From Terriglobia bacterium (GTDB lineage: Bacteria > Acidobacteriota > Terriglobia > Terriglobales > Acidobacteriaceae): 64,000 nucleotides of DNA. Each line of letters begins with the position of its first letter. The first letter of the stretch is position 1. The position numbers were made by a program, and so were the translations under genes. The notes beneath the pieces were generated by a model. The model was not told the origin of the DNA, did no database searches, and saw only the letters and a list, made by a program, of their open reading frames with translations. Positions 1-64,000 of the stretch are shown here, piece after piece. Location: the NCBI GenBank assembly GCA_020072645.1, contig JAIQGK010000008.1, positions 1 to 64,000 of the forward strand, read 5' to 3'.

Positions 1-138
1 TCGCAACACCGTCACGAACATCTTCTTCCCTGGCTTCACCATTACAACTGGCACCGTCCTCATGGTAGCCTCAACCATGTTCCACCTATCAGCCGCTCCG
101 GCCTCGATCGGAACAACCTCTTGAGACTCCACAGTTAG
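1..138 (+). pseudogene. IS481-family transposase, C-terminal fragment (runs off the left edge)
   Basis: Frame 1 is open from base 1 to a TAG at 136-138 and encodes 45 residues containing WLHHYNWHRPHGSL and PPISRSGLDRNNLLRLHS. This is the conserved end of the DDE integrase core of IS481-type transposases, where an H-x-x-YNWxRPHxSL motif is followed by a PxSRL-like tail. There is no start codon because the gene begins outside the window. Whether the full element is intact cannot be told; no convincing terminal inverted repeat was identified in the following 200 bases. Confidence 0.8.
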
Positions 139-438
139 CCCAGCGCGGCCCGAGGCGCGCTCGCGCGCTGAAGGGGTAAGCGCTGGGTGGCTAACGAACA
201 GAACCTATTCCTTGCTGCCGCAGGCCGGAGCGCAGCGCAGCGGAGCGACAATAAACCCAAACGCCGCCGCTCTTGAATCGCGAGCGTCAAACTGTCCCAT
301 CCTTTCACACTCCGTCCAAAAAGGCATGGGGCAAACAGCTGGCGTTTGCTCCCGTTTTCTCAATCACTTAGGAACCTTAGAATCCCTAATTACCCCTGTG
401 ACTGGAAGCCCGGCGGGGAAGCGTTCTACGCTTATGGC
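139..438. other. Intergenic region after the transposase end
   Basis: Roughly 300 bases without a supported gene. The segment right after the transposase stop is GC-rich and rich in CGCG words, which would fit the non-coding end of the insertion sequence. Short open frames here have no recognisable protein features. No promoter or terminator is convincing. Confidence 0.4.
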
Positions 439-582
439 ATGGCGCATTGGATGGCGGAACACGAAATCTTGTCGGCTGCAGTTTTTGTGGCCCTCTCGCT
501 CGCCCTCACTGCTTTTTTTGCTGTCCTGGAGCGGCATTACAAGCAGCCGCTGACTTCCCGCCGCAAGAACTATTTCTCATAA
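439..582 (+). pseudogene. Possible remnant of a membrane protein (C-terminal end)
   Basis: An open frame from an ATG at 439 (in frame with upstream TTG codons) encodes 47 residues with one strongly hydrophobic helix (AAVFVALSLALTAFFAVL) followed by a basic tail (ERHYKQPL, then SRRK). The helix followed by an ERxxxxPL-type tail resembles the last transmembrane segment of acyltransferase-3-like membrane proteins, so it may be a gene end cut off by the neighbouring insertion sequence. It has no clear ribosome binding site. It could equally be a chance open frame. Confidence 0.2.
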
Positions 583-621
583 AAAAGAGAAAGTCCAGCT
601 ACCGTCGAATTGCTGGGCAAC

Positions 622-653
622 AAAAAGCCCGCCATTTTTCTGGCGGGCTTTTT
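622..653. terminator. Bidirectional intrinsic terminator
   Basis: A perfect 13-bp inverted repeat (arms 622-634 and 641-653, AAAAAGCCCGCCA and its complement) surrounds a 6-nt loop. The A/T ends supply a U tract in both directions. It lies just after the 3' end of the minus-strand FG-GAP gene and after the short plus-strand remnant, so it probably insulates both. Confidence 0.85.
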
Positions 654-680
654 GTTATTGAACGTTCTGTTTTTTAACCT

Positions 681-2507
681 CTATGGCACAGTAATGCTTC
701 TGCTGCTGGAGAAGTTCCTGCCGGTGCTGTCCCAGGCTTTCACCACAATCAAATGTGATCCTGAGCCCATTGGCACATCAGTCTCAATCAATGTGCTGTT
801 GGGTGAATGGAACACCTCCTTGAAATCAAGATAGATCTGCATGGTTGTAATCGGCGCGGCGGACTTGGCTGCTGCCACAACGTGCACTGGCGCATCCACC
901 GCCGCTTTTTGTCCAGGAGAGCAGATGTTTACCGCGAAATTTGTGCTCTCTGAACAAGGCGGCACTGTCGCAGGAATTGACCTGGGCGTGGACAGGAAAA
1001 AGTCATTGTGAAAGGGCTGTCCCTTGGTCCACGACTTGACTTCCAGTTTGTGTTCCCCCGGCGCAAGCGTGAGGTTCTTATCGATACTGCCGCCGGTGAC
1101 TTGGAACACCAGCTTGTTATCGAGATAGATCTGGCTCACGCTGGGAGCGGTCGAAGATGTAAAGCGAGAAACAATATGAGCCGGTGAAAGTCCTACCGCT
1201 CCGTCAGCGGGATGACAGACCGTGACCGTGTGATTGACCGTGCTGACCTTGCACGCGCTCGGCGGAGTTGTATTGAGCACGACGAACACCGGCCCGCCGA
1301 ACCTGCTTACCATCGCCAGGTCAGGCTTGCCGTCATGATTGAAGTCGGCGACCGCAACAGAAGGATTCTCCACAATCGGGGCGTTCAAAGTCACCGGGAT
1401 CAATTGAGAAGGACCGCCCGCGAACTGTGGCGGAGCCGCGAACGTTCCATCCGCATTCTGTTTCTGGATGATCAGGGTCATATGATCGGGATTAAATGCG
1501 GGATCATTTGTATCGTTGCCCACTAGCACAAAGTCCTTGTGGCCGTCGCCATCCACGTCGAACGCCGCGCCTCCCACAAGAAAACCTGGGTTCTCCACAT
1601 CCACTTGAAATCCGGCGCCGCCCCCAAAAGTGCCATCGCCCTTGTTAATGGCCACGCTCACGCCTGTACAGGGTTCATGGCAGCCGTCAAAGGGCATGAT
1701 CGCGTCAGTAAGGCCGTCTTGATTAATGTCCACCGCAATCAGGTCTGTTGGCGGAACGATCGGCCCGCTGATTGGATGGTCGCTGAATGAGCCATCACCA
1801 TTACTCACCAGCACACCGAATGCGCCTTGCGGCACGATCACAAACGTGTTGCAGCACTCGATGTAGTAAAGATCGTCCTTGCCATCGTGATTGAAGTCGG
1901 CCCGGACGATTTTCGAAAGCAGAAAAGGATTGTCGTTGGGCGGCCTGGGATTAATTCCAATATTGCCCGTGTCCTGAAACAGCCCCAGCATTCCGCCTCT
2001 GCCGTTTCCCAAAGTCACAAGCACAGCGTTCACCGGAGAATTGCTGGAAGTCGCGATGTCCGGATTGCCGTCACCATTGAAGTCGCCTACCGCAATGGAG
2101 TTTGCGTGGGGCGCTCCGATAATGTCATGGTGCGGCTGGAACGTGCCGTCCCCATTGCCCAGCAGGATAGAGACGCTCTGTGAGGCGGCGGCCGCTCCAC
2201 CGTTGGAGACCACCAGGTCCATTTTTCCATCCTTGTTCCAATCCACCGCGGCCAGGCCATTAGGCCCAGGGCCGGTAGCGAAATCCAGGTGCGGGCGGAA
2301 AGTGCCATCACCGTTGTTGATCAGAATAGAGACTGTGTTAGTGTCGCCGTTTACCGTGGCGACGTCAGGAATATGGTCGCCATTAAAATCAGCGGCGATG
2401 ATCTGGCCGGCCAACCCGCCGGTTGGGTAACTTTGTGTGCTAAAACTCTGGCTAAAACAACTGAGGGAAGCGAACAGGAAAAACGCAACAACCAGGTGGT
2501 ATTTCAT
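681..2507 (-). CDS. Secreted FG-GAP/VCBS repeat protein with two C-terminal Ig-like domains
   Basis: 608 residues. An N-terminal signal peptide (MKYHLVVAFFLFASLSCFSQ) is followed by about seven FG-GAP/VCBS units to roughly residue 420, recognisable by repeated D-x-N-x-D-G-x-x-D calcium-binding-like loops (DFNGDHIPD, DWNKDGKMD, DFNGDGNPD, DINQDGLTD, DVDGDGHKD, DFNHDGKPD). These would fold as an integrin-alpha-like beta-propeller. Two similar beta-sandwich-like segments follow, each with a Cys pair and an IYLD motif (IYLDNKLVFQ, IYLDFKEVFH). It is predicted to be exported. The ligand is unknown. Such proteins are abundant in Acidobacteriota. It has its own terminator and appears monocistronic. 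Confidence 0.85.
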   Translation of the reverse strand: MKYHLVVAFFLFASLSCFSQSFSTQSYPTGGLAGQIIAADFNGDHIPDVATVNGDTNTVSILINNGDGTFRPHLDFATGPGPNGLAAVDWNKDGKMDLVVSNGGAAAASQSVSILLGNGDGTFQPHHDIIGAPHANSIAVGDFNGDGNPDIATSSNSPVNAVLVTLGNGRGGMLGLFQDTGNIGINPRPPNDNPFLLSKIVRADFNHDGKDDLYYIECCNTFVIVPQGAFGVLVSNGDGSFSDHPISGPIVPPTDLIAVDINQDGLTDAIMPFDGCHEPCTGVSVAINKGDGTFGGGAGFQVDVENPGFLVGGAAFDVDGDGHKDFVLVGNDTNDPAFNPDHMTLIIQKQNADGTFAAPPQFAGGPSQLIPVTLNAPIVENPSVAVADFNHDGKPDLAMVSRFGGPVFVVLNTTPPSACKVSTVNHTVTVCHPADGAVGLSPAHIVSRFTSSTAPSVSQIYLDNKLVFQVTGGSIDKNLTLAPGEHKLEVKSWTKGQPFHNDFFLSTPRSIPATVPPCSESTNFAVNICSPGQKAAVDAPVHVVAAAKSAAPITTMQIYLDFKEVFHSPNSTLIETDVPMGSGSHLIVVKAWDSTGRNFSSSRSITVP

Positions 2508-2515
2508 GGGTCTTA

Positions 2516-2537
2516 CTCCGAGTTGCGTAACAACTCG
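2516..2537 (-). promoter_or_regulatory. Hairpin overlapping the ribosome binding site of the FG-GAP gene
   Basis: On the minus strand a perfect 7-bp inverted repeat (CGAGTTG, 5-nt loop, CAACTCG; 2519-2537) ends inside the CGGAG Shine-Dalgarno-like element (about 2516-2520). That element lies about 8 nt before the ATG at 2507. Folding would partly sequester the ribosome binding site. A regulatory role is inference only. Confidence 0.35.
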
Positions 2538-2650
2538 TGTGGTGGGATGTACTAATTGGTAAACAGAGTTGCTGCTGAATCAACCAACAAAATTACTTAG
2601 TCCTGGCTTTAATACGCGAAACAATAATCTGGCAGATAAGCACAAAGTAA

Positions 2651-2679
2651 AAGGCCCGCCAGTTTTCGTGGCGGGCCTT
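2651..2679 (-). terminator. Intrinsic terminator of the S41 protease gene
   Basis: An 11-bp perfect stem (AAGGCCCGCCA, arms 2651-2661 and 2669-2679) with a 7-nt loop lies about 20 bp after the protease stop codon. On the minus strand it is followed by a T-rich tail. Confidence 0.8.
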
Positions 2680-2698
2680 AGTTTCCGTTAAGCGGTTC

Positions 2699-4330
2699 TT
2701 ATCGATTTTGCTGTTGTGCGGCTGCGCGCTGGGCCACAATCTTTCTGGCATTGTCCGCCAGCTCTTTGGCTTTCGGCAGTTGGTTCAGCGCCGCGATCAC
2801 TTGCGGATCGTTCTCCGCGCGCACTCGCAGCCCTTCTTCCTGTCCAAACTCTGAAATAAAGAGTTCCGTCTTGATGCTGGACTTGATGTAGTCTGAGCCT
2901 TCATTCAAGTCGGCTTCAGTATATGGAATCTTCTGCGAGTCCAGGAATTTGCGGAATTCCTGCATCACCGCGTCGGTGACTTCAAAATTCTTGTCCACAT
3001 GGCGGTTGGCCAGGTAGTGCTTGGCAAAATTGAAGAACGCGTATTTCACCAGCAGTGAATCCTCAAAATGCGTGGTCTTGAACGGCTTCACTTTTACGTC
3101 AGGAGTGATGCCGCCGCCGCCAAACATGGTGCGCCCGCTGTCGGTGAGTTTCACTTCCTTGGAAGGCGTGTTCGTGTTGGTGTTGGCGTTGTTGTTCGGA
3201 TTATCTTCCTGCTCGCGGGAGTAGTAATAATCGTAAAGAGAAACGCCAGTGTAATCGCGCTGGATCAGGCGGCCGCTTGGCGTGTAATACTTGGCCGTGG
3301 TCAGCGCCAGACCGGTGTTTTCAGACAGCGGATACACGGTCTGTACCAGGCCTTTGCCGAATGTCACTTCACCGACAATCAATCCACGATCATGATCTTG
3401 TATCGCGCCGGAAACAATCTCCGCCGCTGAAGCCGTGCCACGATTCACCAGCACTACCAGCGGATAATCTTTCCCGCCATTGCCGTGTGCTGCTTTGTAC
3501 ATTTTTTCCGGTGAGCTGCGGCCATGATGTGAGACGATGACCTGTCCCTTCTTCAGGAATTTGTCGGCCACGCCTACACCCTCATTCAGCAGTCCGCCCG
3601 GATTGCCGCGAAGATCGAGGATCAGGCCTTTCAGATCGCCAAAGCCTTGCAGCGCGTCTTCCACTTCTTGTTCCGTGGTCTCATTGAAGGCCGAAATGTG
3701 CATGTAGCCGATGCCCGGCCGCACCATGAATTTCAAATCAACGCTGTTGCGCGGAATCTCGTCGCGAATCACATTGAACTCTAGCGGCTTTTCGTTGCTC
3801 TCGCGCAGGATTGAAATATGTACGTTGGTGCCTTTGGGGCCCTTCAGCAGGTCGGCCACATCGCTCACGCTCATGTTGTCCGTGGCCTTGGCGTCGACGG
3901 CAATAATCACATCGCCCGGACGCAGCCCAGCTTTGTATGCGGGTGTTCCCGCGAACGGGGCCACAACGATGATCTTGTTGTTGCGCGGGGCAATCTGCAT
4001 ACCCACGCCGTAATACTTGCCGCTCTGCTCTTCCCTCAGCAGCGAGTATGACTTGGGATCGAAGAAATTCGAGTGCGGATCCAGCACGTGCAGCATGCCG
4101 GGGATGGCGCCGTTGTAAATCGCCTTGTCGGGATTTACCGGCTCCGCATAATTCTGTTCCACGAGGTTATAGACTTCTGAAAACTGCTTAAGGCCGTCGC
4201 GGACATCATTGTCCGAGGCGCCTACTGCAGATGAGTTGCCTCTCTGGCTGAATGCGGCGGATCCCAGAAAGCCGCAGGTGACAATGATTAGGAGAACGAA
4301 GAAAAGAGAACGGTTTGTTCCACGAGACAT
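2699..4330 (-). CDS. ctpA: C-terminal processing peptidase, S41 family (CtpA/Prc type)
   Basis: 543 residues. A hydrophobic export signal occupies about residues 8-28. A PDZ domain (about 104-177) carries GVGMQIA and the AGLRPGDVI ligand loop. The tail-specific protease core has LRGNPGG (240-246), the catalytic serine in RGTASAAE (Ser301) and the lysine in FGKG (Lys326), the Ser-Lys dyad of this family. The enzyme is predicted to act in the periplasm, cleaving proteins near their C-termini; its substrates cannot be inferred here. The start is supported by a GAGGGA ribosome binding site. Residues 383-392 form a short Asn/Thr-rich insertion. Confidence 0.93.
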   Translation of the reverse strand: MSRGTNRSLFFVLLIIVTCGFLGSAAFSQRGNSSAVGASDNDVRDGLKQFSEVYNLVEQNYAEPVNPDKAIYNGAIPGMLHVLDPHSNFFDPKSYSLLREEQSGKYYGVGMQIAPRNNKIIVVAPFAGTPAYKAGLRPGDVIIAVDAKATDNMSVSDVADLLKGPKGTNVHISILRESNEKPLEFNVIRDEIPRNSVDLKFMVRPGIGYMHISAFNETTEQEVEDALQGFGDLKGLILDLRGNPGGLLNEGVGVADKFLKKGQVIVSHHGRSSPEKMYKAAHGNGGKDYPLVVLVNRGTASAAEIVSGAIQDHDRGLIVGEVTFGKGLVQTVYPLSENTGLALTTAKYYTPSGRLIQRDYTGVSLYDYYYSREQEDNPNNNANTNTNTPSKEVKLTDSGRTMFGGGGITPDVKVKPFKTTHFEDSLLVKYAFFNFAKHYLANRHVDKNFEVTDAVMQEFRKFLDSQKIPYTEADLNEGSDYIKSSIKTELFISEFGQEEGLRVRAENDPQVIAALNQLPKAKELADNARKIVAQRAAAQQQNR

Positions 4331-4598
4331 GAAAAATCCCTCGGCCGCTAAGCCTCATCCAAATTGCGGAAAACTAAAGCCAGTATAACACTCATCCCTT
4401 CACGAGTTTACATGCATTTCGTCCCGTAATGGGCCTTGGCAACAGGCTACTGTGAAACCACGGTAATACACGCAGTTCCGTACCTATGTGAGATGCTCGT
4501 TCTTGCCACAAAGCTGCGGAACATTTTCAATTGGAAAAGTTAATGTAAAATCCCGATATTTTTTAAGAAAAGCTGCGGTATTATGAAGCAATAACACT

Positions 4599-4913
4599 AT
4601 GGACTTTGGTTTTTCTGGCGAGATCTTTTTTATTATGCTTTTGGCGCTCATCCTGTTTGGGCCCAAGAAGTTGCCGGAACTCGCCCGCACCTGGGGTAAA
4701 TTCATGGCCGAATTCAAAAAGGCCAGCAATGAATTCCAGGGCCAGATCCATGAAGAAATCCGCAAGCTGGAACTTGACGAAGCAGACCCCCGTAAGCACC
4801 TGGAGCCGGAGATCGCCAAAATCTCCAGCGATGAGGACCTCTCCATACAGGGCGCACTCAACCGCCTGACAGAGCGCATGAAGAATACAGTCGCGCAGGA
4901 TACCGATGTCTGA
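4599..4913 (+). CDS. tatB: Twin-arginine translocase subunit, TatA/TatB family
   Basis: 104 residues with the family layout: a short periplasmic N-terminus with Glu8, one membrane helix (about 8-20), the FGP hinge, then an amphipathic helix beginning KKLPELARTWGKFMAEFKKA and an acidic, soluble tail. The length and tail favour TatB over TatA, but a single TatA/B protein serving both roles is possible. The last 8 nt overlap the start of tatC, which argues for co-translation. Together they would form the receptor for folded Tat substrates such as the MsrP-like protein encoded at 30.0-31.0 kb. Confidence 0.88.
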   Translation: MDFGFSGEIFFIMLLALILFGPKKLPELARTWGKFMAEFKKASNEFQGQIHEEIRKLELDEADPRKHLEPEIAKISSDEDLSIQGALNRLTERMKNTVAQDTDV

Positions 4914-5748
4914 TTTAGTGGCAGAACCCGAACATAAGGAAATTGAGCGGGAATTGCGGCAGATGGGCTCAATGAGCCTCTTCCAGCATTTGGAAGAACT
5001 GCGCAAATGCATTATCCGTTCCGCCGCGGCCGTGGCCGTTGGTTTCGGTGTCTGCTGGTATTTTGCCCAGGACAAAATCTATCCGGTTATTGAAAAGCCG
5101 ATCCTGGTTGTTTTCAAGAAATACAACATTGATCCGCACCTGGCCTACCTCAGCCCTACCGATCCATTCAACCTCTACTTGAAGGTCGGACTGATGGCTG
5201 GCATTTTTCTGGCTTCTCCTGTGATCTTGTACCAGGTCTGGAGCTTTATCTCGCCAGGACTTTACCGGCATGAGAAGCGCTTTGTCGTGCCATTTCTTAT
5301 GCTTTCTGTGGGACTCTTTCTGGCTGGCGGCTTCTTCGGATACAAGGTTATCTTTCCGGTCGCCATGGATTTTCTCATCGGCAGCTACGGCGGAAATTTC
5401 CGGGCCACCATCACCATTGACGCCTATACCAAGCTGTTTCTGACCATCATTCTGGGCCTGGCCATCATCTTTGAGATGCCCATTGTGCTCGGCTTTGCTG
5501 GGATGATGGGTGTAGTGAACGCCAAGTTCCTTTTCAAGCATATTCGGGGGGCCGTGCTGATCTGCGTTACCCTGGCAGCCATCCTCAGCCCGACTACCGA
5601 CATCATGAACCTCACCATCTACGCTGCTCCCATGGTAATTCTCTATATCGGCAGCATTGGGCTTGTGTGGCTGGTCCACCCCAGGCAGCGCCGCAAGCGC
5701 GCAGAAAAGCGCAAGGAAAAAGACAGGGAAGATGGTAGATCGCTCTAA
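4906..5748 (+). CDS. tatC: Sec-independent protein translocase TatC
   Basis: 280 residues with six predicted membrane helices. It has the N-terminal cytoplasmic signature MSLFQHLEELRKCIIRS (TatC proteins start with an HLxELRxR motif) and the periplasmic F-x-x-P-GL-x-x-x-E element in SFISPGLYRHEKR. The C-terminus is a highly basic tail (RQRRKRAEKRKEKDRE). TatC binds the twin-arginine signal peptide and scaffolds the TatB partner encoded by the overlapping upstream gene. The tatB-tatC pair is a compact two-gene operon; no separate tatA is visible in the window. Confidence 0.95.
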   Translation: MSDLVAEPEHKEIERELRQMGSMSLFQHLEELRKCIIRSAAAVAVGFGVCWYFAQDKIYPVIEKPILVVFKKYNIDPHLAYLSPTDPFNLYLKVGLMAGIFLASPVILYQVWSFISPGLYRHEKRFVVPFLMLSVGLFLAGGFFGYKVIFPVAMDFLIGSYGGNFRATITIDAYTKLFLTIILGLAIIFEMPIVLGFAGMMGVVNAKFLFKHIRGAVLICVTLAAILSPTTDIMNLTIYAAPMVILYIGSIGLVWLVHPRQRRKRAEKRKEKDREDGRSL

Positions 5749-5806
5749 ACGCCCCGTAGAATGAAGGTCGTGGCTTTTTGGAATCTGTGCGGCAAGGAGC
5801 GCAGGC

Positions 5807-6841
5807 GTGATCTCGTGTCTAAGAATAAGTGCTGCTTTTATCCTGGTGCTTTCACTCGCCGGGGTGGGATGTTCCAACGACAAAGCGGCTTCGGCCAATG
5901 AAGCTTCCGTGCCGCAATCAGCCAGTCAGCCAGCGGCAAGCTCTCCTGCCAAAGCGGTAGAACCCGTAGGGCCGGCGTTGCATATCGATGGCGCTCGGGC
6001 TATGCAGTACACCAAAGAGATTGTCTCCTTTGGCCCGCGCTGGGACAGCAGCAAGCCCATCGAGCAGGTACGCAACTATATCAAAGGGAAACTCAAGGGC
6101 GTTCAGGTGGAAGAGGATTCGTTTGTCGCTGAAACTTCCGCCGGCAAAATGCCGATGACTAACATCGTCGCCAAATTTCCGGGTTCAAAAGACGGCATTA
6201 TCGTGTTGGGTTCGCACTATGAAACAAACTACTGGCTGCGCAACACACCGTTCGTCGGCGCCAATGACGGCGCCGCCACCAGCGCTCTCCTGCTGGCCAT
6301 CGCTGACCAGCTTCGCGGCAAAAAGCTGGAAGGCTACAGCATCTGGATCGCTTTCCTTGACGGTGAAGAATCATTCACCCGCCAGTGGCACACCAATGAC
6401 GCCCTCTGGGGCAGCCGCCATTTGGCTAAGAAGCTGCAGGACGATGGCACCAGCAAGAAGGTAAAAGCGTTTGTGCTGGCGGACATGATAGGCGACGCTG
6501 ATCTTGATATCTGCCGCGATACGAACTCAACTCCGTGGCTTGAGGATATCTTGCTTCAGGCGGCGACCCGCCTAGGCTATCAATCACATTTTTTTGCCTC
6601 CACAACCGAAGTCGAAGATGACCACATCCCGTTCTCCCGCGCTGGCATGCCGGTTCTGGATGTCATCGACATCGACTATGGCTATAACAACAGTTTCCAT
6701 CACACAGTCCAGGACACGGTGGACAAATTGAGTTTGGAAAGCTTAAAGATCAGCGGAGACGTGATCCTGGAAACCATCCGGCTGATCAACGGCATGGGCG
6801 ACAATCCGCCGCCAGCGTCGCCGCAAAAGGCGCCTTCATAA
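5807..6841 (+). CDS. M28-family glutaminyl-peptide cyclotransferase-like lipoprotein
   Basis: 344 residues, starting at a GTG supported by AAGGAG 8 nt upstream. A lipoprotein-like signal ends at Cys22 (LAGVGCS), followed by an Ala/Ser/Pro-rich linker. The catalytic domain matches animal-type glutaminyl cyclases more closely than ordinary aminopeptidases: HYET (137-140), FVGANDGA with the zinc Asp154, LDGEESF with Glu187/188, WGSRHLA, LADMIGD, EDDHIPF (270-276) and the zinc His near 298-299. That family converts N-terminal glutamine to pyroglutamate. The substrate is unknown and M28 aminopeptidase activity is the alternative. The gene lies 58 bp after tatC. Confidence 0.75.
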   Translation: MISCLRISAAFILVLSLAGVGCSNDKAASANEASVPQSASQPAASSPAKAVEPVGPALHIDGARAMQYTKEIVSFGPRWDSSKPIEQVRNYIKGKLKGVQVEEDSFVAETSAGKMPMTNIVAKFPGSKDGIIVLGSHYETNYWLRNTPFVGANDGAATSALLLAIADQLRGKKLEGYSIWIAFLDGEESFTRQWHTNDALWGSRHLAKKLQDDGTSKKVKAFVLADMIGDADLDICRDTNSTPWLEDILLQAATRLGYQSHFFASTTEVEDDHIPFSRAGMPVLDVIDIDYGYNNSFHHTVQDTVDKLSLESLKISGDVILETIRLINGMGDNPPPASPQKAPS

Positions 6842-6851
6842 ATTAGGAGAA

Positions 6852-7670
6852 CTACGCTACCTTCCGCGGTTTAATTTCCATCGGCTCTGGTGGCTGGACA
6901 TACACCTCGCCACCTGAGATCTTGATCGAGTAAATCTTGATCTTCTCCTGCGCCGGCCCGGCCACCACTCTTCCAGTGCGGACGTCGAACTGCGAGCCAT
7001 GCCACGGGCACTGTACGGTGCAGCCCACTAGAGCGCCATCAGAAAGCGGTCCGCCCCGGTGAGTGCAATGGTCGCTAAAAGCAAACAGCCCTTCTGCACA
7101 TCGCCCAACAACCACGCGTTCCGTGCCTACGGTTGCCAGCAGCACCTGGCCATCGCCTAACTCGCTTTGGTTGCAGACTGGCTTGCTCCAGGATTCAATG
7201 GTGCGCGTCTTCAACTTGCCTGCGCTGGCATAGCGCCGGTCAATCCCAATCTGGTTGCGATAAACCAGCGTTCCGCCCAGCCAACCGGACACCGCCAGTA
7301 TCGCAACCCCGATTCCCATCAGCAATAAAGTTGCGCCATCCGGCGTTGCTGAAGGCGAACCCAGCCGGTATGCCACATAAATAAAGAGCAACAGGACAAG
7401 ACTATTCAGGCTGCCATGCAGCAGGCCGCGGTTCTTCGCGCTGGATTCTGGCGGAACGGTGTAAAGAAAATCAATCACTCCCGCCGTTGCGGCCAGCACT
7501 GCTCCTACGCAGCCTCCAATCACTGAGTAAAATCCCGCGGCCCAAAGCGCCGCATTTGAACCTCGGGTGCCTAGCAAATCGAAGATGAACCCGGCGACCC
7601 ATAGCGCGATCGGAAATCCTACGAGCATGGGATGGATTGGATGACTTTGAATGGACGCTTTAGATCGCAT
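6852..7670 (-). CDS. DUF2231 membrane domain fused to a Rieske [2Fe-2S] domain
   Basis: 272 residues. The N-terminal 150 residues contain four hydrophobic helices and the HPIHPMLVGFPIALW motif of DUF2231 membrane proteins. The C-terminal part is a Rieske domain: first ligand pair in CTHRGG, second in CPWHGSQFD, followed by the usual G-x-V-x-x-GPA segment. The cluster type resembles ferredoxin-like Rieske domains of dioxygenase systems. It is probably a membrane-anchored electron-transfer protein; partners are unknown. The start is backed by a GGGGG run upstream. It converges on the M28 gene to its left (11 bp gap) and is divergent from the next peptidase. Confidence 0.85.
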   Translation of the reverse strand: MRSKASIQSHPIHPMLVGFPIALWVAGFIFDLLGTRGSNAALWAAGFYSVIGGCVGAVLAATAGVIDFLYTVPPESSAKNRGLLHGSLNSLVLLLFIYVAYRLGSPSATPDGATLLLMGIGVAILAVSGWLGGTLVYRNQIGIDRRYASAGKLKTRTIESWSKPVCNQSELGDGQVLLATVGTERVVVGRCAEGLFAFSDHCTHRGGPLSDGALVGCTVQCPWHGSQFDVRTGRVVAGPAQEKIKIYSIKISGGEVYVQPPEPMEIKPRKVA

Positions 7671-7783
7671 CGTATTTACCCCCTGCTAATGGGATACTCT
7701 GGTCCCCTCTGAAGGATGCCCGCACCCGCCCCTAGCCGATGTATCTTTCTGGCACACTGCTTTGACCCGATATAATCGCCTGC

Positions 7784-9244
7784 ATGAAAAACCTCAGCGC
7801 GCTTATTGTGCTGTTGCTTTCGTCTTATGTGTTCGCCCAAACGCCGGCGGAGAAGCTAATTGCTGAGGGGCAGCTCTCGCCCACGCTGGAAAAGAACCTG
7901 CGTGTGCTGACGGACGAAATCGGTGGACGCGTGCCCGGTACTCCAGCCATGGACCGCGCTGAACAATGGGGTCTTGCGACCTTCAAAGCTGCCGGTGGAG
8001 AAAATGTTCACCTGGAGCCCGCCCAGATGGCGGCATCGTGGACGGAAGGTGATACGCAGGTGGATGTGGTTAGTCCTGTGCGATTTCATGTCCGTGCCGT
8101 GTCCCTTACCTGGACGGCACCCACGACCTCTCCGGCGGACGGCCTTCCGGTGGTAGATGTTGGCTTTGGCAAGAGGGAAGATTTTCAGAAAGTGGGCGAT
8201 CTTCGCGGTACTGTTGCGCTGGTCCACTCCAGGACCATGAAGACCTGGGATGACCTCTTTGAGGAATATCTTACTCAGGCTGATAAGCTGAGCGCGGCGC
8301 GGAAAGCTGGCGCGGTTGCGATTGCATTTATTTCCACTCGTGATCAGGACTTGCTGTACCGGCATATCGGCAGCTTTGATGATCACATCAAGAATTATCC
8401 GCAAATACTTCTTGCTCGGGAAGATGGTGAGCGTATTGCGCGGTTGCTCCAGGCCGGACAAAAAGTGCGGCTCAGGTATTCCATTCCCAATCATGTTGGC
8501 GGAGCCATTACGCCGCATAACGTGGTGGCGGAAATCCGTGGCAGGGAAAGGCCGAATGAGTTTGTTGTGATTGGCGCGCACCTTGACTCATGGGAACTGG
8601 GAACCGGAGCGCTCGATAATGGCTGCAACTCAGCGCTGGTCATTGAGGCGTTGCGCGCTATCAAAGCCGCCGGGCTGCAACCCCGCCGTACCATCCGTTT
8701 TGTTCTTTTTACCGGGGAAGAGGAGATCAATGTCGGCTCGTTTGCCTATACCGTCACGCACAAATCTGAGTTGGACAATACCGTGGCTATGCTTACCTGG
8801 GATGAAGGCACGGGCAAGACCACAGGCTTTTCTCTTGGCGGGCGGAAAGACCTGATGGATCCGGTAACGCGCTTGCTCGAGCCGATTAAACAGTTTGGCG
8901 CCACCACTCTTACCACTGACGCTTTTGTCGGTACCGACAATATGGATTTTCTGCTGGAAGGCGTCCCCAATCTGGTGGCCAACCAGGAAGAAGCCAATTA
9001 TCTGATCAATTACCATGCTTCATCTGATACGTATGACAAAGTCGATTTACCGCAACTGAGAAAGCACATAGCCATTGCCGCATATCTCACCTTTGCCCTT
9101 GCCGACGATACGGAGCGTCTGGGGCCGCGCCAGGACCGAAAGCAGATTGAAGCGCTCATTCAGGAAACGCATCTTGACGATCAGTTAAAAGCGTTTGAGC
9201 TTTGGGAATCCTGGGTCAGCGGGAAACGTGGACGGCCACGCTAA
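7784..9244 (+). CDS. Exported M28 metallopeptidase, carboxypeptidase Q-like
   Basis: 486 residues with a signal peptide (MKNLSALIVLLLSSYVFAQ). A PA-type insert lies between about residues 110 and 240, followed by the M28 di-zinc core: GAHLDSW (near 266), ALDNGCN (near 279), FTGEEE (near 313), TWDEGTG and a late zinc histidine in NYHASSDTYDKVD. Domain order and length match plasma glutamate carboxypeptidase/carboxypeptidase Q relatives, which release C-terminal or dipeptide residues. The stop codon is only 3 nt before the TerC-family gene, so the two are probably co-transcribed, though a functional link is not obvious. Confidence 0.88.
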   Translation: MKNLSALIVLLLSSYVFAQTPAEKLIAEGQLSPTLEKNLRVLTDEIGGRVPGTPAMDRAEQWGLATFKAAGGENVHLEPAQMAASWTEGDTQVDVVSPVRFHVRAVSLTWTAPTTSPADGLPVVDVGFGKREDFQKVGDLRGTVALVHSRTMKTWDDLFEEYLTQADKLSAARKAGAVAIAFISTRDQDLLYRHIGSFDDHIKNYPQILLAREDGERIARLLQAGQKVRLRYSIPNHVGGAITPHNVVAEIRGRERPNEFVVIGAHLDSWELGTGALDNGCNSALVIEALRAIKAAGLQPRRTIRFVLFTGEEEINVGSFAYTVTHKSELDNTVAMLTWDEGTGKTTGFSLGGRKDLMDPVTRLLEPIKQFGATTLTTDAFVGTDNMDFLLEGVPNLVANQEEANYLINYHASSDTYDKVDLPQLRKHIAIAAYLTFALADDTERLGPRQDRKQIEALIQETHLDDQLKAFELWESWVSGKRGRPR

Positions 9245-9247
9245 ATC

Positions 9248-10180
9248 ATGCACATCTGGTTCTGGGTCGTCTTTAATGCCGCAATCCTCCTTCTGCTGGT
9301 TCTCGATCTCACGGTCGTAAGCCGCAAGCATCGCGCCGTGCCCTTCAAACAAGCCTTGCTCATGAGCGCCTTTTGGATCGGCCTGGCCATGGCGTTTGCC
9401 GTCTTTGTCCATCAATGGCTGGGCGCGACCAAATCTTTGGAGTTCTTGACAGGCTACGTTCTGGAGGAAGCTCTCAGCGTCGATAATTTATTTGTTTTCA
9501 TTCTGCTGTTTGCTTACTTTAAAGTCCCGCCTGAAGAAGAAAAGACCGTGCTGTTCTGGGGAATCATTGGAGCATTGGTCATGCGCGGGCTTTTCATCGG
9601 AGCCGGTGTGGCCCTTGTGCAGCGCTTCCACTGGATTCTCTATGCCTTCGGCGTCTTCCTGATCTGGACGGGCTTTCAATTGATGCGTGGTGGCGACGAG
9701 GAGCAGGATCCCTCGCGCAACATTGTCTTGAAATTCTGCCGGCGCTTCCTGCCGCTCACGGATAGCTATGAGGGGAAAAGTTTTTTTGTCCTGCGCCAAG
9801 GCAGGGTCCTGTTTACGCCACTCTTCGTGGTCCTTCTGGTCGTAGAAACCACTGACATTCTCTTCGCCACAGACTCGATTCCGGCCATCCTGGCCATCAC
9901 TCGCGACCCGTTTATTGTTTATACGTCCAACGTATTCGCCATTCTGGGCCTTCGTTCCATGTATTTTGCTCTGGCCGGGATGATGAAGCTTTTCCACTAC
10001 CTGAACTACGGGCTGTCTGTGGTCTTGATTTTTATTGGCGCCAAGATGCTGTTGCCGGAAAGGTATCACGTCCCTACGTGGGCGGCATTGGCGGTGGTGG
10101 GGGGTGTGCTGGGCCTTTCAGTGCTGGCCTCAGTTCTGTTTCCAAAGCCCCAAGAGTCTGATTCGCCAGCCAAGCCCTAG
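9248..10180 (+). CDS. TerC/Alx-family integral membrane protein
   Basis: 310 residues, about eight or nine membrane helices. It has both conserved acidic signatures of the family: EEALSVDNLFVF (about residues 75-86) and VETTDILFATDSIPA (about 199-213). Family members (Alx, MeeF, TerC) are linked to manganese export and tellurite resistance. TerC genes are often preceded by a yybP-ykoY manganese riboswitch, but here there are only 3 bases between the upstream peptidase and the ATG, so no such leader exists. The 3' end overlaps the convergent gene at 10177 by 4 nt. Confidence 0.9.
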   Translation: MHIWFWVVFNAAILLLLVLDLTVVSRKHRAVPFKQALLMSAFWIGLAMAFAVFVHQWLGATKSLEFLTGYVLEEALSVDNLFVFILLFAYFKVPPEEEKTVLFWGIIGALVMRGLFIGAGVALVQRFHWILYAFGVFLIWTGFQLMRGGDEEQDPSRNIVLKFCRRFLPLTDSYEGKSFFVLRQGRVLFTPLFVVLLVVETTDILFATDSIPAILAITRDPFIVYTSNVFAILGLRSMYFALAGMMKLFHYLNYGLSVVLIFIGAKMLLPERYHVPTWAALAVVGGVLGLSVLASVLFPKPQESDSPAKP

Positions 10181-10557
10181 TTTGGAAGGGCCCCGGGCTT
10201 AAGCGACATCAGCAGGGCAAACTGCTGTTCTGGTGAGAGGCCGGTTGAATTTCTGCGGCGCGCTGTGCCAATACGGTCTTTCGGCAGCATGCCGGCCCGG
10301 TCCATGTCTTCATTCGAAAGGTTTAATTCGCGCAGTCCCCAAAAGCGCGTGCGAATGGTCTTGTGGTGCTCATTGATATAGCTGATTTCATGCTCAGTGA
10401 TCATGGAGAGCGCCTTTTCGTAGGCGTCCTGCGGGGAATCGGCAAAAATTACACGCGTCTTTTTGTGGACCAGGTTCTGGGGGTCCCCTTCAAGGGTGAC
10501 TTCTTCTGTGAGTTCAGCTATGTACCAGCGGTCAGCCGTCTGCGATGAATAGGGCAT
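10177..10557 (-). CDS. DUF4288-like small protein
   Basis: 126 residues from the ATG at 10557, chosen because AAGGAAG lies just upstream; a longer open frame to 10599 lacks such a site. The N-terminal part has WYIAELTEEV and a segment that reads like the DUF4288 fold (ARVxFADSPQDAYEKAL-type helix, then FWGLRELNLSNED). The C-terminus is basic then hydrophobic. The function of this family is unknown. It converges on and overlaps the TerC gene by 4 nt. Confidence 0.6.
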   Translation of the reverse strand: MPYSSQTADRWYIAELTEEVTLEGDPQNLVHKKTRVIFADSPQDAYEKALSMITEHEISYINEHHKTIRTRFWGLRELNLSNEDMDRAGMLPKDRIGTARRRNSTGLSPEQQFALLMSLKPGALPN

Positions 10558-10599
10558 GTTCTTCCTTTTCAACAGTTTGCGCGGAGCCATTCGGAACAA

Positions 10600-10889
10600 A
10601 CACTTGCCCGGCAGATTCCCTCAAACCCAGTGGAGTACAGTCAAACATCCCCAAGGATTTGGCCTTACTCAAATTAAGGGTATGTCAGGGTGGCTAAAAA
10701 TAGAGGTTTCTGAAAAAAAATTTATTCTTGGTTTTATTTAATTAGATTCTTGAATGACCTCAGAGTGAAATTTACCGTTCGGAGGGGGATCACGGAAACC
10801 AACGGGGGCTGACAAAAAGTAACTTGAAGCACCGCGATTAATCGTGAGACGATATGTTCATCATTAGCGCTACTCTCCAAATCTGGTGA
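10600..10889. other. AT-rich intergenic region
   Basis: About 290 bases with no supported gene between the DUF4288-like gene and the nadB 3' end. Bases 10715-10760 are unusually AT-rich for this genome (runs of A and TTTATTTAATTAG), which could hold a promoter for the divergent minus gene or for a short plus-strand transcript ending at the hairpin at 10890-10911. No open frame with a plausible start was found. Confidence 0.4.
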
Positions 10890-10911
10890 GGGCCATGGGA
10901 AACCATGGCCC
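10890..10911 (+). terminator. Hairpin with GAAA loop, terminator-like on the plus strand
   Basis: A perfect 9-bp stem (GGGCCATGG and its complement, 10890-10898 and 10903-10911) closes a GAAA tetraloop and is followed by TTTGGTTTTGG. The T-rich side is on the plus strand, although both flanking genes are read from the minus strand. It may end an unannotated plus-strand transcript, or act less efficiently at the end of nadB. Confidence 0.5.
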
Positions 10912-10939
10912 TTTGGTTTTGGGGAGGGCTTTTTCCCGC

Positions 10940-12508
10940 CTAGACGAACCGGACGCCTTTTTCGCCTACGATGGAATGCTTTTTAAACCTTGGGTCATCA
11001 TGCTCAGGATAGTCGATGCGGTAATGCGCTCCCCGGCTTTCCAGCCGGGCCAGCGCGGACCGCGCAATCAGCAGCGCTGCGGTATGGATATTTCTGGCTT
11101 CGCAGTTGCGCCGCGAGGTCTGTGGCGGCAACTGCTGGGCTGACGCTTGAAGTTGCTGTATCGCCTCGGTCAAGCTCTGGCGTGAACGCACGATTCCAAC
11201 CTTGTTCCACATAAGCTGCTGAACACTTTGAATGAAAGGTTCCGCGTCGGTTGTGGAGCCACCATTCTTCAGCGGTTCAGTGTGCGCCCCCGATGGATGG
11301 TGAGCGTGCTTCGCTTCCTTGATCATTGCGCTTGCGGCGCGCGCCCCGAAAACCAGGCCTTCCAGCAGGGAATTGCTCGCGAGCCGGTTGGCCCCATGAA
11401 CGCCCGTACAGGCAGCTTCGCCCGCGGCATAGAGTCCAGGCAGGCTGCTGCGTCCATCAAGATCGGTGCGGATTCCGCCCATCAGGTAATGCGCGGCGGG
11501 TCGTATCGGCACTTGATCAACTGTGAGGTCCACATTGTATTTAAGGCAGGTTTCATAAATGCGTGGAAAGCGTGCCCTGATGTGGTCGGCCTTCCGGTGC
11601 GTCAGGTCCAGATAGACCACCGGTTCTTTTAGTCGGCAGACCTCCAGTTCATGCGCGATGGCCCGCGCTACCACGTCGCGTGGCGCCAGTTCGCCCGCCT
11701 CATGGTATTTCGGCATAAACCTATGCAGTTCAGAATTGCGCAGCACAGCCCCTTCACCGCGCAGGGCTTCTGAAAGCAGGAATCGCGGCGCATTGTTTAC
11801 GTAGAGCGCCGTGGGATGGAACTGCACAAACTCCATGTCACTGATTTCCGCTCCAGCGCGATACGCAATGGCAACCCCGTCCGCGGTAGCGACCGCGGGA
11901 TTCGTGGTGTTGCTGTAAACATGGCCGGCCCCGCCCGTGGCTAGCAACACTGCTCCGCTGGTTACGGTGTGCATTTCTCCGGCGTCGGAGATCAGGCCTA
12001 CTCCAGTCACACGGCCTGAATCCATGCAGAGCATGGCCGTGAATTCAAATTCTGAGAATGAAATATTTTTGAGCGTAGAGGCTTTGGCATAGAGGGCCCG
12101 CCCAATCTCGCGCCCGGTAGAGTCGCCATGCGCATGCAGGATGCGGTCACGGCTGTGCGCCGCTTCGCGCGTGAACGTCAGCTTTGTTCCTTTGCGGTCA
12201 AACTGCGTTCCCCAGTCGATCAACTCCTGGATACGCTCCGGCCCTTCTTCCACCAAAACGTGCGCTGCCTCCACGTTTACGAGTCCGTCGCCGGCGTTGA
12301 TCGTGTCTTGCAGATGCAGACTGATTTCATCTTCGTCGCTCAGGGCGACCGCGATTCCGCCCTGCGCATATTGCGTGGCGGATTCCGTAAGCTCCTGCTT
12401 GGCCAGCACCAGCACTTTGCCGGCTTCAGCCAAAGCAATGGCCGCGCGCAGACCGGCCACGCCGGCTCCGACAACAATGAAGTCCACCTGGGAAGGAGGT
12501 TTTTTCAT
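10940..12508 (-). CDS. nadB: L-aspartate oxidase
   Basis: 522 residues of the flavin-dependent fumarate reductase/succinate dehydrogenase fold. The FAD dinucleotide motif VVGAGVAGLRAAIALAEAG is at the N-terminus, and ATQYAQGGIAVAL, HAHGDSTGREIGRAL, EFVQFHPTAL and GLYAAGEAACTGVHGANRLASNSLLEGLVFG are all present. The enzyme oxidises L-aspartate to iminoaspartate, the first step of de novo NAD synthesis. Its partners nadA and nadC are not in this window. It is transcribed divergently from aroB, with about 125 bp between them. Confidence 0.95.
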   Translation of the reverse strand: MKKPPSQVDFIVVGAGVAGLRAAIALAEAGKVLVLAKQELTESATQYAQGGIAVALSDEDEISLHLQDTINAGDGLVNVEAAHVLVEEGPERIQELIDWGTQFDRKGTKLTFTREAAHSRDRILHAHGDSTGREIGRALYAKASTLKNISFSEFEFTAMLCMDSGRVTGVGLISDAGEMHTVTSGAVLLATGGAGHVYSNTTNPAVATADGVAIAYRAGAEISDMEFVQFHPTALYVNNAPRFLLSEALRGEGAVLRNSELHRFMPKYHEAGELAPRDVVARAIAHELEVCRLKEPVVYLDLTHRKADHIRARFPRIYETCLKYNVDLTVDQVPIRPAAHYLMGGIRTDLDGRSSLPGLYAAGEAACTGVHGANRLASNSLLEGLVFGARAASAMIKEAKHAHHPSGAHTEPLKNGGSTTDAEPFIQSVQQLMWNKVGIVRSRQSLTEAIQQLQASAQQLPPQTSRRNCEARNIHTAALLIARSALARLESRGAHYRIDYPEHDDPRFKKHSIVGEKGVRFV

Positions 12509-12633
12509 GTAGCGGAAATGGTATCAGAAGGAAAGGAGCCCTTGGATGTTCGCGTGGTCCATGCGCTGGATTTCGAAAAGCGCTGATCTCGGCTAGGGCA
12601 CTTTGCTAACGAGATCATTTATCATCAAATCAA

Positions 12634-13728
12634 GTGCAAAAGATCCGCGTAAGAACGAAACCGAATGGCTATGTCGTCCAGGTGGGCGCAGGCCTGCTGC
12701 GCCGTGCGGGGCGCGAGGTGCGGCGCGTGTTGCCTTCCTCTGGCAGCCGCGTGTTCGTCATTACGTCACCCAACGTGCGTCGCCACTGGGGCGAGGCGCT
12801 GGAAAAATCGTTGCGCGATGCCCACCTGCCCTATGAAGTTCTGGAAATGCATGATGGCGAACCGGCCAAGCGGCTGCACACAGTGGAACAACTCGCGGAA
12901 AGCCTGGTGGATGCCAAAGCCGATCGCAAATCGCTGCTGGTGGCCCTCGGCGGCGGGGTTGTGGGTGACAGCGCTGGTTTTCTCGCCGCAATTTTTATGC
13001 GCGGGATTCCCGTCGTCCAGATTCCAACCACGGTGGTCGCGCAGGTGGATGCCAGCATCGGCGGCAAAACCGGCGTGAATTTGCGCGGCGGCAAAAATCT
13101 GGTTGGCTCCTTCCATCAACCCAGCACCGTCCTGGTTGATCCTGATCTCTTGTCGACGCTCAATGACCGTGAATTCCGCTCTGGCCTCTTCGAATCACTC
13201 AAGTGCGGTGTGATTCGCGATAGCCATCTGTTTGATCTTATGGAGCGCAATCCCAATAAAATTCTGGGCCGTGATTCACGGACATTGCAACGCGTGATCG
13301 GCGATTCCATCCGAGTGAAAGCCGACGTTGTTTCCGCCGATGAAAAAGAGTCAGGCCTGCGCCGCATCCTGAACTTCGGCCATACCATTGGCCACGCCCT
13401 GGAAGCTGCCACGGATTATTCGCACTTTCTGCATGGCGAAGCCGTGGCCTGGGGCATGATCGCGGCGGCCGCAATTGCGCGCGAATCTGGAGCATGCAAC
13501 GCCGAAACGGCAGAGAGGATTACCAATGCCACGCGGCTGTATGGACCTTTACCCCCAGTGACGCGTGATGCTCAGAGCATTTTAAGCCGCCTGGGCGCAG
13601 ACAAAAAGACCGTGGCGGGCGCGGTACATTTTGTTCTTCCGCAAAAGATCGGTAAAGTAAAAATCTCAAGTGACGTGTCGCCCAGTATCGTGCGCAATGC
13701 CGTGGAGTTGATCAGAAATCATGCCTGA
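12634..13728 (+). CDS. aroB: 3-dehydroquinate synthase
   Basis: 364 residues from a GTG start. It shows the family's NAD-binding segment with GGGVVGDSAGFLAA, the PTTVVAQVDASIGGKTGVN block and the metal-binding histidines in NFGHTIGHALE and FLHGEAVAWGM. The enzyme converts DAHP to 3-dehydroquinate in the shikimate pathway. It overlaps menG by 8 nt, an arrangement that suggests translational coupling; both pathways feed chorismate-derived products including menaquinone. Confidence 0.95.
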   Translation: MQKIRVRTKPNGYVVQVGAGLLRRAGREVRRVLPSSGSRVFVITSPNVRRHWGEALEKSLRDAHLPYEVLEMHDGEPAKRLHTVEQLAESLVDAKADRKSLLVALGGGVVGDSAGFLAAIFMRGIPVVQIPTTVVAQVDASIGGKTGVNLRGGKNLVGSFHQPSTVLVDPDLLSTLNDREFRSGLFESLKCGVIRDSHLFDLMERNPNKILGRDSRTLQRVIGDSIRVKADVVSADEKESGLRRILNFGHTIGHALEAATDYSHFLHGEAVAWGMIAAAAIARESGACNAETAERITNATRLYGPLPPVTRDAQSILSRLGADKKTVAGAVHFVLPQKIGKVKISSDVSPSIVRNAVELIRNHA

Positions 13729-14524
13729 GCAGGTCAAGACCTCCACTATTGATCCTAACAAGCCGCCCGAGAAGCCCTCCAGCGGCGTGCGCGGAACTAC
13801 GCCTGCGGGAACATCCGACGAGCGTTCCGCCGCGCATGCCGTGCGGCAGATGTTTGATGAAATCGCTCCGCGTTATGATCTTCTCAACCACGTTCTTTCC
13901 ATGAATGTCGACCGTCTCTGGTGGCGGCGCACAGCCCGCATTTTCAGCCACATTCTTTCGCGCAGCGATGCCCGCGTGCTTGATCTCTGCGCGGGCACGG
14001 GCGATATGTCGGTGGCCATGCGCGCCGTGGCTTCGCGGCAGGAAAGTAGCGCCGCAATTCTGGCGCTCGATTTCTCCCACCAGATGCTGCAACACGGCCT
14101 GGCCAAGTTCAATGCAAAAAAAATCCAGCCGGTAGAGGCCGATGCTCTCCATCTTCCACTGGCCGATAACAGTGTAGATCTCGTCGTTTCTTCTTTCGGC
14201 TTCCGCAACCTGGCGAATTACGACGCCGGTCTACATGAAATATTCCGCGTGCTTAAGCCGCGAGGTGAAATCGGCATATTGGATTTCAGCGAGCCCGGCG
14301 GCCTGCTGGGCAAACTTTATGGGTTCTATTTCCGCAAGGTCTTACCAAAGATCGGGACGATGATTTCCGGCGTGCGCGGCCCCTACGAATACCTTCCCGC
14401 TTCCGTCCAGAAATTTCCTGCGCCGCAGGAAATGCTCCAGCGCATGGAATCCGTCGGTTTCAGGGATGTGAGTTGGACGCCATATACATTTGCGATTGCA
14501 GGTTTATATCGAGCAGTGAAGTAG
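13721..14524 (+). CDS. menG: Demethylmenaquinone methyltransferase (UbiE/MenG family)
   Basis: 267 residues. After a Pro/Ser-rich extension of about 40 residues come the UbiE signatures: MFDEIAPRYDLLNHVLSM, the SAM-binding LDLCAGTGDMSVAM, the DALHLPLADNSVDLVVSSFGFRN region, and ILDFSEPGG. The family C-methylates demethylmenaquinone or the ubiquinone precursor; an acidobacterium would use menaquinone, hence menG. It overlaps the end of aroB by 8 nt and has no clear ribosome binding site of its own. Confidence 0.9.
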   Translation: MPEQVKTSTIDPNKPPEKPSSGVRGTTPAGTSDERSAAHAVRQMFDEIAPRYDLLNHVLSMNVDRLWWRRTARIFSHILSRSDARVLDLCAGTGDMSVAMRAVASRQESSAAILALDFSHQMLQHGLAKFNAKKIQPVEADALHLPLADNSVDLVVSSFGFRNLANYDAGLHEIFRVLKPRGEIGILDFSEPGGLLGKLYGFYFRKVLPKIGTMISGVRGPYEYLPASVQKFPAPQEMLQRMESVGFRDVSWTPYTFAIAGLYRAVK

Positions 14525-14535
14525 CTGCAATTCCT

Positions 14536-14567
14536 GATCCGTGTAATCAGTGTTCATCAGTGGTAAG
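14536..14567. repeat. Dispersed intergenic repeat (ATCCGTG...TCATCAGTGGTAAG type)
   Basis: The short gap between menG and hisA is almost filled by words of the form ATCCGTGT-AATCAG and TTCATCAGTGGTAAG. Two related copies occur at 52487-52509 and 52533-52554. It probably belongs to a genome-wide repeat family. Confidence 0.55.
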
Positions 14568-14571
14568 ACTT

Positions 14572-15249
14572 TTACTGCATCGCTCCCGTGTAAATCGCCA
14601 TGCCCACTACCGCATCCACGCCGATAGCATCCAGTTGGTCCACTTCAGCGCGAGAGCGGATGCCACCGGCCACGATCATTTTATTCTTGGTGAGGCCGGC
14701 TAATTCGCGCGCTATTTCAATGGGAAACCCTGCCAAGGTTCCTTCCGTATCAATGTGCGTATAAAGAAAAGCGCTGCAATAAGGGTCGAGAGCGCGGACC
14801 ATGTCTTTCGGGTCGATTGCCGTGCTCTCCTTCCAGCCCTTGATAGCGACCTTGCCCTGGCGTGAATCGATGGCAAAGGTGAGATGTTCTGTGCCCAGAG
14901 TCTCAGCCGCTTCGTCTGCCAATGAAGTATTAATTGCGCCGTCTTTCAGCAGCGCCGAACCAAAAATTACGCGCTTCGCGCCCAGAGCCAACAGTTCGCC
15001 GGCGCGCGCAACGTCGCGAATGCCCCCGCCTGTCTGGCAGGGAAGGCGTTTGCAAATTGCTGCAATCAATTCACGGTTGCTTCCGTGGCCCATGGCAGCG
15101 TCAAGGTCAATCAACTGGACAAGAGGAAACGTGGAGAAGCGCTCAATCCAATATTCAAAGTCGTCAAACTCCAGGGCTTTCTTTTCTCCCTGGACAAGTT
15201 GCACGATTTTGCCGCCCATTAGATCAATGGAAGGAATCAGCACGGCCAC
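14572..15249 (-). CDS. hisA: Phosphoribosyl-formimino-AICAR ribotide isomerase
   Basis: 225 residues of the (beta/alpha)8 barrel shared with HisF. It begins with [14 protein letters not shown], where the Asp is the general base of the Amadori isomerisation. GGGIRD and [13 protein letters not shown] are the two phosphate-binding loops of the half-barrels, and the second catalytic acid is in YTHIDTEG. Last gene of the his operon, overlapping hisF by 13 nt. Slightly shorter than typical (about 240) but no motif is missing. Confidence 0.94.
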
Positions 15250-16022
15250 CTCATGGGAATGCCTGAGCGAAGAAGCGTCTCCTTGAGTTCACCAATGCCG
15301 TGGGTAGCAAAATGAAAAATTGAGGCCGCCAATGCTGCGTCGGCATGGCCAGCGGAAAAGACATCGACGAAATGCTGTGCGTTGCCCGCGCCGCCGGAGG
15401 CGATCACCGGAATCGAAACAGATGAAGCAACAGCCGATGTAAGCTCGCAGTCAAAGCCCAGGCCGGTGCCGTCGCGGTCCATTGAAGTGAGAAGGATTTC
15501 GCCCGCGCCACGCTCTTCGGCTTCGCGTGCCCACTGCAGCGCTTTCTTGCCCGTTGCAGTGCGTCCGCCGGAGACAAAGACCTCAGCTCTATCTGCCGGA
15601 CCCGTTCCGCGCCGCGCATCAATGGCAACAATCACCGCCTGCGAGCCAAAGCGCCCTGCAATCTCGCTGATCAGCGCTGGATTCGCGAGCGCTGCGGAGT
15701 TGATGCTGACTTTGTCCGCGCCGGCGTCAAAGACCTGGGCAGCATCTTGCAGCGTTCGAATGCCGCCGCCAACGGTAAACGGCACAAAGAGATCGCGGGC
15801 CGTCCGACGAACAGTTTCTGCCAAGGTCTTGCGGCCTTCGTTAGTGGCGGTAATATCGAGCAGCACAATCTCGTCGGCCCCAGCCGAGGCGTGCGCAACC
15901 GCCAACTCGGCGGGATCACCAGCATCGCGCAGCTGCTGAAACTGTATGCCCTTCACGACGCGTCCGGCATCCACATCAAGACAGGCGATGATGCGCTTGG
16001 CCAGGCGTGCATTACAAGGCAC
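15237..16022 (-). CDS. hisF: Imidazole glycerol phosphate synthase, cyclase subunit
   Basis: 261 residues. The barrel has the catalytic aspartates in [15 protein letters not shown] and [10 protein letters not shown], and the phosphate loops FTVGGGIR and VIASGGAGN. With HisH it forms the glutamine amidotransferase-cyclase producing imidazole glycerol phosphate and AICAR. It overlaps hisH by 11 nt, consistent with coupled synthesis of the two subunits. Confidence 0.96.
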
Positions 16023-16599
16023 AGAAATTCTCCAGGATTTTCAAACCTGCTGCAGCGGATTTTTCCGGATGAAACTGCACACCAAAGACATTCTCGCGCT
16101 CCACGGCAGCAGAAAATGCTCCGCCATAATTTGTGCATGCCGTAGTCTCGGCGATCACGGGAGAACGGTAAGAATGGGTGTAATACACAAACGCTCCGCT
16201 GTTCACGCCCTGGAGCAGGCGCGCCCCCGGTCGGACCTCTAATTGGTTCCAGCCGACATGAGGCGACTTTACTGAAGCAGGGAAGCGCGAGCATTCGCCC
16301 GCGAAGAGAGCGGCCCCAGGTGTTTCCGGTGCTTCCGCGCTGCCCGCAAACAGCCACTGCATGCCGACGCAGATTCCCAGAAACGGTTTACCGCTCTTGA
16401 TGACATCAAGCACTGGCGCCCGCAGGTATTCATTGAGCGATTGGCATCGGCTGAAGTGGCCGACGCCCGGCATAACAAGTTTCTGCGCGGCGGTGATCAC
16501 TAAAGGATCGGAGGTCACCTGCGCGTCCTCGCCAAGATGTTCCAGCGCCTTTTTCACCGAGCTAATATTGCCCGCGCCGTAATCCACAATCGCGATCAT
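16012..16599 (-). CDS. hisH: Imidazole glycerol phosphate synthase, glutamine amidotransferase subunit
   Basis: 195 residues, class I glutaminase. It starts with [14 protein letters not shown]; the nucleophile is in [12 protein letters not shown], and the His-Glu pair is in GVQFHPEKS near the C-terminus. It supplies ammonia to HisF. It overlaps hisB by 4 nt upstream and hisF downstream by 11 nt. Confidence 0.95.
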
Positions 16600-17183
16600 A
16601 GAAGGCCCTTGGTGCTCGGCAGCATTCTGGCCAGTTGCTTATCGCGTGAGCAGGCCACGCGCAATGCTCGGGCAAAGGCCTTGAAGAGCGCTTCAATCTT
16701 GTGATGGTTGGAACGTCCATAGACTATCTTGAGGTGGACATTGGCGCGCGCGCCACGAGCAAAGCCTTCAAAGAAATCGTAAACCAGTTCCGACTGCAGA
16801 TCGCCCACCACCCGCGTTTTTACACGAGTATCTACTACTGCGGCGGCACGACCGCTGAAGTCGATCGCGGCGAGACCGAGCGTTTCATCCATCGGCATCA
16901 GAAAATATCCTGCGCGCATGATGCCGCGCTTATCGCCCAGCGCCTTATCAAACGCTTCACCCAGAGCAATGCCCACGTCTTCCACAGTGTGATGCTGGTC
17001 CACGTCGAGGTCTCCGGTGGCTTTCAGCTTCAGGTCGAAAGCTCCATGGCGGGCAAAGAGTTCCAGCATGTGATCCAGAAATCGGATTCCGGTGGAAACT
17101 TCATAACGGCCGCCGCCCTCAATGGTCAGCGCGAGTTTGATCTGCGTTTCTGTAGTCAAACGCGTGATCGACGCTTTTCTCAT
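16596..17183 (-). CDS. hisB: Imidazoleglycerol-phosphate dehydratase (monofunctional)
   Basis: 195 residues. It has the two pseudo-repeats with metal-binding motifs: [15 protein letters not shown] and [16 protein letters not shown] in the first half, and [23 protein letters not shown] in the second. No N-terminal HAD phosphatase domain is present, unlike the bifunctional enterobacterial HisB, so histidinol phosphate must be dephosphorylated by an enzyme encoded elsewhere. It overlaps hisC by 4 nt. Confidence 0.95.
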
Positions 17184-18250
17184 CGCGCTGCCTGATTCGC
17201 CGTGGGAAGTTTAGACAATATCTGCTTGAGTTCGGCCATCAGCCGTTCCATCTCTTGCTGCTTGCCAATGGTGATGCGCACGCAGCCTTCGCAATCTGGG
17301 CGGTCACGCAACGAAATGCCGCGCGCGCGCAAAGCGTCAAGAATGGACTTTTTCTCTTCGCCCAAACGGCAGAGGATAAAGTTGCCATGGCTGGGCCAGC
17401 ACTTGAAGCTGAGCTTTTCCAGTTCCTTGTGCAGCCATTCCCGGCTGGCGATGACCTGCGTAACGTAGTCGGCTACAAACTGGCGGTCTGCCAGCGCTTC
17501 AGCCAGACACTCAATGGCGAACGCATTCACGTTGAAGGGAGAAGCCATGCGCCGCAATACCGATATCTGTTCCACATCGCCTACCATCGCGCCCAGCCGG
17601 ATGCCCGCCAGTCCGTAAGCCTTAGAAAATGTTCGGGCAATGAACAAGTTGGGCAGCTTGCCAACTTGGTCGAGCATGGTCTGGCCATAGAAATCAAAGT
17701 ACGCTTCGTCCAGCAGGATTGCCGCATCAGGCGCTGCCTGGCTGATTTGCATAATCGCTGAGCGCGGCACGTCGACGCCCGTGGGATTGTTGGGATTGCA
17801 GATGACGACGATCCGCGTCTTGGCCGTCAGAGCATTCAGCACGCGCTCCAGAGGGAAACTGAAATCCGGGCCTGCCGGCACACGAACGGCCTTCGCATGT
17901 TCCATCTGGGAAAACACGTCATACATGGCGAACGTCGGGACCACGATGACGATCTCATCCTGCGGCTCAAGATAGGCGCGACAAAGAAGATCAATGGCCT
18001 CGTCCGCGCCATTGGTGAGCAGAAGCTGCTGTGGCGCAACGCCCAGAAAATCTGCCACCAGCTTTTCTCCGGCCTCACGGCGCGGATACAGCGCCAGCGT
18101 GCGCGCATCCATGCTGTTCAGTTTGGCAAGGACGCGCGGCGAGCAGCCCGTAGTGCTCTCATTCATGTCCAGGCGAAGTTCAGTTGTGGGACTGCTGAGT
18201 GGAGAATGGTATTCGCGCATCTCGCGGACGCACTGGCGCGCCTTAAGCAT
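17180..18250 (-). CDS. hisC: Histidinol-phosphate aminotransferase
   Basis: 356 residues, fold type I PLP enzyme. It shows [31 protein letters not shown], the PLP lysine in [16 protein letters not shown], and the late arginine in CVRITIG. It transfers an amino group from glutamate to imidazole acetol phosphate. It overlaps hisD by 8 nt and hisB by 4 nt. Confidence 0.95.
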
Positions 18251-19490
18251 TTGCTGACCTCACTCGAATAGATTCTGCGTGGGCTTTCAGGCCCTCTGCT
18301 TCCGCCAGCGTGATCACCGCGGAAGCGATACGGTCCAGCCCATCGCGTGAAAGCTGCTGGACAGAGATGGTCTTAACAAAATCCTGCACTCCAAGTCCAC
18401 CCCGAAAACGCGCCACACCGCCGGTGGGAAGCACATGGTTAGGTCCGGAAGCGTAGTCGCCCGCTGCCTGCGGGGAATAGTCCCCGATGAAGATCGACCC
18501 CGCATTGTTGATATGCGCAAGGTCTTCTTCATTCACGGTAATGTGCTCGGCGGCAATGCGGTTGGCAAATTCCAGAGCTTGTTCGTGGGATTCGGCCAGC
18601 AGAATTGCGCCGTTTTCTTTGAGAGAAACTTTCGCGAGTTCATTTTGTGTCGCGGCTAGCTTTGCTTCGGTAGCGACCTTTTCCGACAGCGTGGCAGAAG
18701 ATGTGATGAACACGGCCAGCGTGTCGGGGTCGTGTTCTGCCTGGGCGACCAGATCAGCGGCGATGAATCGTGGTTCGCCGCGTTCGCTCACAATCACAAT
18801 CTCTGTCGGTCCGGCAAGAAAGTCGATGCCGCAATCAAAGGCAACGAGCTTCTTTGCGGCGGTCACAAACAGGTTTCCCGGCCCCACGATCTTGTCGACC
18901 TTTTGGATACTTGTTGTTCCATAGGCCAATGCGGCAATCGCTTGTGCTCCGCCGATTCTGTAGAACTCGTGCACGCCGAGGAAATGCGCGGTCGCCAGGG
19001 TCTCTGGGGCCGGGCGGGGAGATACAATGCGAATTTCCCGAACGCCCGCCACCTGTGCGGGGATCACCGTCATGAGCATGGTTGAAGGCAGAGGATAGCG
19101 CCCGCCAGGAACGTAGCAGCCGGCAGACTGTAATGGTCTCACGACCTGCCCGACGTTGATTCCCGGCGCTATGGCGTTGCGCCACTGCTGCGGCTTTTGC
19201 CATTCGCAATATTGCCGTATATTGTCGGCTGCGACCTTCAACGCTTGTTTGAAGACTTCGGGAACCGCGCTCCATGCTTGCTCGAGTTCTGCATCTGCAA
19301 CGCGGAGCGGCTGCTTGGCTTGCAAGCCGTCTAGTTTTTCGGCATAGCGTCGCAAAGCCTTGTCTCCGTTTTTGCGCACATCGACCACGATGCGCGCCAC
19401 CTTTTGCTCCACGCGAGCCAGGTCGGTTGCGCCGCGCTGTTCCAGTGCTCGAACAAAAGCCTCGGCTTTGCGGCCACGCAGCGTCCGCAT
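18243..19490 (-). CDS. hisD: Histidinol dehydrogenase
   Basis: 415 residues. Recognisable segments are CYVPGGRYPLPST, VGPGNLFVTAAK, DFLAGPTEI, and AEHDPDT, followed by EHITVNEED and a GPNHVLPTGG stretch near the C-terminus with the conserved zinc-binding and catalytic His/Glu residues. It carries out the final two NAD-dependent oxidations from histidinol to histidine. It shares 1 nt with hisG. Confidence 0.95.
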   Translation of the reverse strand: MRTLRGRKAEAFVRALEQRGATDLARVEQKVARIVVDVRKNGDKALRRYAEKLDGLQAKQPLRVADAELEQAWSAVPEVFKQALKVAADNIRQYCEWQKPQQWRNAIAPGINVGQVVRPLQSAGCYVPGGRYPLPSTMLMTVIPAQVAGVREIRIVSPRPAPETLATAHFLGVHEFYRIGGAQAIAALAYGTTSIQKVDKIVGPGNLFVTAAKKLVAFDCGIDFLAGPTEIVIVSERGEPRFIAADLVAQAEHDPDTLAVFITSSATLSEKVATEAKLAATQNELAKVSLKENGAILLAESHEQALEFANRIAAEHITVNEEDLAHINNAGSIFIGDYSPQAAGDYASGPNHVLPTGGVARFRGGLGVQDFVKTISVQQLSRDGLDRIASAVITLAEAEGLKAHAESIRVRSANA

Positions 19491-20359
19491 TACAGCACCA
19501 CCTTATTCAATGGATACTCAACAATACCTTCGGCTTTGGCGGCTTTGAGTTGAGGCATGATTTTCCACGCGGTGGATTCCTCAATGATTGTATTCACCGC
19601 CACCCACTCGCCATCGCTCAGGGTGGAAATGGTTGGCTTCTGCAACGCAGGCAGCACGGCCAGGACGCCCGGCAGGTCCTGTTTGCGAACGTTGAGCATC
19701 AGTCCAACGCGGCCCTGGGCATAGATGGCGCCGGAGAGCATCAGGGCAAGATTTTCAATCTTGTGGCGTTTCTCGTCACTTGCCCATGCCGCTTTGTTGG
19801 CGATGAGTTGCGTGCTGGACTCCATAATGGTTTCGATGATGCGCAGGCGGTTGGCGCGGAGAGAGCTGCCGGTTTCTGTGATTTCAACGATGGCGTCGGC
19901 CAGCGTGGGCGGCTTTACTTCGGTCGCGCCCCAGGAAAATTCAACCTTCACCGGAACATTGCGGCCTGCAAAGAAATTACGAGTCACATTTACCAGTTCG
20001 GTGGCGATAATCTTTCCCGCCAGGTCCTCGGCTTTCTTGAATGCTGAATCTTCCGGCACGGCGAGCACCCAGCGCACTTTGCCGAGGCCCTGCTTTGCGT
20101 AGGTCAGTTCGGCGGCGGTTTGCAACTCCAGGCCGCTTTCCACCACCCAGTCCTTGCCGGTAAGGCCGCAGTCGAGCGCGCCGTGATCAACGTAGCGTGC
20201 CATTTCCTGGGCGCGGATCAGCATGCACTCAATTTCCGGATCGTCAGTGGCGGCAAAATACGAACGGCTGCTGGTGTAAACGTTTAGGCCCGCGCGCTTG
20301 AACAGGGCGATGGTTGATTCCTGCAAACTTCCCTTGGGTAACCCGACGCGCAGCTTCAT
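19490..20359 (-). CDS. hisG: ATP phosphoribosyltransferase, long form
   Basis: 289 residues, first committed enzyme of histidine synthesis (ATP + PRPP). The N-terminus [13 protein letters not shown], the [10 protein letters not shown] segment and the PRPP-binding loop in [16 protein letters not shown] are typical. The length, with a C-terminal ACT-like regulatory domain (about residues 215-289), marks the long form, which is feedback-inhibited by histidine and needs no HisZ partner. Enzyme-level feedback would therefore add to the transcriptional attenuation seen upstream. It overlaps hisI by 4 nt. Confidence 0.95.
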
Positions 20360-20697
20360 CGCGGCGCCTCCACGGTGTTGACTGCAATCGGCTCAGTAAA
20401 GCATGACTTTGTGCCGGTGTGGCATACCAGACCGTCGCCTTCCACCTGCACACGGAACAGCAGTGTATCGCGATCGCAATCCGTCAATGCAGAAACTATG
20501 CGGAGCCGGTTGCCGGAGGTCTCGCCTTTCATCCACAGCTTTTGCCGGGTACGGGAATAAAACGTCACATAGCCGGTTTCCACGGTTCGTGCGTAAGCTT
20601 CAGAATTCATAAATCCCACCATCAGTACCTCGCCCGTGGAGTCTTCCTGCACAATGGCGGGGGCCAGGCCATCCATTTTGTCAAAATCAATCTGCAT
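20356..20697 (-). CDS. hisI: Phosphoribosyl-AMP cyclohydrolase (HisI domain only)
   Basis: 113 residues: [42 protein letters not shown], a zinc/magnesium site in [11 protein letters not shown], and a late [10 protein letters not shown]. It hydrolyses the adenine ring of phosphoribosyl-AMP. It lacks the C-terminal HisE pyrophosphatase domain found in fused HisIE proteins, and no hisE lies in the operon. First structural gene; its ATG is preceded by a GAGGA ribosome binding site and, further up, by the attenuator. Confidence 0.95.
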
Positions 20698-20730
20698 ATA
20701 TCCTCACAAGTTCATGCTTTAACAGGAAGC

Positions 20731-20768
20731 AAAACAAAAAGCCCGCCGATTTGTTTGAGCCGGCGGGC
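20731..20768 (-). terminator. Attenuator terminator of the his operon
   Basis: On the minus strand GCCCGCCG (20768-20761) pairs with CGGCGGGC (20748-20741) around a 12-nt loop, directly followed by TTTTTGTTTTG. This intrinsic terminator lies between the leader peptide gene and hisI, 34 bp before hisI, so it would stop transcription before the operon. Its 5' arm is also the partner of the antiterminator. Confidence 0.85.
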
Positions 20769-20855
20769 CTTTGATCTTTATAAGTGCGCTGTATTTAACT
20801 TCTACAGGCCTCCGCCGACACGCTCGCCGTGTAATGGTGGTGATGATGGCGATGT
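20757..20855 (-). promoter_or_regulatory. Alternative hairpins of the his attenuator (1:2 and 2:3)
   Basis: Three mutually exclusive pairings can be drawn on the minus-strand RNA. Segment 1, inside the histidine codons (TCGCC, 20852-20848, with flanking ACA), pairs with segment 2 (GGCGA, 20828-20824, and TGT). Segment 2/3: GAGC plus CGGCGG (20825-20812, 4-nt bulge) pair with CCGCCG-GCTC (20766-20757), ten base pairs. Segment 3/4 is the terminator. A ribosome stalled on histidine codons would cover segment 1 and free the 2:3 antiterminator, the classical his/trp logic. The pairings are read directly; the regulation is inferred. Confidence 0.75.
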
Positions 20856-20869
20856 GACAGGGAAACCAT
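20795..20869 (-). CDS. hisL: Histidine operon leader peptide
   Basis: A 24-residue open frame, ATG at 20869 to TAA at 20795-20797, that starts MVSLS and contains HRHHHHH: six histidines in seven codons, five of them consecutive (CAT CGC CAT CAT CAC CAC CAT). It sits between a promoter-like sequence and an intrinsic terminator upstream of hisI. Composition, position and overlap with alternative hairpins identify it as an attenuation leader peptide. An in-frame stop lies 9 nt upstream, so the start is fixed. No Shine-Dalgarno element is seen. Confidence 0.85.
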   Translation of the reverse strand: MVSLSHRHHHHHYTASVSAEACRS

Positions 20870-20877
20870 GAGCGGTT

Positions 20878-20907
20878 ATGCTAGCGAACCTGCCTTGGAG
20901 ATGTCAA
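20878..20907 (-). promoter_or_regulatory. Sigma-70-type promoter of the his operon
   Basis: On the minus strand a perfect TTGACA -35 box (20907-20902) is followed after 18 nt by TAGCAT (20883-20878), a four-of-six match to TATAAT. The predicted transcription start, about 7 nt further, falls at about 20870-20872, within 1-3 nt of the leader-peptide ATG. The leader transcript would thus be leaderless or nearly so. Confidence 0.6.
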
Positions 20908-20941
20908 TCGCAAAAGTAGGCGCGAGCGGCTAACCCGAGGG

Positions 20942-21301
20942 CTATTCCGTATATCCGCGGACCCGCCGTCCTTCCAGCACAAGACCAATAGCGGCGATCA
21001 ATTCGTGAGGAGCATCACTCAAGATAAAGTCCGCGCCGGGAATCTCCGGCGAATGGAAGCACATTTCCAGAATCGGCAAGCCGGGATAGTAGTGGTTCAC
21101 GGCGTGGGCAATTTTGCGCTTCTCCACTCCGCGGAAACCGTGGCAAATAAGGGCCAAGTCCACTTTTTCACTGGTCTTACCCAGGGCTTCAACCTGCGCC
21201 AAAGTCAGCGCGGAGCAAACAATGAATCCTTTATGTTCCAACAGCAGTTGGCGAGTTGTATTGAGGACTTCACTGGAAGAAACCGACAGAATTTTGGCCA
21301 T
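20942..21301 (-). CDS. Degenerate response-regulator receiver-like protein
   Basis: 119 residues from the ATG at 21301; the longer frame to 21421 adds a stretch of unlikely composition. The alternation AKILSVSS..., LEHKGFIVCSA, VDLALICHGF, LPILEMCF, ADFILSD, ELIAAIGLVLEG follows the beta-alpha layout of a CheY-like receiver. However, the N-terminal acidic pair is replaced by SS and the phosphoacceptor aspartate position (after DLALI) reads Cys. It is therefore probably a phosphorylation-independent pseudo-receiver. It has no output domain. No ribosome binding site decides the start. Confidence 0.5.
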   Translation of the reverse strand: MAKILSVSSSEVLNTTRQLLLEHKGFIVCSALTLAQVEALGKTSEKVDLALICHGFRGVEKRKIAHAVNHYYPGLPILEMCFHSPEIPGADFILSDAPHELIAAIGLVLEGRRVRGYTE

Positions 21302-21512
21302 GAATGTTGGGTCAGGTTGTGCTGATTTTTCCGGATTATACCCCAGCATTTGATTTTGAAAAGCCCAGTCCGCTGAATTTCGGGTAAATAAAATAGCAGA
21401 GACTCTGGACGCATATGTCATTGGTACATGGGCCTTGTCACGATTATTGGAAATCTTTTAATATCTACAACGATTCCGAAAGCAGCGGATCGAATCCACT
21501 CAAGGAAGCACT

Positions 21513-21761
21513 GTGCGAAAGAAATATCGACCGGGAGATCTGGTGCCTGAAAGTGGAATTTACCGGGTTACGCACGATTCGCACCGTCTAATGCATGAGG
21601 CCACTCTCCTCCAGGACCAGCGGTTCCCCATTTGCAGGAAGTGCAACCACGATGTCCGTTTTGAGCTGCGTCGGGCGGTCAAAAATCCTACACGTATCAC
21701 TTCCGGTTATCACGCCATCCTTGAAGATTATCCTGACGCGGAGCCGTTCATCGTCAACTGA
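21513..21761 (+). CDS. Small uncharacterised protein with CxxC motif
   Basis: 82 residues starting at GTG, with AAGGAAG 4 nt upstream. The N-terminus KYRPGDLVPESGIYRVTHDSHR resembles short YjzC-like proteins, followed by the Cys pair in PICRKCNHDVRFEL, a possible half zinc site. The C-terminus is acidic (EDYPDAEP). Function unknown; it stands alone between the pseudo-receiver and the MATE gene. Confidence 0.6.
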   Translation: MRKKYRPGDLVPESGIYRVTHDSHRLMHEATLLQDQRFPICRKCNHDVRFELRRAVKNPTRITSGYHAILEDYPDAEPFIVN

Positions 21762-21833
21762 TCCCAGCTAGGCAGCCCCGGCATCTCCCTGCCTCTTTAC
21801 CCCTATTTCGCAAAATATGGCCTTCCGTGTGCA

Positions 21834-23231
21834 ATGGAAAAGGTGTGTTTAAATCATCCAGTGGAAACGCGTGAGATAGGCCAGGAATTTCGTCCCATGT
21901 TGCGGCTGGCAGCGCCGCTTGCCCTTACTGAGCTGGGATGGCTGGCCATGGCATTTACTGACACCGTAATGGTGGGTCGGCTGCCGGATAGCGCGACCGC
22001 CATTGGCGCGGTCAGCCTCGGCAGCACGCTTTTTTACACGATTGGAATTTTTGGCAGCGGTGTAATGCTGGGTATGGACACTTTGGTGGCGCAGGCGTAT
22101 GGCGCACGTCGTCTGGAAGAGTGCCACCGCACCATGTGGAACTCGCTTTATCTGGCATGCATTCTGTCTCCCATTTTAATGGCCTCGGTATTGATATTTC
22201 TGCCACTGTTCGGCCATTTAGGACTTGCGCCATCACTGGTCAGTACGACGGTCCCATTTCTTAAAGCGCTGGTCTGGAGCACGCTGCCGCTTGCTCTCTA
22301 CTTTGCCTTGCGACGCTACCTGCAGTCCATGCACATTGTTAAGCCCGTGGTATTTGCCCTGGTATCGGCGAACCTGGTGAACCTGGCGGGGAACTGGGTG
22401 CTGGTTTACGGGCATCTTGGAGCGCGGGCCTTTGGTGTGGCCGGCAGCGGATGGTCCACGTGCATCTCTCGGGCATATATGGTCGTGGTGCTGGCGATTG
22501 CAGCGGTGTATTACGATCGCAAACGATCCAGCGGGCTGTGGAGCGCTTCACGGCGTTTTGAACTCAATCGGATACGCGTGCTGCTGCGGCTGGGACTTCC
22601 GGCAGCGGCGCAGCTATTACTTGAGGTCGGCGCTTTTGCCATGGCAACTTTTCTGATCGGCAAACTTGGCGCGGTGCAGCTTGCCGGACACCAGATTGCC
22701 CTCAATGTTGCGAGCTTCACTTATATGGTTCCGCTAGGAATATGCTCCGCCGCGGCTGTGCGGGTGGGCCACGCCATGGGCGCACAGGATGCGCACGCGG
22801 CCGCCCGCGCCGGATGGATGGCAATCTTCTTTGGCGCACTTTTCATGTCGTGCTCAGGGCTGGCGCTGTTCTTGTTTGCCAGGCCGATTGCTCGCGCATA
22901 TACGCCGGAAGCCGCCGTGGTCAATGCCGGGGCCACGTTGCTGCTGGTGGCGGCGGTGTTCCAGTTATTCGATGGACTACAGGTTGTTGCGACGGGAGCG
23001 CTCAGAGGCGCTGGTAACACCCGTATTCCTATGCTCGCTAATTTTGTCGGCTACTGGGTAATAGGCCTTCCGCTGGGCGCGTTCCTGTGCTTCAAGATGA
23101 AAATGGGAGCAGTGGGCATGTGGCTGGGGTTGTGTCTGGCGCTCGTATTGATTGGGAGCGTCCTGTTGGCTGTGTGGCAAGCCGAGATTAAACGACTAAC
23201 CCTGACAAGATCAACAGCGACCGGAGTGTGA
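21834..23231 (+). CDS. MATE-family multidrug/Na+ antiporter
   Basis: 465 residues, twelve predicted helices in two homologous halves. The first half has PLALTELGWLAMAFTDTVMVG and GMDTLVAQAYGA; the second has the corresponding PAAAQLLLEVGAFAMATFLIG, NVASFTYMVPLGICSAAAVRVGHAMGA. These are typical of NorM-like MATE exporters that expel cationic drugs in exchange for Na+ or H+. The substrate cannot be predicted. No strong ribosome binding site precedes the ATG, so the start could be slightly different. Confidence 0.92.
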   Translation: MEKVCLNHPVETREIGQEFRPMLRLAAPLALTELGWLAMAFTDTVMVGRLPDSATAIGAVSLGSTLFYTIGIFGSGVMLGMDTLVAQAYGARRLEECHRTMWNSLYLACILSPILMASVLIFLPLFGHLGLAPSLVSTTVPFLKALVWSTLPLALYFALRRYLQSMHIVKPVVFALVSANLVNLAGNWVLVYGHLGARAFGVAGSGWSTCISRAYMVVVLAIAAVYYDRKRSSGLWSASRRFELNRIRVLLRLGLPAAAQLLLEVGAFAMATFLIGKLGAVQLAGHQIALNVASFTYMVPLGICSAAAVRVGHAMGAQDAHAAARAGWMAIFFGALFMSCSGLALFLFARPIARAYTPEAAVVNAGATLLLVAAVFQLFDGLQVVATGALRGAGNTRIPMLANFVGYWVIGLPLGAFLCFKMKMGAVGMWLGLCLALVLIGSVLLAVWQAEIKRLTLTRSTATGV

Positions 23232-23248
23232 CCGATAGCTGTCGGCAT

Positions 23249-23276
23249 AAAAAAGCAGGCCCGGAGGCCCGCCTGT
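23249..23276 (-). terminator. Terminator of the TonB receptor gene
   Basis: On the minus strand a GC-rich imperfect hairpin (CAGGC...GCCTG with an internal bulge) is followed by TTTTTT, about 20 bp after the receptor stop codon. The MATE gene ends just on the other side. Confidence 0.65.
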
Positions 23277-23296
23277 TGGTTTGTACACGTACGCGG

Positions 23297-26200
23297 TTAG
23301 AAGCGAACGTGGAATGAGAGTTGGAGTTTGCGCGGTCCGTCATCAGACCCCGGATCGCCAAGACCATTAAACGGCGACGAGAGGATTCTGCCGCCTTTTT
23401 GCAGATCAGCCAGGGTCAAGGTCTTTCCGTTAGTTCCAACGTAAGTGCCGTTGGGCCGCATGCAGCCAGTGCAGGTGAAGAAATCAGGATTGACGGTCGC
23501 GCCAGGCGATCCGGCATTGGTGACAGATGGGCCCAAGACGTTAAGTACGTCATTCGTGTTGAACAAAGTTGCATTGGTGTGGTTGAACACGTTGAAAGCA
23601 TCAAACCGGAGTTCCACCTTGATGTTTTCGTACTTGGGCATGTTAATCGACTTGTGCAGGGAAGCGTCGAACTTATAGAACGGTGATCCCCGTGCGGCGT
23701 CTCTGCCCACGTCGCCGTTAACTTTTGAGAAAGTGACAGCGTCGCCCGTAACGGCATCCACTGCGCCGGTGAAAGTTACGCCCGCCGGCGGTGCAAATGC
23801 ATTTTGAATCGACTGGCATTGCGCCGCTGGGAACCCTCCGGCGATACATGCCGCTACCGCGCCGGGGCCAAACAGTGCGTTACCGCCATCGAAGGAAGCG
23901 ATACCAGACGTGTTAACGGTTCCGTCTGCCGCTACGTTGGGCCGCTGCTGCGTTTCGCTGCCGGCGCCAAAAAATCTGGCGCTGCCGCCGAATGGAGCAG
24001 TACCTGTCGAAAGCGGATAAGGCCGTCCCGATTGCAGCTGGCCGACCCAGCTCAATCCAAGGTTATTGGCAAAAACGCCGGCGAAGTGGTTGGAAGTCAT
24101 CTTGCCGGAATCCAGAACCACACCCATGTTCACAGCGTGGCGGATGTCGTTAAACGCAGGCCCCAGCTCGGGCCGGGTATTAACGAAATCACCCGGTTCT
24201 GAAAGACCAAAAAAGTCTTCGCCTGAGGTAAGAGCATGTGACCAGGTATAGCTGGCATTGAACTGTATATGCCTGGACATGTTCTTTTCCACGCTTACAA
24301 GCATGCCGTTGTAGTGCGAGGTGCGCGAGTTCTCATTTGTGCGGACAGCGGCAAATTGTGTATTCGGCCGCGCGGGGCTGTAGAAAAAGAAACCGGGATG
24401 GTTTGGATCGGCATTCAATGTTGGCGCGTTAAAATCACGCTCACCAAAGAGGCCGAAACCAAACTGACCGATGTACTGAACCCCCGCCTTCAGGGTGTTG
24501 GTGAATTGGTGCTCAATACCAAAGTTCACGGAACGCATTTCCGGGTTTTTTAGGTCGGGTGAGATGGGCCTTACGCGGCCGAAAGGACCGCTCAGTTGAG
24601 GAGCAAAGGGCGCCAGTAATGCGGGGCTCGGAAGATTGGGGAAGGCGGCCAGTGCTGCAGCCCCCGCGGGTGTAGAGTTGTCGATGGTAACCGTATTCAA
24701 TGTCGTGCCATCGAAGTTAAGTGAATCCAGCACTACGTTGTTGAAGGCGAGCATTGTTGTCTCGGCAAAGGACAAACGGAACAGTGTCTTGTCCCACGGA
24801 GCGTAGGTGAAACCCAACCGGGGCTGCCAGTTGTTTCCGTCAGATGAACAGGCCGAAATCAGACCGTTACCCTGGAAACAGGTGCCGTTCGGACCGGGAA
24901 TTTTGCCGCCTTTAAATGCGCCGGCTTCAAAGTCATATCGCAATCCGGCGTTCATGGTCAGCTTGCGGCTGATCTTCCATGTGTCCTGGATGTAGAACCC
25001 GTAGATGTTGTCCTTGGAGGTGACTTCTCCCGGGCCAAACGCAATCGTCAAACTGGTCGGAACGAAGGGGTCCGTTGGGGTCCCAGTCCCGCTGGCGGTG
25101 TATTGTCCAAAGTGAAACTGCGGGAAAAGCGAGTTCCAGGGATAGTAGCTGATGTTGAACCCGGTTTTCCATGTGTGGTTCCCGTGGACCCAGGTCAAGT
25201 TGTCAATATATTGATACCGCTTTTGCAGGCCACCCTGGGGGCAGCAGAAATCTGCGCCGGTCGTCGCATCTCCAAGATCGGTGTGGATGATTCCGGGAGC
25301 GCTGCTGGCGTCAGATGTCGCGGTGACAAAACGGTAAAAAACAAACCGGGCTTCGTTCGTCAGGTTGGACGAGAGCGAAGAAACCAAGCCTACATTGACG
25401 CTGGCATTGTTAATCGTGCTGCTGGTGAGGCCATCTGGCGTGATGTTAGTTCCCGTTTGGACGATAACGTTTGCTTCCCGAAGGCGGTCCACTGCATAGC
25501 GCGCTGTCAATAAGTGCTTGTCTGTGATGTGGTAATCGATCTTTGCAGAATAGAGCAGGTTATTGACTGGCGACTGAACCGTAACGTTGCCCCCAAGTTC
25601 AGGGGGGGGAGTTAACGTGAGCGGGACAGCTTGGCGGCTTAGCTCATAGCTGGTAAACCAGAAAAGTTTATCCTTCTTGAAGGGACCGCCTAAAGTGAAA
25701 CCACCTTCCTTGCGGTGGAAAGGGGCGCGCGGACAACCCTCGATCGATGTCGGATCGGGGCAGCGCGGGTCGCCAAGAATTCCCACATTATAAAAGGGAT
25801 CAGATGCGGCCAGGTTTCGTCCGCGGAAATACATGTGACCATCGCCGTGAATACTGTTAGTGCCGGACTTCGTTACAACATTCATTACCAGGCCGGTGGC
25901 CTGGCCGTATTCCGCGTTGTAGTTGTTGGTCAGAACCTGAAATTCCTGCACCTCGTCAATGGATGCGCCTGTGCTATCACGGCCGGAAACCAGTTGGTCA
26001 GTTATGTTGGCGCCATCTACGTTGTAAAGATTGCCGCGATTGTTGATGGAGCCGGGAGAGATAAGATCGGTGGTCAAGCCGCTGGTATCAGACTTTACGC
26101 CAGGGGCCGTAAGCGCGAGCTGGGCGTAATCATTCACTGTGCCGCCGGCGCCAGCCAGTGTAGGCAGTCGTTCCATATCCAGGTTCGTGATATTGGTGGA

Positions 26201-26605
26201 GACATCAGTCTTGGTGGTTTCGATTAGAGGGGCTTGCGTGGTCACTTCCACGCTTTCTGTTGATCCTGCCACGTTTAACTTGAAGCCGAGGTCTCTCTGG
26301 TCGCCCAAATTCAGAACGATATTTTTTGTTGAACCCGGCGCAAACCCTTTTGCGTCAACGGCCACGTCATAAGTGCCAGGTTGAAGGTTGGGAATCACAT
26401 AGTTACCGGTCGAGGTGGTTGTTGCTGATCGGCCTGTGCCCGTTGCCTGGTTGGTTGCGGTCACCTTGGCGCCCGGAACGACCGCTCCCTGCGGGTCAAC
26501 CACGGTACCCGAAATTTGTGCGCTGGATGCGCTCTGTGCATTTGCCATAAATGGCAAACAGCAACATAAGAATGCGATCGTACAGAACTGTTGCAGACGC
26601 TTCAT
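23297..26605 (-). CDS. Oar-type TonB-dependent receptor with carboxypeptidase-regulatory domain
   Basis: 1,102 residues from the ATG at 26605, supported by AAGGAG upstream and by the signal peptide MKRLQQFCTIAFLCCCLPFMANAQ; a 20-residue longer frame lacks both. Residues about 28-110 form a CarboxypepD_reg-like beta-sandwich (ISGTVVDPQGAVVPGAKVTATN, GNYVIPNLQPGTYDV). A plug domain (about 130-240) includes DGANITDQLVSGRDSTGASIDEVQ. The rest is a large outer-membrane beta-barrel ending in the aromatic KLQLSFHVRF. Such receptors are very numerous in Acidobacteriota and probably import large organic substrates. No TonB-box or substrate clue is obvious. Confidence 0.93.
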   Translation of the reverse strand: MKRLQQFCTIAFLCCCLPFMANAQSASSAQISGTVVDPQGAVVPGAKVTATNQATGTGRSATTTSTGNYVIPNLQPGTYDVAVDAKGFAPGSTKNIVLNLGDQRDLGFKLNVAGSTESVEVTTQAPLIETTKTDVSTNITNLDMERLPTLAGAGGTVNDYAQLALTAPGVKSDTSGLTTDLISPGSINNRGNLYNVDGANITDQLVSGRDSTGASIDEVQEFQVLTNNYNAEYGQATGLVMNVVTKSGTNSIHGDGHMYFRGRNLAASDPFYNVGILGDPRCPDPTSIEGCPRAPFHRKEGGFTLGGPFKKDKLFWFTSYELSRQAVPLTLTPPPELGGNVTVQSPVNNLLYSAKIDYHITDKHLLTARYAVDRLREANVIVQTGTNITPDGLTSSTINNASVNVGLVSSLSSNLTNEARFVFYRFVTATSDASSAPGIIHTDLGDATTGADFCCPQGGLQKRYQYIDNLTWVHGNHTWKTGFNISYYPWNSLFPQFHFGQYTASGTGTPTDPFVPTSLTIAFGPGEVTSKDNIYGFYIQDTWKISRKLTMNAGLRYDFEAGAFKGGKIPGPNGTCFQGNGLISACSSDGNNWQPRLGFTYAPWDKTLFRLSFAETTMLAFNNVVLDSLNFDGTTLNTVTIDNSTPAGAAALAAFPNLPSPALLAPFAPQLSGPFGRVRPISPDLKNPEMRSVNFGIEHQFTNTLKAGVQYIGQFGFGLFGERDFNAPTLNADPNHPGFFFYSPARPNTQFAAVRTNENSRTSHYNGMLVSVEKNMSRHIQFNASYTWSHALTSGEDFFGLSEPGDFVNTRPELGPAFNDIRHAVNMGVVLDSGKMTSNHFAGVFANNLGLSWVGQLQSGRPYPLSTGTAPFGGSARFFGAGSETQQRPNVAADGTVNTSGIASFDGGNALFGPGAVAACIAGGFPAAQCQSIQNAFAPPAGVTFTGAVDAVTGDAVTFSKVNGDVGRDAARGSPFYKFDASLHKSINMPKYENIKVELRFDAFNVFNHTNATLFNTNDVLNVLGPSVTNAGSPGATVNPDFFTCTGCMRPNGTYVGTNGKTLTLADLQKGGRILSSPFNGLGDPGSDDGPRKLQLSFHVRF

Positions 26606-27219
26606 CGAGGATCTCCTTGATCTAGCTTCTTCATCTCCCTCTCCATGGTTAGAGCAACAGCGCACTCCAGCATCGCTGAATGCAAGAACCGAGAGACGCG
26701 GAGAATTTTAAACCCTTTTGGTAATACGTCTAGTGAAAATAAATGCCTTCTGACGAAATCGGTAGTGGATTGCTTTTCATCACGAAATTTAACTCTCGAT
26801 AACTATCCAGAAATCCGTATTACTGAATATCGAGCGAGGCGCCACATGTTTTGTGGCCACTCAGACAATGCCGGTTAAGCGAATGTCATCGCGCGGCATT
26901 GTCCAACGGAAAGTTTTGCGCCGTCGCATAGTTCGTGCCGGGGTGCATTCATAGTGCATGTGAGGTTACGAAGGTAACAGCCAGTTCCATAATGGGAAAT
27001 ACCCGCGTTAGCTATCCGGGTTCGGCCGTGTGACTCTGGGTTTCATCGGATTTTGCCGGATTTCGGGGGTATATCTTGGAAAACACAGCAGAAGCTAAAT
27101 GACCTGCGGACATGTACTAATGTGTTGATTCTTAAGGTATATAACTGAACGTGTGTACCTGGGTACCGATTGACATTCGAACAGTTGTTGCTATATTCGC
27201 GCCTGAGGCCTGTAAAACC
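26606..27219. other. Long intergenic region, receptor promoter side
   Basis: 614 bases with no convincing gene. It should hold the minus-strand promoter and 5' leader of the TonB receptor and the plus-strand promoter of the coiled-coil gene. The part from 26700 to 26850 is comparatively AT-rich. A 10-bp inverted repeat (26864-26903) and a small GCCACA/TGTGGC hairpin (about 26841-26857) are the only structures seen. Confidence 0.5.
26864..26903. repeat. Inverted repeat, possible operator
   Basis: GACAATGCCG (26864-26873) and its exact complement (26894-26903) are separated by 20 nt. The arms are two helical turns apart, as in sites for dimeric or tetrameric regulators. It lies about 260 bp upstream of the TonB receptor start. 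Regulator unknown. Confidence 0.35.
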
Positions 27220-27435
27220 ATGAACAATATATATGACGCGATAAAAGAGAAAGAAAACCAAATCGCCATTTTCCAGGCGCAAATCTCAGGCTTGAATGCC
27301 GAGATTGAAGCCCTGCGAGTAGCAGCGCGAATCCTGGAAGGCGGCAGCGCCCAGGGCGTTCCGGAAGCGGCACGTCCGGTGGCAGTGCAAACATCCAGCA
27401 ACGGCGGAGACAAAACCAAACGGGTTTGGCCGTAA
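27220..27435 (+). CDS. Small coiled-coil protein
   Basis: 71 residues from ATG 27220, with GAGG a few bases upstream. The first 45 residues (IYDAIKEKENQIAIFQ, then LNAEIEALRVAARIL) have a clear heptad pattern and end in a Gly/Ser/Pro-rich tail. It would form a short parallel or antiparallel coiled coil in the cytoplasm. Not recognised further. The gap to the next gene is 309 bp. Confidence 0.55.
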   Translation: MNNIYDAIKEKENQIAIFQAQISGLNAEIEALRVAARILEGGSAQGVPEAARPVAVQTSSNGGDKTKRVWP

Positions 27436-27744
27436 AGACCGGCCGCTCGTCGCCGTACACGCGTCCATTCCCTCGCTCCCAAAGCGAGTCCCCCACGCAA
27501 CGCGTAACCGGCAAAGCGCTCACGTCTTACGTTCGCGGCCCGGTTGGTTTTTGGTCCCAGGATACGGCAGAGCGGTGATCGGGCCATCGGCGTCAGCCGG
27601 GGCGGGATGTGTGAACGTGCAGAAGCGCATGGAGCGGATTTGATTCGAATCGCTCTTTGAACGCTTCGACAGAAATATTTTCCGGGGCAACACAGCGAGT
27701 TCAAATTAAAAAGAAAAAATAGAAGTTTGAGGGACGGCGTACAC
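27436..27744. other. Intergenic region before the GAF-TonB fusion gene
   Basis: 309 bases without a supported gene; a minus-strand open frame crossing it is an antisense shadow of the GAF fusion. The last 60 bases turn A-rich (TTAAAAAGAAAAAATAGAAG), as expected of an mRNA leader before a start codon. No terminator or riboswitch pattern was recognised. Confidence 0.4.
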
Positions 27745-29298
27745 ATGGCAACCCAAGCAGATACTGCTAACAGCACCGCGAGCAAGAGAGGCCGTGGCGC
27801 CTCGCCGGACGATCTGGCGGTAGTGGCGCAACGCGCCCAAGCCTTTACCAACGCTTCCGGAGTGGCCATCGCACTAAGCGAAGGCAACGCCGATGAGATC
27901 GTATGCCGCGCACGTAGCGGGGCCAGCGCGCCGGAGGTCGGTGCGGCGTTGCGCGTCAATGGGACCTTTACCGGACTCTGCATTCAAACCGGCAAAGAGT
28001 TGCGTTGCGACGATTGTGAGACGGATACGCGCGTCGACACGGCCGCGATCCGCGCACTGGGAATACGCTCCATGGTAGTGACGCCGATCCGTGAAGACAG
28101 CCGGGTGGTTGGCGTATTGGCGGCATTTGCGCCTACGCCGCACGCTTTTACCATTACGCATGTGGCCGTGCTTAAAACCATGGCCGATCAGATTTCCGCG
28201 CTGCTGCAAAAGGAGCGTCGCGCCCGCGAGGAGAATCCGCAGGTGGAAGCTCCGCGGCAGCCAGTGCCGGCAATCACGGCCAAACCCGTGGCAGTCCCGG
28301 CGCCCACGCCAGTGCAGCCGCCCGTACAGGCAACTCCTCCGGCCGTGGTGATCAAGCCTTCGTCTTCAGCCCCGCGCGCGGCCGCCACGGCCCCTGCCAA
28401 AGCGGAGCCTATCAAGAGTGCGCCTCTGGAAGTGGTTCCGCTTGCCACGCCGCCCAAAAAAGAAGAGAAGCGCTTTGAAGCCGCACCGCGAGCAAATTTT
28501 GGCACGTTTGATTCAGTGGCGGCAGAGGATAAAAAATCCGGAAGCCGATTCATGATGATTGGCGTGGTTGCGGTGCTGGTGATTGCCGCTGCGGCCACGT
28601 TTGCCTTCCTGAAAATGCAAAAGCCCAAAACCGCCGCGCCGCAGCAGACGCAGGAAGCCGCGAATGTGCCTCCGGCCATTGTGCCGCCATCCGGTACGGG
28701 ACAGCCCGCTTCCGGCGCGACGGCTGCGGCCGCTACGCCAAGCACAATTTCGATGCCTCCGGCTGCAAAGTCTGTAGCGGAGAAACCATCGGCCAAGACG
28801 GTTGCCGAGAAGAATTCATCGCCGGCAGAAAAACCTGTTGTCACGGAGAAGCCGGCGTCGGTCGCTACTCTTGGCAGCACCGGAACGTCCAGGATCGCGA
28901 AGCAGAACACGGTGACAGCAGCCCCGGATGTAGCCCCTTCTTTCACCGCGGACACCACGAATTCGGCAGCGCCTTTATCCAGTCTGGCGCGGCCTGTAGC
29001 ATCCTCGGCGCCTTCGGCGGCTGCGATTGAGCAATCGCAGCTTGAGCCTCTTCAGGTGCTCAGGACCGGCCCACTCGTTTATCCGGCCATTGCCAAAGCC
29101 CGTGGCATCACCGGCCCTGCCGTTGTGTTAGTTACGGTAGGAAAGGATGGCAAGCCATACAATCCGAAATTTATGAGCGGACAGCCCGTTTTCAAAGATG
29201 CCGCGATTCAGGCGGTCATGGGTTACCTGTTCAAGCCGGCCAAGCTCAACGGCCAGCCGATTGAACAATCAACCACGATCAGGCTGAATTTCCGCTGA
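27745..29298 (+). CDS. GAF domain-transmembrane-TonB C-terminal domain fusion protein
   Basis: 517 residues from ATG 27745 (a TTG 18 nt upstream is an alternative). Residues about 22-155 are a GAF domain (FTNASGVAIALSEG, VNGTFTGLCIQTGKELRCDD, IRSMVVTPIREDSRVVGVLAAFA). A 100-residue Pro/Ala/Lys linker follows, then one membrane helix (about 271-291, IGVVAVLVIAAAATFAFL) and a second low-complexity linker. A TonB_C-like domain (about 433-517: GPLVYPAIAKARGITGPAVV, VTVGKDGKPYNPKFMSGQPVF) ends the protein. The topology predicted is cytoplasmic GAF and periplasmic TonB-like domain. It may transmit a cytosolic signal to outer-membrane transport or may be a structural protein; no proton-channel partners are adjacent. 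Confidence 0.85.
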   Translation: MATQADTANSTASKRGRGASPDDLAVVAQRAQAFTNASGVAIALSEGNADEIVCRARSGASAPEVGAALRVNGTFTGLCIQTGKELRCDDCETDTRVDTAAIRALGIRSMVVTPIREDSRVVGVLAAFAPTPHAFTITHVAVLKTMADQISALLQKERRAREENPQVEAPRQPVPAITAKPVAVPAPTPVQPPVQATPPAVVIKPSSSAPRAAATAPAKAEPIKSAPLEVVPLATPPKKEEKRFEAAPRANFGTFDSVAAEDKKSGSRFMMIGVVAVLVIAAAATFAFLKMQKPKTAAPQQTQEAANVPPAIVPPSGTGQPASGATAAAATPSTISMPPAAKSVAEKPSAKTVAEKNSSPAEKPVVTEKPASVATLGSTGTSRIAKQNTVTAAPDVAPSFTADTTNSAAPLSSLARPVASSAPSAAAIEQSQLEPLQVLRTGPLVYPAIAKARGITGPAVVLVTVGKDGKPYNPKFMSGQPVFKDAAIQAVMGYLFKPAKLNGQPIEQSTTIRLNFR

Positions 29299-29321
29299 TC
29301 AATACCTGATTCAACGTACCG

Positions 29322-29354
29322 AGGCGCATCTTGAGAGCGATTCAGGATGCGCCT
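29322..29354 (+). terminator. Terminator after the GAF-TonB fusion
   Basis: A 9-bp stem (AGGCGCATC, 29322-29330, with GATGCGCCT, 29346-29354), extended by an inner TGA/TCA pairing, is followed by TTTGGCGTTTCT. It lies between the convergent GAF-TonB and msrQ genes. Confidence 0.75.
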
Positions 29355-29401
29355 TTGGCGTTTCTGGGAATCGTTGCACGCGGTTGCTTTCAGGATGTTG
29401 C

Positions 29402-30046
29402 CTAGGCGCGGGCCGTCTGCTGGGTCGCCACGGCACGGCGCGCACGTATGCGCGATACCACCCAGATGACGAGTCGATAAGAGAGCAGGATCGCGAGTAC
29501 CGCGCCGTAGGTCAAAGGTCGGCGCAAGTCTGCCTTGACCAGCCAGATGAAATGGATCACGCCCGCAGCCGCGCTGAAGTAGATAAGGCGGTGCAGCTTT
29601 TGCCAGCGCTTGCCGCCCATGCGGCGAATCCAGCCCTTTGTGGAGGTGAGTGCGAGCGGCAACATCAGGATCCATGCCGTCACGCCTGCGGTGATGAATC
29701 GGCGCTTGGCAATATCGTGGAGCATTGCATGGACGTCAAAAAACTTGTCGAGCCAAATGTACGTCATCAAATGCAGTGAACCGTAAAAGAACGCGAATAG
29801 CCCCAGCATTCGGCGGAAGCGGATCAGCCAAGTCAGGCCGCTGAGTTTGCGAACCGGCGTAACGCTGAGCGTGATCAGCAGGAACGTGAGCGTCCACCTG
29901 CCGGTGGTCCGCGTGATTACATCAATGGGATTCGCGCCCAGGCCGTCATGAAAGCCTTTCCATGTAAGCACAAAGGCCGGCCCCAGGCAGAGGAGAAACA
30001 CCGGCGCTTTCAATGCTCGAATAAACTTTTCCGGCAGCGATTTCAT
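29402..30046 (-). CDS. msrQ: Heme-binding membrane subunit of the MsrPQ system
   Basis: 214 residues with about six membrane helices of the ferric-reductase-like fold. Heme-ligand histidines lie in FFYGSLHLMTYIW, in the loop with AMLHDIAKRR and in KLHRLIYFSAAAGVIHFIW. MsrQ passes electrons from the quinone pool to MsrP. The start codon overlaps the msrP stop by 1 nt (TGATG), which fixes the operon and the start. Confidence 0.92.
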   Translation of the reverse strand: MKSLPEKFIRALKAPVFLLCLGPAFVLTWKGFHDGLGANPIDVITRTTGRWTLTFLLITLSVTPVRKLSGLTWLIRFRRMLGLFAFFYGSLHLMTYIWLDKFFDVHAMLHDIAKRRFITAGVTAWILMLPLALTSTKGWIRRMGGKRWQKLHRLIYFSAAAGVIHFIWLVKADLRRPLTYGAVLAILLSYRLVIWVVSRIRARRAVATQQTARA

Positions 30047-31014
30047 CAGTAATTTTTTTGCAGGTCCATGCCCGAGTAGAGGCTTGCGACCTGATCAGCA
30101 TAGCCATTGAACATGAGCGTGGGGCGCTTGCGAAATTCGCCAATCCGGCGCTCACTTGCCTGGCTCCAGCGCGGATGGTCTTTCTGCGGATTCACGTTGG
30201 AATAAAAGCCGTATTCATCGGGAGCCATCCTGTTCCACGTTGTCGGCGGCATGGAGTCAGTAAAACTGATCTTTACGATCGCCTTGATGCCCTTGAATCC
30301 GTATTTCCACGGCACCACCAAACGCAGGGGGGCGCCATCGACGTTGGGAAGAACTTCGTCGTACAGGCCGACGGCCATGATGGACAGCGGATGCATGGCC
30401 TCATCCATGCGCAGGCCTTCAACATAAGGCCAGTCCAGCACGCCACTGCGCTTCTGGTTGGGCATCTGATCGGGAGCGAGAACGGTCTGAAACGCGACAA
30501 ACTTTGCGCTGGGGAGCGGATCTGCGGCTTTGATCAACGCGCTGAGCGGGAATCCGACCCAGGGAATAATCATGGACCAGCCTTCAACGCAGCGATGGCG
30601 ATAGATGCGCTCTTCCAACGGCGCAAGCTTCATGATGGCGTCAATATCCAGCTTCTTGGGCTTCTTCACCATGCCATCAATTGCGACGATCCATGGGCGC
30701 GTACGAAAGTTTTTTGCTAGCCCGTTCGGCTCGTATTTGTCCGTGCTGAATTCGTAGTAATTGTTGTAATTCGTAATGTCCTTGAATGATGTGGGAGTCT
30801 CTGAGGTGCTGAGCTTGCTTTTCACAATGCCGCTGAGTTTTTGGCCGTCGGCATGGACGGTCTCAGATGCGCTCATGTGGTCGCGCAGGTAAAAGCCGCC
30901 TGCCAGCGCCGCACTCGCTGCCGCCGCACCAGCAATAAACTTGCGCCGGGTCAGGTAGGTCGATTTGGGAGTGATCTCTGAGGACGGTATGTCAGTTGGT
31001 TTCTTGATCAGCAT
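30046..31014 (-). CDS. msrP: Periplasmic protein-methionine-sulfoxide reductase, molybdopterin subunit
   Basis: 322 residues. A twin-arginine signal ([20 protein letters not shown], residues 21-40) predicts Tat export, fitting the tatBC genes at 4.6-5.7 kb. The mature part has the oxidoreductase molybdopterin-binding fold with the molybdenum-ligand cysteine in [11 protein letters not shown] (Cys142), [15 protein letters not shown] and [15 protein letters not shown]. MsrP repairs oxidised methionines in envelope proteins with electrons from MsrQ. It is transcribed away from the DUF2891 gene. Confidence 0.94.
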
Positions 31015-31239
31015 ATTATTCCGTGCACCCTTGCTTCTATTTTACTGCCCCGCCACCGATATCCGGCACTTACTTTGAGATGATCTGGCTTGCAGAAAGA
31101 TACATTTGGAGTACGAATTTGGGGAGCGCTTGGATTTTTGAGGCACGCAAAGAGTGCAAGTTGCTGAGATATTGGACGTTCCATCTTCAGGTCCATGGCG
31201 ATGAGAGAATCCCTTGAAGCTGCTAAGCTAGCCCCGTAC

Positions 31240-32502
31240 ATGGAAAATCCGAGACTTCTACTCTTCCTTCTCTTATTGGTCGCGGCCACACGCTTGTCTG
31301 GCCAGCAGGGGCCCCCAAGCCGCGCCGATTTTGCGCGGATTGGGGTAGAGCAGGGGCCCCCAAGCCGCGCCGATTTTGCGCGGATTGGGGTAGAGCAGGG
31401 GCCCCCGAGCCGCGCCGATTTTGCGCGGATTGGGGTAGAGCAGGGGCGTCCATCTTCGCAGAGCGGCTTTGATATCGAAGCCGCTTCCCGCTTCGCGCAA
31501 CTCGCGCTCGACTGCGTGCACAAGGAGTATCCCAATAAGATCGCGCATTCGATGAATAGTGATGCCGATGTCGCACCGCCTCGTAAACTCACGCCTTCTT
31601 TCTACGGCTGTTACGACTGGCACTCCTCGGTCCACGGACATTGGCTTCTCGTGCGCCTGGCCCGCACCTTTCCTGACGCGCCTTTCGCGCTCCAGGCGCG
31701 CGCAGCGTTGCAGCAGAGCCTGACGGCAGAGAACCTGCGCACGGAGGCCTCATACCTGCAAGCTGAGGGCCGTGCCAGCTTTGAGCGGCCATACGGCCTA
31801 GCCTGGTTGCTGCAGCTTGCTGTGGAACTGCGCGATTGGGCGGCAGATGATCCGAAGAACCTGACGGTCCACGCGCTCTATGTCAACCTGCTTCCACTGG
31901 AGCAAAGCGCCGTGGATCGCCTCAAGGTCTGGCTGCCCAAGCTCTCTTACCCGGTGCGGATCGGAGAGCACAACCAGACTGCATTCGCCATGGGCCTGAT
32001 GATCGATTACGCGCGCCGCGTCGATGATCAGGATTTCACAAAGCTGCTTCTCGCCAAGGCGCGTCAATTTTATCTCGCAGATAAGAACTGCCCTCTTTCC
32101 TACGAGCCTTCCGGCGAAGATTTTCTTTCTCCCTGCCTGGCTGAAGCCGATCTCATGCGCCGCGTGCTCTCTCCGCCGGATTTTGCCTCCTGGCTGCACA
32201 CATTTCTTCCGCAAATTCCTCGCGACGGCTCCGCCGGTTGGCTGCCGACCCAGAAATCCACCGACCCATCCGACCCCAAGCTGGGTCACATCGACGGCCT
32301 GAACCTGAGCCGGGCGTGGATGCTCGAGGGAATAGCCTCAGGACTTCCAGCGAACGATCCGCGCCTGAAATCGCTCGCGGCCTGCGCCGCAGCGCACCGC
32401 AGCGCCGGTCTGGCTGCTGTCACCGGCGAGCACTACGAAGGCGGACACTGGCTGGGCAGCTTCGCCGTGTATCTCGTCACTCGGCGCGGCATCGCCAAAT
32501 GA
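31240..32502 (+). CDS. Exported DUF2891 protein with three tandem 15-residue repeats
   Basis: 420 residues from the ATG at 31240, chosen because a signal peptide follows immediately (MENPRLLLFLLLLVAATRLSG); ATGs at 31195 and 31201 are alternatives. Residues 23-67 are three copies of QGPPSRADFARIGVE encoded by a perfect 45-bp tandem repeat. The remainder is a DUF2891 domain (FYGCYDWHSSVHGHWLLVRLA, IGEHNQTAFAMGLMIDYAR, YEPSGEDFLSPCLAEADLM, LNLSRAWMLEGIA), probably an alpha-helical toroid of the type seen in carbohydrate-active or epimerase-like proteins. Its activity is unknown. The repeat block seems to be a recent expansion of the linker between signal peptide and domain. Confidence 0.8.
   Translation: MENPRLLLFLLLLVAATRLSGQQGPPSRADFARIGVEQGPPSRADFARIGVEQGPPSRADFARIGVEQGRPSSQSGFDIEAASRFAQLALDCVHKEYPNKIAHSMNSDADVAPPRKLTPSFYGCYDWHSSVHGHWLLVRLARTFPDAPFALQARAALQQSLTAENLRTEASYLQAEGRASFERPYGLAWLLQLAVELRDWAADDPKNLTVHALYVNLLPLEQSAVDRLKVWLPKLSYPVRIGEHNQTAFAMGLMIDYARRVDDQDFTKLLLAKARQFYLADKNCPLSYEPSGEDFLSPCLAEADLMRRVLSPPDFASWLHTFLPQIPRDGSAGWLPTQKSTDPSDPKLGHIDGLNLSRAWMLEGIASGLPANDPRLKSLAACAAAHRSAGLAAVTGEHYEGGHWLGSFAVYLVTRRGIAK
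31306..31440. repeat. Three tandem 45-bp repeats inside the DUF2891 gene
   Basis: Units 31306-31350, 31351-31395 and 31396-31440 are identical except for one A-to-G change in the third (CCCAAGC to CCCGAGC). A partial start of a fourth (CAGGGGC) follows. Each unit contains an inverted repeat (CCGCGC...GCGCGG). 45 is a multiple of three, so the reading frame is preserved, and the unit is also open in other frames. Confidence 0.95.
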
Positions 32503-32583
32503 ACTTGATCGTGGGCTGTAACGATTTCAGATTTCGCCGACCTGAGGCCCTGTTCGACCTTGCCAACCCCCTAGTGCAGGCGA

Positions 32584-33648
32584 TTACTGTCGGTCAAACC
32601 CCACAAACACCGGCTCCGGCTGCAACCGCACTCCCCAGATTTCGAATACCTTTTTCTCGATTTGGTCTTTGAGGGCGAGAATGTCTTTTGCCGTTGCGCC
32701 GCCGCGGTTCACGAGTGCCAGAGTATGTTTGCGCGAAATGCCGACCGGGCCCAGCGAATAGCCTTTGGAAAATTCTGACTGCTCCACCAGCCACGCGGCT
32801 GCGAGTTTTACCCGACCATCGGCGGCGGGATAGCGGGGCATGGTCTTGCCGGGAGCGCGCTTCTCCGCCAGTGCCTGAATGCGGCTCCCTTCAGCGGCGC
32901 TGACGATGGGGTTCTTGAAGAATGATCCGGCGCTGCGGCAATCTTCGTCGCCTTCAACCAGAAGCATGGCCTTGCTCTGGCGGATGGAACGCACTGCATC
33001 GCGCACTTGGTGCAGCGTGGGTTTTTCAACGTTACTGGCTGCGAAAAAGTTTTTTACGTCAGCGTATTCGATTTTTGGTTCAACGTTGCGGCAAAGTCGG
33101 TAAGAAACTTCCAGCACAATGAACTCGCCCCGGCGCGCGCCGTTGAAAATGCTGGAGCGATAGGAAAAGCCGCAGTCGGCTTTGCTGAGGTCTAGCACCG
33201 TGCCGGTAGCGATCTCCAGCGCGCGCACGTGGGTGATGGTTTCAGATACTTCCTGCCCGTAAGCGCCCACATTCTGGACCGGCGTGCCGCCCACCGTCCC
33301 GGGAATTCCGCTCAGGCATTCAATGCCGCCGCAATTTTTGCTGATGGCGAGCGCCACAAGCGAGTCCCAGTTTTCACCGGCGGAGGCGTGGAAGAGCATC
33401 TTCTGGAGGTCACCCTCAAACTCCACGCCCGCCAGAGATATTTTCAGGACCAGGCCGGGCCAGCCGCTATCGGCAACAACAAGGTTGCTGCCGCCGCCCA
33501 GGACAAAAAGTGGTAGCTTCTGCGCGAAGGCGAAGGCCACCGCTTCGGAAACTTCATGTTCCGAATGGGCGTCTACAAAGTAACGCGCCGGGCCACCGAC
33601 GTGAAAAGTGGTCAACGGTGCAAGGGGGATGTTTTCCTGGGTCCTCAA
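32584..33648 (-). CDS. murB: UDP-N-acetylenolpyruvoylglucosamine reductase
   Basis: 354 residues starting at TTG; an in-frame stop lies 21 nt upstream and no ATG is available, so TTG is forced. FAD-binding segments include VLGGGSNLVVADSGWPGLVLK and SGIPGTVGGTPVQNVGAYGQEV, with the type I loop FSYRSSIFN. The catalytic serine is in CRSAGSFFKNPI. It reduces the enolpyruvyl group to form UDP-MurNAc in the cytoplasm for peptidoglycan. It stands alone, not in a dcw cluster. Confidence 0.94.
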   Translation of the reverse strand: MRTQENIPLAPLTTFHVGGPARYFVDAHSEHEVSEAVAFAFAQKLPLFVLGGGSNLVVADSGWPGLVLKISLAGVEFEGDLQKMLFHASAGENWDSLVALAISKNCGGIECLSGIPGTVGGTPVQNVGAYGQEVSETITHVRALEIATGTVLDLSKADCGFSYRSSIFNGARRGEFIVLEVSYRLCRNVEPKIEYADVKNFFAASNVEKPTLHQVRDAVRSIRQSKAMLLVEGDEDCRSAGSFFKNPIVSAAEGSRIQALAEKRAPGKTMPRYPAADGRVKLAAAWLVEQSEFSKGYSLGPVGISRKHTLALVNRGGATAKDILALKDQIEKKVFEIWGVRLQPEPVFVGFDRQ

Positions 33649-33740
33649 AAGATTCGTAACAGATTACAGCACAAGGCCGTTATGGAAAAGAGTTTTTAAT
33701 TGGTAGAATAGAGAGCAGATCAGATCGGGAGGAAAGAGAA

Positions 33741-34172
33741 ATGTATCCAGAGGGAATGGTGGCGCCCATGCGCCAGGAGCTGACAGCAGGCGGCATTCAA
33801 GAAGCGCGGACCGCGGCCGACGTGGAAAATGCCATCAACCAGAAAGGCACCGTGATGGTAGTGGTGAACTCCATCTGCGGATGCGCGGCAGGCAGAATGC
33901 GTCCCGGCGTGCGCGCGGCGATTCAGAGCGGCGTCCGTCCGGACCGTATGATCACCGTCTTTGCCGGACAGGACCGCGAAGCGACCGACGCGGCCCGCAG
34001 CCATTTCACAGGTTTTCCGCCAAGTTCGCCTTCAATTGCCTTGATGCGCGATGGACAACTTGTCTACATGATGCAGCGCCACGACATTGAGACGAGCGAT
34101 CCGAATACGATTGCCACCCGGCTGAAGCAGGCTTTTGAGAAGCATTGCGCGAAGGAAGCAGTCAGCAATTAG
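33741..34172 (+). CDS. Bacilliredoxin-family protein (BrxA/BrxB, YphP-like)
   Basis: 143 residues starting MYPEGMVAPMRQEL, the typical opening of this family. It has a thioredoxin-like fold with the CGC motif (SICGCAAG, Cys46 and Cys48) and the segment FTGFPPSSPSIALMRDGQLVYMMQRHDIE. The family removes bacillithiol from oxidised proteins in Firmicutes; in other phyla the thiol partner may differ. A strong GGAGGAAA ribosome binding site supports the start. Confidence 0.9.
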   Translation: MYPEGMVAPMRQELTAGGIQEARTAADVENAINQKGTVMVVVNSICGCAAGRMRPGVRAAIQSGVRPDRMITVFAGQDREATDAARSHFTGFPPSSPSIALMRDGQLVYMMQRHDIETSDPNTIATRLKQAFEKHCAKEAVSN

Positions 34173-34201
34173 TACTTAGTAATTGGTACTTAGTAAAACA
34201 G

Positions 34202-34221
34202 GGGCACGCAAATGCGTGCCC
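34202..34221 (+). terminator. Terminator after the bacilliredoxin gene
   Basis: GGGCACGC and its complement (34202-34221) enclose an AAAT loop and are followed by TTTGTGTTTTTGG, 30 bp after the stop codon. The preceding bases contain the words TTAGTAATTGGTACTTAGTA, related to a dispersed repeat seen also near 43760. Confidence 0.8.
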
Positions 34222-34527
34222 TTTGTGTTTTTGGGGAGGCAAAAAGCAGAGATGAAAATCAGGCTTTGCTAGGCCATGTGGTTGTGATTACAGGGGCAAG
34301 CCGCACTCTTCCAGATTGTCTTGGGAATCAATGCGCACAAGTAGTTAGGGCAGAGAGAGTGGGGTATCGCTGCCTAGTTCTAATTTATAAAAATCTCTTA
34401 TTTTGGCTGTCTGTTGCAAGAATGGACACTTTAAGAAATGATTCCGGCATATAATTCGCGCACTTTCCTGTCTGTACAAACAAATTAGGCGGACTCAAAT
34501 CTCAGATCAGGACTGAAAGGGGCCGTT
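34222..34527. other. Intergenic region with -10 element before the PLD-like gene
   Basis: About 300 bases with no supported gene. A perfect TATAAT at 34450-34455 lies 72 bp upstream of the PLD-like gene start, but no -35 box sits at the right spacing. The section is less GC-rich than its surroundings. Confidence 0.4.
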
Positions 34528-36438
34528 TTGTCTACTTATCAAAATGAAATTAAAGCAATTGCCATAGCTAATAATGATTATGTACACGTGGCTTGGAATT
34601 TTGGCGCGCAACCAATCGCGGGCTGTGGGGGCTTCGCTGTCTACAGGATCGAGAAGGGTGGCGATCCTAATGGCCAAGCGTTGCCTGCGTTCGATAGAGA
34701 CAGTAGCGGCAAGCGGCTGAAGGTTACCTGTGAAGACCAACCGATTCGCAAATACAACTGGCGCGATGTCTACGCGAAAAGAGGCGGCACTTACAAGTAT
34801 AAAGTGATACCCATGCGCGCTCCGCGACAGCCGCTTACCAGCCTCGCAGTGGCAGAGACGGATTGGGTCGTCGTGTCCGGCAAGTATGACAAGGTGCAGG
34901 TTTACTTCAACCGGGGCATTCTGGGAACCCAGCACACGGCTGACGATCTGTGGAACCCTGCCAAGAAGAAGCCGGATTTTGCCAAGATCGAACAGAAGAT
35001 CAATGATCCTAAGGATGATTTAAGGAAGTCGCTATGCGGCCAATTATATGAAGCACTGACGCAACTTCTTGATCGCGCCAAAAGAGACGGTGGTTCCTGT
35101 TGGGCCTCGCTCTATGAAATGACTGACCCGCAGCTTATTGACCGTCTGACTGAATGTAAAGACCTGCATCTCATTCTTTCGAACGACAATGACGAAAAGC
35201 AACAAAACAAGAAGAAGGTTGTCATCTATGACGGCAAGAACCAGCCTGGTGTGAAGAAGTTGAAGAACGCCAAGGAGATCATTCGCCGCTATATGCCGTC
35301 TGGACACATCGGACACAACAAGTTCTTTGTCTATTGCGACAAGGTGGGAAACGCAAAAGCCGTCCTTACGGGGAGCACCAATTGGACGGCGAGTGGTCTT
35401 TGTACTCAGAGCAACAATGCGATCCTCATCGAGGATGACCGCCTGGCGTCCGACTATTTGCAATATTGGAAAGATTTAAAAACGGATGCGCTGGCAGCGG
35501 GAGTGCCCAAGCAGCCTGCTCCGATGAAGGGGATTCAGGGCCAGGTACTGCGCACTGCCTGCGCCACGCCGCGAGACCCCCTCCCGCAAGAGAACAAATC
35601 AACCGTTACTGTCTGGTATTCTCCCAATACTCACGGGGCGATGAAGTCGGGAGCCAAAACTGCGCCGCCAACCCCGGTGGACATGCAGCGGGTCTATGAC
35701 CTGATACACAAGGCGCAGCAGTCAGTTTTGTTCCTGGCCTTTATGCCAGGAAAGGCAGGAAGCGAAGGCAGCTTCCATTTCCTCAAGGAACTGGCGAAGG
35801 CTGCGGCGGCAAAGCCAGAGCTCTTTGTTCGCGGCGCAGTCAGCGATCCCGACCTGACGAAGGAATTTGACCTCTCCATTTTGACTTCCGGTGTGTCAGA
35901 GGACGCCATGATTTCCTCGCCGCAGGGAATTTTCAAGAATTTCGAAGCATGGCGTGAGGAGATTTACAAGTATGGGCATGCAATCATTCACGACAAAACC
36001 ATAGTTATTGATCCGTTCGGTTCCAAATGCGCCGTCATTACCGGAAGCCACAACTTAGGCTTCCGAGCTTCCTCCAATAATGACGAAAACATGCTAATTA
36101 TTGAAGGCGACCCGGAAGTGGCGAAGGCATATGCAGCCCACGTGATGGACATTTTTGAGCACTATCGTTCCCGCTGGATTAATGCCGGTCACAAAACGGA
36201 CGACTACGATCCGCGCCAGGACCCGAACTGGCAGCAAAGATACTTTGAAGATTTTCGTCCGGCTTATGCGGAACGGCTCTTTTGGATAGCGAGTGGCGGC
36301 GCTCTTCCCCTACTGAAGCCGAATCCTCACACCAAAGGTGTGGGCAAGCATCTGGAGCAGGCAGCAGAAGCGAAGAAGGAAGCAGCGGCGAAGCGCAAAG
36401 CCATGAAGAAAGCTGCAGGCTCGGGATCAGGGGATTAA
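34528..36438 (+). CDS. Phospholipase D-like protein with two HKD motifs
   Basis: 636 residues from TTG 34528, which has AAAGGGG 6 nt upstream. The N-terminal part (about 1-110) looks like a fibronectin-type beta domain (YVHVAWNF, GGFAVYRIEKGG). The first HKD motif is HNKFFVY followed by GSTNWTASG (about residue 264-292). The second is HDKTIVID followed by GSHNLGFRASSNNDENM (near 488-515). Two HKD halves form one PLD active site, acting on phosphodiesters, either lipids or nucleic acids. No signal peptide or membrane helix, so it is predicted to be cytoplasmic. Substrate unknown; the tail is Lys/Ala rich. Confidence 0.8.
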   Translation: MSTYQNEIKAIAIANNDYVHVAWNFGAQPIAGCGGFAVYRIEKGGDPNGQALPAFDRDSSGKRLKVTCEDQPIRKYNWRDVYAKRGGTYKYKVIPMRAPRQPLTSLAVAETDWVVVSGKYDKVQVYFNRGILGTQHTADDLWNPAKKKPDFAKIEQKINDPKDDLRKSLCGQLYEALTQLLDRAKRDGGSCWASLYEMTDPQLIDRLTECKDLHLILSNDNDEKQQNKKKVVIYDGKNQPGVKKLKNAKEIIRRYMPSGHIGHNKFFVYCDKVGNAKAVLTGSTNWTASGLCTQSNNAILIEDDRLASDYLQYWKDLKTDALAAGVPKQPAPMKGIQGQVLRTACATPRDPLPQENKSTVTVWYSPNTHGAMKSGAKTAPPTPVDMQRVYDLIHKAQQSVLFLAFMPGKAGSEGSFHFLKELAKAAAAKPELFVRGAVSDPDLTKEFDLSILTSGVSEDAMISSPQGIFKNFEAWREEIYKYGHAIIHDKTIVIDPFGSKCAVITGSHNLGFRASSNNDENMLIIEGDPEVAKAYAAHVMDIFEHYRSRWINAGHKTDDYDPRQDPNWQQRYFEDFRPAYAERLFWIASGGALPLLKPNPHTKGVGKHLEQAAEAKKEAAAKRKAMKKAAGSGSGD

Positions 36439-36464
36439 CCTCAGGAAAGGATTCACTTGGGAAG

Positions 36465-36485
36465 AAGGGCTGGAGCCCAGCCCTT
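36465..36485. terminator. Hairpin between convergent PLD-like and M16 genes
   Basis: A perfect 9-bp stem (AAGGGCTGG, 36465-36473, with 36477-36485) closes a 3-nt loop, followed on the plus strand by TACGTTCTTT. It lies between two convergent stop codons. The U tract is weak on both sides. Confidence 0.55.
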
Positions 36486-36503
36486 TACGTTCTTTAACGT
36501 GGC

Positions 36504-38021
36504 CTACTTTCCCGGCTTCTCCGCCTTCTTGGGCGGCGGAATGCTGATATCGATCATATTCACCTTGCCAAAGGTTGAGAGCTGGCGGTCAAAATCCTTG
36601 GCGTTGCCGACTACCAGCACCGCCATCTTTTCCGGGTGGAGATATTTGCGGGCCACGCGATCAACGTCAGCGGGCGTGACCTTTTCAATTCCCGCGCGGA
36701 ACTGCTCCAGGAAGTCCGGCGGGAAGCCATAGAACTCATAGCGCATACGCTCTGCCAGGACTTTCTGCTTGGAATCAAACTCAAAGATGAAGGAATTCAA
36801 AATGGCGTCTTTGGCTTTTTTCATTTCAATCGGCTGGACTGTGCCGGTAATGAGCTTTTCCATCTCCTTGCGCAGCGCATCGATTCCGGCGGCGGTTGTT
36901 GCGCTTTTGGTCCCCATGGCAAAGCGGGTAATCCCGGAATGATCAAATGCCGTCCCTACGCCACCGCCCACGGAGTAAGCCAGCCCAAGCTTGGTGCGAA
37001 TATTCACGAACAGGCGGGAAGAGAATCCGCCGCCAAATAACTCATTCATGACATCAATAGCGTAGTAATCGGGATTGCGGCGATCAATGCCGAGGTCAAC
37101 CATCTCAATGGAACTCTGGTTGACATCATTTTTTTCTACAAAATAAATTCCCGGTGTGGGGCCGTGAAAAGTAATCTTCGCGGGGACAAATGGCTCGCCT
37201 TTGGGCATGTTGCCAAAAGCCTGACGCAACTTTTGTTCCATGGCGGCGGAATCAAAATCACCGGCAAGACCCAAGATCATGTTATTGGGCGCGATGGTGC
37301 GCTTGTGCCATTGCATCAAGTCTTCACGCGTGATGGCCGCCACGGTGTCATACTCAGCCGTGCGGGAATAAGGATTGTCCGGGCCATATGCCAGCTTGGC
37401 AGATTCGCGGCCGGCGATTTCGTCGAGATCGTCATTGCGGCGCGAGATCAGGCTGAAAAACTGTTGCTTCGCAAGATCAATTTTGTCCTGGCGAAACTCC
37501 GGGTTTTCCAGAAGATCCAGCACGACGGGGAAGACCTGATCATAATTTTCCTTCAGCGATGACCAGGAAAGAAAGGTCGAGTCCGCGCTGTCTGAAGCTT
37601 CAACGCGCGCGGCATGGGCCTCAAGAAAATCGTCAAGCTCGTCACCGGTTTTGCTTTTGGTGCCGCCCGTGCGCCACACATCGGCATAAAGGGAGATCAT
37701 GCCGATCTTGTCCGCCGGCTCTTCACGCGATCCGCCACGGATGCGGATGGTGCCATCAATCAGCGGCAGTTCGTGGTCTTCCTGCAGGAAGATCACCATT
37801 CCGTTGGGCAGTTCCACACGGCGCGGCTCCTGCGGCTTGAATTGATGCAGCGGCGGAATGGGAACTTTTTGCCATGATGTGGCCGGCGCGGCAGAAGGCT
37901 TGGCTGTTGCCTGTGGGACTTTTGGCGGAATGGGTTTCCGGGCCTGGGCACCCGCGTTAAGAGCCAGCCCGTTCATTGCGAAAATTATTGTTATGAAGAG
38001 CAAGAATTTCACCTTGTTCAT
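36504..38021 (-). CDS. M16 peptidase-like subunit lacking the zinc motif
   Basis: 505 residues with a signal peptide (ending about NAGAQ, residue 26) and a Pro-rich linker. The M16 fold is clear, but the position of HxxEH reads SLYADVW, so no zinc can be bound. It keeps the conserved SRLF...GLAYSVGGG element in the second half, which in heterodimeric M16 enzymes contributes Arg/Tyr to the partner's active site. Its start overlaps the stop of the upstream catalytic M16 gene by 4 nt, so the two probably form an obligate pair in the periplasm. Confidence 0.88.
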   Translation of the reverse strand: MNKVKFLLFITIIFAMNGLALNAGAQARKPIPPKVPQATAKPSAAPATSWQKVPIPPLHQFKPQEPRRVELPNGMVIFLQEDHELPLIDGTIRIRGGSREEPADKIGMISLYADVWRTGGTKSKTGDELDDFLEAHAARVEASDSADSTFLSWSSLKENYDQVFPVVLDLLENPEFRQDKIDLAKQQFFSLISRRNDDLDEIAGRESAKLAYGPDNPYSRTAEYDTVAAITREDLMQWHKRTIAPNNMILGLAGDFDSAAMEQKLRQAFGNMPKGEPFVPAKITFHGPTPGIYFVEKNDVNQSSIEMVDLGIDRRNPDYYAIDVMNELFGGGFSSRLFVNIRTKLGLAYSVGGGVGTAFDHSGITRFAMGTKSATTAAGIDALRKEMEKLITGTVQPIEMKKAKDAILNSFIFEFDSKQKVLAERMRYEFYGFPPDFLEQFRAGIEKVTPADVDRVARKYLHPEKMAVLVVGNAKDFDRQLSTFGKVNMIDISIPPPKKAEKPGK

Positions 38022-39556
38022 TTCTGCTCTCCTTTGGCCGGCTCTGTCGGCTTTGGTTTTTCCGCTTCCGTTTCCATGGTTGCAACGGTGCGATTGTCAT
38101 CACGAAATGTCTTATTGGCGACGCGGCGAATATCGGCTTTGGTGACTTTGTCGATCTCATCAATCTGGCGGAAGAGCTCGCGCCAGTCACCATAGAGCGC
38201 CTGGTACTCACCCAGTTGGAAGGCCAAACCCTGATCGTTGCCCAGGCCGCGAATCAGGTCAGCCTTGGCGCGCGTCTTGATCGACTGCAATTCTTCGTCG
38301 GAGACATCCTGCGTTTTCAGCTTTTCAATCTCTTCATGGATAGGCGCGGCCATTTCTTCAGCAGTGTGGCCCTGGCTGGGCGCCGCAAAAAAGAAAAACA
38401 GGCTGGGATATTTATTGCCGGGGAACGAACCGCCCTGCGCGGCAATGGCAATCCGTTTGTCGCGCACCAGGGAACGATAGAGCCGGGAAGTGCGGCCTTT
38501 GGAAAGCAAGTCGGCCAGCACGTCATACACAGGATCGTCAGGATCGCGATAGTCTCCGCGGTGGTAGCCTTCAACATAAATCGGCTGGCTGCGGTCATGA
38601 ATTAAGACGGTCCGCATGGCCTGTTGCGGAGGTTCTTGGGTGCGCAGCGGATCTGGCGCGGGGCGCGCGGGGATGCGGCCAAAGTATTTCTCGATGATCG
38701 GCATGGCCTCCGCGGCCTTCAGGTCGCCCACCACCGTGACCACCATGTTTGCGGGAACGTAATACTTCTTAAAGAAATTAATGGCGTCAGTGGCGGAGAA
38801 GGCGCGCAGATCAGAAGGCCAGCCAACTACGGGGCGTCCGTAAGGATGCGCGATGAATGCCGCGCGCAGAAACTGCTCAATCAGCCGGCCCTGCGGCGAG
38901 CTATCAACGCTCATGCGCCGTTCTTCATAGACGACGTCGCGCTCCTTATAAAACTCGCGCATCACCGGCTCCAGAAAGCGCTCTGACTCCAGGTAAGCCC
39001 ACAACTCAAGGCGATTTTCTGGAAACGAATAGAAGTATGTCGTCTCGTCGCGGTCAGTGGATGCATTGAGACCGACTCCGCCCTGGCTTTCCACGATCTC
39101 ACCAAACTCATTGGGGACTACAAACTTTTCGGCGGCATCCACGGCTGCCTGCCAGGCTTTTTCAAGCTCCGCCACCTTCTTTTCGTCGCGCCCAACTTCC
39201 TTCAACTTCTCATGCAAATAAGCGGCATACGTGGTTTCCACTTTTTCCAGCGCGGCTTTTTCCGCGGGCCAGTTTGTGGTGCCGATCTCATGCGTGCCCT
39301 TGAAGGCCATGTGCTCAAACATGTGCGCCAGGCCGGTGATGCCCGGGACTTCCTGCACGGAGCCGGCGTCAACGCGCGTGTAGAAGGAAAACACCGGCGC
39401 TTCAGGGCGTTCCATGAGCACGATGGTCAGGCCATTGGCCAGCTTCTTGACGGTGATCCGTTTTTCAAAGGAAGCAATGTCCTGGGCGTTAAGGGTGAGA
39501 GCGATCGAGATAAATCCAACGACAATTGCGAGGTTGCGCAAACAAGGAATCTTCAT
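38018..39556 (-). CDS. Zinc-dependent M16 peptidase, catalytic subunit
   Basis: 512 residues from ATG 39556, chosen because a signal peptide starts there (MKIPCLRNLAIVVGFISIAL); the frame remains open 25 codons further upstream. The inverted zinc motif is HMFEH (His78, Glu81, His82), with the third ligand probably a glutamate in the downstream helix. A Lys/Glu-rich insertion (about 100-140) precedes GEIVESQGGVGLNASTDRDE. Paired with the downstream non-catalytic subunit; such pairs degrade unfolded peptides inside a closed chamber. Confidence 0.9.
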   Translation of the reverse strand: MKIPCLRNLAIVVGFISIALTLNAQDIASFEKRITVKKLANGLTIVLMERPEAPVFSFYTRVDAGSVQEVPGITGLAHMFEHMAFKGTHEIGTTNWPAEKAALEKVETTYAAYLHEKLKEVGRDEKKVAELEKAWQAAVDAAEKFVVPNEFGEIVESQGGVGLNASTDRDETTYFYSFPENRLELWAYLESERFLEPVMREFYKERDVVYEERRMSVDSSPQGRLIEQFLRAAFIAHPYGRPVVGWPSDLRAFSATDAINFFKKYYVPANMVVTVVGDLKAAEAMPIIEKYFGRIPARPAPDPLRTQEPPQQAMRTVLIHDRSQPIYVEGYHRGDYRDPDDPVYDVLADLLSKGRTSRLYRSLVRDKRIAIAAQGGSFPGNKYPSLFFFFAAPSQGHTAEEMAAPIHEEIEKLKTQDVSDEELQSIKTRAKADLIRGLGNDQGLAFQLGEYQALYGDWRELFRQIDEIDKVTKADIRRVANKTFRDDNRTVATMETEAEKPKPTEPAKGEQK

Positions 39557-39732
39557 AGCTGTCTCAAGGGTAAAGGGTGACGCGGATGTTTTCAAATTGG
39601 ACGCGCAACGGAGAGAGAAGTGAGCCAGCAACCATTACCAGATTAAATGCGCAACGCAAAATAACATTGCTGCGTGGCAGCTCTAAATGTATAACTGGGG
39701 CAATCTTTTTTGCACGCCCAGGAAAAACTAAG

Positions 39733-40203
39733 ATGTCAAAACACCAGGAACTGCTCCAGGAGTTCCGACTATTTGCTGAAACCGCGGCGAACGCAACAGC
39801 GCTGATGACCCATATATCACAGCGCCTGCATGATGAGTTTTCACGTTACAACTGGGTGGGGTTTTATCTGGTAGATAAGGCCGATCCCGGGGTGCTGGTG
39901 GTGGGCCCTTATGTGGGCAGCTTCAGCCCCAACGTGCGTATCCCCATCAATAAAGGATTGTGCGGCGCGGCGGCCACCACCAAAAAGACCGTTGTGGTGA
40001 ATGACGTGGCCAGCGATCCGCGTTATCTTTCCGGATCGGAAATTGTGAAGGCGAACCTGGTGGTCCCGATTCTGGCTAAAAATGAGCTGCTGGCTGAGCT
40101 CGATATTGAAAGCTATTTTGCCAATACGTTCACCAAAGCGGAGCAGGCCTTTGCGGAAGACGTGGCGCAGCTCGTAGGCAAGTATCTGGAGAAGAAACGG
40201 TAG
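39733..40203 (+). CDS. GAF-domain protein, first of a tandem pair
   Basis: 156 residues, essentially one GAF domain: YNWVGFYLVDK, PINKGLCGAAATTKKTVVVNDVA, LVVPILAKNELLAELDIES. It resembles free methionine-R-sulfoxide reductase (fRMsr), but only the cysteine in GLCG is kept; the positions of the resolving and catalytic cysteines elsewhere in that family lack Cys here. It may therefore be a ligand-binding GAF protein rather than a reductase. AGGAAA precedes the ATG. A close paralogue follows 141 bp downstream. Confidence 0.75.
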   Translation: MSKHQELLQEFRLFAETAANATALMTHISQRLHDEFSRYNWVGFYLVDKADPGVLVVGPYVGSFSPNVRIPINKGLCGAAATTKKTVVVNDVASDPRYLSGSEIVKANLVVPILAKNELLAELDIESYFANTFTKAEQAFAEDVAQLVGKYLEKKR

Positions 40204-40344
40204 TCTCAAGTCGGTGTCCGCTTGCTGGCTGGGCTGCTGCTTTCGTACCGGCAGATGAACACACAATGACATTGCCTGCCACGGCGGCTGACTATATAAA
40301 GGCAGCAGGGCTGGGCATAAGTCCGCGCAGCCCATGCCATAGAA

Positions 40345-40815
40345 ATGTCCAAGCACCAGGAATTGCTTAAAGACTTCGGCTATGTAGCGCAGTCAGCGCG
40401 CACGGTGGATGCGTTGATGGAGGCGATCGTCCAGCGCCTGCATGACACCATGACGCGCTATAACTGGGTGGGATTTTACCTGGTGGATAAAACACGCCCC
40501 GGCAGCCTGAAGCTGGGGCCGCATGTGGGCAGCTTTGATCCCCATGAGAGCGTTTCTCTGGATAAAGGCCTGTGCGGCGACGCAGCCACGACGAAAAAAA
40601 CCGTAGTGGTAAACAATGCGGCGAACGATCCGCGCTATAAGGCTTCGTCGGCGCTGGTGAAGTCGGAGATTGTGACGCCGATCTTTACGCGCGGCGCGCT
40701 TTACGGCGAAATCGACATCAATAGCTATTTTGCCGAAACCTTCAACTTTGACGAACAGAAGTTTGTGGAAGCGTGCGCGGCGCTGGTAAGCGGTTATCTG
40801 GAAAAGCCGCGCTGA
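40345..40815 (+). CDS. GAF-domain protein, second of a tandem pair
   Basis: 156 residues, colinear with the upstream paralogue without gaps (both start MSKHQELL and both contain RYNWVGFYLVDK, ATTKKTVVVN and a C-terminal YLEKxR). The two differ mainly in the loop after GLCG and in the second half (ALVKSEIVTPIFTRGALYGEIDI). It also keeps only one of the fRMsr cysteines. The pair looks like a local gene duplication with divergence. Confidence 0.75.
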   Translation: MSKHQELLKDFGYVAQSARTVDALMEAIVQRLHDTMTRYNWVGFYLVDKTRPGSLKLGPHVGSFDPHESVSLDKGLCGDAATTKKTVVVNNAANDPRYKASSALVKSEIVTPIFTRGALYGEIDINSYFAETFNFDEQKFVEACAALVSGYLEKPR

Positions 40816-40869
40816 GGTCACGCCTGGCCGGGCGAAATATTTCAAGCAGGCTGCTATGATGTCGCGCGT

Positions 40870-43071
40870 ATGAAATTCCTTCGAATCCTGCTGCTCGTTC
40901 TGTTCTTTGCAAGTTCTTCCATCGCGCAAAACTCCAGTTCTACTAAGCCCAGCTCTACTAAATCCGGCTTCACGCTGGAACAGGTGATGGGTTCGCCGTT
41001 CCCGACTGCGCTGACGTCGGCAGCAAAAGCGAATCGCATTGCCTGGGTGTTTGACAGCCGGGGTGAACGCAACATATGGGTGGCGGACGCGCCTGACTTC
41101 GCCGGGCGGCAGGTTACGCACTATCAGGGTGACGATGGCCAGGATATTTTTGCCGTGAAGCTTACGCCGGACGGCAAGACCGTTGTCTATGCTCGTGGGT
41201 CGGAAGTGAGCAGCGAAGGCCACGTGGCAAATCCCACGACTGAAACGAAAGAGCCCAAGCAGCAGGTGTGGGCCGCCGAAGTGGAAACAGGCAAGCCGCG
41301 ACTGCTGGGCGATATGGGCTGCGGGGAAGAGGACTGCGAGGATATCCGGCTTTCTCCTGACGGACTGACCGCCGTTTGGGTGGGGCCGAAGAACCATTTG
41401 TGGATGGCCAATATTGCCGCCGACAAGCCTGCGCACCAGCTCACCGAATTGCGCGGCGAAGAAAGCGAACCGCAGTGGTCGCCTGATGGAAAACATCTGG
41501 CGTTCAGGACTGGCCGAAAAGATCATGCGTTCATCGCGATCTTTGACATGGCTGAGCAGCGCGTGCGTTACGTTGCGCCCAGCGTTGATCGAGACTTTGC
41601 GCCGCGATGGTCTCCTGATGGTCGTCAGATCGTTTTCATTCGCACGCCGGGAGCAGAAAACCATTTGCCGCTAATTCCTGTTCGTCCGCATCCGTGGGCC
41701 ATCTGGCTGGCCGACGCTGCAACGGCCGAAGCGCATGAGCTGTGGCACAGCGGCAAGGAGATGAACGATTCGCTGCCGCCGTTTGCGGCGGAGTCATTGA
41801 AGTTTGCTGAAGGCGGGAAAATTGTTTTCTGTTCGGAGCAGGATGGGTGGAACCATCTGTATGCAATTTCTGCGACTGGCGGCGCGCCAAGGCTTCTGAC
41901 TCCCGGCAATTACGAGGCGGAAGATGTTGAGCTGACTCCTGACAAAACCACCATTCTTTATAGCTCGAACGATGGAGATGTGGAGCGGCGGCATATTTCC
42001 ATGTCAATTCTGCAAGACCTTAACCGGCGCAATAAGCTGGACCTGCGACGGCTGCCGCTTACTACTGGCAAAACTATCGAGTGGCATCCCTTAATGCTTG
42101 CGGACGGCAAAACGATCGTCTGCTTCGGTTCGACCGCTACTTCGCCAGCAATGCCGTATCGAGTGGTGATAGAGCAAGGGAAAACAGACAGTCAGGGATT
42201 TTCCCAGCCCATCATCCATCGTGAGATGATCGCCGCCAGCGCGCTGCCCAAAGATTTTCCTTCGGACCAACTGGTTGAGCCGCAGACTGTCACGTTCAAA
42301 AGCGAAGACGGGCTGGAAATTCACGGAACGCTTTTTGTTCCACGCAATCGCACCCAGCCTGGCCCCGCAGTGATCCACGTTCACGGCGGACCGCCACGGC
42401 AGATGATGCCCGGCTTCCACTATTCGTACTACTACCACAACGCGTACGCGGAAAATCAGTACCTGGCCAGCCGCGGATACGTGGTGCTCTCAGTCAATTA
42501 CCGTCTGGGCATCATGTATGGACGCGCCTTCCGTGAGCCTGCCAATGGCGGCTGGCGCGGCTCCTCTGAGTACAAGGACGTGGTGGCTGGCGCGCGATAT
42601 CTGCAAAGCCTGCCGTATGTTGACCGCAAGCACATCGGCATCTGGGGAGGCTCTTACGGCGGCCTGATTACGGCACTGGCCCTTGCGCGCAACTCTGATA
42701 TCTTTGCCGCCGGCGTGGATTTCCACGGCGTGCATGACTGGTCAGCGTTTCTCGGTGGCCGTGGCGGTGACGCGCCGGACGCCAAAGAAGCCGCCAAGCT
42801 GGCGTTTGATTCGTCACCCGTTGCATCGGCCACGACATGGAAGTCTCCTGTGCTCTTCATGCATGGCGACGATGACCGCAATGTGCCTTTCTCCCAAACT
42901 ACGGATCTCATTCAGCGCCTTCGTCAGCAGAACGTTGACATCGAACAAATTATTTTTCCCGACGAGATCCATGATTTCCTGCTCTGGCGTACTTGGGTGA
43001 AGGGATACAAGGCCACAGCAGAGTTTTTTGATAGGAAGCTGCGGGACGCGACTCAAGGCAGCCAGCATTGA
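40870..43071 (+). CDS. Exported S9-family peptidase (DPP IV/acylaminoacyl peptidase type)
   Basis: 733 residues with a signal peptide (MKFLRILLLVLFFASSSIAQ). Residues about 40-450 form a beta-propeller with WD40/TolB-like strands (SPDGLTAVW, SPDGKHLAF, RWSPDGRQIVFIR). The alpha/beta hydrolase domain has the nucleophile in GGSYGG (Ser595), the acid in HGDDDRNVPF (Asp669) and His701 in DEIHDF. Prolyl-oligopeptidase relatives of this type cleave dipeptides or acylated residues from peptide N-termini. Confidence 0.92.
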   Translation: MKFLRILLLVLFFASSSIAQNSSSTKPSSTKSGFTLEQVMGSPFPTALTSAAKANRIAWVFDSRGERNIWVADAPDFAGRQVTHYQGDDGQDIFAVKLTPDGKTVVYARGSEVSSEGHVANPTTETKEPKQQVWAAEVETGKPRLLGDMGCGEEDCEDIRLSPDGLTAVWVGPKNHLWMANIAADKPAHQLTELRGEESEPQWSPDGKHLAFRTGRKDHAFIAIFDMAEQRVRYVAPSVDRDFAPRWSPDGRQIVFIRTPGAENHLPLIPVRPHPWAIWLADAATAEAHELWHSGKEMNDSLPPFAAESLKFAEGGKIVFCSEQDGWNHLYAISATGGAPRLLTPGNYEAEDVELTPDKTTILYSSNDGDVERRHISMSILQDLNRRNKLDLRRLPLTTGKTIEWHPLMLADGKTIVCFGSTATSPAMPYRVVIEQGKTDSQGFSQPIIHREMIAASALPKDFPSDQLVEPQTVTFKSEDGLEIHGTLFVPRNRTQPGPAVIHVHGGPPRQMMPGFHYSYYYHNAYAENQYLASRGYVVLSVNYRLGIMYGRAFREPANGGWRGSSEYKDVVAGARYLQSLPYVDRKHIGIWGGSYGGLITALALARNSDIFAAGVDFHGVHDWSAFLGGRGGDAPDAKEAAKLAFDSSPVASATTWKSPVLFMHGDDDRNVPFSQTTDLIQRLRQQNVDIEQIIFPDEIHDFLLWRTWVKGYKATAEFFDRKLRDATQGSQH

Positions 43072-43134
43072 CGAAGAACGCAGAGTTGTATCGAAAGTTC
43101 GCTAGCAGCGGTTTCTCGGTATGCAATTAAAACA

Positions 43135-43758
43135 TCACTTGATCGACGTCCGCGCATGGATATAGGCATCAATCACCTTCTCCAGTGTCCCTTGCGCCTC
43201 AAGAACGTACTCCACCGCATCCCGCGCCGCGCCATGGCCACCCACGGACAAAGTCTCATGATGCGCCATCGCCTTCACCTGCGGACGCGCATTGGCCACG
43301 GCGATCGCCAGTCCGCAGCGCCGCATGATCGGCAGATCGATTACGTCGTCTCCCACATAGGCAATTTGTTCTTCTTGAAAGCCGCTTTCCGCCAGAATCT
43401 TGTCCAGAATGTCTGATTTGTTCTGCGCGCCCTGATAAAGGTAATCGATCTTCAAATCGCGGGCCCGCAATGCCACTGTCTCTGAAATGCGCTTTGTCAC
43501 CATCCCGGTCTTCAATCCGCCCAGCCGCGCCAGTGAGATAGCTGTGCCGTCATGCGCGTTGAAACCTTTTGCTTCAATCATGTTCTGGCTGATGATGGCG
43601 AAACCGGGCTTGTCGGCATGTTTCTCCGCATGCGCGTCCGTGCTGCGCGGCCCCGATGCCGGAGCGGGGAAGAGCCATATGGATCCGTCAGTAAGAACGC
43701 CATCCACGTCGAAGAGAATTACTTTGATTTTCTTTGCGCGATCGAGAGATTCGGTCAT
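43135..43758 (-). CDS. kdsC: KdsC-like HAD phosphatase (Kdo-8-phosphate phosphatase)
   Basis: 207 residues, HAD superfamily with no cap domain. Motif I is KVILFDVDGVLTDG, motif II falls around MVTKRISET, and the magnesium-binding motif is YVGDDVIDLPIM, all as in KdsC. About 30 extra residues lie between motif I and GFNAHDGTAISLAR. It would remove phosphate from Kdo-8-P, giving Kdo for lipopolysaccharide. The kdsD homologue lies just upstream on the same strand, supporting the assignment. Confidence 0.88.
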   Translation of the reverse strand: MTESLDRAKKIKVILFDVDGVLTDGSIWLFPAPASGPRSTDAHAEKHADKPGFAIISQNMIEAKGFNAHDGTAISLARLGGLKTGMVTKRISETVALRARDLKIDYLYQGAQNKSDILDKILAESGFQEEQIAYVGDDVIDLPIMRRCGLAIAVANARPQVKAMAHHETLSVGGHGAARDAVEYVLEAQGTLEKVIDAYIHARTSIK

Positions 43759-43942
43759 TGGTATTTAGTACTTGGTATTTAGCAAACGCAGTGGGCTAAA
43801 CACCGACTACCAATTACCAATTGCCACTATGGACAGTCCACATCTGCTTTCTCCGCCAGCCCTTAGCTCTTAGCCTTTAGCCAATCACGCTAAACCTGCG
43901 ATACAAAGCTAAAAGCCAATGGCTAAGAGCTAATGGCTGTTT
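43759..43942. repeat. Intergenic repeats and inverted repeat between kdsD and kdsC
   Basis: The 184-bp gap contains words of the type TTTAGTACTTGGTATTTAG and CCAATTACCAATTGCCA. It also holds an inverted repeat with arms near 43857-43883 and 43911-43937 (AGCCCTTAGCTCTTAGCC against AGCCATTAGCTCTTAGCC on the opposite strand), followed on the plus strand by GTTTTTAC. Similar words occur at 34170-34199, 45001-45075 and 55168-55196. Confidence 0.6.
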
Positions 43943-44944
43943 TTACACCATCTGTGTCCCCCACAAATCATGCAGATGAATAATTCCTTCCACCGTCCCG
44001 TCTGCCTGCGTCACCACCAGCGACGTAATTTTTTTCTGCTCCATGATGTTCAACGCCGTCATCGCGAATTCTTCTGGGCGAATCGTCTTCGGGTTGGCCG
44101 TCACGCAATCGCCGGCGGTCATACTAAGCACGTCTTTGCGTTTCTCCAGTAGCCGGCGCAGATCGCCATCGCTGATCACGCCCAGCAGTTTGTTGTCTTC
44201 CATCACGGTTGTAATGCCCAGACCCTTGCGCGACATCTCATAAATCACATCCACCATCCTGGTGGACCGCTCGACGCGCGGCACCGCAGCGCCGCTGTGC
44301 ATTAGCTGTGAAACGCGCGCCAACTTTTTACCCAGCTTGCCGCCGGGATGCAAATGCGCAAAATCTTCTTCTTTGAAGCCACGTTTTTCTGAGAGCGCGA
44401 CCGCCAGCGCATCGCCCAGCGCCAGCATTGCCGTGGTTGACGCCGTAGGCGCGAGTCCCAGCGAACATGCTTCCTGGTCGATGGAACAATCCAGAGCCAC
44501 ATCCGCCGCCTGCGCCAGCGTTGATTTTTTGATTGAAGCCGGTTTATGTGAGTTTTCCGGATAAAGCCTGTCGCCCGTGATCGTAATCAGCTTGCTGCCG
44601 ATCCTGCGGATCGTGACCAGCAATTGCAGGATTTCTTCCGTCTCGCCGCTTGAAGAAAGCGCCAGGACCACATCGCCGCGGACCAGCATTCCCAGGTCGC
44701 CGTGTACGGCCTCTGCCGGATGCAGATAAAGCGCCGGCGTGCCGGTAGAGCTGAGCGTGGCGGCAATTTTCCTCGCAATGATTCCGCTCTTGCCCATACC
44801 CGTCGCAACCACACGTCCACCGCAGGAATCCAGGCATTCCACGGCCCGGACAAAGTCCTGCGCCATTGGCCCGTCAATGCGTTCGGCCAATTCGCGCAGC
44901 GCTTCCGCCTCAATGCGCACTACGTTGGATCCAGTGGATTTCAC
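43943..44944 (-). CDS. kdsD: D-arabinose 5-phosphate isomerase (SIS + CBS domains)
   Basis: 333 residues if read from GTG 44944, giving the usual family length; the frame stays open to 45007 but that extension has unlikely composition. SIS domain: VVATGMGKSGIIARKIAATLSSTG, HPAEAVHGDLGML and LSSSGETEEI. Two CBS motifs follow (about residues 200-330: MSRKGLGITTVMEDNKLLGVISDGDLRRLLEK, then the TALNIMEQKKITSLVV segment). It converts ribulose-5-P to arabinose-5-P, the first step to Kdo. The start is not supported by a strong ribosome binding site. Confidence 0.9.
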   Translation of the reverse strand: MKSTGSNVVRIEAEALRELAERIDGPMAQDFVRAVECLDSCGGRVVATGMGKSGIIARKIAATLSSTGTPALYLHPAEAVHGDLGMLVRGDVVLALSSSGETEEILQLLVTIRRIGSKLITITGDRLYPENSHKPASIKKSTLAQAADVALDCSIDQEACSLGLAPTASTTAMLALGDALAVALSEKRGFKEEDFAHLHPGGKLGKKLARVSQLMHSGAAVPRVERSTRMVDVIYEMSRKGLGITTVMEDNKLLGVISDGDLRRLLEKRKDVLSMTAGDCVTANPKTIRPEEFAMTALNIMEQKKITSLVVTQADGTVEGIIHLHDLWGTQMV

Positions 44945-45000
44945 TCGAGAATAATAGTAGCAGTTCGCGGCGAAAAATCGCCGCTCAAGCAATTGGCAGA

Positions 45001-45075
45001 ATAGCAATTAGCATTCAGGCAAAAGCCGAATGTCCCCCTCGATAACCTTTGCCAATTGCTATTTGTTAATTGCTG
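45001..45075. repeat. Dispersed intergenic repeat words
   Basis: The gap upstream of kdsD is filled with AGCAATTAGCATT, CCAATTGCTATTTG and TTAATTGCTGG words on either strand, related to those near 43760 and 55168. No promoter could be picked out within it. Confidence 0.4.
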
Positions 45076-45079
45076 GACG

Positions 45080-45787
45080 CTATACTTCCACCACACGATA
45101 CGGGCACGGCGGATTCTGCGCCATCAAAATTGACAACGCAACATTGTGGACTGGGACGCCACCAATGGTTTTGCCATCGGGTTTGCCATGGTGCGCATGG
45201 CCATGGAATGCAACCACTGCTTGATGGCGATCAATTACTTCAGCCAGACGCGAGCTGCCCAGGAATGGAAAAATTTCCTGACGTTCGCCCTCCACGGTTT
45301 CGCAGATTGGAGCATAGTGGGTGACAATCACAATCTTCGGCGTGCGTAGCATGGTAAGCGCGCGCTCCAATTTGAGCGTTTCGTCCAGGCTCGCCTGGAC
45401 AAACGCTTTAATCTCTTTTTCGCCGAAAGCTGTCAGCATGCCGCGGCCAAACCCTCCGGGAAAGCCTTTGGCGCCGGCAAATCCCACGCCATCTCGTTCA
45501 TAGCTGCTGCCATCCAGCACTTTGATGCCCTCGGTGGTCATCATCTTGATCAGTTCCGTTTCCTGGCCGCTCTCGTAATCGTGATTGCCCAGCACGGCCA
45601 CAATGGGAATACGCAACCGCACCAGTCCATTCAGGAGAGAATGCATCTCTTCCGGCTTGCCGTAATTGGTAAGATCGCCGGCAATCACCAGCAGGTCAGC
45701 CTCGTCGCGCACACGCGACAGTGGCTCGCGTATGCGGTCATAGCTCTGCGGCGTAAAGTGCAAGTCTGCTGTGGCTGCAATTCTCAT
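45080..45787 (-). CDS. Calcineurin-like metallophosphoesterase
   Basis: 235 residues. The di-metal motifs are in order: ATADLHF, VIAGDLTNYG, VLGNHDYESG, IVTHYAPI and FHGHAHHG. The N-terminus MRIAATADLHFTPQ is the start of the fold, so the protein is a single cytoplasmic domain. The phosphodiester or phosphomonoester substrate is unknown. It lies 46 bp downstream of a nucleotidyltransferase-like gene on the same strand, perhaps in one transcript. Confidence 0.85.
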   Translation of the reverse strand: MRIAATADLHFTPQSYDRIREPLSRVRDEADLLVIAGDLTNYGKPEEMHSLLNGLVRLRIPIVAVLGNHDYESGQETELIKMMTTEGIKVLDGSSYERDGVGFAGAKGFPGGFGRGMLTAFGEKEIKAFVQASLDETLKLERALTMLRTPKIVIVTHYAPICETVEGERQEIFPFLGSSRLAEVIDRHQAVVAFHGHAHHGKPDGKTIGGVPVHNVALSILMAQNPPCPYRVVEV

Positions 45788-45833
45788 AGCTTAGTGAAAA
45801 TTATTTGAAGTGACAGTTGAATATCGCCACCTT

Positions 45834-46652
45834 CTAGGCCGCTTCTTTTTTCTCCCGATGGATCAGTTCGGCTTTTTCGCGAAGCTCTTCCAGGATATTG
45901 CGCTTCCCCCACTCGGCCACGTCAATGGCAAACATCTTGTCGTCAATCAGGCTGCCGCGAAAGTTTGCCCCTGTATTCGGGTGCGCCAGCTCAACGCTGA
46001 ATCGCTGCACCAATTCTTTCCATATTTCCGGAGGCACATAATCGGAATTTGCCGGATAAATATAATGGTAGAGCACCAAGCTCCAGAACAGCATTTCCCA
46101 GTGATCGCCAATAAGGCTAATCAGCCGCTGCCAGTTAAACTTGCCCTTGGTACCGTAGATCACGTGGCAAATGTCCGCGCCGTCAAAGCGTTCGCGACGC
46201 GTGACAAAAAGTTTTGACGCAATCAACTCTTCCGGCGCCAGCACCCGCACGGAAAGCCCAAATACTTCTGAGCGGCTGGCGTGCCGAATCCATGAATAAT
46301 CCACTCGCAACACCGCGTTGCTCATACCCGTGATCAGGTCAACAAAAAAGCCGTCGCGTTTGGCTTTGGCCAGCCACACGGAATCCAGGACTTCGGTTTC
46401 AAAGCCATCTTTTTCCAGCAGCGTTAGCGCGCGCCCTACTTCCTGCGCGGGAAGAAAAAGGTCCAGGTCCTTGGTGTCGCGCCAGATTCCAGTATGCTCA
46501 TGCAAAGCAAAGGCCCCGGATATTACGAAGGGAACGTGATTGCCCTCCAGCAATTGGATTATTTCGCGAAACAGAGATTCCTGCTGCTTGCAAAATACCG
46601 GAGGAGTCGAAGAGCTTACCGGCAGCGCTATTTCCCGGTCGTCAGGCATCAC
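45834..46652 (-). CDS. Nucleotidyltransferase-fold protein
   Basis: 272 residues. The opening LLEGNHVPFVISGAFALHEHTG followed by RDTKDLDLFL is the helix-turn and D-x-D pattern of the polymerase-beta-type nucleotidyltransferase fold. GFFVDLITGMSNAV supplies the third acid and LAPEELIASKLFV is the usual following helix. The C-terminal half is helical with an acidic/basic end. Related proteins include AbiEii-like and aminoglycoside-type nucleotidyltransferases, but no antitoxin-like partner is adjacent. The acceptor is unknown. The start could be either of the two first Met codons. Confidence 0.75.
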   Translation of the reverse strand: MMPDDREIALPVSSSTPPVFCKQQESLFREIIQLLEGNHVPFVISGAFALHEHTGIWRDTKDLDLFLPAQEVGRALTLLEKDGFETEVLDSVWLAKAKRDGFFVDLITGMSNAVLRVDYSWIRHASRSEVFGLSVRVLAPEELIASKLFVTRRERFDGADICHVIYGTKGKFNWQRLISLIGDHWEMLFWSLVLYHYIYPANSDYVPPEIWKELVQRFSVELAHPNTGANFRGSLIDDKMFAIDVAEWGKRNILEELREKAELIHREKKEAA

Positions 46653-46778
46653 GGATTAGATGGCCTTTCGCGTTGTCACGTTGTTGAACTACCCTGAAAA
46701 ATGCACCTTGGAAGGTAAGGGGTCTGGAACAGCATTTGCCCGCTAAGCATCTAATATGGAAGTGGTACTGGAGTTTCC

Positions 46779-47831
46779 ATGGCCAGGAAAGAGTCCGTAA
46801 TCGAGATAGAGGGCCGGCAAATCAAGCTGTCGAATCTGGATAAGGTCCTTTATCCCAAAGCTGGTTTCACCAAAGGCCAGGTCATCGATTATTACGTCCG
46901 CATTGCGCCTGTGCTGCTGCCTCATCTGGCCGACCGCGCTCTAACGCTCAAGCGCTATCCCAACGGTGTTGAGGGGATGTTTTTTTATGAGAAAAACTGT
47001 CCCAGCTACCGTCCCCCCTGGATGAAGACCGCCAGGGTCTGGAGCGAAGGCAATAATCGCTTTATGGACTACTGTGTTGTCGCCGATCTGCCAACGCTGG
47101 TTTGGCTCGCCAATCTGGCCGACCTCGAATTGCATACTTCGCTTTCGCGCGCGCCTGATACAAATCGTCCCACAGTGATCGCCTTCGACCTTGATCCGGG
47201 CCCGCCGGCCAACATTGTACAGTGCTGCCAGGTGGGCCTGTGGGTGCGTGAGATTTTTGAGCAGTTCGGCCTGCAGGCTTTTGCCAAGACATCTGGTTCC
47301 AAGGGCCTTCAGATTTATGTCCCCTTGAACACTGCCGTTTCTTATGCGCAAACCAAGCCTTTTGCCAGGGCGATTGCGCAGCTGCTGGAAGAGCGCCACC
47401 CCGATCTTGTGGTTTCCGATATGAAAAAAGCCCTGCGCGTGAATAAGGTCTTTGTTGACTGGAGCCAGAACGACGATTACAAGACTACAGTCAACGTTTA
47501 TTCGTTACGCGCTAAAGACCAGCCAACTGTATCCACGCCGGTTACATGGAAAGAGGTGGAAAACTGCTTGAAAAAAGCCGATCCAGAGTTGCTGGTTTTT
47601 ACTTCAGATCAGGTTTTGCAGCGGGTAGAAAAGTCGGGCGATCTTTTTGAGCCCGTTCTGAAGCTCAAGCAAAAGCTGCCTCCCCTGACGGCCCTGGGAC
47701 AGAATGGCCCTCAACCGGCAGCTTCAGCGGCAAAGGCGAAGCTTAAAGGGTTCCAATCTGCTCGGCCTGCTGGAAAAACTGCTTCCAAGACCGCCACCAA
47801 ACCAGTTAAGCGGAAAGCCCGCGCCCGCTAG
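46779..47831 (+). CDS. LigD-type polymerase/primase domain protein (NHEJ)
   Basis: 350 residues. The first 290 are a LigD PolDom: IKLSNLDKVLYPKAGFTKG, GVEGMFFYEKNCP, the catalytic acids in IAFDLDPGP, TSGSKGLQIYVPL, and KVFVDWSQND. The rest is a Lys/Ala-rich tail, probably DNA-binding. PolDom proteins add ribonucleotides at DNA ends during Ku-dependent end joining. Ligase and nuclease domains are absent, so those activities and Ku must be encoded elsewhere. GGAG lies 7-10 nt before the ATG. Confidence 0.9.
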   Translation: MARKESVIEIEGRQIKLSNLDKVLYPKAGFTKGQVIDYYVRIAPVLLPHLADRALTLKRYPNGVEGMFFYEKNCPSYRPPWMKTARVWSEGNNRFMDYCVVADLPTLVWLANLADLELHTSLSRAPDTNRPTVIAFDLDPGPPANIVQCCQVGLWVREIFEQFGLQAFAKTSGSKGLQIYVPLNTAVSYAQTKPFARAIAQLLEERHPDLVVSDMKKALRVNKVFVDWSQNDDYKTTVNVYSLRAKDQPTVSTPVTWKEVENCLKKADPELLVFTSDQVLQRVEKSGDLFEPVLKLKQKLPPLTALGQNGPQPAASAAKAKLKGFQSARPAGKTASKTATKPVKRKARAR

Positions 47832-48036
47832 TCCCTTACTGGTCGCACTTTTATTAACGGCCTGAAATCGCCTGCTTTCAGCCGGTATTCCTTGGTGTTT
47901 GCCCCATTCGTCCCCGCTCCGCATTACTTAAGGACAAATCCAGGCTCGCCCACTTGAATCCAGCTACAGTGACCATGTTCGCGCGGAAACATAGAGCAAT
48001 CCGGAACTCATTGGCATCAAAATAGGGGTGGGGAAA

Positions 48037-48447
48037 ATGGCTGAAAAGGGCTTTCAGATCGCGTCCCGGTTGCGTACCCTGACTTCAGAGCTGCGCCTGC
48101 TTGAGCGCGACTTGAAAAGTGGCACCATTTCCGACGATGCGGCCTTGCAGGAGTTTCGCCATGCTCTTGACGAAATCCGCATGACTTCATGGACGGCCAG
48201 CGAGCTGCACCATGCCCAGCCCGGGCGCAAAGAGCTGCTGGCATCGTTCCTGGCCGCCGAGCGAATCCGCCGTTTCGCGCAGATGATGCGCGACCTTTCC
48301 ATTGATATGGAGCATGAGGACGTAAACTGGGAAAGCGGCGGCATCCAGACCTTGTATGACGCCGTAACGCTGCTGCAATCGCGGCTCGACCGGCTCATCC
48401 GTGATCACCGCGCCGGCTTTCGCAACCTAAAAGACGAACAACGCTGA
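48037..48447 (+). CDS. Uncharacterised helical protein
   Basis: 136 residues from ATG 48037 with a purine-rich GGGGTGGGG upstream; GTG 48028 is an in-frame alternative. Nearly all of it is predicted amphipathic helix (LRTLTSELRLLERDL, LQEFRHALDEIRMTSW, FLAAERIRRFAQMMRDLSIDM). There is no signal peptide, membrane helix or known motif. It could be a small coiled-coil regulator. Its 3' end abuts the convergent aminotransferase gene. Confidence 0.6.
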   Translation: MAEKGFQIASRLRTLTSELRLLERDLKSGTISDDAALQEFRHALDEIRMTSWTASELHHAQPGRKELLASFLAAERIRRFAQMMRDLSIDMEHEDVNWESGGIQTLYDAVTLLQSRLDRLIRDHRAGFRNLKDEQR

Positions 48448-48448
48448 T

Positions 48449-49663
48449 CTAGCGAAGCGTCGCTTCCGCCACCTGCGCTCCGGCTGTCGCGCGCTGATGG
48501 CTTGCCGCCAGATGCTCCAGCGCGGCATTAATCCCGCCCGGCTTGTGTGGGACCTTTGCCAGCCGCAACCCCATCTCAACGCCGCTGAGCGTGCCTGCCA
48601 GCATAAGGTCGTTGAAGTGTCCCAGGTGCCCGATGCGAAACACCTTGCCACCCAGCTTCGCCAGCCCCGTGCCAAGTGACATATCAAAGGTGTCTAGAAT
48701 AAGTTCCCGTAGCTTGTCCGCATCATGGCCCAGCGGCATGGCAACTGCCGTAAGCGAACTGGAATATTCCTTAGGCTCTTCGCACCATACTTCCAGCCCC
48801 CACGCTTCCACGGCCGCACGCGTAGCTTTTGCATGGCGGTCATGCCGGCGAAACACATTGTCCAGTCCTTCTTCATGCAGCATGGCCAGCGCTTCCCGCA
48901 GCCCCCACAAAAGATTTGTCGCCGGTGTGTAAGGAAAGAAGCCTGACCGATTGGGCTTGAGCATCTCCTGCCAGTCCCAGTAATAGCGTCCCATTTTGGC
49001 CGACTTATTCGCCGCCAGCGCCTTTTCTGAAATTGCGTTAAAGCTCAGCCCCGGCGGAAGCATCAGCCCTTTTTGCGATCCACCCACGGTTACGTCCACG
49101 CCCCATTCATCGTGCCGGTAATCCATCGAGCCTAACGATGAAATCGTATCCACCATGAGCAGCGCCGGATGCTGCGCTCGATCCATGGCTTTGCGAATCT
49201 CGGCAATGCGGCTGGCTACTCCGGTGGAAGTTTCATTGTGCACAACCATCACGGCTTTGATCGCGTGCTGCTTGTCTTCTTTCAGCCGATGTTCGGCGTC
49301 CTCCGGCGGCGCGCCGCGCCGCCAATTTCCCGGTACATAATCAACGACCAGCCCATGCCGTACGGCGACATCACGCCACAGATTGGAAAAGTGCCCGGTT
49401 TCAAACATCAGCACTCGATCACCCGGAGAGAGCGTGTTCACAATCGCCGCTTCCCACGCACCGGAGCCAGACGCAGGATAAATTACGACCGGTCCTTTGG
49501 TCTTGAAGATCGATTTCACTCCTTCAAGCACTTCAGCGCCCAGCTGCGCAAACTCCTGTCCTCGATGATCAATCACAGGGCGGTCCATCGCGCGCAGAAC
49601 ACGGTCAGGAACGTTGGTTGGTCCGGGAATCTGTAGAAAATGGCGTCCGGTATGAATCGTCAT
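48449..49663 (-). CDS. Class V aminotransferase (serine-glyoxylate/alanine-glyoxylate type)
   Basis: 404 residues, PLP fold type I, class V. It begins HFLQIPGPTNVPDRVLRAM; PLP-binding segments are PASGSGAWEAAIVN, VVHNETSTGVA, MVDTISSLGSMDY and the lysine in TVGGSQKGLMLPPGL. The family catalyses transamination between serine or alanine and glyoxylate or hydroxypyruvate. The best guess is serine-glyoxylate aminotransferase because of YYWDWQEML and the FFPYTPATNLLWGL region; exact specificity is not decided by the sequence. Confidence 0.88.
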   Translation of the reverse strand: MTIHTGRHFLQIPGPTNVPDRVLRAMDRPVIDHRGQEFAQLGAEVLEGVKSIFKTKGPVVIYPASGSGAWEAAIVNTLSPGDRVLMFETGHFSNLWRDVAVRHGLVVDYVPGNWRRGAPPEDAEHRLKEDKQHAIKAVMVVHNETSTGVASRIAEIRKAMDRAQHPALLMVDTISSLGSMDYRHDEWGVDVTVGGSQKGLMLPPGLSFNAISEKALAANKSAKMGRYYWDWQEMLKPNRSGFFPYTPATNLLWGLREALAMLHEEGLDNVFRRHDRHAKATRAAVEAWGLEVWCEEPKEYSSSLTAVAMPLGHDADKLRELILDTFDMSLGTGLAKLGGKVFRIGHLGHFNDLMLAGTLSGVEMGLRLAKVPHKPGGINAALEHLAASHQRATAGAQVAEATLR

Positions 49664-49795
49664 TTCGTGTCGCTCCGCTCCAAACCGCTTGGGTGCTTCG
49701 TGGTTCGGAAAGTTCTTGCTGCGCCTGTTAACATCGCGCAGCTTTTATTAAAACAGTTTAGATCAATCTCGATTGCAGATGAAAAAACGCGCCTG

Positions 49796-49821
49796 TGTGG
49801 CACAGGCACTCTTGCCTGTGC
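49796..49821. repeat. 26-bp dispersed repeat, copy 1
   Basis: The sequence starts TGTGGCACAGG and ends CTTGCCTGTGC. It contains the inverted repeat GCACAGGCA/TGCCTGTGC and is identical, base for base, to 50734-50759. The two copies bracket the gene at 49839-50477. Confidence 0.9.
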
Positions 49822-49838
49822 ACAATTTTCACTTGTGA

Positions 49839-50477
49839 TCACCCGATTTCTTCCACTTCCTCCATATCTTCTTCTTCCGGCTCAAAATCTACCTTGTCCA
49901 CGTTGCTCATCGCCACTTGTAGAACGTAGGCCAGCTTTGTGGCCACTTTTTCGTTCAGTGTGCCATCCACTAGGCCTTGCGCTGTCTTGTTAAGCGCCAC
50001 CTGGATTGAATTCGCGTCGTCCAGCGCCGGCAGGCTGAACTTCGTCGGACGCGCAGCCTCCATCGCCAGGTGCATGTTGCAATACTTCTGCCCTCGCACC
50101 TTCGGCGCCCGGCAGGCCTTACCGCCGCTTTTGGGATACTCGCATCGCGGCGCACGGTTCGCCTTCTCTAGGTTGTCCCGCAGCATCGTGAACACATCGT
50201 GCCGCTCGCCGTCAGCCAGCTTGGCCGCCGCCCCTATTGCCGGATTTTTCTCCAGCAGCTTCTGGCATGCCGTAAACGTCTCCCCCAGTTGCGTAAACAG
50301 CCGCGCAGCCTCGGTTGAGGGCCACTGTTCCTTAAGTTCTTCTTGCTCCTCCCGCCGTCGGCGCTCGTCCCGCATCCTGTCCACGGCCCAGTAGTCCTCA
50401 GTGGTCTTGGCCTTCAGATACACTTCCCATTCTTCGTCGCTATACCCATTAGCACCGCTCTCTTTTGCTCTTGGCAT
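49839..50477 (-). CDS. Uncharacterised protein with a C-x-H zinc-like motif
   Basis: 212 residues. The N-terminal half is highly charged and helical (RMRDERRRREEQEELKEQW). The centre carries CEYPKSGGKACRAPKVRG followed by QKYCNMH, a C-x9-C-x9-C-x2-H arrangement like short DUF5763-type zinc motifs. The C-terminal helix region ends in an acidic tail (EEEDMEEVEEIG). Function unknown. Its last codons and stop lie within a 17-bp sequence (49837-49853) repeated at 50548-50564. Confidence 0.6.
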   Translation of the reverse strand: MPRAKESGANGYSDEEWEVYLKAKTTEDYWAVDRMRDERRRREEQEELKEQWPSTEAARLFTQLGETFTACQKLLEKNPAIGAAAKLADGERHDVFTMLRDNLEKANRAPRCEYPKSGGKACRAPKVRGQKYCNMHLAMEAARPTKFSLPALDDANSIQVALNKTAQGLVDGTLNEKVATKLAYVLQVAMSNVDKVDFEPEEEDMEEVEEIG

Positions 50478-50733
50478 ACCGCCTCCTTATGGTCATCCAA
50501 TCAAGCTCATTAGGACTGTTTCCGATCACCCGATGTCCCGATCACCGGATCACCCGATTTCTTCTACCCCCACCCGCCTTTTTCCGCCTTTTGTTGCAAA
50601 CAAAGGCACTTCTTCCATTCGACGCTCGCATGGCCCCTGCGTGGCCCTTGGGCGACGCTTGGGCCACCCTTGGGCCACCCAAGGGCCACCCAATCCCAAA
50701 CCCAATTCCAATCCCAAATTCAATCCTGAGCTT

Positions 50734-50759
50734 TGTGGCACAGGCACTCTTGCCTGTGC
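50734..50759. repeat. 26-bp dispersed repeat, copy 2
   Basis: Identical to 49796-49821 and in the same orientation, 938 bp away. Confidence 0.9.
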
Positions 50760-50842
50760 TCCTGGTTGACAGGGAATAAATCGCCTTACGTCTTCCGCGA
50801 CCTCTCAGCCATCGGCTGATGGGCCGTAGCCCAAAAACACGA

Positions 50843-50866
50843 ACACCCGGCCCAAAGGCCGGGTGT
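50843..50866 (-). terminator. Hairpin, terminator-like on the minus strand
   Basis: A perfect 10-bp stem (ACACCCGGCC, 50843-50852, with 50857-50866) closes a CAAA loop. On the minus strand it is followed by TCGTGTTTTTGG. It may end the SEFIR gene transcript 230 bp upstream. Confidence 0.6.
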
Positions 50867-51095
50867 GAACTGGATATTCAACGCGAATATTACACGAATA
50901 TGTTATGCAATGCAAGCAATTTTCGCGCGCATTAAAACACTAAGCTCGTCGTCCAAGGATCCATACACGAGTGCAGTTGCTGTGGCAGAACGGTGCGGAG
51001 GTAGGGTTGGAGAAAACTCGGTCTGTTTGCTTGGGACGTATTTCGCGCATCAGGTCCAACGATTCAAAGTTTCTGCAGATCACTGCTCGCGCCGT

Positions 51096-52277
51096 TCACT
51101 TCTTCTTGTTCACTCGCCTGCTTCTCTGTTGCCTGTGCTGTCGTTTCCCAAATGGTGTGAAAGAACGTTCAACACTGCCCATTCCGAGAACTACTGCGTC
51201 CGGGTCGTGCTTTGGGTCAATGTCACCAGCCTGCCGGAAATGGATCGTGTTTTTGAAAATCCCCAGTTCCAGCATCGGTTTCACGGAGGAATCATCTGAA
51301 GACAGTACTCCTGGAGCCAAGGTGTACGTCTTGTAATGCCGATACGCCTCTTTGAAATATTCTAAGTTTTTGGAGCCAGGTGCCGGGTTCATCCGATTTA
51401 TGCGGCTAATCATCGCGAATAGCGAATTTTCAACGTCAATCGAGAGTCCGGCAGCTCTGTACCTTTTCACGGTGTTCTCGAAATCAACACTAACGTGCAC
51501 CGTGTACCCGGGCCGTTCTCCTTTGATCTTACCTTCAATGATCGAGATACGCAGTTCTTCGAACTCATCATCTTGACCATATCGCTTGTGCCATTCTTCG
51601 AAAATCTGACGTGCAGCCTTCTCATTCCTGAATGCAAAGCCCAATACTGGTGGATTACTTTCGAACATGAACATAAAAGTTCCCTGCCACTTAGCCTCGT
51701 TCCACAGATCCACGTTGATCGGGCCTGTCATATACATGGACAGGTCGGTCTTGACATCTTTCTTAGGCAGCGGCCGTATCGGCCCCAACCACGGCTTCTT
51801 TGCAGTTGGTCTGTTCAAGAGCCGAGCGTAGAGCTTGTCATATCCCTCGGATGTGTCTACTCGATAGTGAGTCGCAGACTGAATAGGCGTAGGGATGAAT
51901 TGCTTATCATTGGCTCGAAGCAATACGGGAATGAACTTCTGGTTTATGCCCTCGTTGTAAAGGTGTTGGTAGATTAAGCCACCTTCCCATCGAACCCCAA
52001 GCCGCGTCTTCGGTGCAGCTTCACCCATTACCCCCCTGTAGTACTCTTCCGTAGAGACCACCAGGACGAACCGTGAATCACGGATTTTTTTGTCCATCCA
52101 TCTCGGCCAGCCCTCTGGGGGGGACTCTTCATATTGGTCAATGATGGCATCGATTCCTTCGGATCTAAGACGATCCGCGAACTCACGAACCGCCTTTATA
52201 TGCTCATCGCTGTCCCAGCTGTAACTTATGAATACTTCCCCGCGGGGCGCAACGAACGCGGATTTATCATCTGCCAT
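51096..52277 (-). CDS. SEFIR-domain protein with an unrecognised C-terminal domain
   Basis: 393 residues from ATG 52277 (an ATG at 52307 is possible; neither has a ribosome binding site). Residues about 13-155 are a SEFIR/TIR-like domain: EVFISYSWDSDEHI, FADRLRSEGIDAIIDQYE, PPEGWPRWMDKKIRDS, FVLVVSTEEYYR, and WEGGLIYQHLYN. A linker (KPWLGPIRPLP, about 161-171) leads to a second domain (about 175-370) with LWNEAKWQGTFMFMF, ARQIFEEWHKRYG and LRISIIEGKIKGERPGYTVH, which I do not recognise. The extreme C-terminus is strongly basic. SEFIR domains mediate homotypic assembly and bacterial relatives occur in defence-type proteins; the role here is inference. The codon use appears less GC-rich than its neighbours. 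Confidence 0.7.
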   Translation of the reverse strand: MADDKSAFVAPRGEVFISYSWDSDEHIKAVREFADRLRSEGIDAIIDQYEESPPEGWPRWMDKKIRDSRFVLVVSTEEYYRGVMGEAAPKTRLGVRWEGGLIYQHLYNEGINQKFIPVLLRANDKQFIPTPIQSATHYRVDTSEGYDKLYARLLNRPTAKKPWLGPIRPLPKKDVKTDLSMYMTGPINVDLWNEAKWQGTFMFMFESNPPVLGFAFRNEKAARQIFEEWHKRYGQDDEFEELRISIIEGKIKGERPGYTVHVSVDFENTVKRYRAAGLSIDVENSLFAMISRINRMNPAPGSKNLEYFKEAYRHYKTYTLAPGVLSSDDSSVKPMLELGIFKNTIHFRQAGDIDPKHDPDAVVLGMGSVERSFTPFGKRQHRQQRSRRVNKKK

Positions 52278-52571
52278 AACACAAACAGCATACGGTAATT
52301 CCGGCATGGGATTGAAGTCGGTGCCACTTTTCGCCCAGTGTTGGCAGAGAGCGGGGCCTCCTGATCCGGCAGAGGCGTGGGATCACCTCGCTACATGAAG
52401 CCAGCGCCGGAGGCGCGACGCAAAGATCGTATTCAATACCGCGCTTCTTCAACAACGCAATAAACTCCTCTGCCGATCTCGCGGCTATCCGTGTTAATCA
52501 GTGGTAAGGTTTGCCTTTCTAAATCCGCGACAATCCGCGTTAATCAGCGGTAGGAAGTTTTTTGCTTTTGC
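52278..52571. other. Intergenic region upstream of the SEFIR gene, with a possible coding remnant
   Basis: About 294 bases. The minus strand between roughly 52370 and 52475 can be read as EEFIALLKKRGIEYDLCV, which looks like real protein sequence, perhaps the end of a broken transposase-like gene, but the source family is not identified. Bases 52487-52554 hold two dispersed repeats. Confidence 0.35.
52487..52554. repeat. Two copies of the ATCCG(T/C)GTTAATCAG(T/C)GGTA repeat
   Basis: Copies at 52487-52509 and 52533-52554 differ at a few positions and are 46 bp apart. A related sequence lies at 14536-14567. Confidence 0.75.
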
Positions 52572-55100
52572 CTACAGTTTCTCAACGATTCTCTGCAACT
52601 CCCTCGCAATTTCCTCCGGATCGGCTGTCGGCTCAAACCTTACCGGTTCGCCGATCCGCACCTGCACTGCATGCGGCGGCGCATAATGTTTTTTGGCAAT
52701 TTTGAAAGGAAACAGCCCGTCAATGCGCATGGGAATAATCGGCAGGTTCAGGTGCGTTGCCAGCAATCCGATCCCGCTGCGGAATGGCGACATCTCACCG
52801 GTTTCCGTGCGGCGTCCTTCAGGAAAAATGACCACGCTGTAGCCACGATCCACCAGCTCTCCGGCAAACCGGAAGCTCTCACGATATTTTGCCCGTTGCG
52901 GCAGCGAAAAGACATTAAAGAACATCGCGATCAGCGCGTACCGCAACTGCTCCCACCAACGCTTTAAAAAGAACCACTCCTTGGGTGGATTGCGCATGGC
53001 GCGCAGCATCTCGCCCTGCATGGCCACACCCAGCCGGTTACGCAGATGCATGGGCAGCGCCGCCATCAGGAATCCAATATCAATCTGCGCAATGTGATTG
53101 GAAATAATCAGCGCAGGCCCGTGAAAATCTTTTAATCGCTCGCGACCTATTATCTTTGGCCGCGCCATCACCATGATGTAAGGCAGCGTTACGCAGTTAT
53201 AGCCCAGCACACGAATCCATCGCACCAGACGGTTTTGCGCCCAGCGCGAATAGGGATAGTTATTCGCCCTGGCTTCCGGCGCCGACTTCTGCAGCAGATT
53301 CTCCAGGTCAGCAACCGTGTTTACCTGGGAAAATTCGCGATCGCCCAGATCAACCTGATAACGGCTTTCAATCGCCGCCATTAACTCCACGCGGTCCAGT
53401 GAACTCAGGTTCAGATCATTTTCCAGATGAGCCCCCGGCTTGAGTTCAACCCGATGGCCGGCAATATTGCCGATTAGCTCTTCCAGCGTTCCATCTCCGG
53501 AGTGGCTGCTCTTTGGCGATCCTGATGTGGGATTGCCATTGACCTGGCTCTCCGCCGCTTTGCGAATTAATTCCAGCTTTGGCTTCTGCGTGGACGTGCG
53601 CGGAAAATCGTCATCGGGCCATACCATCCACCGGCGTATCTTCTGGAAATCAGCCAGCGTCTGGTTGGCATTTGTTACAGCGGTGCTGCCGGAGTCGCCA
53701 TTTTTGAGCAGCAGCACGGCGCAGGCTTCTGCATTTCCTCCCGCAGCCACACCCACGACCACCACGTCGCGCACTTGTGGCTGTTTGCGCAGGGCCTGTT
53801 CCAGGTCTTCCGGATAAATCTTTAAACCCGCGGGCGTTACGATCACGTTTTTGCTGCGGCCTTTGAAATAAAGATTGCCTTCTTCGTCCATCGCGCCCAG
53901 ATCGCCAGTACGGAACCAGCCTTCTTCGCCTGTCACTGGCTTCAATCCTTTCCCTTGCCAGTATTGGCGCGCCACGTTTTCTCCGCGTACAAGGATCTCA
54001 CCGGTTTCGGGATCAAGCTTCATCTCGCGGCCAGGGAGGACTTTCCCAATCGATCTGCGTCCGACTTTGAAAGGATGGTTCAGGCTGATCAGGGAGCTTG
54101 TTTCCGTAAGCCCATAGCCTTGCACCACCACATAGCCTAGACGTCGCCAGAATTCTTCAGTGTTCTGGTCGAGCGCCGCGCCCCCGGAAATAATGGCCCA
54201 GAACTTCCACCCGAATAGCCGGCGGATTTTTCTGAATCGCCACCACCGTTTCAGGAAGCGCTCATTCTCCGCGCACTCCCAGTTTTTGTCGATATACGCG
54301 CCCATGTCATCGCGCAGCTTGTTCTTTAGCGACTCCACTACGCGCGGCACAGCCACCAGTACTGAAATGCGCTCGGTCTTGATGGTCGTGACAATATCAG
54401 TAGGTTTAAAGCTGTCCTGGAAATGCACGGTGCCGCCAAGCAGCGATGGAATGAACATTCCCATGAATTGACCGAAGACATGGCTAAGCGGGAGTAGCTC
54501 AAGAAATCGTATGGGATGAAATAGCCGTTCGGACCAGCGATATTTGGGAAACTCGCGTTCAATTGGATCAACGCTGGCCAGAATGTTTCCATGCGTCAGC
54601 ACCACGCCCCGCGGTTCAGCAGTAGTACCCGATGTGAAGACTATCTGCGCTGTATCATCCCGGCTGATCTTTATGGGAGCGTAAGGTGCGGGTGATCGCT
54701 GCGCCAGAGACTCACTTAAGTTTTCAAGCTCAAGAGAAGGACGGCCCGCAGCATGGATCGTCAAAGAGTTGGTGCAGACGATCAGCTTGGCATCCACATC
54801 AGACATTACGCGCTGAGCAAAATCAGGCGCGGCAATCCGGTCCATTGGAACAGCTACTGCGCCGCGCAGCATGCAGCCAAAGAATGCCCCAACCCATTCC
54901 GCGCAGTTATCACCCCACAACAGAACGCGGTCGTCCTTGCCAATCCCTCTTGCTTCAAGTTCGTGCGCAAAGCGAAACGCCAATTCGGCAAGCTGACCAT
55001 AGGTCCAGCGCAAGGTACGAAATCCGCGACGATGTACGTACGCAATCTCGCTTCCGCGCGCCAGGTGCAGTTGCGGATATTCGGCTAGGGTCTGTGGCAT
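52572..55100 (-). CDS. Fusion of fatty-acyl adenylate ligase, acyl carrier domain and PlsC acyltransferase
   Basis: 842 residues. Residues 1-515 are an AMP-forming acyl ligase: P-loop FTSGTTAEPRG (155-165), YGLTETS (329-335), the hinge/core EGWFRTGDLG (393-402), GRSKN (414-418). Residues about 535-605 are an acyl carrier-like domain with the phosphopantetheine site in DLNLSSLDRVEL (Ser567). Residues about 645-842 are a lysophospholipid acyltransferase: NHIAQID (His669, Asp674), FPEGRRT (759-765), LPIIPMRIDG. The layout suggests activating a fatty acid, holding it on the built-in carrier and transferring it to a lysophospholipid, like E. coli Aas but with its own carrier domain. No membrane transporter domain is present. 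Confidence 0.88.
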   Translation of the reverse strand: MPQTLAEYPQLHLARGSEIAYVHRRGFRTLRWTYGQLAELAFRFAHELEARGIGKDDRVLLWGDNCAEWVGAFFGCMLRGAVAVPMDRIAAPDFAQRVMSDVDAKLIVCTNSLTIHAAGRPSLELENLSESLAQRSPAPYAPIKISRDDTAQIVFTSGTTAEPRGVVLTHGNILASVDPIEREFPKYRWSERLFHPIRFLELLPLSHVFGQFMGMFIPSLLGGTVHFQDSFKPTDIVTTIKTERISVLVAVPRVVESLKNKLRDDMGAYIDKNWECAENERFLKRWWRFRKIRRLFGWKFWAIISGGAALDQNTEEFWRRLGYVVVQGYGLTETSSLISLNHPFKVGRRSIGKVLPGREMKLDPETGEILVRGENVARQYWQGKGLKPVTGEEGWFRTGDLGAMDEEGNLYFKGRSKNVIVTPAGLKIYPEDLEQALRKQPQVRDVVVVGVAAGGNAEACAVLLLKNGDSGSTAVTNANQTLADFQKIRRWMVWPDDDFPRTSTQKPKLELIRKAAESQVNGNPTSGSPKSSHSGDGTLEELIGNIAGHRVELKPGAHLENDLNLSSLDRVELMAAIESRYQVDLGDREFSQVNTVADLENLLQKSAPEARANNYPYSRWAQNRLVRWIRVLGYNCVTLPYIMVMARPKIIGRERLKDFHGPALIISNHIAQIDIGFLMAALPMHLRNRLGVAMQGEMLRAMRNPPKEWFFLKRWWEQLRYALIAMFFNVFSLPQRAKYRESFRFAGELVDRGYSVVIFPEGRRTETGEMSPFRSGIGLLATHLNLPIIPMRIDGLFPFKIAKKHYAPPHAVQVRIGEPVRFEPTADPEEIARELQRIVEKL

Positions 55101-55167
55101 CTATCTCTAAAATACCGATTCAGCCCACACTACGCAAAGCGGCAAAGCGCGGCAGCCTGCAGGAAGA

Positions 55168-55296
55168 AAGCAATTGGCAACTGGCAATTAGCCAAAAAGC
55201 TCAACCGCAACGGGCGCAAAGGTCGCCAAGGTAATTGGAAATCCGGAACTTACTTCTTCCTTTGCGTCCTTCGCGTCCCTTGCGGTGAAAAGGCTT
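55168..55296. repeat. Dispersed intergenic repeats upstream of argJ's 3' end
   Basis: The gap between the acyl-ligase fusion and argJ contains CAATTGGCAACTGGCAATTAG words and then CCTTTGCGTCCTTCGCGTCCCTTGC, two repeat types common in this window's gaps. No gene is supported here. Confidence 0.5.
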
Positions 55297-55312
55297 GGCT
55301 GATGGCTGACTG

Positions 55313-56500
55313 CTATGTACTGTAATCCGCGTTAATGCGCACATACTCCGCCGTTAGATCGCAGGAAAGAAACTCCAGTGCCGCATTCCCGGCGCCCAGC
55401 GCAATGCGGATTTCATACACCGGCTCTGACATATAAGCATGCGCCTGATCATGGTTGAAAGAGCACGCAGCGCCGTGGCGACAAATCTGCTGTTCGCCCA
55501 GATAGATATTGATCCGCTCGGGATTGATCTTGACTCCGGAATAGCCGATTGCCGACAGAATGCGTCCCCAGTTGGGATCGGCGCCGGCCCAGGCCGTTTT
55601 TACCAGAGGAGAATTGGCTATCGCGCGTCCGATCTGCCGCGCTTCACTCCGCGACCGCGCCTGTTCGATGTTCAGGCGCACCACGTGCTTTACGCCCTCA
55701 CCATCAGCCACGATCTGCGCTGCCAGCGAGCGGCATACTTTCGTCAGCGCGGCCTGAAATTCATTGCGGACAGATTTGAACTGCACGCCGCTCTTGCCAC
55801 TGCCCAGCAGCAGCGCCGTGTCATTCGTTGAAGTGTCACCATCGATGGAAATATTGTTGAAGCTCTGATCGGCCGCTTCTTTCAGGCAGGTTTGCAACTC
55901 GCGGGGACTCGCTGCCAGATCGGTGAACAGATAAACCAGCATGGTCGCCATGTTGGGATGGATCATGCCAGCGCCCTTGGCCACTCCCGCCAGCACCACC
56001 GGAATTTGATTGAAGGTTATGGACTGCGACGCTACTTTCTTGTGCGTGTCCGTGGTAAGGATAGCGTTGGCGAACTGATCGAACGCATCCGGGTCGGGGG
56101 AAGCCGTACTGACCAGCGACGGAATCGCGGCGTGGATCTTTTCCAGCGGCAATTGCACACCGATAATCCCCGTGGAGGAAGGGAATACGCGGTGCGGACT
56201 GACCTGGAGTTGTTTTGCCACTCCGATGCATACGCTGTTGGCGGCCTTCAGGCCTTGCTTGCCCGTGGCGCAGTTAGCATTGCCGGCATTCACGATGAGC
56301 GCCCGCATCAGCCCCTGTCCCCGACGAAGATGCTCGCGTCCAACTGTTACAGGCGCGGCAACGATCTGATTGCGCGTGAATATGGCGGCGGCGGAAGCGC
56401 CGTCGGGAGCCAAGGCCAGGGCTAAATCGGGTTTGCCGCTGGCTTTGATGCCGGCGGTGCATGCGGAAAAAAGAAATCCCTGGGGCGGGTTCGTGATCAC
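55313..56500 (-). CDS. argJ: Ornithine acetyltransferase / N-acetylglutamate synthase
   Basis: 395 residues. The autocleavage and catalytic site is KGAGMIHPNMATML (Thr186 nucleophile), preceded by NAGNANCATG and SSTGIIG, and followed by DGDTSTNDTALLL and WGRILSAIGYSG. ArgJ recycles the acetyl group from acetylornithine to glutamate; some enzymes also make acetylglutamate de novo. Last gene of the operon, overlapping the GNAT gene by 4 nt. The acetyl-recycling route explains the absence of argE. Confidence 0.95.
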   Translation of the reverse strand: MITNPPQGFLFSACTAGIKASGKPDLALALAPDGASAAAIFTRNQIVAAPVTVGREHLRRGQGLMRALIVNAGNANCATGKQGLKAANSVCIGVAKQLQVSPHRVFPSSTGIIGVQLPLEKIHAAIPSLVSTASPDPDAFDQFANAILTTDTHKKVASQSITFNQIPVVLAGVAKGAGMIHPNMATMLVYLFTDLAASPRELQTCLKEAADQSFNNISIDGDTSTNDTALLLGSGKSGVQFKSVRNEFQAALTKVCRSLAAQIVADGEGVKHVVRLNIEQARSRSEARQIGRAIANSPLVKTAWAGADPNWGRILSAIGYSGVKINPERINIYLGEQQICRHGAACSFNHDQAHAYMSEPVYEIRIALGAGNAALEFLSCDLTAEYVRINADYST

Positions 56501-57015
56501 ACGGTCAGCTTAACCAGCGGTTTTGGTATCTGCAAGTCGCGCACTCCGCTGTGTTTGGGAATCTCGCCGCGGTACATGGCGATCTCGTCGCATGCATTGA
56601 ACGCGGGACAATGCACGCAGTCTTTGTATATCTTGTCCGGCAGATCGTCGCGTTTGGCCAGGCTGAATCCCATGTGGGCAAAAAATTCCGGGATGCGGGT
56701 AAACAGGCAGACACACGTGACCTCATGCCGCTCGGCTTCCTTGAGCAGCGCCTCCACCAGCTTCCGTCCCGCGCCCAGGCCTTTGGTGGAGGGCGTTACG
56801 GCGATGGAGCGAATCTCCGCCAGGTGCATGCCGTAAAGATGCAGAGCGCCGCAGCCCACAATCCTACCGTCATCCTCCGCGACGACGAAGTCCCGAACGT
56901 TTTCCCTCAACTCCGCCAAGGTACGCGGCAGCAGCGTACCGTTGCCGGAATACGCACGGATGATCGCGTGAATTTGCTCCACGTCGGGCAGAATAGCGTT
57001 ACGCGTGCGTACCAT
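56497..57015 (-). CDS. GNAT acetyltransferase, probable N-acetylglutamate synthase
   Basis: 172 residues from ATG 57015, which lies inside the 3' end of argH (17-nt overlap); the frame is open further upstream but that part is argH antisense-phase sequence. GNAT motif A is IRSIAVTPSTKGLGAGRKLVEALL, and EFFAHMGFSLAKRDDLPDKIY follows. A cysteine cluster DCVHCPAFNACDEIAM is characteristic of short argA-like enzymes in several phyla. Position between argH and argJ supports the role of acetylating glutamate to start the pathway. Confidence 0.82.
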   Translation of the reverse strand: MVRTRNAILPDVEQIHAIIRAYSGNGTLLPRTLAELRENVRDFVVAEDDGRIVGCGALHLYGMHLAEIRSIAVTPSTKGLGAGRKLVEALLKEAERHEVTCVCLFTRIPEFFAHMGFSLAKRDDLPDKIYKDCVHCPAFNACDEIAMYRGEIPKHSGVRDLQIPKPLVKLTV

Positions 57016-58402
57016 GTGCCTCCTGCATGGTGGCAAGCTTTTCCCGGGCTGCTTTAAGTGACTGCTGCACGCGATGGGGCGCTGTCCCACCGGCAACATC
57101 ATGACAGGCCAGAACATTTTCTACCGTGAGCTGCTCGTAAATGTCGGCGTCGAAAGCGGAACTGAATTCGCGCAGTTGATCCAACGATAGTTGCTCCAGT
57201 TCGCAATCCTGCAGCACGCACTTCTGCACTGCCTTGGCAACAATCTCATGTGCCTGGCGGAAAGGCACGCCACGCTTCACCAGGTACGTGGCTGCAGCCA
57301 TCGCATTCATGAAGCCGCTCTCGCACGCGGACTGCATGCGCTCCTGATTGAACTTCACCTGTCGCATGAAGCCCGCGGCGACTTTCAGACAGTGTCCCGC
57401 AGTGGCCACGGCCTCAAACAGCGGCTCTTGCGTTTCCTGCATGTCTTTGTTGTAGGCAAGAGGCAGGCCTTTGATGGCGGTAAGCAGCGCCACCTGATTG
57501 CCGATGATCCGCGCAGATTTCCCACGAATCAGCTCCAGCGCGTCCGGATTCTGCTTCTGCGGCATCGCGCTGCTGCCTGTGGAGTAAGCCTCAGGCAGAG
57601 TAATGAACGAATATTCCCGCGTGGCAAACAGGATAAACTCCTCCGCCCAGCGGCTAAGATGCACGCCCAGCAGAGAAAGCGTGTTGACCAATTCGACAGC
57701 AAAGTCGCGATCACTGGTTGCGTCCATGCTGTTGGCCGTGGGACGCGTAAATCCTAGCGCCCGACTCACCAGTTCACGGTCGAGCGGCAGCGTCGCTCCG
57801 GCGACCGCGCCTGAACCCAGCGGGCATTCGTTGGCCCGCTCGCGGCAATCCAGCAGGCGCTCACCGTCACGGAAGAGCATTTCAAAATACGCCAGCAGCC
57901 AATGCGAAGCCAGCACAGGCTCCGCCCGCTGTAGATGCGTATAGGCAGGCATCACCAGCGTCTTCGCATCATCGGCACGCTCCAGCAGTGCCTCCAGCAG
58001 ATCGCTCAGCAATCCGCGTAGGTTATCTACTGAATCACGCACGAACAAGCGCAGGTCAGTTGCGATTTGCTCGTTACGGCTGCGTCCGCTGTGCAACTTC
58101 TTGCCGGCTTCGCCGATGAGCCCTACCAGTTTTTTTTCAACGAAGTGATGTACATCTTCAGCTTCAGGATCATCGAAGTATCCGGCCTGCTGTTCACTGG
58201 TCTTGCCAATTTCTTCCAGTGCCGCAGCTATCAGCCCGAATTCAGCGGGCGTAACAATGCCCGCGGCTTTCAAAGCCTGCGCGTGCGCGCGGCTGGCCGC
58301 AAGTTCATAGCGCAGCAGCTTCTGGTCGAACGGAAACGACCTCTGCCACTCTTCGAAATGCGGGTCCAGCGGCTGCCGGAACCGGCCTGACCACATCTTC
58401 AC
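56999..58402 (-). CDS. argH: Argininosuccinate lyase
   Basis: 467 residues of the fumarase/aspartase superfamily. The signature loop GSSAMPQKQNPD with its catalytic serine is present, together with HSGRSRNEQIATDLRLF, YTHLQRAEPV and TSDRDFAVE. It releases arginine and fumarate from argininosuccinate. It overlaps argG by 4 nt and the downstream GNAT gene by 17 nt. Confidence 0.96.
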   Translation of the reverse strand: MKMWSGRFRQPLDPHFEEWQRSFPFDQKLLRYELAASRAHAQALKAAGIVTPAEFGLIAAALEEIGKTSEQQAGYFDDPEAEDVHHFVEKKLVGLIGEAGKKLHSGRSRNEQIATDLRLFVRDSVDNLRGLLSDLLEALLERADDAKTLVMPAYTHLQRAEPVLASHWLLAYFEMLFRDGERLLDCRERANECPLGSGAVAGATLPLDRELVSRALGFTRPTANSMDATSDRDFAVELVNTLSLLGVHLSRWAEEFILFATREYSFITLPEAYSTGSSAMPQKQNPDALELIRGKSARIIGNQVALLTAIKGLPLAYNKDMQETQEPLFEAVATAGHCLKVAAGFMRQVKFNQERMQSACESGFMNAMAAATYLVKRGVPFRQAHEIVAKAVQKCVLQDCELEQLSLDQLREFSSAFDADIYEQLTVENVLACHDVAGGTAPHRVQQSLKAAREKLATMQEAHGTHA

Positions 58403-59649
58403 TTCGCGATCTCCTCCGCCCCAACGCGCGAAACCCGCGCGTCCTGGGGAGTCTGTTTCTGCCTGAGCCGTGCTCGCGACCGTGCAGGCAGGCCCAGGAT
58501 ACGGATGAAGCCTTCCGCATCCTTCTGATCGTAGCTCTCGCTCATGGTGAATGACGAGAGATCGGTGCGGTAGAGCGAATACTCCGATTCGCGTCCGCCA
58601 ATCGTGACATTGCCTTTATAGAGCTTCAGCGTTACCGTGCCGCTGACTTCTTTCTGCGTCTCCTCGACGAAAGCCTCAAGGGCTTCACGCAATGGCGTGA
58701 ACCACAGCCCGTAATAGACGATCTCAGCATATTTGAGCGCCATGAGCTGCTTGAAGTGCATGACTTCGCGCTCCAGGCAAAGCGCTTCCAGTTCGCGATG
58801 CGCGGTTAGCAACAGCGTTCCGCCGGGAGTCTCATAGCATCCGCGTGACTTGATGCCGACAAAGCGGTTTTCCACCAGATCAATGCGGCCAATGGCGTTG
58901 CGTCCGCCAATTTCATTCAGCAGTTCCACCAGCGGCAATGGTTCAAGCCTTAGGCCATTCACGCTGATGGGGGTTCCCGCTTCAAAGCCGATAGTGACTG
59001 TCTCTTCGCGGTCGGGAGCTTCCTGTGGTGAGCGCGTGAGCTGCCATGTGGATTCAAAGGGCGCGTTGGCAGGATCCTCCAGTTCGCCGCCTTCATGGCT
59101 AAGGTGCCATATGTTGCGATCGCGGCTGTGGATCTTCTCACGGCTCGCTGTTACGGAGATTCCGCGCGCTTCTGCATAGTCCAGGCAGTCTTCGCGCGAC
59201 TTCAGCGTCCATTCCCGCCATGGCGCAATTACTTTCAAATCTGGCGCCAGAGCCTGGAAAGCGTGTTCAAACCGGACTTGATCATTTCCCTTGCCGGTGC
59301 AGCCATGCGCCAGCGTAGTGGCGTTTTCTTTCAGGGCAACTTCTACCTGGTGCTTGGCGATCACCGGTCTTGCCAGTGACGTTCCCAGAAGATATTTGTG
59401 CTCATACTCCGCGCCTGCGCGCAGGGCCGGAAAAACGTAGTCACGCAGAAACTCATCGCGCAGGTCTTTTACGATCACCTTTGCCGCGCCGGTCTTATGG
59501 GCCTTTTCCACCACGGCGTCAATGTCCTCGCCCTGGCCCACGTCGGCAATCATGGCGATCACGTCACAGTTATAGTTTTCCTTAAGCCACGGAATGATGA
59601 TGGAGGTATCGAGCCCCCCGGAATATGCCAGTACTACCTTTTCACGCAT
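58399..59649 (-). CDS. argG: Argininosuccinate synthase
   Basis: 416 residues. The N-type ATP pyrophosphatase loop is LAYSGGLDTSIIIPWL, followed by AMIADVGQGEDID and AHGCTGKGNDQVRFE. The citrulline/aspartate site segments include the region with TVTIGFEAGTPISVNG. It condenses citrulline and aspartate using ATP. The ATG is preceded by AGGAGCATTC; this start region is duplicated 149 bp upstream at the end of argF. The C-terminus ends in a basic stretch not found in the shortest homologues. Confidence 0.95.
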   Translation of the reverse strand: MREKVVLAYSGGLDTSIIIPWLKENYNCDVIAMIADVGQGEDIDAVVEKAHKTGAAKVIVKDLRDEFLRDYVFPALRAGAEYEHKYLLGTSLARPVIAKHQVEVALKENATTLAHGCTGKGNDQVRFEHAFQALAPDLKVIAPWREWTLKSREDCLDYAEARGISVTASREKIHSRDRNIWHLSHEGGELEDPANAPFESTWQLTRSPQEAPDREETVTIGFEAGTPISVNGLRLEPLPLVELLNEIGGRNAIGRIDLVENRFVGIKSRGCYETPGGTLLLTAHRELEALCLEREVMHFKQLMALKYAEIVYYGLWFTPLREALEAFVEETQKEVSGTVTLKLYKGNVTIGGRESEYSLYRTDLSSFTMSESYDQKDAEGFIRILGLPARSRARLRQKQTPQDARVSRVGAEEIAK

Positions 59650-59809
59650 GAATGCTCCTCATAAAACCTCTTAGTTATCGTTACAACTGATCCTTCGACT
59701 ACGCGCCTAGCGGCGCTCCGCTCAGGATTTCGGCAGGAGGCTCTCATCCCAGCATGCGGGATCGCTCACGCCTCCTTGCGCCTCAACCTTTCACGCATGA
59801 TTGCTCCTT
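59639..59809. repeat. Insertion with duplicated argF/argG junction
   Basis: TTTCACGCATGAATGCTCCT (about 59641-59660) and TTTCACGCATGATTGCTCCT (about 59790-59809) are 20-bp direct repeats with one mismatch. They flank about 130 bp containing CCTTCGACTACGCGCCTAGC, GGCGCTCCGCTCAGGA and GGCAGGAGG words. One copy supplies the argG start and ribosome binding site, the other the argF stop codon. Confidence 0.75.
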
Positions 59810-60804
59810 GTGGGTGAGGTGCGCATACCGCTGCCCAGTAGTAATAGTAAGATCGCTTTCTGTATGTGCATGCGGTTCTCCGCCTGGTCAAAAACAATGG
59901 ACCGTGGTGAATCAATCACGCCCGCCGTAACTTCTTGGCCGCGATGCGCCGGCAGGCAGTGCATAAACACCGCGTGTGGCGCGGCATGCGAGAACAGCTC
60001 TTCATTCACCTGATACGACGCGAAGATCCTGGCGCGCGCGGCTGCTTCTTTTTCATGGCCCATGCTGGCCCAGACATCGGTGTAAATGGCGTTGGCGCCC
60101 GTGACCGCTTTCACGGCATCATTCGTAATGTCGATAATGGCGCCGGTGCCTCGGCCAATCTTCTTGGCGGCGGCAGTGACTTCAGGTAGTGGCTCATAGC
60201 CTTTTGGCGTCGCCACGGAAATGCTCGTACCCAGCGCTGCAGCGGCCAGCATGAGCGAATGCGCCACGTTGTTGCCATCGCCAACATACGCCAGATGCAC
60301 TTTGCTCAAGTCCCCAAACTTTTCTTCTAAAGTGAAGAAGTCGGCAAAGGCCTGGCAAGGATGTTCATAGTCGCTTAGAGCATTGATCACGGGAATGCAT
60401 GTGTGCCGCGCCATATCAACGATGGTCTTATGCTCAAACGTGCGAAGCACAACGGCGTCCACCCAGCGCTCAACGTTGCGCGCGATGTCACAGACGGGCT
60501 CGCGTTCGCCCAGAAGTGAGCGTGTCTGGTCCATGAAGAGGGACGTGCCGCCCAGGCTGGCCATGCCGGCTTCAAACGTCAGGCGTGTACGCAAGGAAGC
60601 TTTTTCAAAGAACAACACCAGTTGCTTGCCCGCCAGCGCGCCACGGAAATCGGCAGGGCGATGCTTGATGATGTGCGTCAGCTCAAACATTGACTTCGTC
60701 TCTTCTGGAGAAAAGTCCTGGCAAGACACCAGATCGCGGCAGAGCACGGGCTGCTCCACTGGCGCTTTCATGGCTGTAAGGTCGTACATCCTGGCTGGCA
60801 TCAT
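59791..60804 (-). CDS. argF: Ornithine carbamoyltransferase
   Basis: 337 residues. Carbamoyl-phosphate site: FFEKASLRTRLTFE (S-x-R-T-R form). Further motifs are HPCQAFADFF, VGDGNNVAHSL, DVWASMG and the ornithine-site FMHCLPAHRG. Hence ornithine rather than aspartate as acceptor. It begins 2 nt after argD, with GGGAGGA 11 nt before the ATG. Its final residues (SNHA) come from the duplicated copy of the argG start region. Confidence 0.93.
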   Translation of the reverse strand: MMPARMYDLTAMKAPVEQPVLCRDLVSCQDFSPEETKSMFELTHIIKHRPADFRGALAGKQLVLFFEKASLRTRLTFEAGMASLGGTSLFMDQTRSLLGEREPVCDIARNVERWVDAVVLRTFEHKTIVDMARHTCIPVINALSDYEHPCQAFADFFTLEEKFGDLSKVHLAYVGDGNNVAHSLMLAAAALGTSISVATPKGYEPLPEVTAAAKKIGRGTGAIIDITNDAVKAVTGANAIYTDVWASMGHEKEAAARARIFASYQVNEELFSHAAPHAVFMHCLPAHRGQEVTAGVIDSPRSIVFDQAENRMHIQKAILLLLLGSGMRTSPTRSNHA

Positions 60805-60806
60805 GT

Positions 60807-62045
60807 TTATTTGTTCCTCCCGGCGGTGGCCGCTGTCTTTGCGCTTTTTGCCAATACCTGATCAAGCTGCTGTACGGCTGTGTCAATGTGTTGTTTCTTG
60901 ATGATGAACGGCGGCAGGAATCGTATGACGGTTTCATCCGTGCGATTCACAATTGTGCCGAGCTTCAGCATTTGTTGAAAAACCTGTTTGGCTGCGTCCG
61001 CAGATTCAAGCTCCATGCCGATCATCACTCCCTGGCCGCGGACCTCAATAACCGCACTGTGTTTCTTCTGCAGCTTTTGCAGTTGCTCAATGAAGTAATC
61101 ACCGACCTTTCGGATGTGCTTGAGCATCTTTTCTTTTTCCAGGATGGTGATCAGTTGCAGTGCGACGGCGCAGGCCAGCGGACCACCGCCGAAAGTTGTG
61201 CCGTGCATGCCGGGGTGTATGCATGCAGAAACTTTTTCCGTCGCCAGCAGCGCTCCCAGCGGTAGACCGCCGGCGATCGGCTTGGCCACAGTGACCAAGT
61301 CAGGCTGGATACCGTAATTTTGATACGCGAACCAGCGGCCGGTGCGTCCCATGCCGCTCTGGATTTCATCGGCGATCAGCAGCGCGTTGTATTTGCGGGC
61401 AAGTTTGTGTGCGGCGTCAGCAAATTGCTGGCTCACCGGACGAATGCCGCCTTCGCCTTGCACAAATTCAAATCCAATGGCGCAGACGGTGGAATCAAAT
61501 TTACTTTCCAGATCAGCAACGTCATTGAAGCGGACAAATTCCACTCCGGGCACGACTGGCGCAAACGGCGCGCGATATTTTTCCTTGTGCGTTGTCGCCA
61601 GCGCGCCGAACGTCCGTCCGTGGAAAGCATGTTCCAGGGCCAGAATCCGCCACTTTGGTTCTTTGCCTTCGGCACAGTTTGCTTTCGCATAAGCGCGCGC
61701 CAGCTTCAATGCGCCTTCCCAGGCCTCCGTCCCGCTGTTGGTAAAGAACGCGCGGTCCATGCCGGAAATCTTGGTCAGCGCAGCGGCCAACCGGCCCTGA
61801 TACTCGTGATAAAAGAGGTTGGAAGTGTGGACCAGCAGCTTCGCCTGCTTTGCAATCGTCTTGGTGAGCGCCGGATGTGCATAGCCCAGCGCATTCACGC
61901 CAATACCGCTGAGCAGGTCAAGGTATTTGCGGCCCTTGTTGTCGTAGAGGTACACTCCCTGACCTTTATGCAGGAGGACGGGATAGCGATCGTAGGTTGA
62001 GACCAGCAGTTTAGATTCCAGTTTGGTTACCTGCTCCAGGTTCAC
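60807..62045 (-). CDS. argD: Acetylornithine aminotransferase
   Basis: 412 residues, class III PLP aminotransferase. It contains LLSGIGVNALGYAHPAL, TNSGTEAWEGALKLARAY, HGRTFGALATT, LLIADEIQSGMGRTG, the PLP lysine in TVAKPIAGGLPLGALLA and GTTFGGGPLACAVALQ. It converts N-acetylglutamate semialdehyde to acetylornithine and may also act in lysine synthesis. It overlaps argB by 4 nt. Confidence 0.94.
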   Translation of the reverse strand: MNLEQVTKLESKLLVSTYDRYPVLLHKGQGVYLYDNKGRKYLDLLSGIGVNALGYAHPALTKTIAKQAKLLVHTSNLFYHEYQGRLAAALTKISGMDRAFFTNSGTEAWEGALKLARAYAKANCAEGKEPKWRILALEHAFHGRTFGALATTHKEKYRAPFAPVVPGVEFVRFNDVADLESKFDSTVCAIGFEFVQGEGGIRPVSQQFADAAHKLARKYNALLIADEIQSGMGRTGRWFAYQNYGIQPDLVTVAKPIAGGLPLGALLATEKVSACIHPGMHGTTFGGGPLACAVALQLITILEKEKMLKHIRKVGDYFIEQLQKLQKKHSAVIEVRGQGVMIGMELESADAAKQVFQQMLKLGTIVNRTDETVIRFLPPFIIKKQHIDTAVQQLDQVLAKSAKTAATAGRNK

Positions 62046-62824
62046 GCGACCAGCACCTCCGTCCCTGAGTCAATCTTGGCAAAATAAAATTCCGGCAGCG
62101 CTTCCACTTCCGCCGCGGGCAATATGCGCACGCGATTCACGCCATGCAGCAGTGCGTCTTTGCAAGCCTGAAGCTTTGGCAACATGCCGCCTGCGATGAC
62201 TGCGCTCTGGGTCAATGCAGCGGCGGTACCGAGGTCGAGCCAGCGAATCACCAGCCCATCAGCATCTTTTACGCCCTGAACATCGGTGAGAAAGATCAAT
62301 GCGTTGGCGTGGCAAGCCACGGCGCAGGCAGAAGCCATCTGGTCCGCATTGATGTTGTAATACTGGCCGTCACTACCCAGGGCAACGCTTGAGATCACGG
62401 GAATGCAGCCCTGCTGCCAGATGGTCTCAATCCAGCGCGGATCGACCGAGGAGATCTCGCCGACGAACCCCAGATCGTGGCCGTTGGTCATCTTTTTGCG
62501 CGCGCGGAATGCGTGGCCGTCGCCACCGCACAGGCCCATAGCCGCTTGCCCCACGCTGCCCAACGCGGCGACAAGTTTTTTATTCATGTGCCCGGCCAGG
62601 ACCATCACGGCAAAGTCGCGGGTTTCGGCGTCGGTCACTCGAAGCCCGTCAATGAATTCGCTCTGCTTGCCCATCTGGGCCAGCATGCGTGTAAGAGCAG
62701 CGCCGCCGCCGTGGACCACGGCGACTTGATGTTCCGCGGCCAGTTGTTTCACCGACAGCACGGCGCGATGCAGCAGCGCGGCGTCTTCCAGAGTGGCGCC
62801 GCCGAGCTTGACTACAATCTTCAT
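62042..62824 (-). CDS. argB: Acetylglutamate kinase
   Basis: 260 residues, amino-acid kinase fold: KIVVKLGGATLED with the phosphate-binding lysine, VVHGGGAALTRML, the acetylglutamate site in INADQMASACAVACHANALIFLTDV, and IAGGMLPKLQACKDAL. It phosphorylates N-acetylglutamate, the usual regulated step. There is no long N-terminal helix of the arginine-sensitive hexameric form, so feedback inhibition is uncertain. It overlaps argC and argD by 4 nt each. Confidence 0.94.
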   Translation of the reverse strand: MKIVVKLGGATLEDAALLHRAVLSVKQLAAEHQVAVVHGGGAALTRMLAQMGKQSEFIDGLRVTDAETRDFAVMVLAGHMNKKLVAALGSVGQAAMGLCGGDGHAFRARKKMTNGHDLGFVGEISSVDPRWIETIWQQGCIPVISSVALGSDGQYYNINADQMASACAVACHANALIFLTDVQGVKDADGLVIRWLDLGTAAALTQSAVIAGGMLPKLQACKDALLHGVNRVRILPAAEVEALPEFYFAKIDSGTEVLVA

Positions 62825-63867
62825 TTCAGGCCCTCCTCTTCATTCCAGCCAAACATTACGTTCATGTTTTGTACCGCTTGTCCCGCCGCGCCTTTTACCA
62901 AATTGTCGAGACAGGAGACGATAACCAGCCGCTTGCCGTCCGGGGCAAGCGTGAAACCAACGTCGCAGTAATTGGTGTGCAGTGAATATTGAATCTGCGG
63001 CAGCTTGCCGGCAGGGAAGATGCGCACAAAAGTGGAATCGTCATAAAACTTGCGCATGCAGGCTTCAACGGCGTCGGCGGCCATCACCGAATTCAGGCGC
63101 ACGTAAATCGTAGACAGAATTCCGCGCGGGATGGGCAGCAGGTGCGGCGTGAAGATGAGCTGTTCCGGCAGTATTCCAAGCTGCTCCAGAATTTCTCCGG
63201 TGTGCCGATGATTGAATACCGAGTAGGCGGAAAGGTTCTCCGCCACTTCAACAAAATGTGTTTTCTGCGTGGGCTGTTTGCCCGCGCCGGAAACTCCGGA
63301 TTTGGAGTCGCAAACGATCCCGTGGTTCAGGTCAACCAATCCTGCGCGGACCAGCGGCGCCAGCGCCAGGATGATGGATGTGGCATAACAGCCGGCATTG
63401 GCGACCAGCGCGGCTTCCTTCAACTCGGCGCGATGCAGCTCCGGGATTCCGTACACTGCCTGCGCCATGACTTTATCAGCCAGCGCAGGATTCTCATCGT
63501 TGAAATCGTAGATCGCGCGGTATTCAGGCGTCTCCAGCCGCCACGCGCCGCTCAGATCGATCACGTGAACGCCCTGGGCCACCGCCTCAGGAACCCACTC
63601 GCGTGAAACTTCATGCGGCGTGGCCAGAAAAAGAATGTTCACGCTTTTCGCCTTGAGGGTTTCCCAGCGAAACGGCTCAAGCGGATATCCGCCATTGCCG
63701 CTGACGTGGGGATAAAGCTCATCGAGCTTTGCCGTTGTGCTGGCCTCAACGTTGCGGGTAAAGAGAACGGGCTTTTTTGCGTAAGGATGGCGGGCGAGAA
63801 GACGCGCCAATTCAAAACCGGCATAGCCGGTTGCGCCAACAACCGCGGGCTGGATTGTTTGCGGCAT
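62821..63867 (-). CDS. argC: N-acetyl-gamma-glutamyl-phosphate reductase
   Basis: 348 residues. NADP-binding N-terminus VVGATGYAGFELARLLARHP; the catalytic cysteine is in VANAGCYATSIILAL and the histidine in the FTPHLLPIPRGILSTIYV segment. It reduces acetylglutamyl phosphate to the semialdehyde. The ATG overlaps the stop codon of the argR fragment by 1 nt. Confidence 0.95.
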   Translation of the reverse strand: MPQTIQPAVVGATGYAGFELARLLARHPYAKKPVLFTRNVEASTTAKLDELYPHVSGNGGYPLEPFRWETLKAKSVNILFLATPHEVSREWVPEAVAQGVHVIDLSGAWRLETPEYRAIYDFNDENPALADKVMAQAVYGIPELHRAELKEAALVANAGCYATSIILALAPLVRAGLVDLNHGIVCDSKSGVSGAGKQPTQKTHFVEVAENLSAYSVFNHRHTGEILEQLGILPEQLIFTPHLLPIPRGILSTIYVRLNSVMAADAVEACMRKFYDDSTFVRIFPAGKLPQIQYSLHTNYCDVGFTLAPDGKRLVIVSCLDNLVKGAAGQAVQNMNVMFGWNEEEGLK

Positions 63868-64000
63868 CAGGCGCGCATGTCCTCAAGGCGCGTCTGTAAC
63901 TTTTTGGCACTTTTATTGTCGGGCGTGATGATGAGCACCGTGTCGTCGCCGGCGACGGTGCCCACAACTTCGTCCCAGCCTTCAGAATCCACACCGAGTG
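63867..64000 (-). CDS. argR: Arginine repressor ArgR, C-terminal fragment (runs off the right edge)
   Basis: The minus strand is open to the window edge and encodes about 43 residues ending at TGA 63869-63867: EGWDEVVGTVAGDDTVLIIT, then a DNKSAKKLQTRL helix and the C-terminus. The V-x-GT-x-AGDDT-x-LII pattern is the arginine-binding, hexamer-forming domain of ArgR. The DNA-binding half lies outside the window. As the first visible gene of the cluster it would control the arg operon, and probably itself. It overlaps argC by 1 nt. Confidence 0.85.
   Translation of the reverse strand, partial: LGVDSEGWDEVVGTVAGDDTVLIITPDNKSAKKLQTRLEDMRA

Follow-up and report, generated by a model that had tools for sequence, protein, structure and literature searches.

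An apparently leaderless candidate histidine attenuator upstream of the hisI-first operon of Acidobacteriaceae

Described attenuators and the leader upstream of hisI

The Escherichia coli hisL message has a 5′ leader before its open reading frame (ORF), a short frame of 16 residues with tandem His codons that stands, together with a terminator, directly before the his operon; the predicted helices other than those holding the His codons lie after its stop codon. Attenuation of E. coli his is described as using a mutually exclusive antiterminator (PMC9413887). The same 2022 study treats his RNA attenuators in Proteobacteria and adds groups in Firmicutes, where leaders with a His-codon ORF have been assigned to hisS paralogues in bacilli and to his genes in Eubacteriales and Erysipelotrichales (PMC2965389, PMC9413887). 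For Acidobacteria, the attenuators predicted in a 2010 survey are given almost no associated function (PMC2965389). Among the literature matches listed we found no His attenuator in Acidobacteriota; Vitreschak 2004 and Lopatovskaya 2010 may mention one, and neither attenuation nor histidine occurs in PMC5900883.

The DNA analysed here, referred to as the window, is a stretch of 64,000 nucleotides from a Terriglobia bacterium of the family Acidobacteriaceae (contig JAIQGK010000008.1). It holds a leader that resembles hisL in having a His-codon ORF and a terminator directly before a his operon, but the peptide is 24 residues long and antiterminator arm 2 lies inside the ORF. Unlike the enterobacterial his attenuator, this leader is also apparently leaderless, and hisI is the first gene of the operon. 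It resembles the Firmicutes leaders in its His-codon ORF with attenuator structures, in a different phylum. A leaderless attenuator RNA is also found in the alphaproteobacterium Sinorhizobium meliloti. There, the trpL RNA begins with the leader ATG, and it differs from the present case in responding to tryptophan and in encoding a 14-residue peptide (PMC7298713). Several leaderless leader peptides are described in Streptomyces lividans as well, among them leuL, trpL, ilvL, thrL and metL, which precede biosynthetic, transport or tRNA-ligase genes; none of the eight leaders named in that source is a His leader, and several are said to be without a typical terminator (PMC8079986). The mechanism class is a textbook one; the new elements are its occurrence in this host group, an apparently leaderless start and an antiterminator arm in coding frame.

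On the minus strand, a gap of 244 bp separates an ORF at 20942-21421, which has no NCBIfam or Pfam match, from hisI at 20356-20697. The gap contains, in order, a sigma-70-like promoter, a 24-codon ORF, a small hairpin and an intrinsic terminator. The initial annotation had described a 240-bp leader; the figure is right for the intergenic gap but not for the leader itself, which measures 172 nt from its ATG to hisI. Every element named in that annotation was found where it had been placed, including each of the pairings drawn. The features are as follows, all on the minus strand.

20902..20907, minus: −35 box TTGACA, from a promoter scan; TTGAC is conserved in relatives
20878..20883, minus: −10 box TAGCAT; transcription predicted to start at about 20871, as judged from spacing
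20795..20869, minus: leader ORF of 24 aa, MVSLSHRHHHHHYTASVSAEACRS, with stop codon TAA at 20797-20795; no Shine-Dalgarno sequence seen
20848..20867, minus: segment 1 (protector), predicted to pair with segment 2 in the free RNA; weak in most relatives
20834..20854, minus: regulatory codons, His-Arg-His5
20807..20828, minus: segment 2, within the leader reading frame, from the predicted fold
20812..20821, minus: conserved antiterminator arm 2, GTGTCGGCGG, columns 76-85 of alignment A1
20789..20807, minus: small predicted hairpin CTGTA/TACAG with the leader stop codon in its loop
20757..20766, minus: antiterminator arm 3, CCGCCGGCTC, overlapping the terminator 5′ arm, columns 175-184 of alignment A1
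20736..20768, minus: intrinsic terminator, arms GCCCGCCG at 20768-20761 and CGGCGGGC at 20748-20741, followed by U5 (sequence and predicted fold)
20356..20697, minus: hisI, first gene of the operon, phosphoribosyl-AMP cyclohydrolase only
14572..20359, minus: hisGDCBHFA, the rest of the operon

The products of hisG, D, C, B, H and F each score above their NCBIfam cut-off, and hisA, which falls under its own, matches PF00977 at 5.6e-47. HisI is not fused to HisE within the operon (14572-20697). A search of the whole genome (G000, 99% complete) gave no match to HisE (TIGR03188), the same search being positive in 13 of 14 control genomes, and the phosphoribosyl-ATP diphosphatase step in this organism may therefore need another enzyme.

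Conservation of the leader peptide, promoter and terminator

The 24-residue peptide with an HRHHHHH run that had been proposed upstream of hisI is present at 20869-20795, beginning with an ATG at 20869. A run in which six of seven codons specify His is unique within all six frames of the window, against about 0.0007 expected from a simple binomial calculation. We followed the leader in relatives using hisI, which gave a match in 151 of 200 sampled family genomes. Thirty loci from this draw, the window's own included, were combined with the best 80 named loci of a species collection, and the resulting 110 loci were reduced to 93 distinct leaders by removing 13 identical duplicates and by a start-codon filter that cost four loci (L011, L048, L059 and L100), all of which carried a His-rich ORF in the first scan. 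Some hisI matches (G150, G168, G340, G348, G414 and others) list one stop within the match, possibly the gene's own stop in an overlong alignment.

A His-rich ORF lies upstream of hisI in all 110 loci and in all 93 distinct leaders (sense upstream intervals, window included), while like criteria returned it in none of 93 antisense intervals and in none of 436 further 450-nt intervals taken from these loci. Because these loci were best hits, we fetched 20 additional family loci from lower down the hit list, and all 20 carry it too. The His runs use both CAT (375) and CAC (218), and the peptide is mostly 23-28 residues long in relatives, with variable length and spacer residues. Only four of the 110 loci, the window itself counted, carry a homologue of the gene that lies upstream of the leader in the window, which indicates that the leader has not been carried along by general synteny. 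The leaders extend to named strains, including Terriglobus roseus DSM 18391 (L105) and Granulicella rosea DSM 18704 (L104).

The promoter was absent from the initial annotation. In the window it is sigma-70-like, with an 18-nt spacer between TTGACA and TAGCAT and a predicted start within a few nucleotides of the leader ATG. TTGAC occurs within 60 nt upstream in 93/93 leaders and lies 34-40 nt before the start codon in 81 of the 93 when the first-choice start is used, or in 89 when the best-fitting in-frame start is taken; once a 16-18 nt spacer and a −10 box are allowed for, the remaining distance to the start would be 6-10 nt in 79 of the 93. Since TTGAC keeps this distance from an in-frame start in 89 of 93 leaders, the leader message is probably leaderless, its start codon at or within a few bases of +1. 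Shine-Dalgarno-like 4-mers are seen in 10 of the 93.

An intrinsic terminator with a U tract had likewise been proposed, and its arms lie at 20768-20761 and 20748-20741 with TTTTT after them. A simple terminator scan of the window did not list this hairpin, probably because it admits no loop longer than 8 nt. All 93 leaders have a terminator hairpin and its T tract, the automatic picks being wrong for L004 and L097, in whose sequences the correct hairpins are visible, and the CCCGC of the 5′ arm begins 22-43 nt past the leader stop. In the terminator, 58 alignment cells are changed on both sides against 24.9 in shuffles; when doubly changed pairs are counted instead of cells, shuffles are not exceeded (281/500). 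Conservation in relatives, which had been suggested as a check, came out in favour of the proposal: the family keeps the terminator (93/93), the His codons (93/93) and, with compensatory changes, the pairing of arms 2 and 3. Hairpins similar to the small one around the stop codon can be seen by eye in relatives, with diverged sequence (GGCC...GGCC in one group).

The antiterminator pairing and the modelled switch

The pairing drawn between 20825-20812 and 20766-20757 is borne out by the sequence, with CGGCGG:CCGCCG and GAGC:GCTC separated by a GTGT bulge. Alignment A1 contains 92 of the 93 leaders, L047 being omitted as identical to L042 over that stretch, and within it 91.2% of the cells of arms 2 and 3 pair. 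Cells changed on both sides number 51, whereas shuffles give 7.3 ± 7.3 and sliding the partner gives no more than 14, and both sides change at five of the ten pairs; variants in relatives include CCGGCGG/CCGCCGG, TCAGCGG/CCGCTGA, TCGGCGG/CCGCCGA and TTGGCGG/CCGCTAA. More weight falls on the slid control and on an out-of-sample test, because the 2:3 pairing was first drawn from these same sequences and because kinship by itself can exceed shuffles without any structure. Out of sample, duplex energies of 16 of the 20 lower-ranked same-family leaders beat shuffles at p<=0.05 for 2:3. By parsimony the best 2:3 pair has 14 state changes, counted on a tree with 20 of its 89 inner branches well supported. 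A strict test of independent pairs yielded just three at the best site, none of which went the wrong way; at site 81/179 a few did, and there were few pairs overall. An antiterminator pairing that excludes the terminator is present in the window and covaries in the family.

Arm 2 ends 9-24 nt before the stop codon (median 18), and its codons spell, for example, VSAE, MPAD, VSAN or VLAA. Its position in the reading frame accounts for the C-terminal half of the peptide being conserved within lineages and differing between them. One leader, L110, has a 10-nt piece of the terminator 5′ arm (GCCCGCAGAT) that occurs twice nearby (L110:1287-1446).

The third pairing, of TCGCC at 20852-20848 with GGCGA at 20828-20824, is complementary as drawn in the window, and the leader as a whole folds well: the region 20900-20725 reaches −61.9 kcal/mol against −44.9 ± 3.8 for shuffles (z −4.5, 0/200). 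Across the alignment, 70.6% of 1:2 cells pair against 64.5% in shuffles and 147 are changed on both sides against 70.7; here, too, doubly changed pairs are no more numerous than in shuffles (422/500). When free nascent RNA was folded up to arm 3, 1:2 dominated in only 24 of 92 leaders and 2:3 in 62. The 1:2 pairing proposed in the initial annotation is well predicted for the window but not for most relatives.

A ribosome was then modelled on the RNA, with an assumed footprint of 12 nt downstream of the first base of the stalled codon and of 15 nt upstream of the stop. The first fold limited to arm 3 counted any upstream partner of that arm, and the later one isolates 2:3. With the ribosome on the His codons and RNA present up to arm 3, 2:3 exceeds 0.5 for at least one stall position in 91 of 92 leaders, the exception being L110, and averages 0.89 over stall positions. 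In the window, the free nascent RNA is modelled with 1:2 at 0.72 and 2:3 at 0.03; 2:3 rises to an average of 0.64 and a maximum of 0.97 under stalls and falls to 0.18 with the ribosome on the stop codon. As modelled, these free, stalled and stop values match the logic expected of attenuation. In 54 of the 92 leaders 2:3 still forms with the ribosome on the stop, which is possible because arm 2 ends a median of 18 nt before it.

Equilibrium folding of the full-length leader was rejected as a model of the switch: the terminator stays above 0.5 at all modelled stalls in 69 of 93 leaders, a count in which L004 and L097 were scored on wrong hairpins. With the terminator favoured at equilibrium despite a stalled ribosome, the mechanism must rest on co-transcriptional timing.

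Mechanism, alternatives and spread in the phylum

We consider it very likely that the leader controls the histidine operon by ribosome-mediated transcription attenuation. The sequence itself shows an ORF, a terminator and a 2:3 pairing that covaries, each conserved in the family; we infer where transcription starts, that translation is leaderless and coupled to transcription, and that the leader responds to histidine. We propose that transcription begins at the leader ATG or a few bases from it, and that the first ribosome would load on the leaderless message. When charged tRNA-His is scarce, this ribosome would stall on the His codons, leaving the downstream, in-frame arm 2 exposed to pair with arm 3 as it emerges; the terminator would be blocked and hisIGDCBHFA transcribed. 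When histidine is plentiful, the ribosome would cover arm 2, arm 3 would pair with arm 4 and transcription would end before hisI. The outcome would be decided by timing, that is, by whether the ribosome is over arm 2 as arm 3 emerges. The description of the attenuator as classical in the initial annotation calls for some qualification, given a message that looks leaderless, with arm 2 in frame and a 1:2 pairing that is weak in most relatives.

In the enteric case, the absence of translation acts in reverse, and the operon is not turned on. Because arm 2 lies in the reading frame and the message appears leaderless, we tentatively raise the possibility, which we hold to be no better than a minority view, that the attenuator in this family works without a protector helix and that the first ribosome is itself the switch. 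Passage of the ribosome over arm 2 would then give termination, and a stalled or missing ribosome would give readthrough, so that absent translation would turn the operon on in most of the family. In the window itself and in some congeneric leaders, the models predict that the 1:2 helix wins.

Three other explanations of the leader were weighed against ribosome-mediated attenuation. Termination would release a short leaderless mRNA for a His-rich peptide, and roles in trans have been reported for the S. meliloti trpL products rnTrpL and peTrpL (PMC7298713); the leader might thus serve mainly as a trans-acting small RNA, or as the message of a functional His-rich peptide, perhaps a metal-binding one, with attenuation secondary or absent. 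We regard this as improbable, given that the ORF precedes hisI in the family loci examined, that the peptide varies in length and in its spacer residues, and that its C terminus (VSAE, MPADC, VLAAVSG) differs by lineage in step with arm 3, which points to a constraint on the RNA. The equilibrium preference for the terminator in 69 of 93 leaders, even with a stalled ribosome in the model, would also suit constitutive partial termination, with His codons that are a relic or that act by translation speed alone. Against this, the His codons are conserved together with an arm complementary to the terminator 5′ arm, with which that arm co-varies, and we think it quite improbable that partial termination is the explanation.

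Control of the leader by a T-box or another described RNA element found no support, and we judge it very improbable indeed. No Rfam family reached its gathering score in the window or in the 20 other loci scanned, the T-box covariance model included, and a permissive scan of the leader was also without a T-box. That scan gave His_leader (RF00514) at 19.6 bits, against a threshold of 49 bits; Thr_leader and His_leader matches of about 20 bits lie far below threshold and were taken as reflecting generic leader shape. By its proposed mechanism the element would work like a His attenuator; it is not a detected Rfam member. If ribosome-mediated attenuation holds, Acidobacteriota, which are common in soils, would gain a well-supported regulatory RNA of known signal, and His attenuation would be extended to another phylum in a hisI-first layout that current Rfam models miss. 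It would also offer a naturally occurring case of leaderless translation that has to be coupled to transcription. For the leucine, branched-chain and tryptophan genes of the same genome, a narrow scan covering four of six loci detected no suitable codon-run ORF with a promoter.

In a sample of the phylum, hisI was matched in 150 of 247 genomes, and 50 regions from 49 genomes outside the family were fetched. They include 20 of the 22 closest outside HisI matches; the other two lay too close to the end of a contig. Eighteen of the 20 regions, representing eight families, showed no his gene ahead of hisI, and every one of the 18 carries a His-rich leader; in the remaining two, hisI is last and the stretch holds no His-rich leader. 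Under a strict scan, 16 of the 18 outside leaders have a hairpin terminator, and nine have TTGAC 37-41 nt upstream of the start. The 2:3 pairing goes beyond shuffles in only five of the 18, a low count due in part to a scripted choice of arm 3 that is doubtful in some leaders. No leader was seen in 24 of the 50 outside regions, many of which stop short of the operon start. Four more distant loci (L133, L135, L149 and L182) have no leader, though no his gene was found upstream of their hisI, so that hisI without a leader peptide also exists in the phylum.

One of the 110 loci, L100 (CAJCHN010000069.1), is labelled Rhodanobacteraceae, yet its hisI is of the acidobacterial type with a His-rich ORF upstream; it is probably a mis-binned contig. 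In a distant acidobacterial family (f21), where hisG stands ahead of hisI, a His-rich leader precedes hisG in eight of the 11 genomes fetched, or in eight of the nine whose hisG fell in the stretch (L131, L177-L181, L184 and L185), with clear terminators in L179, L180 and L185. These leaders differ from those of the window's family and possibly have a separate origin.
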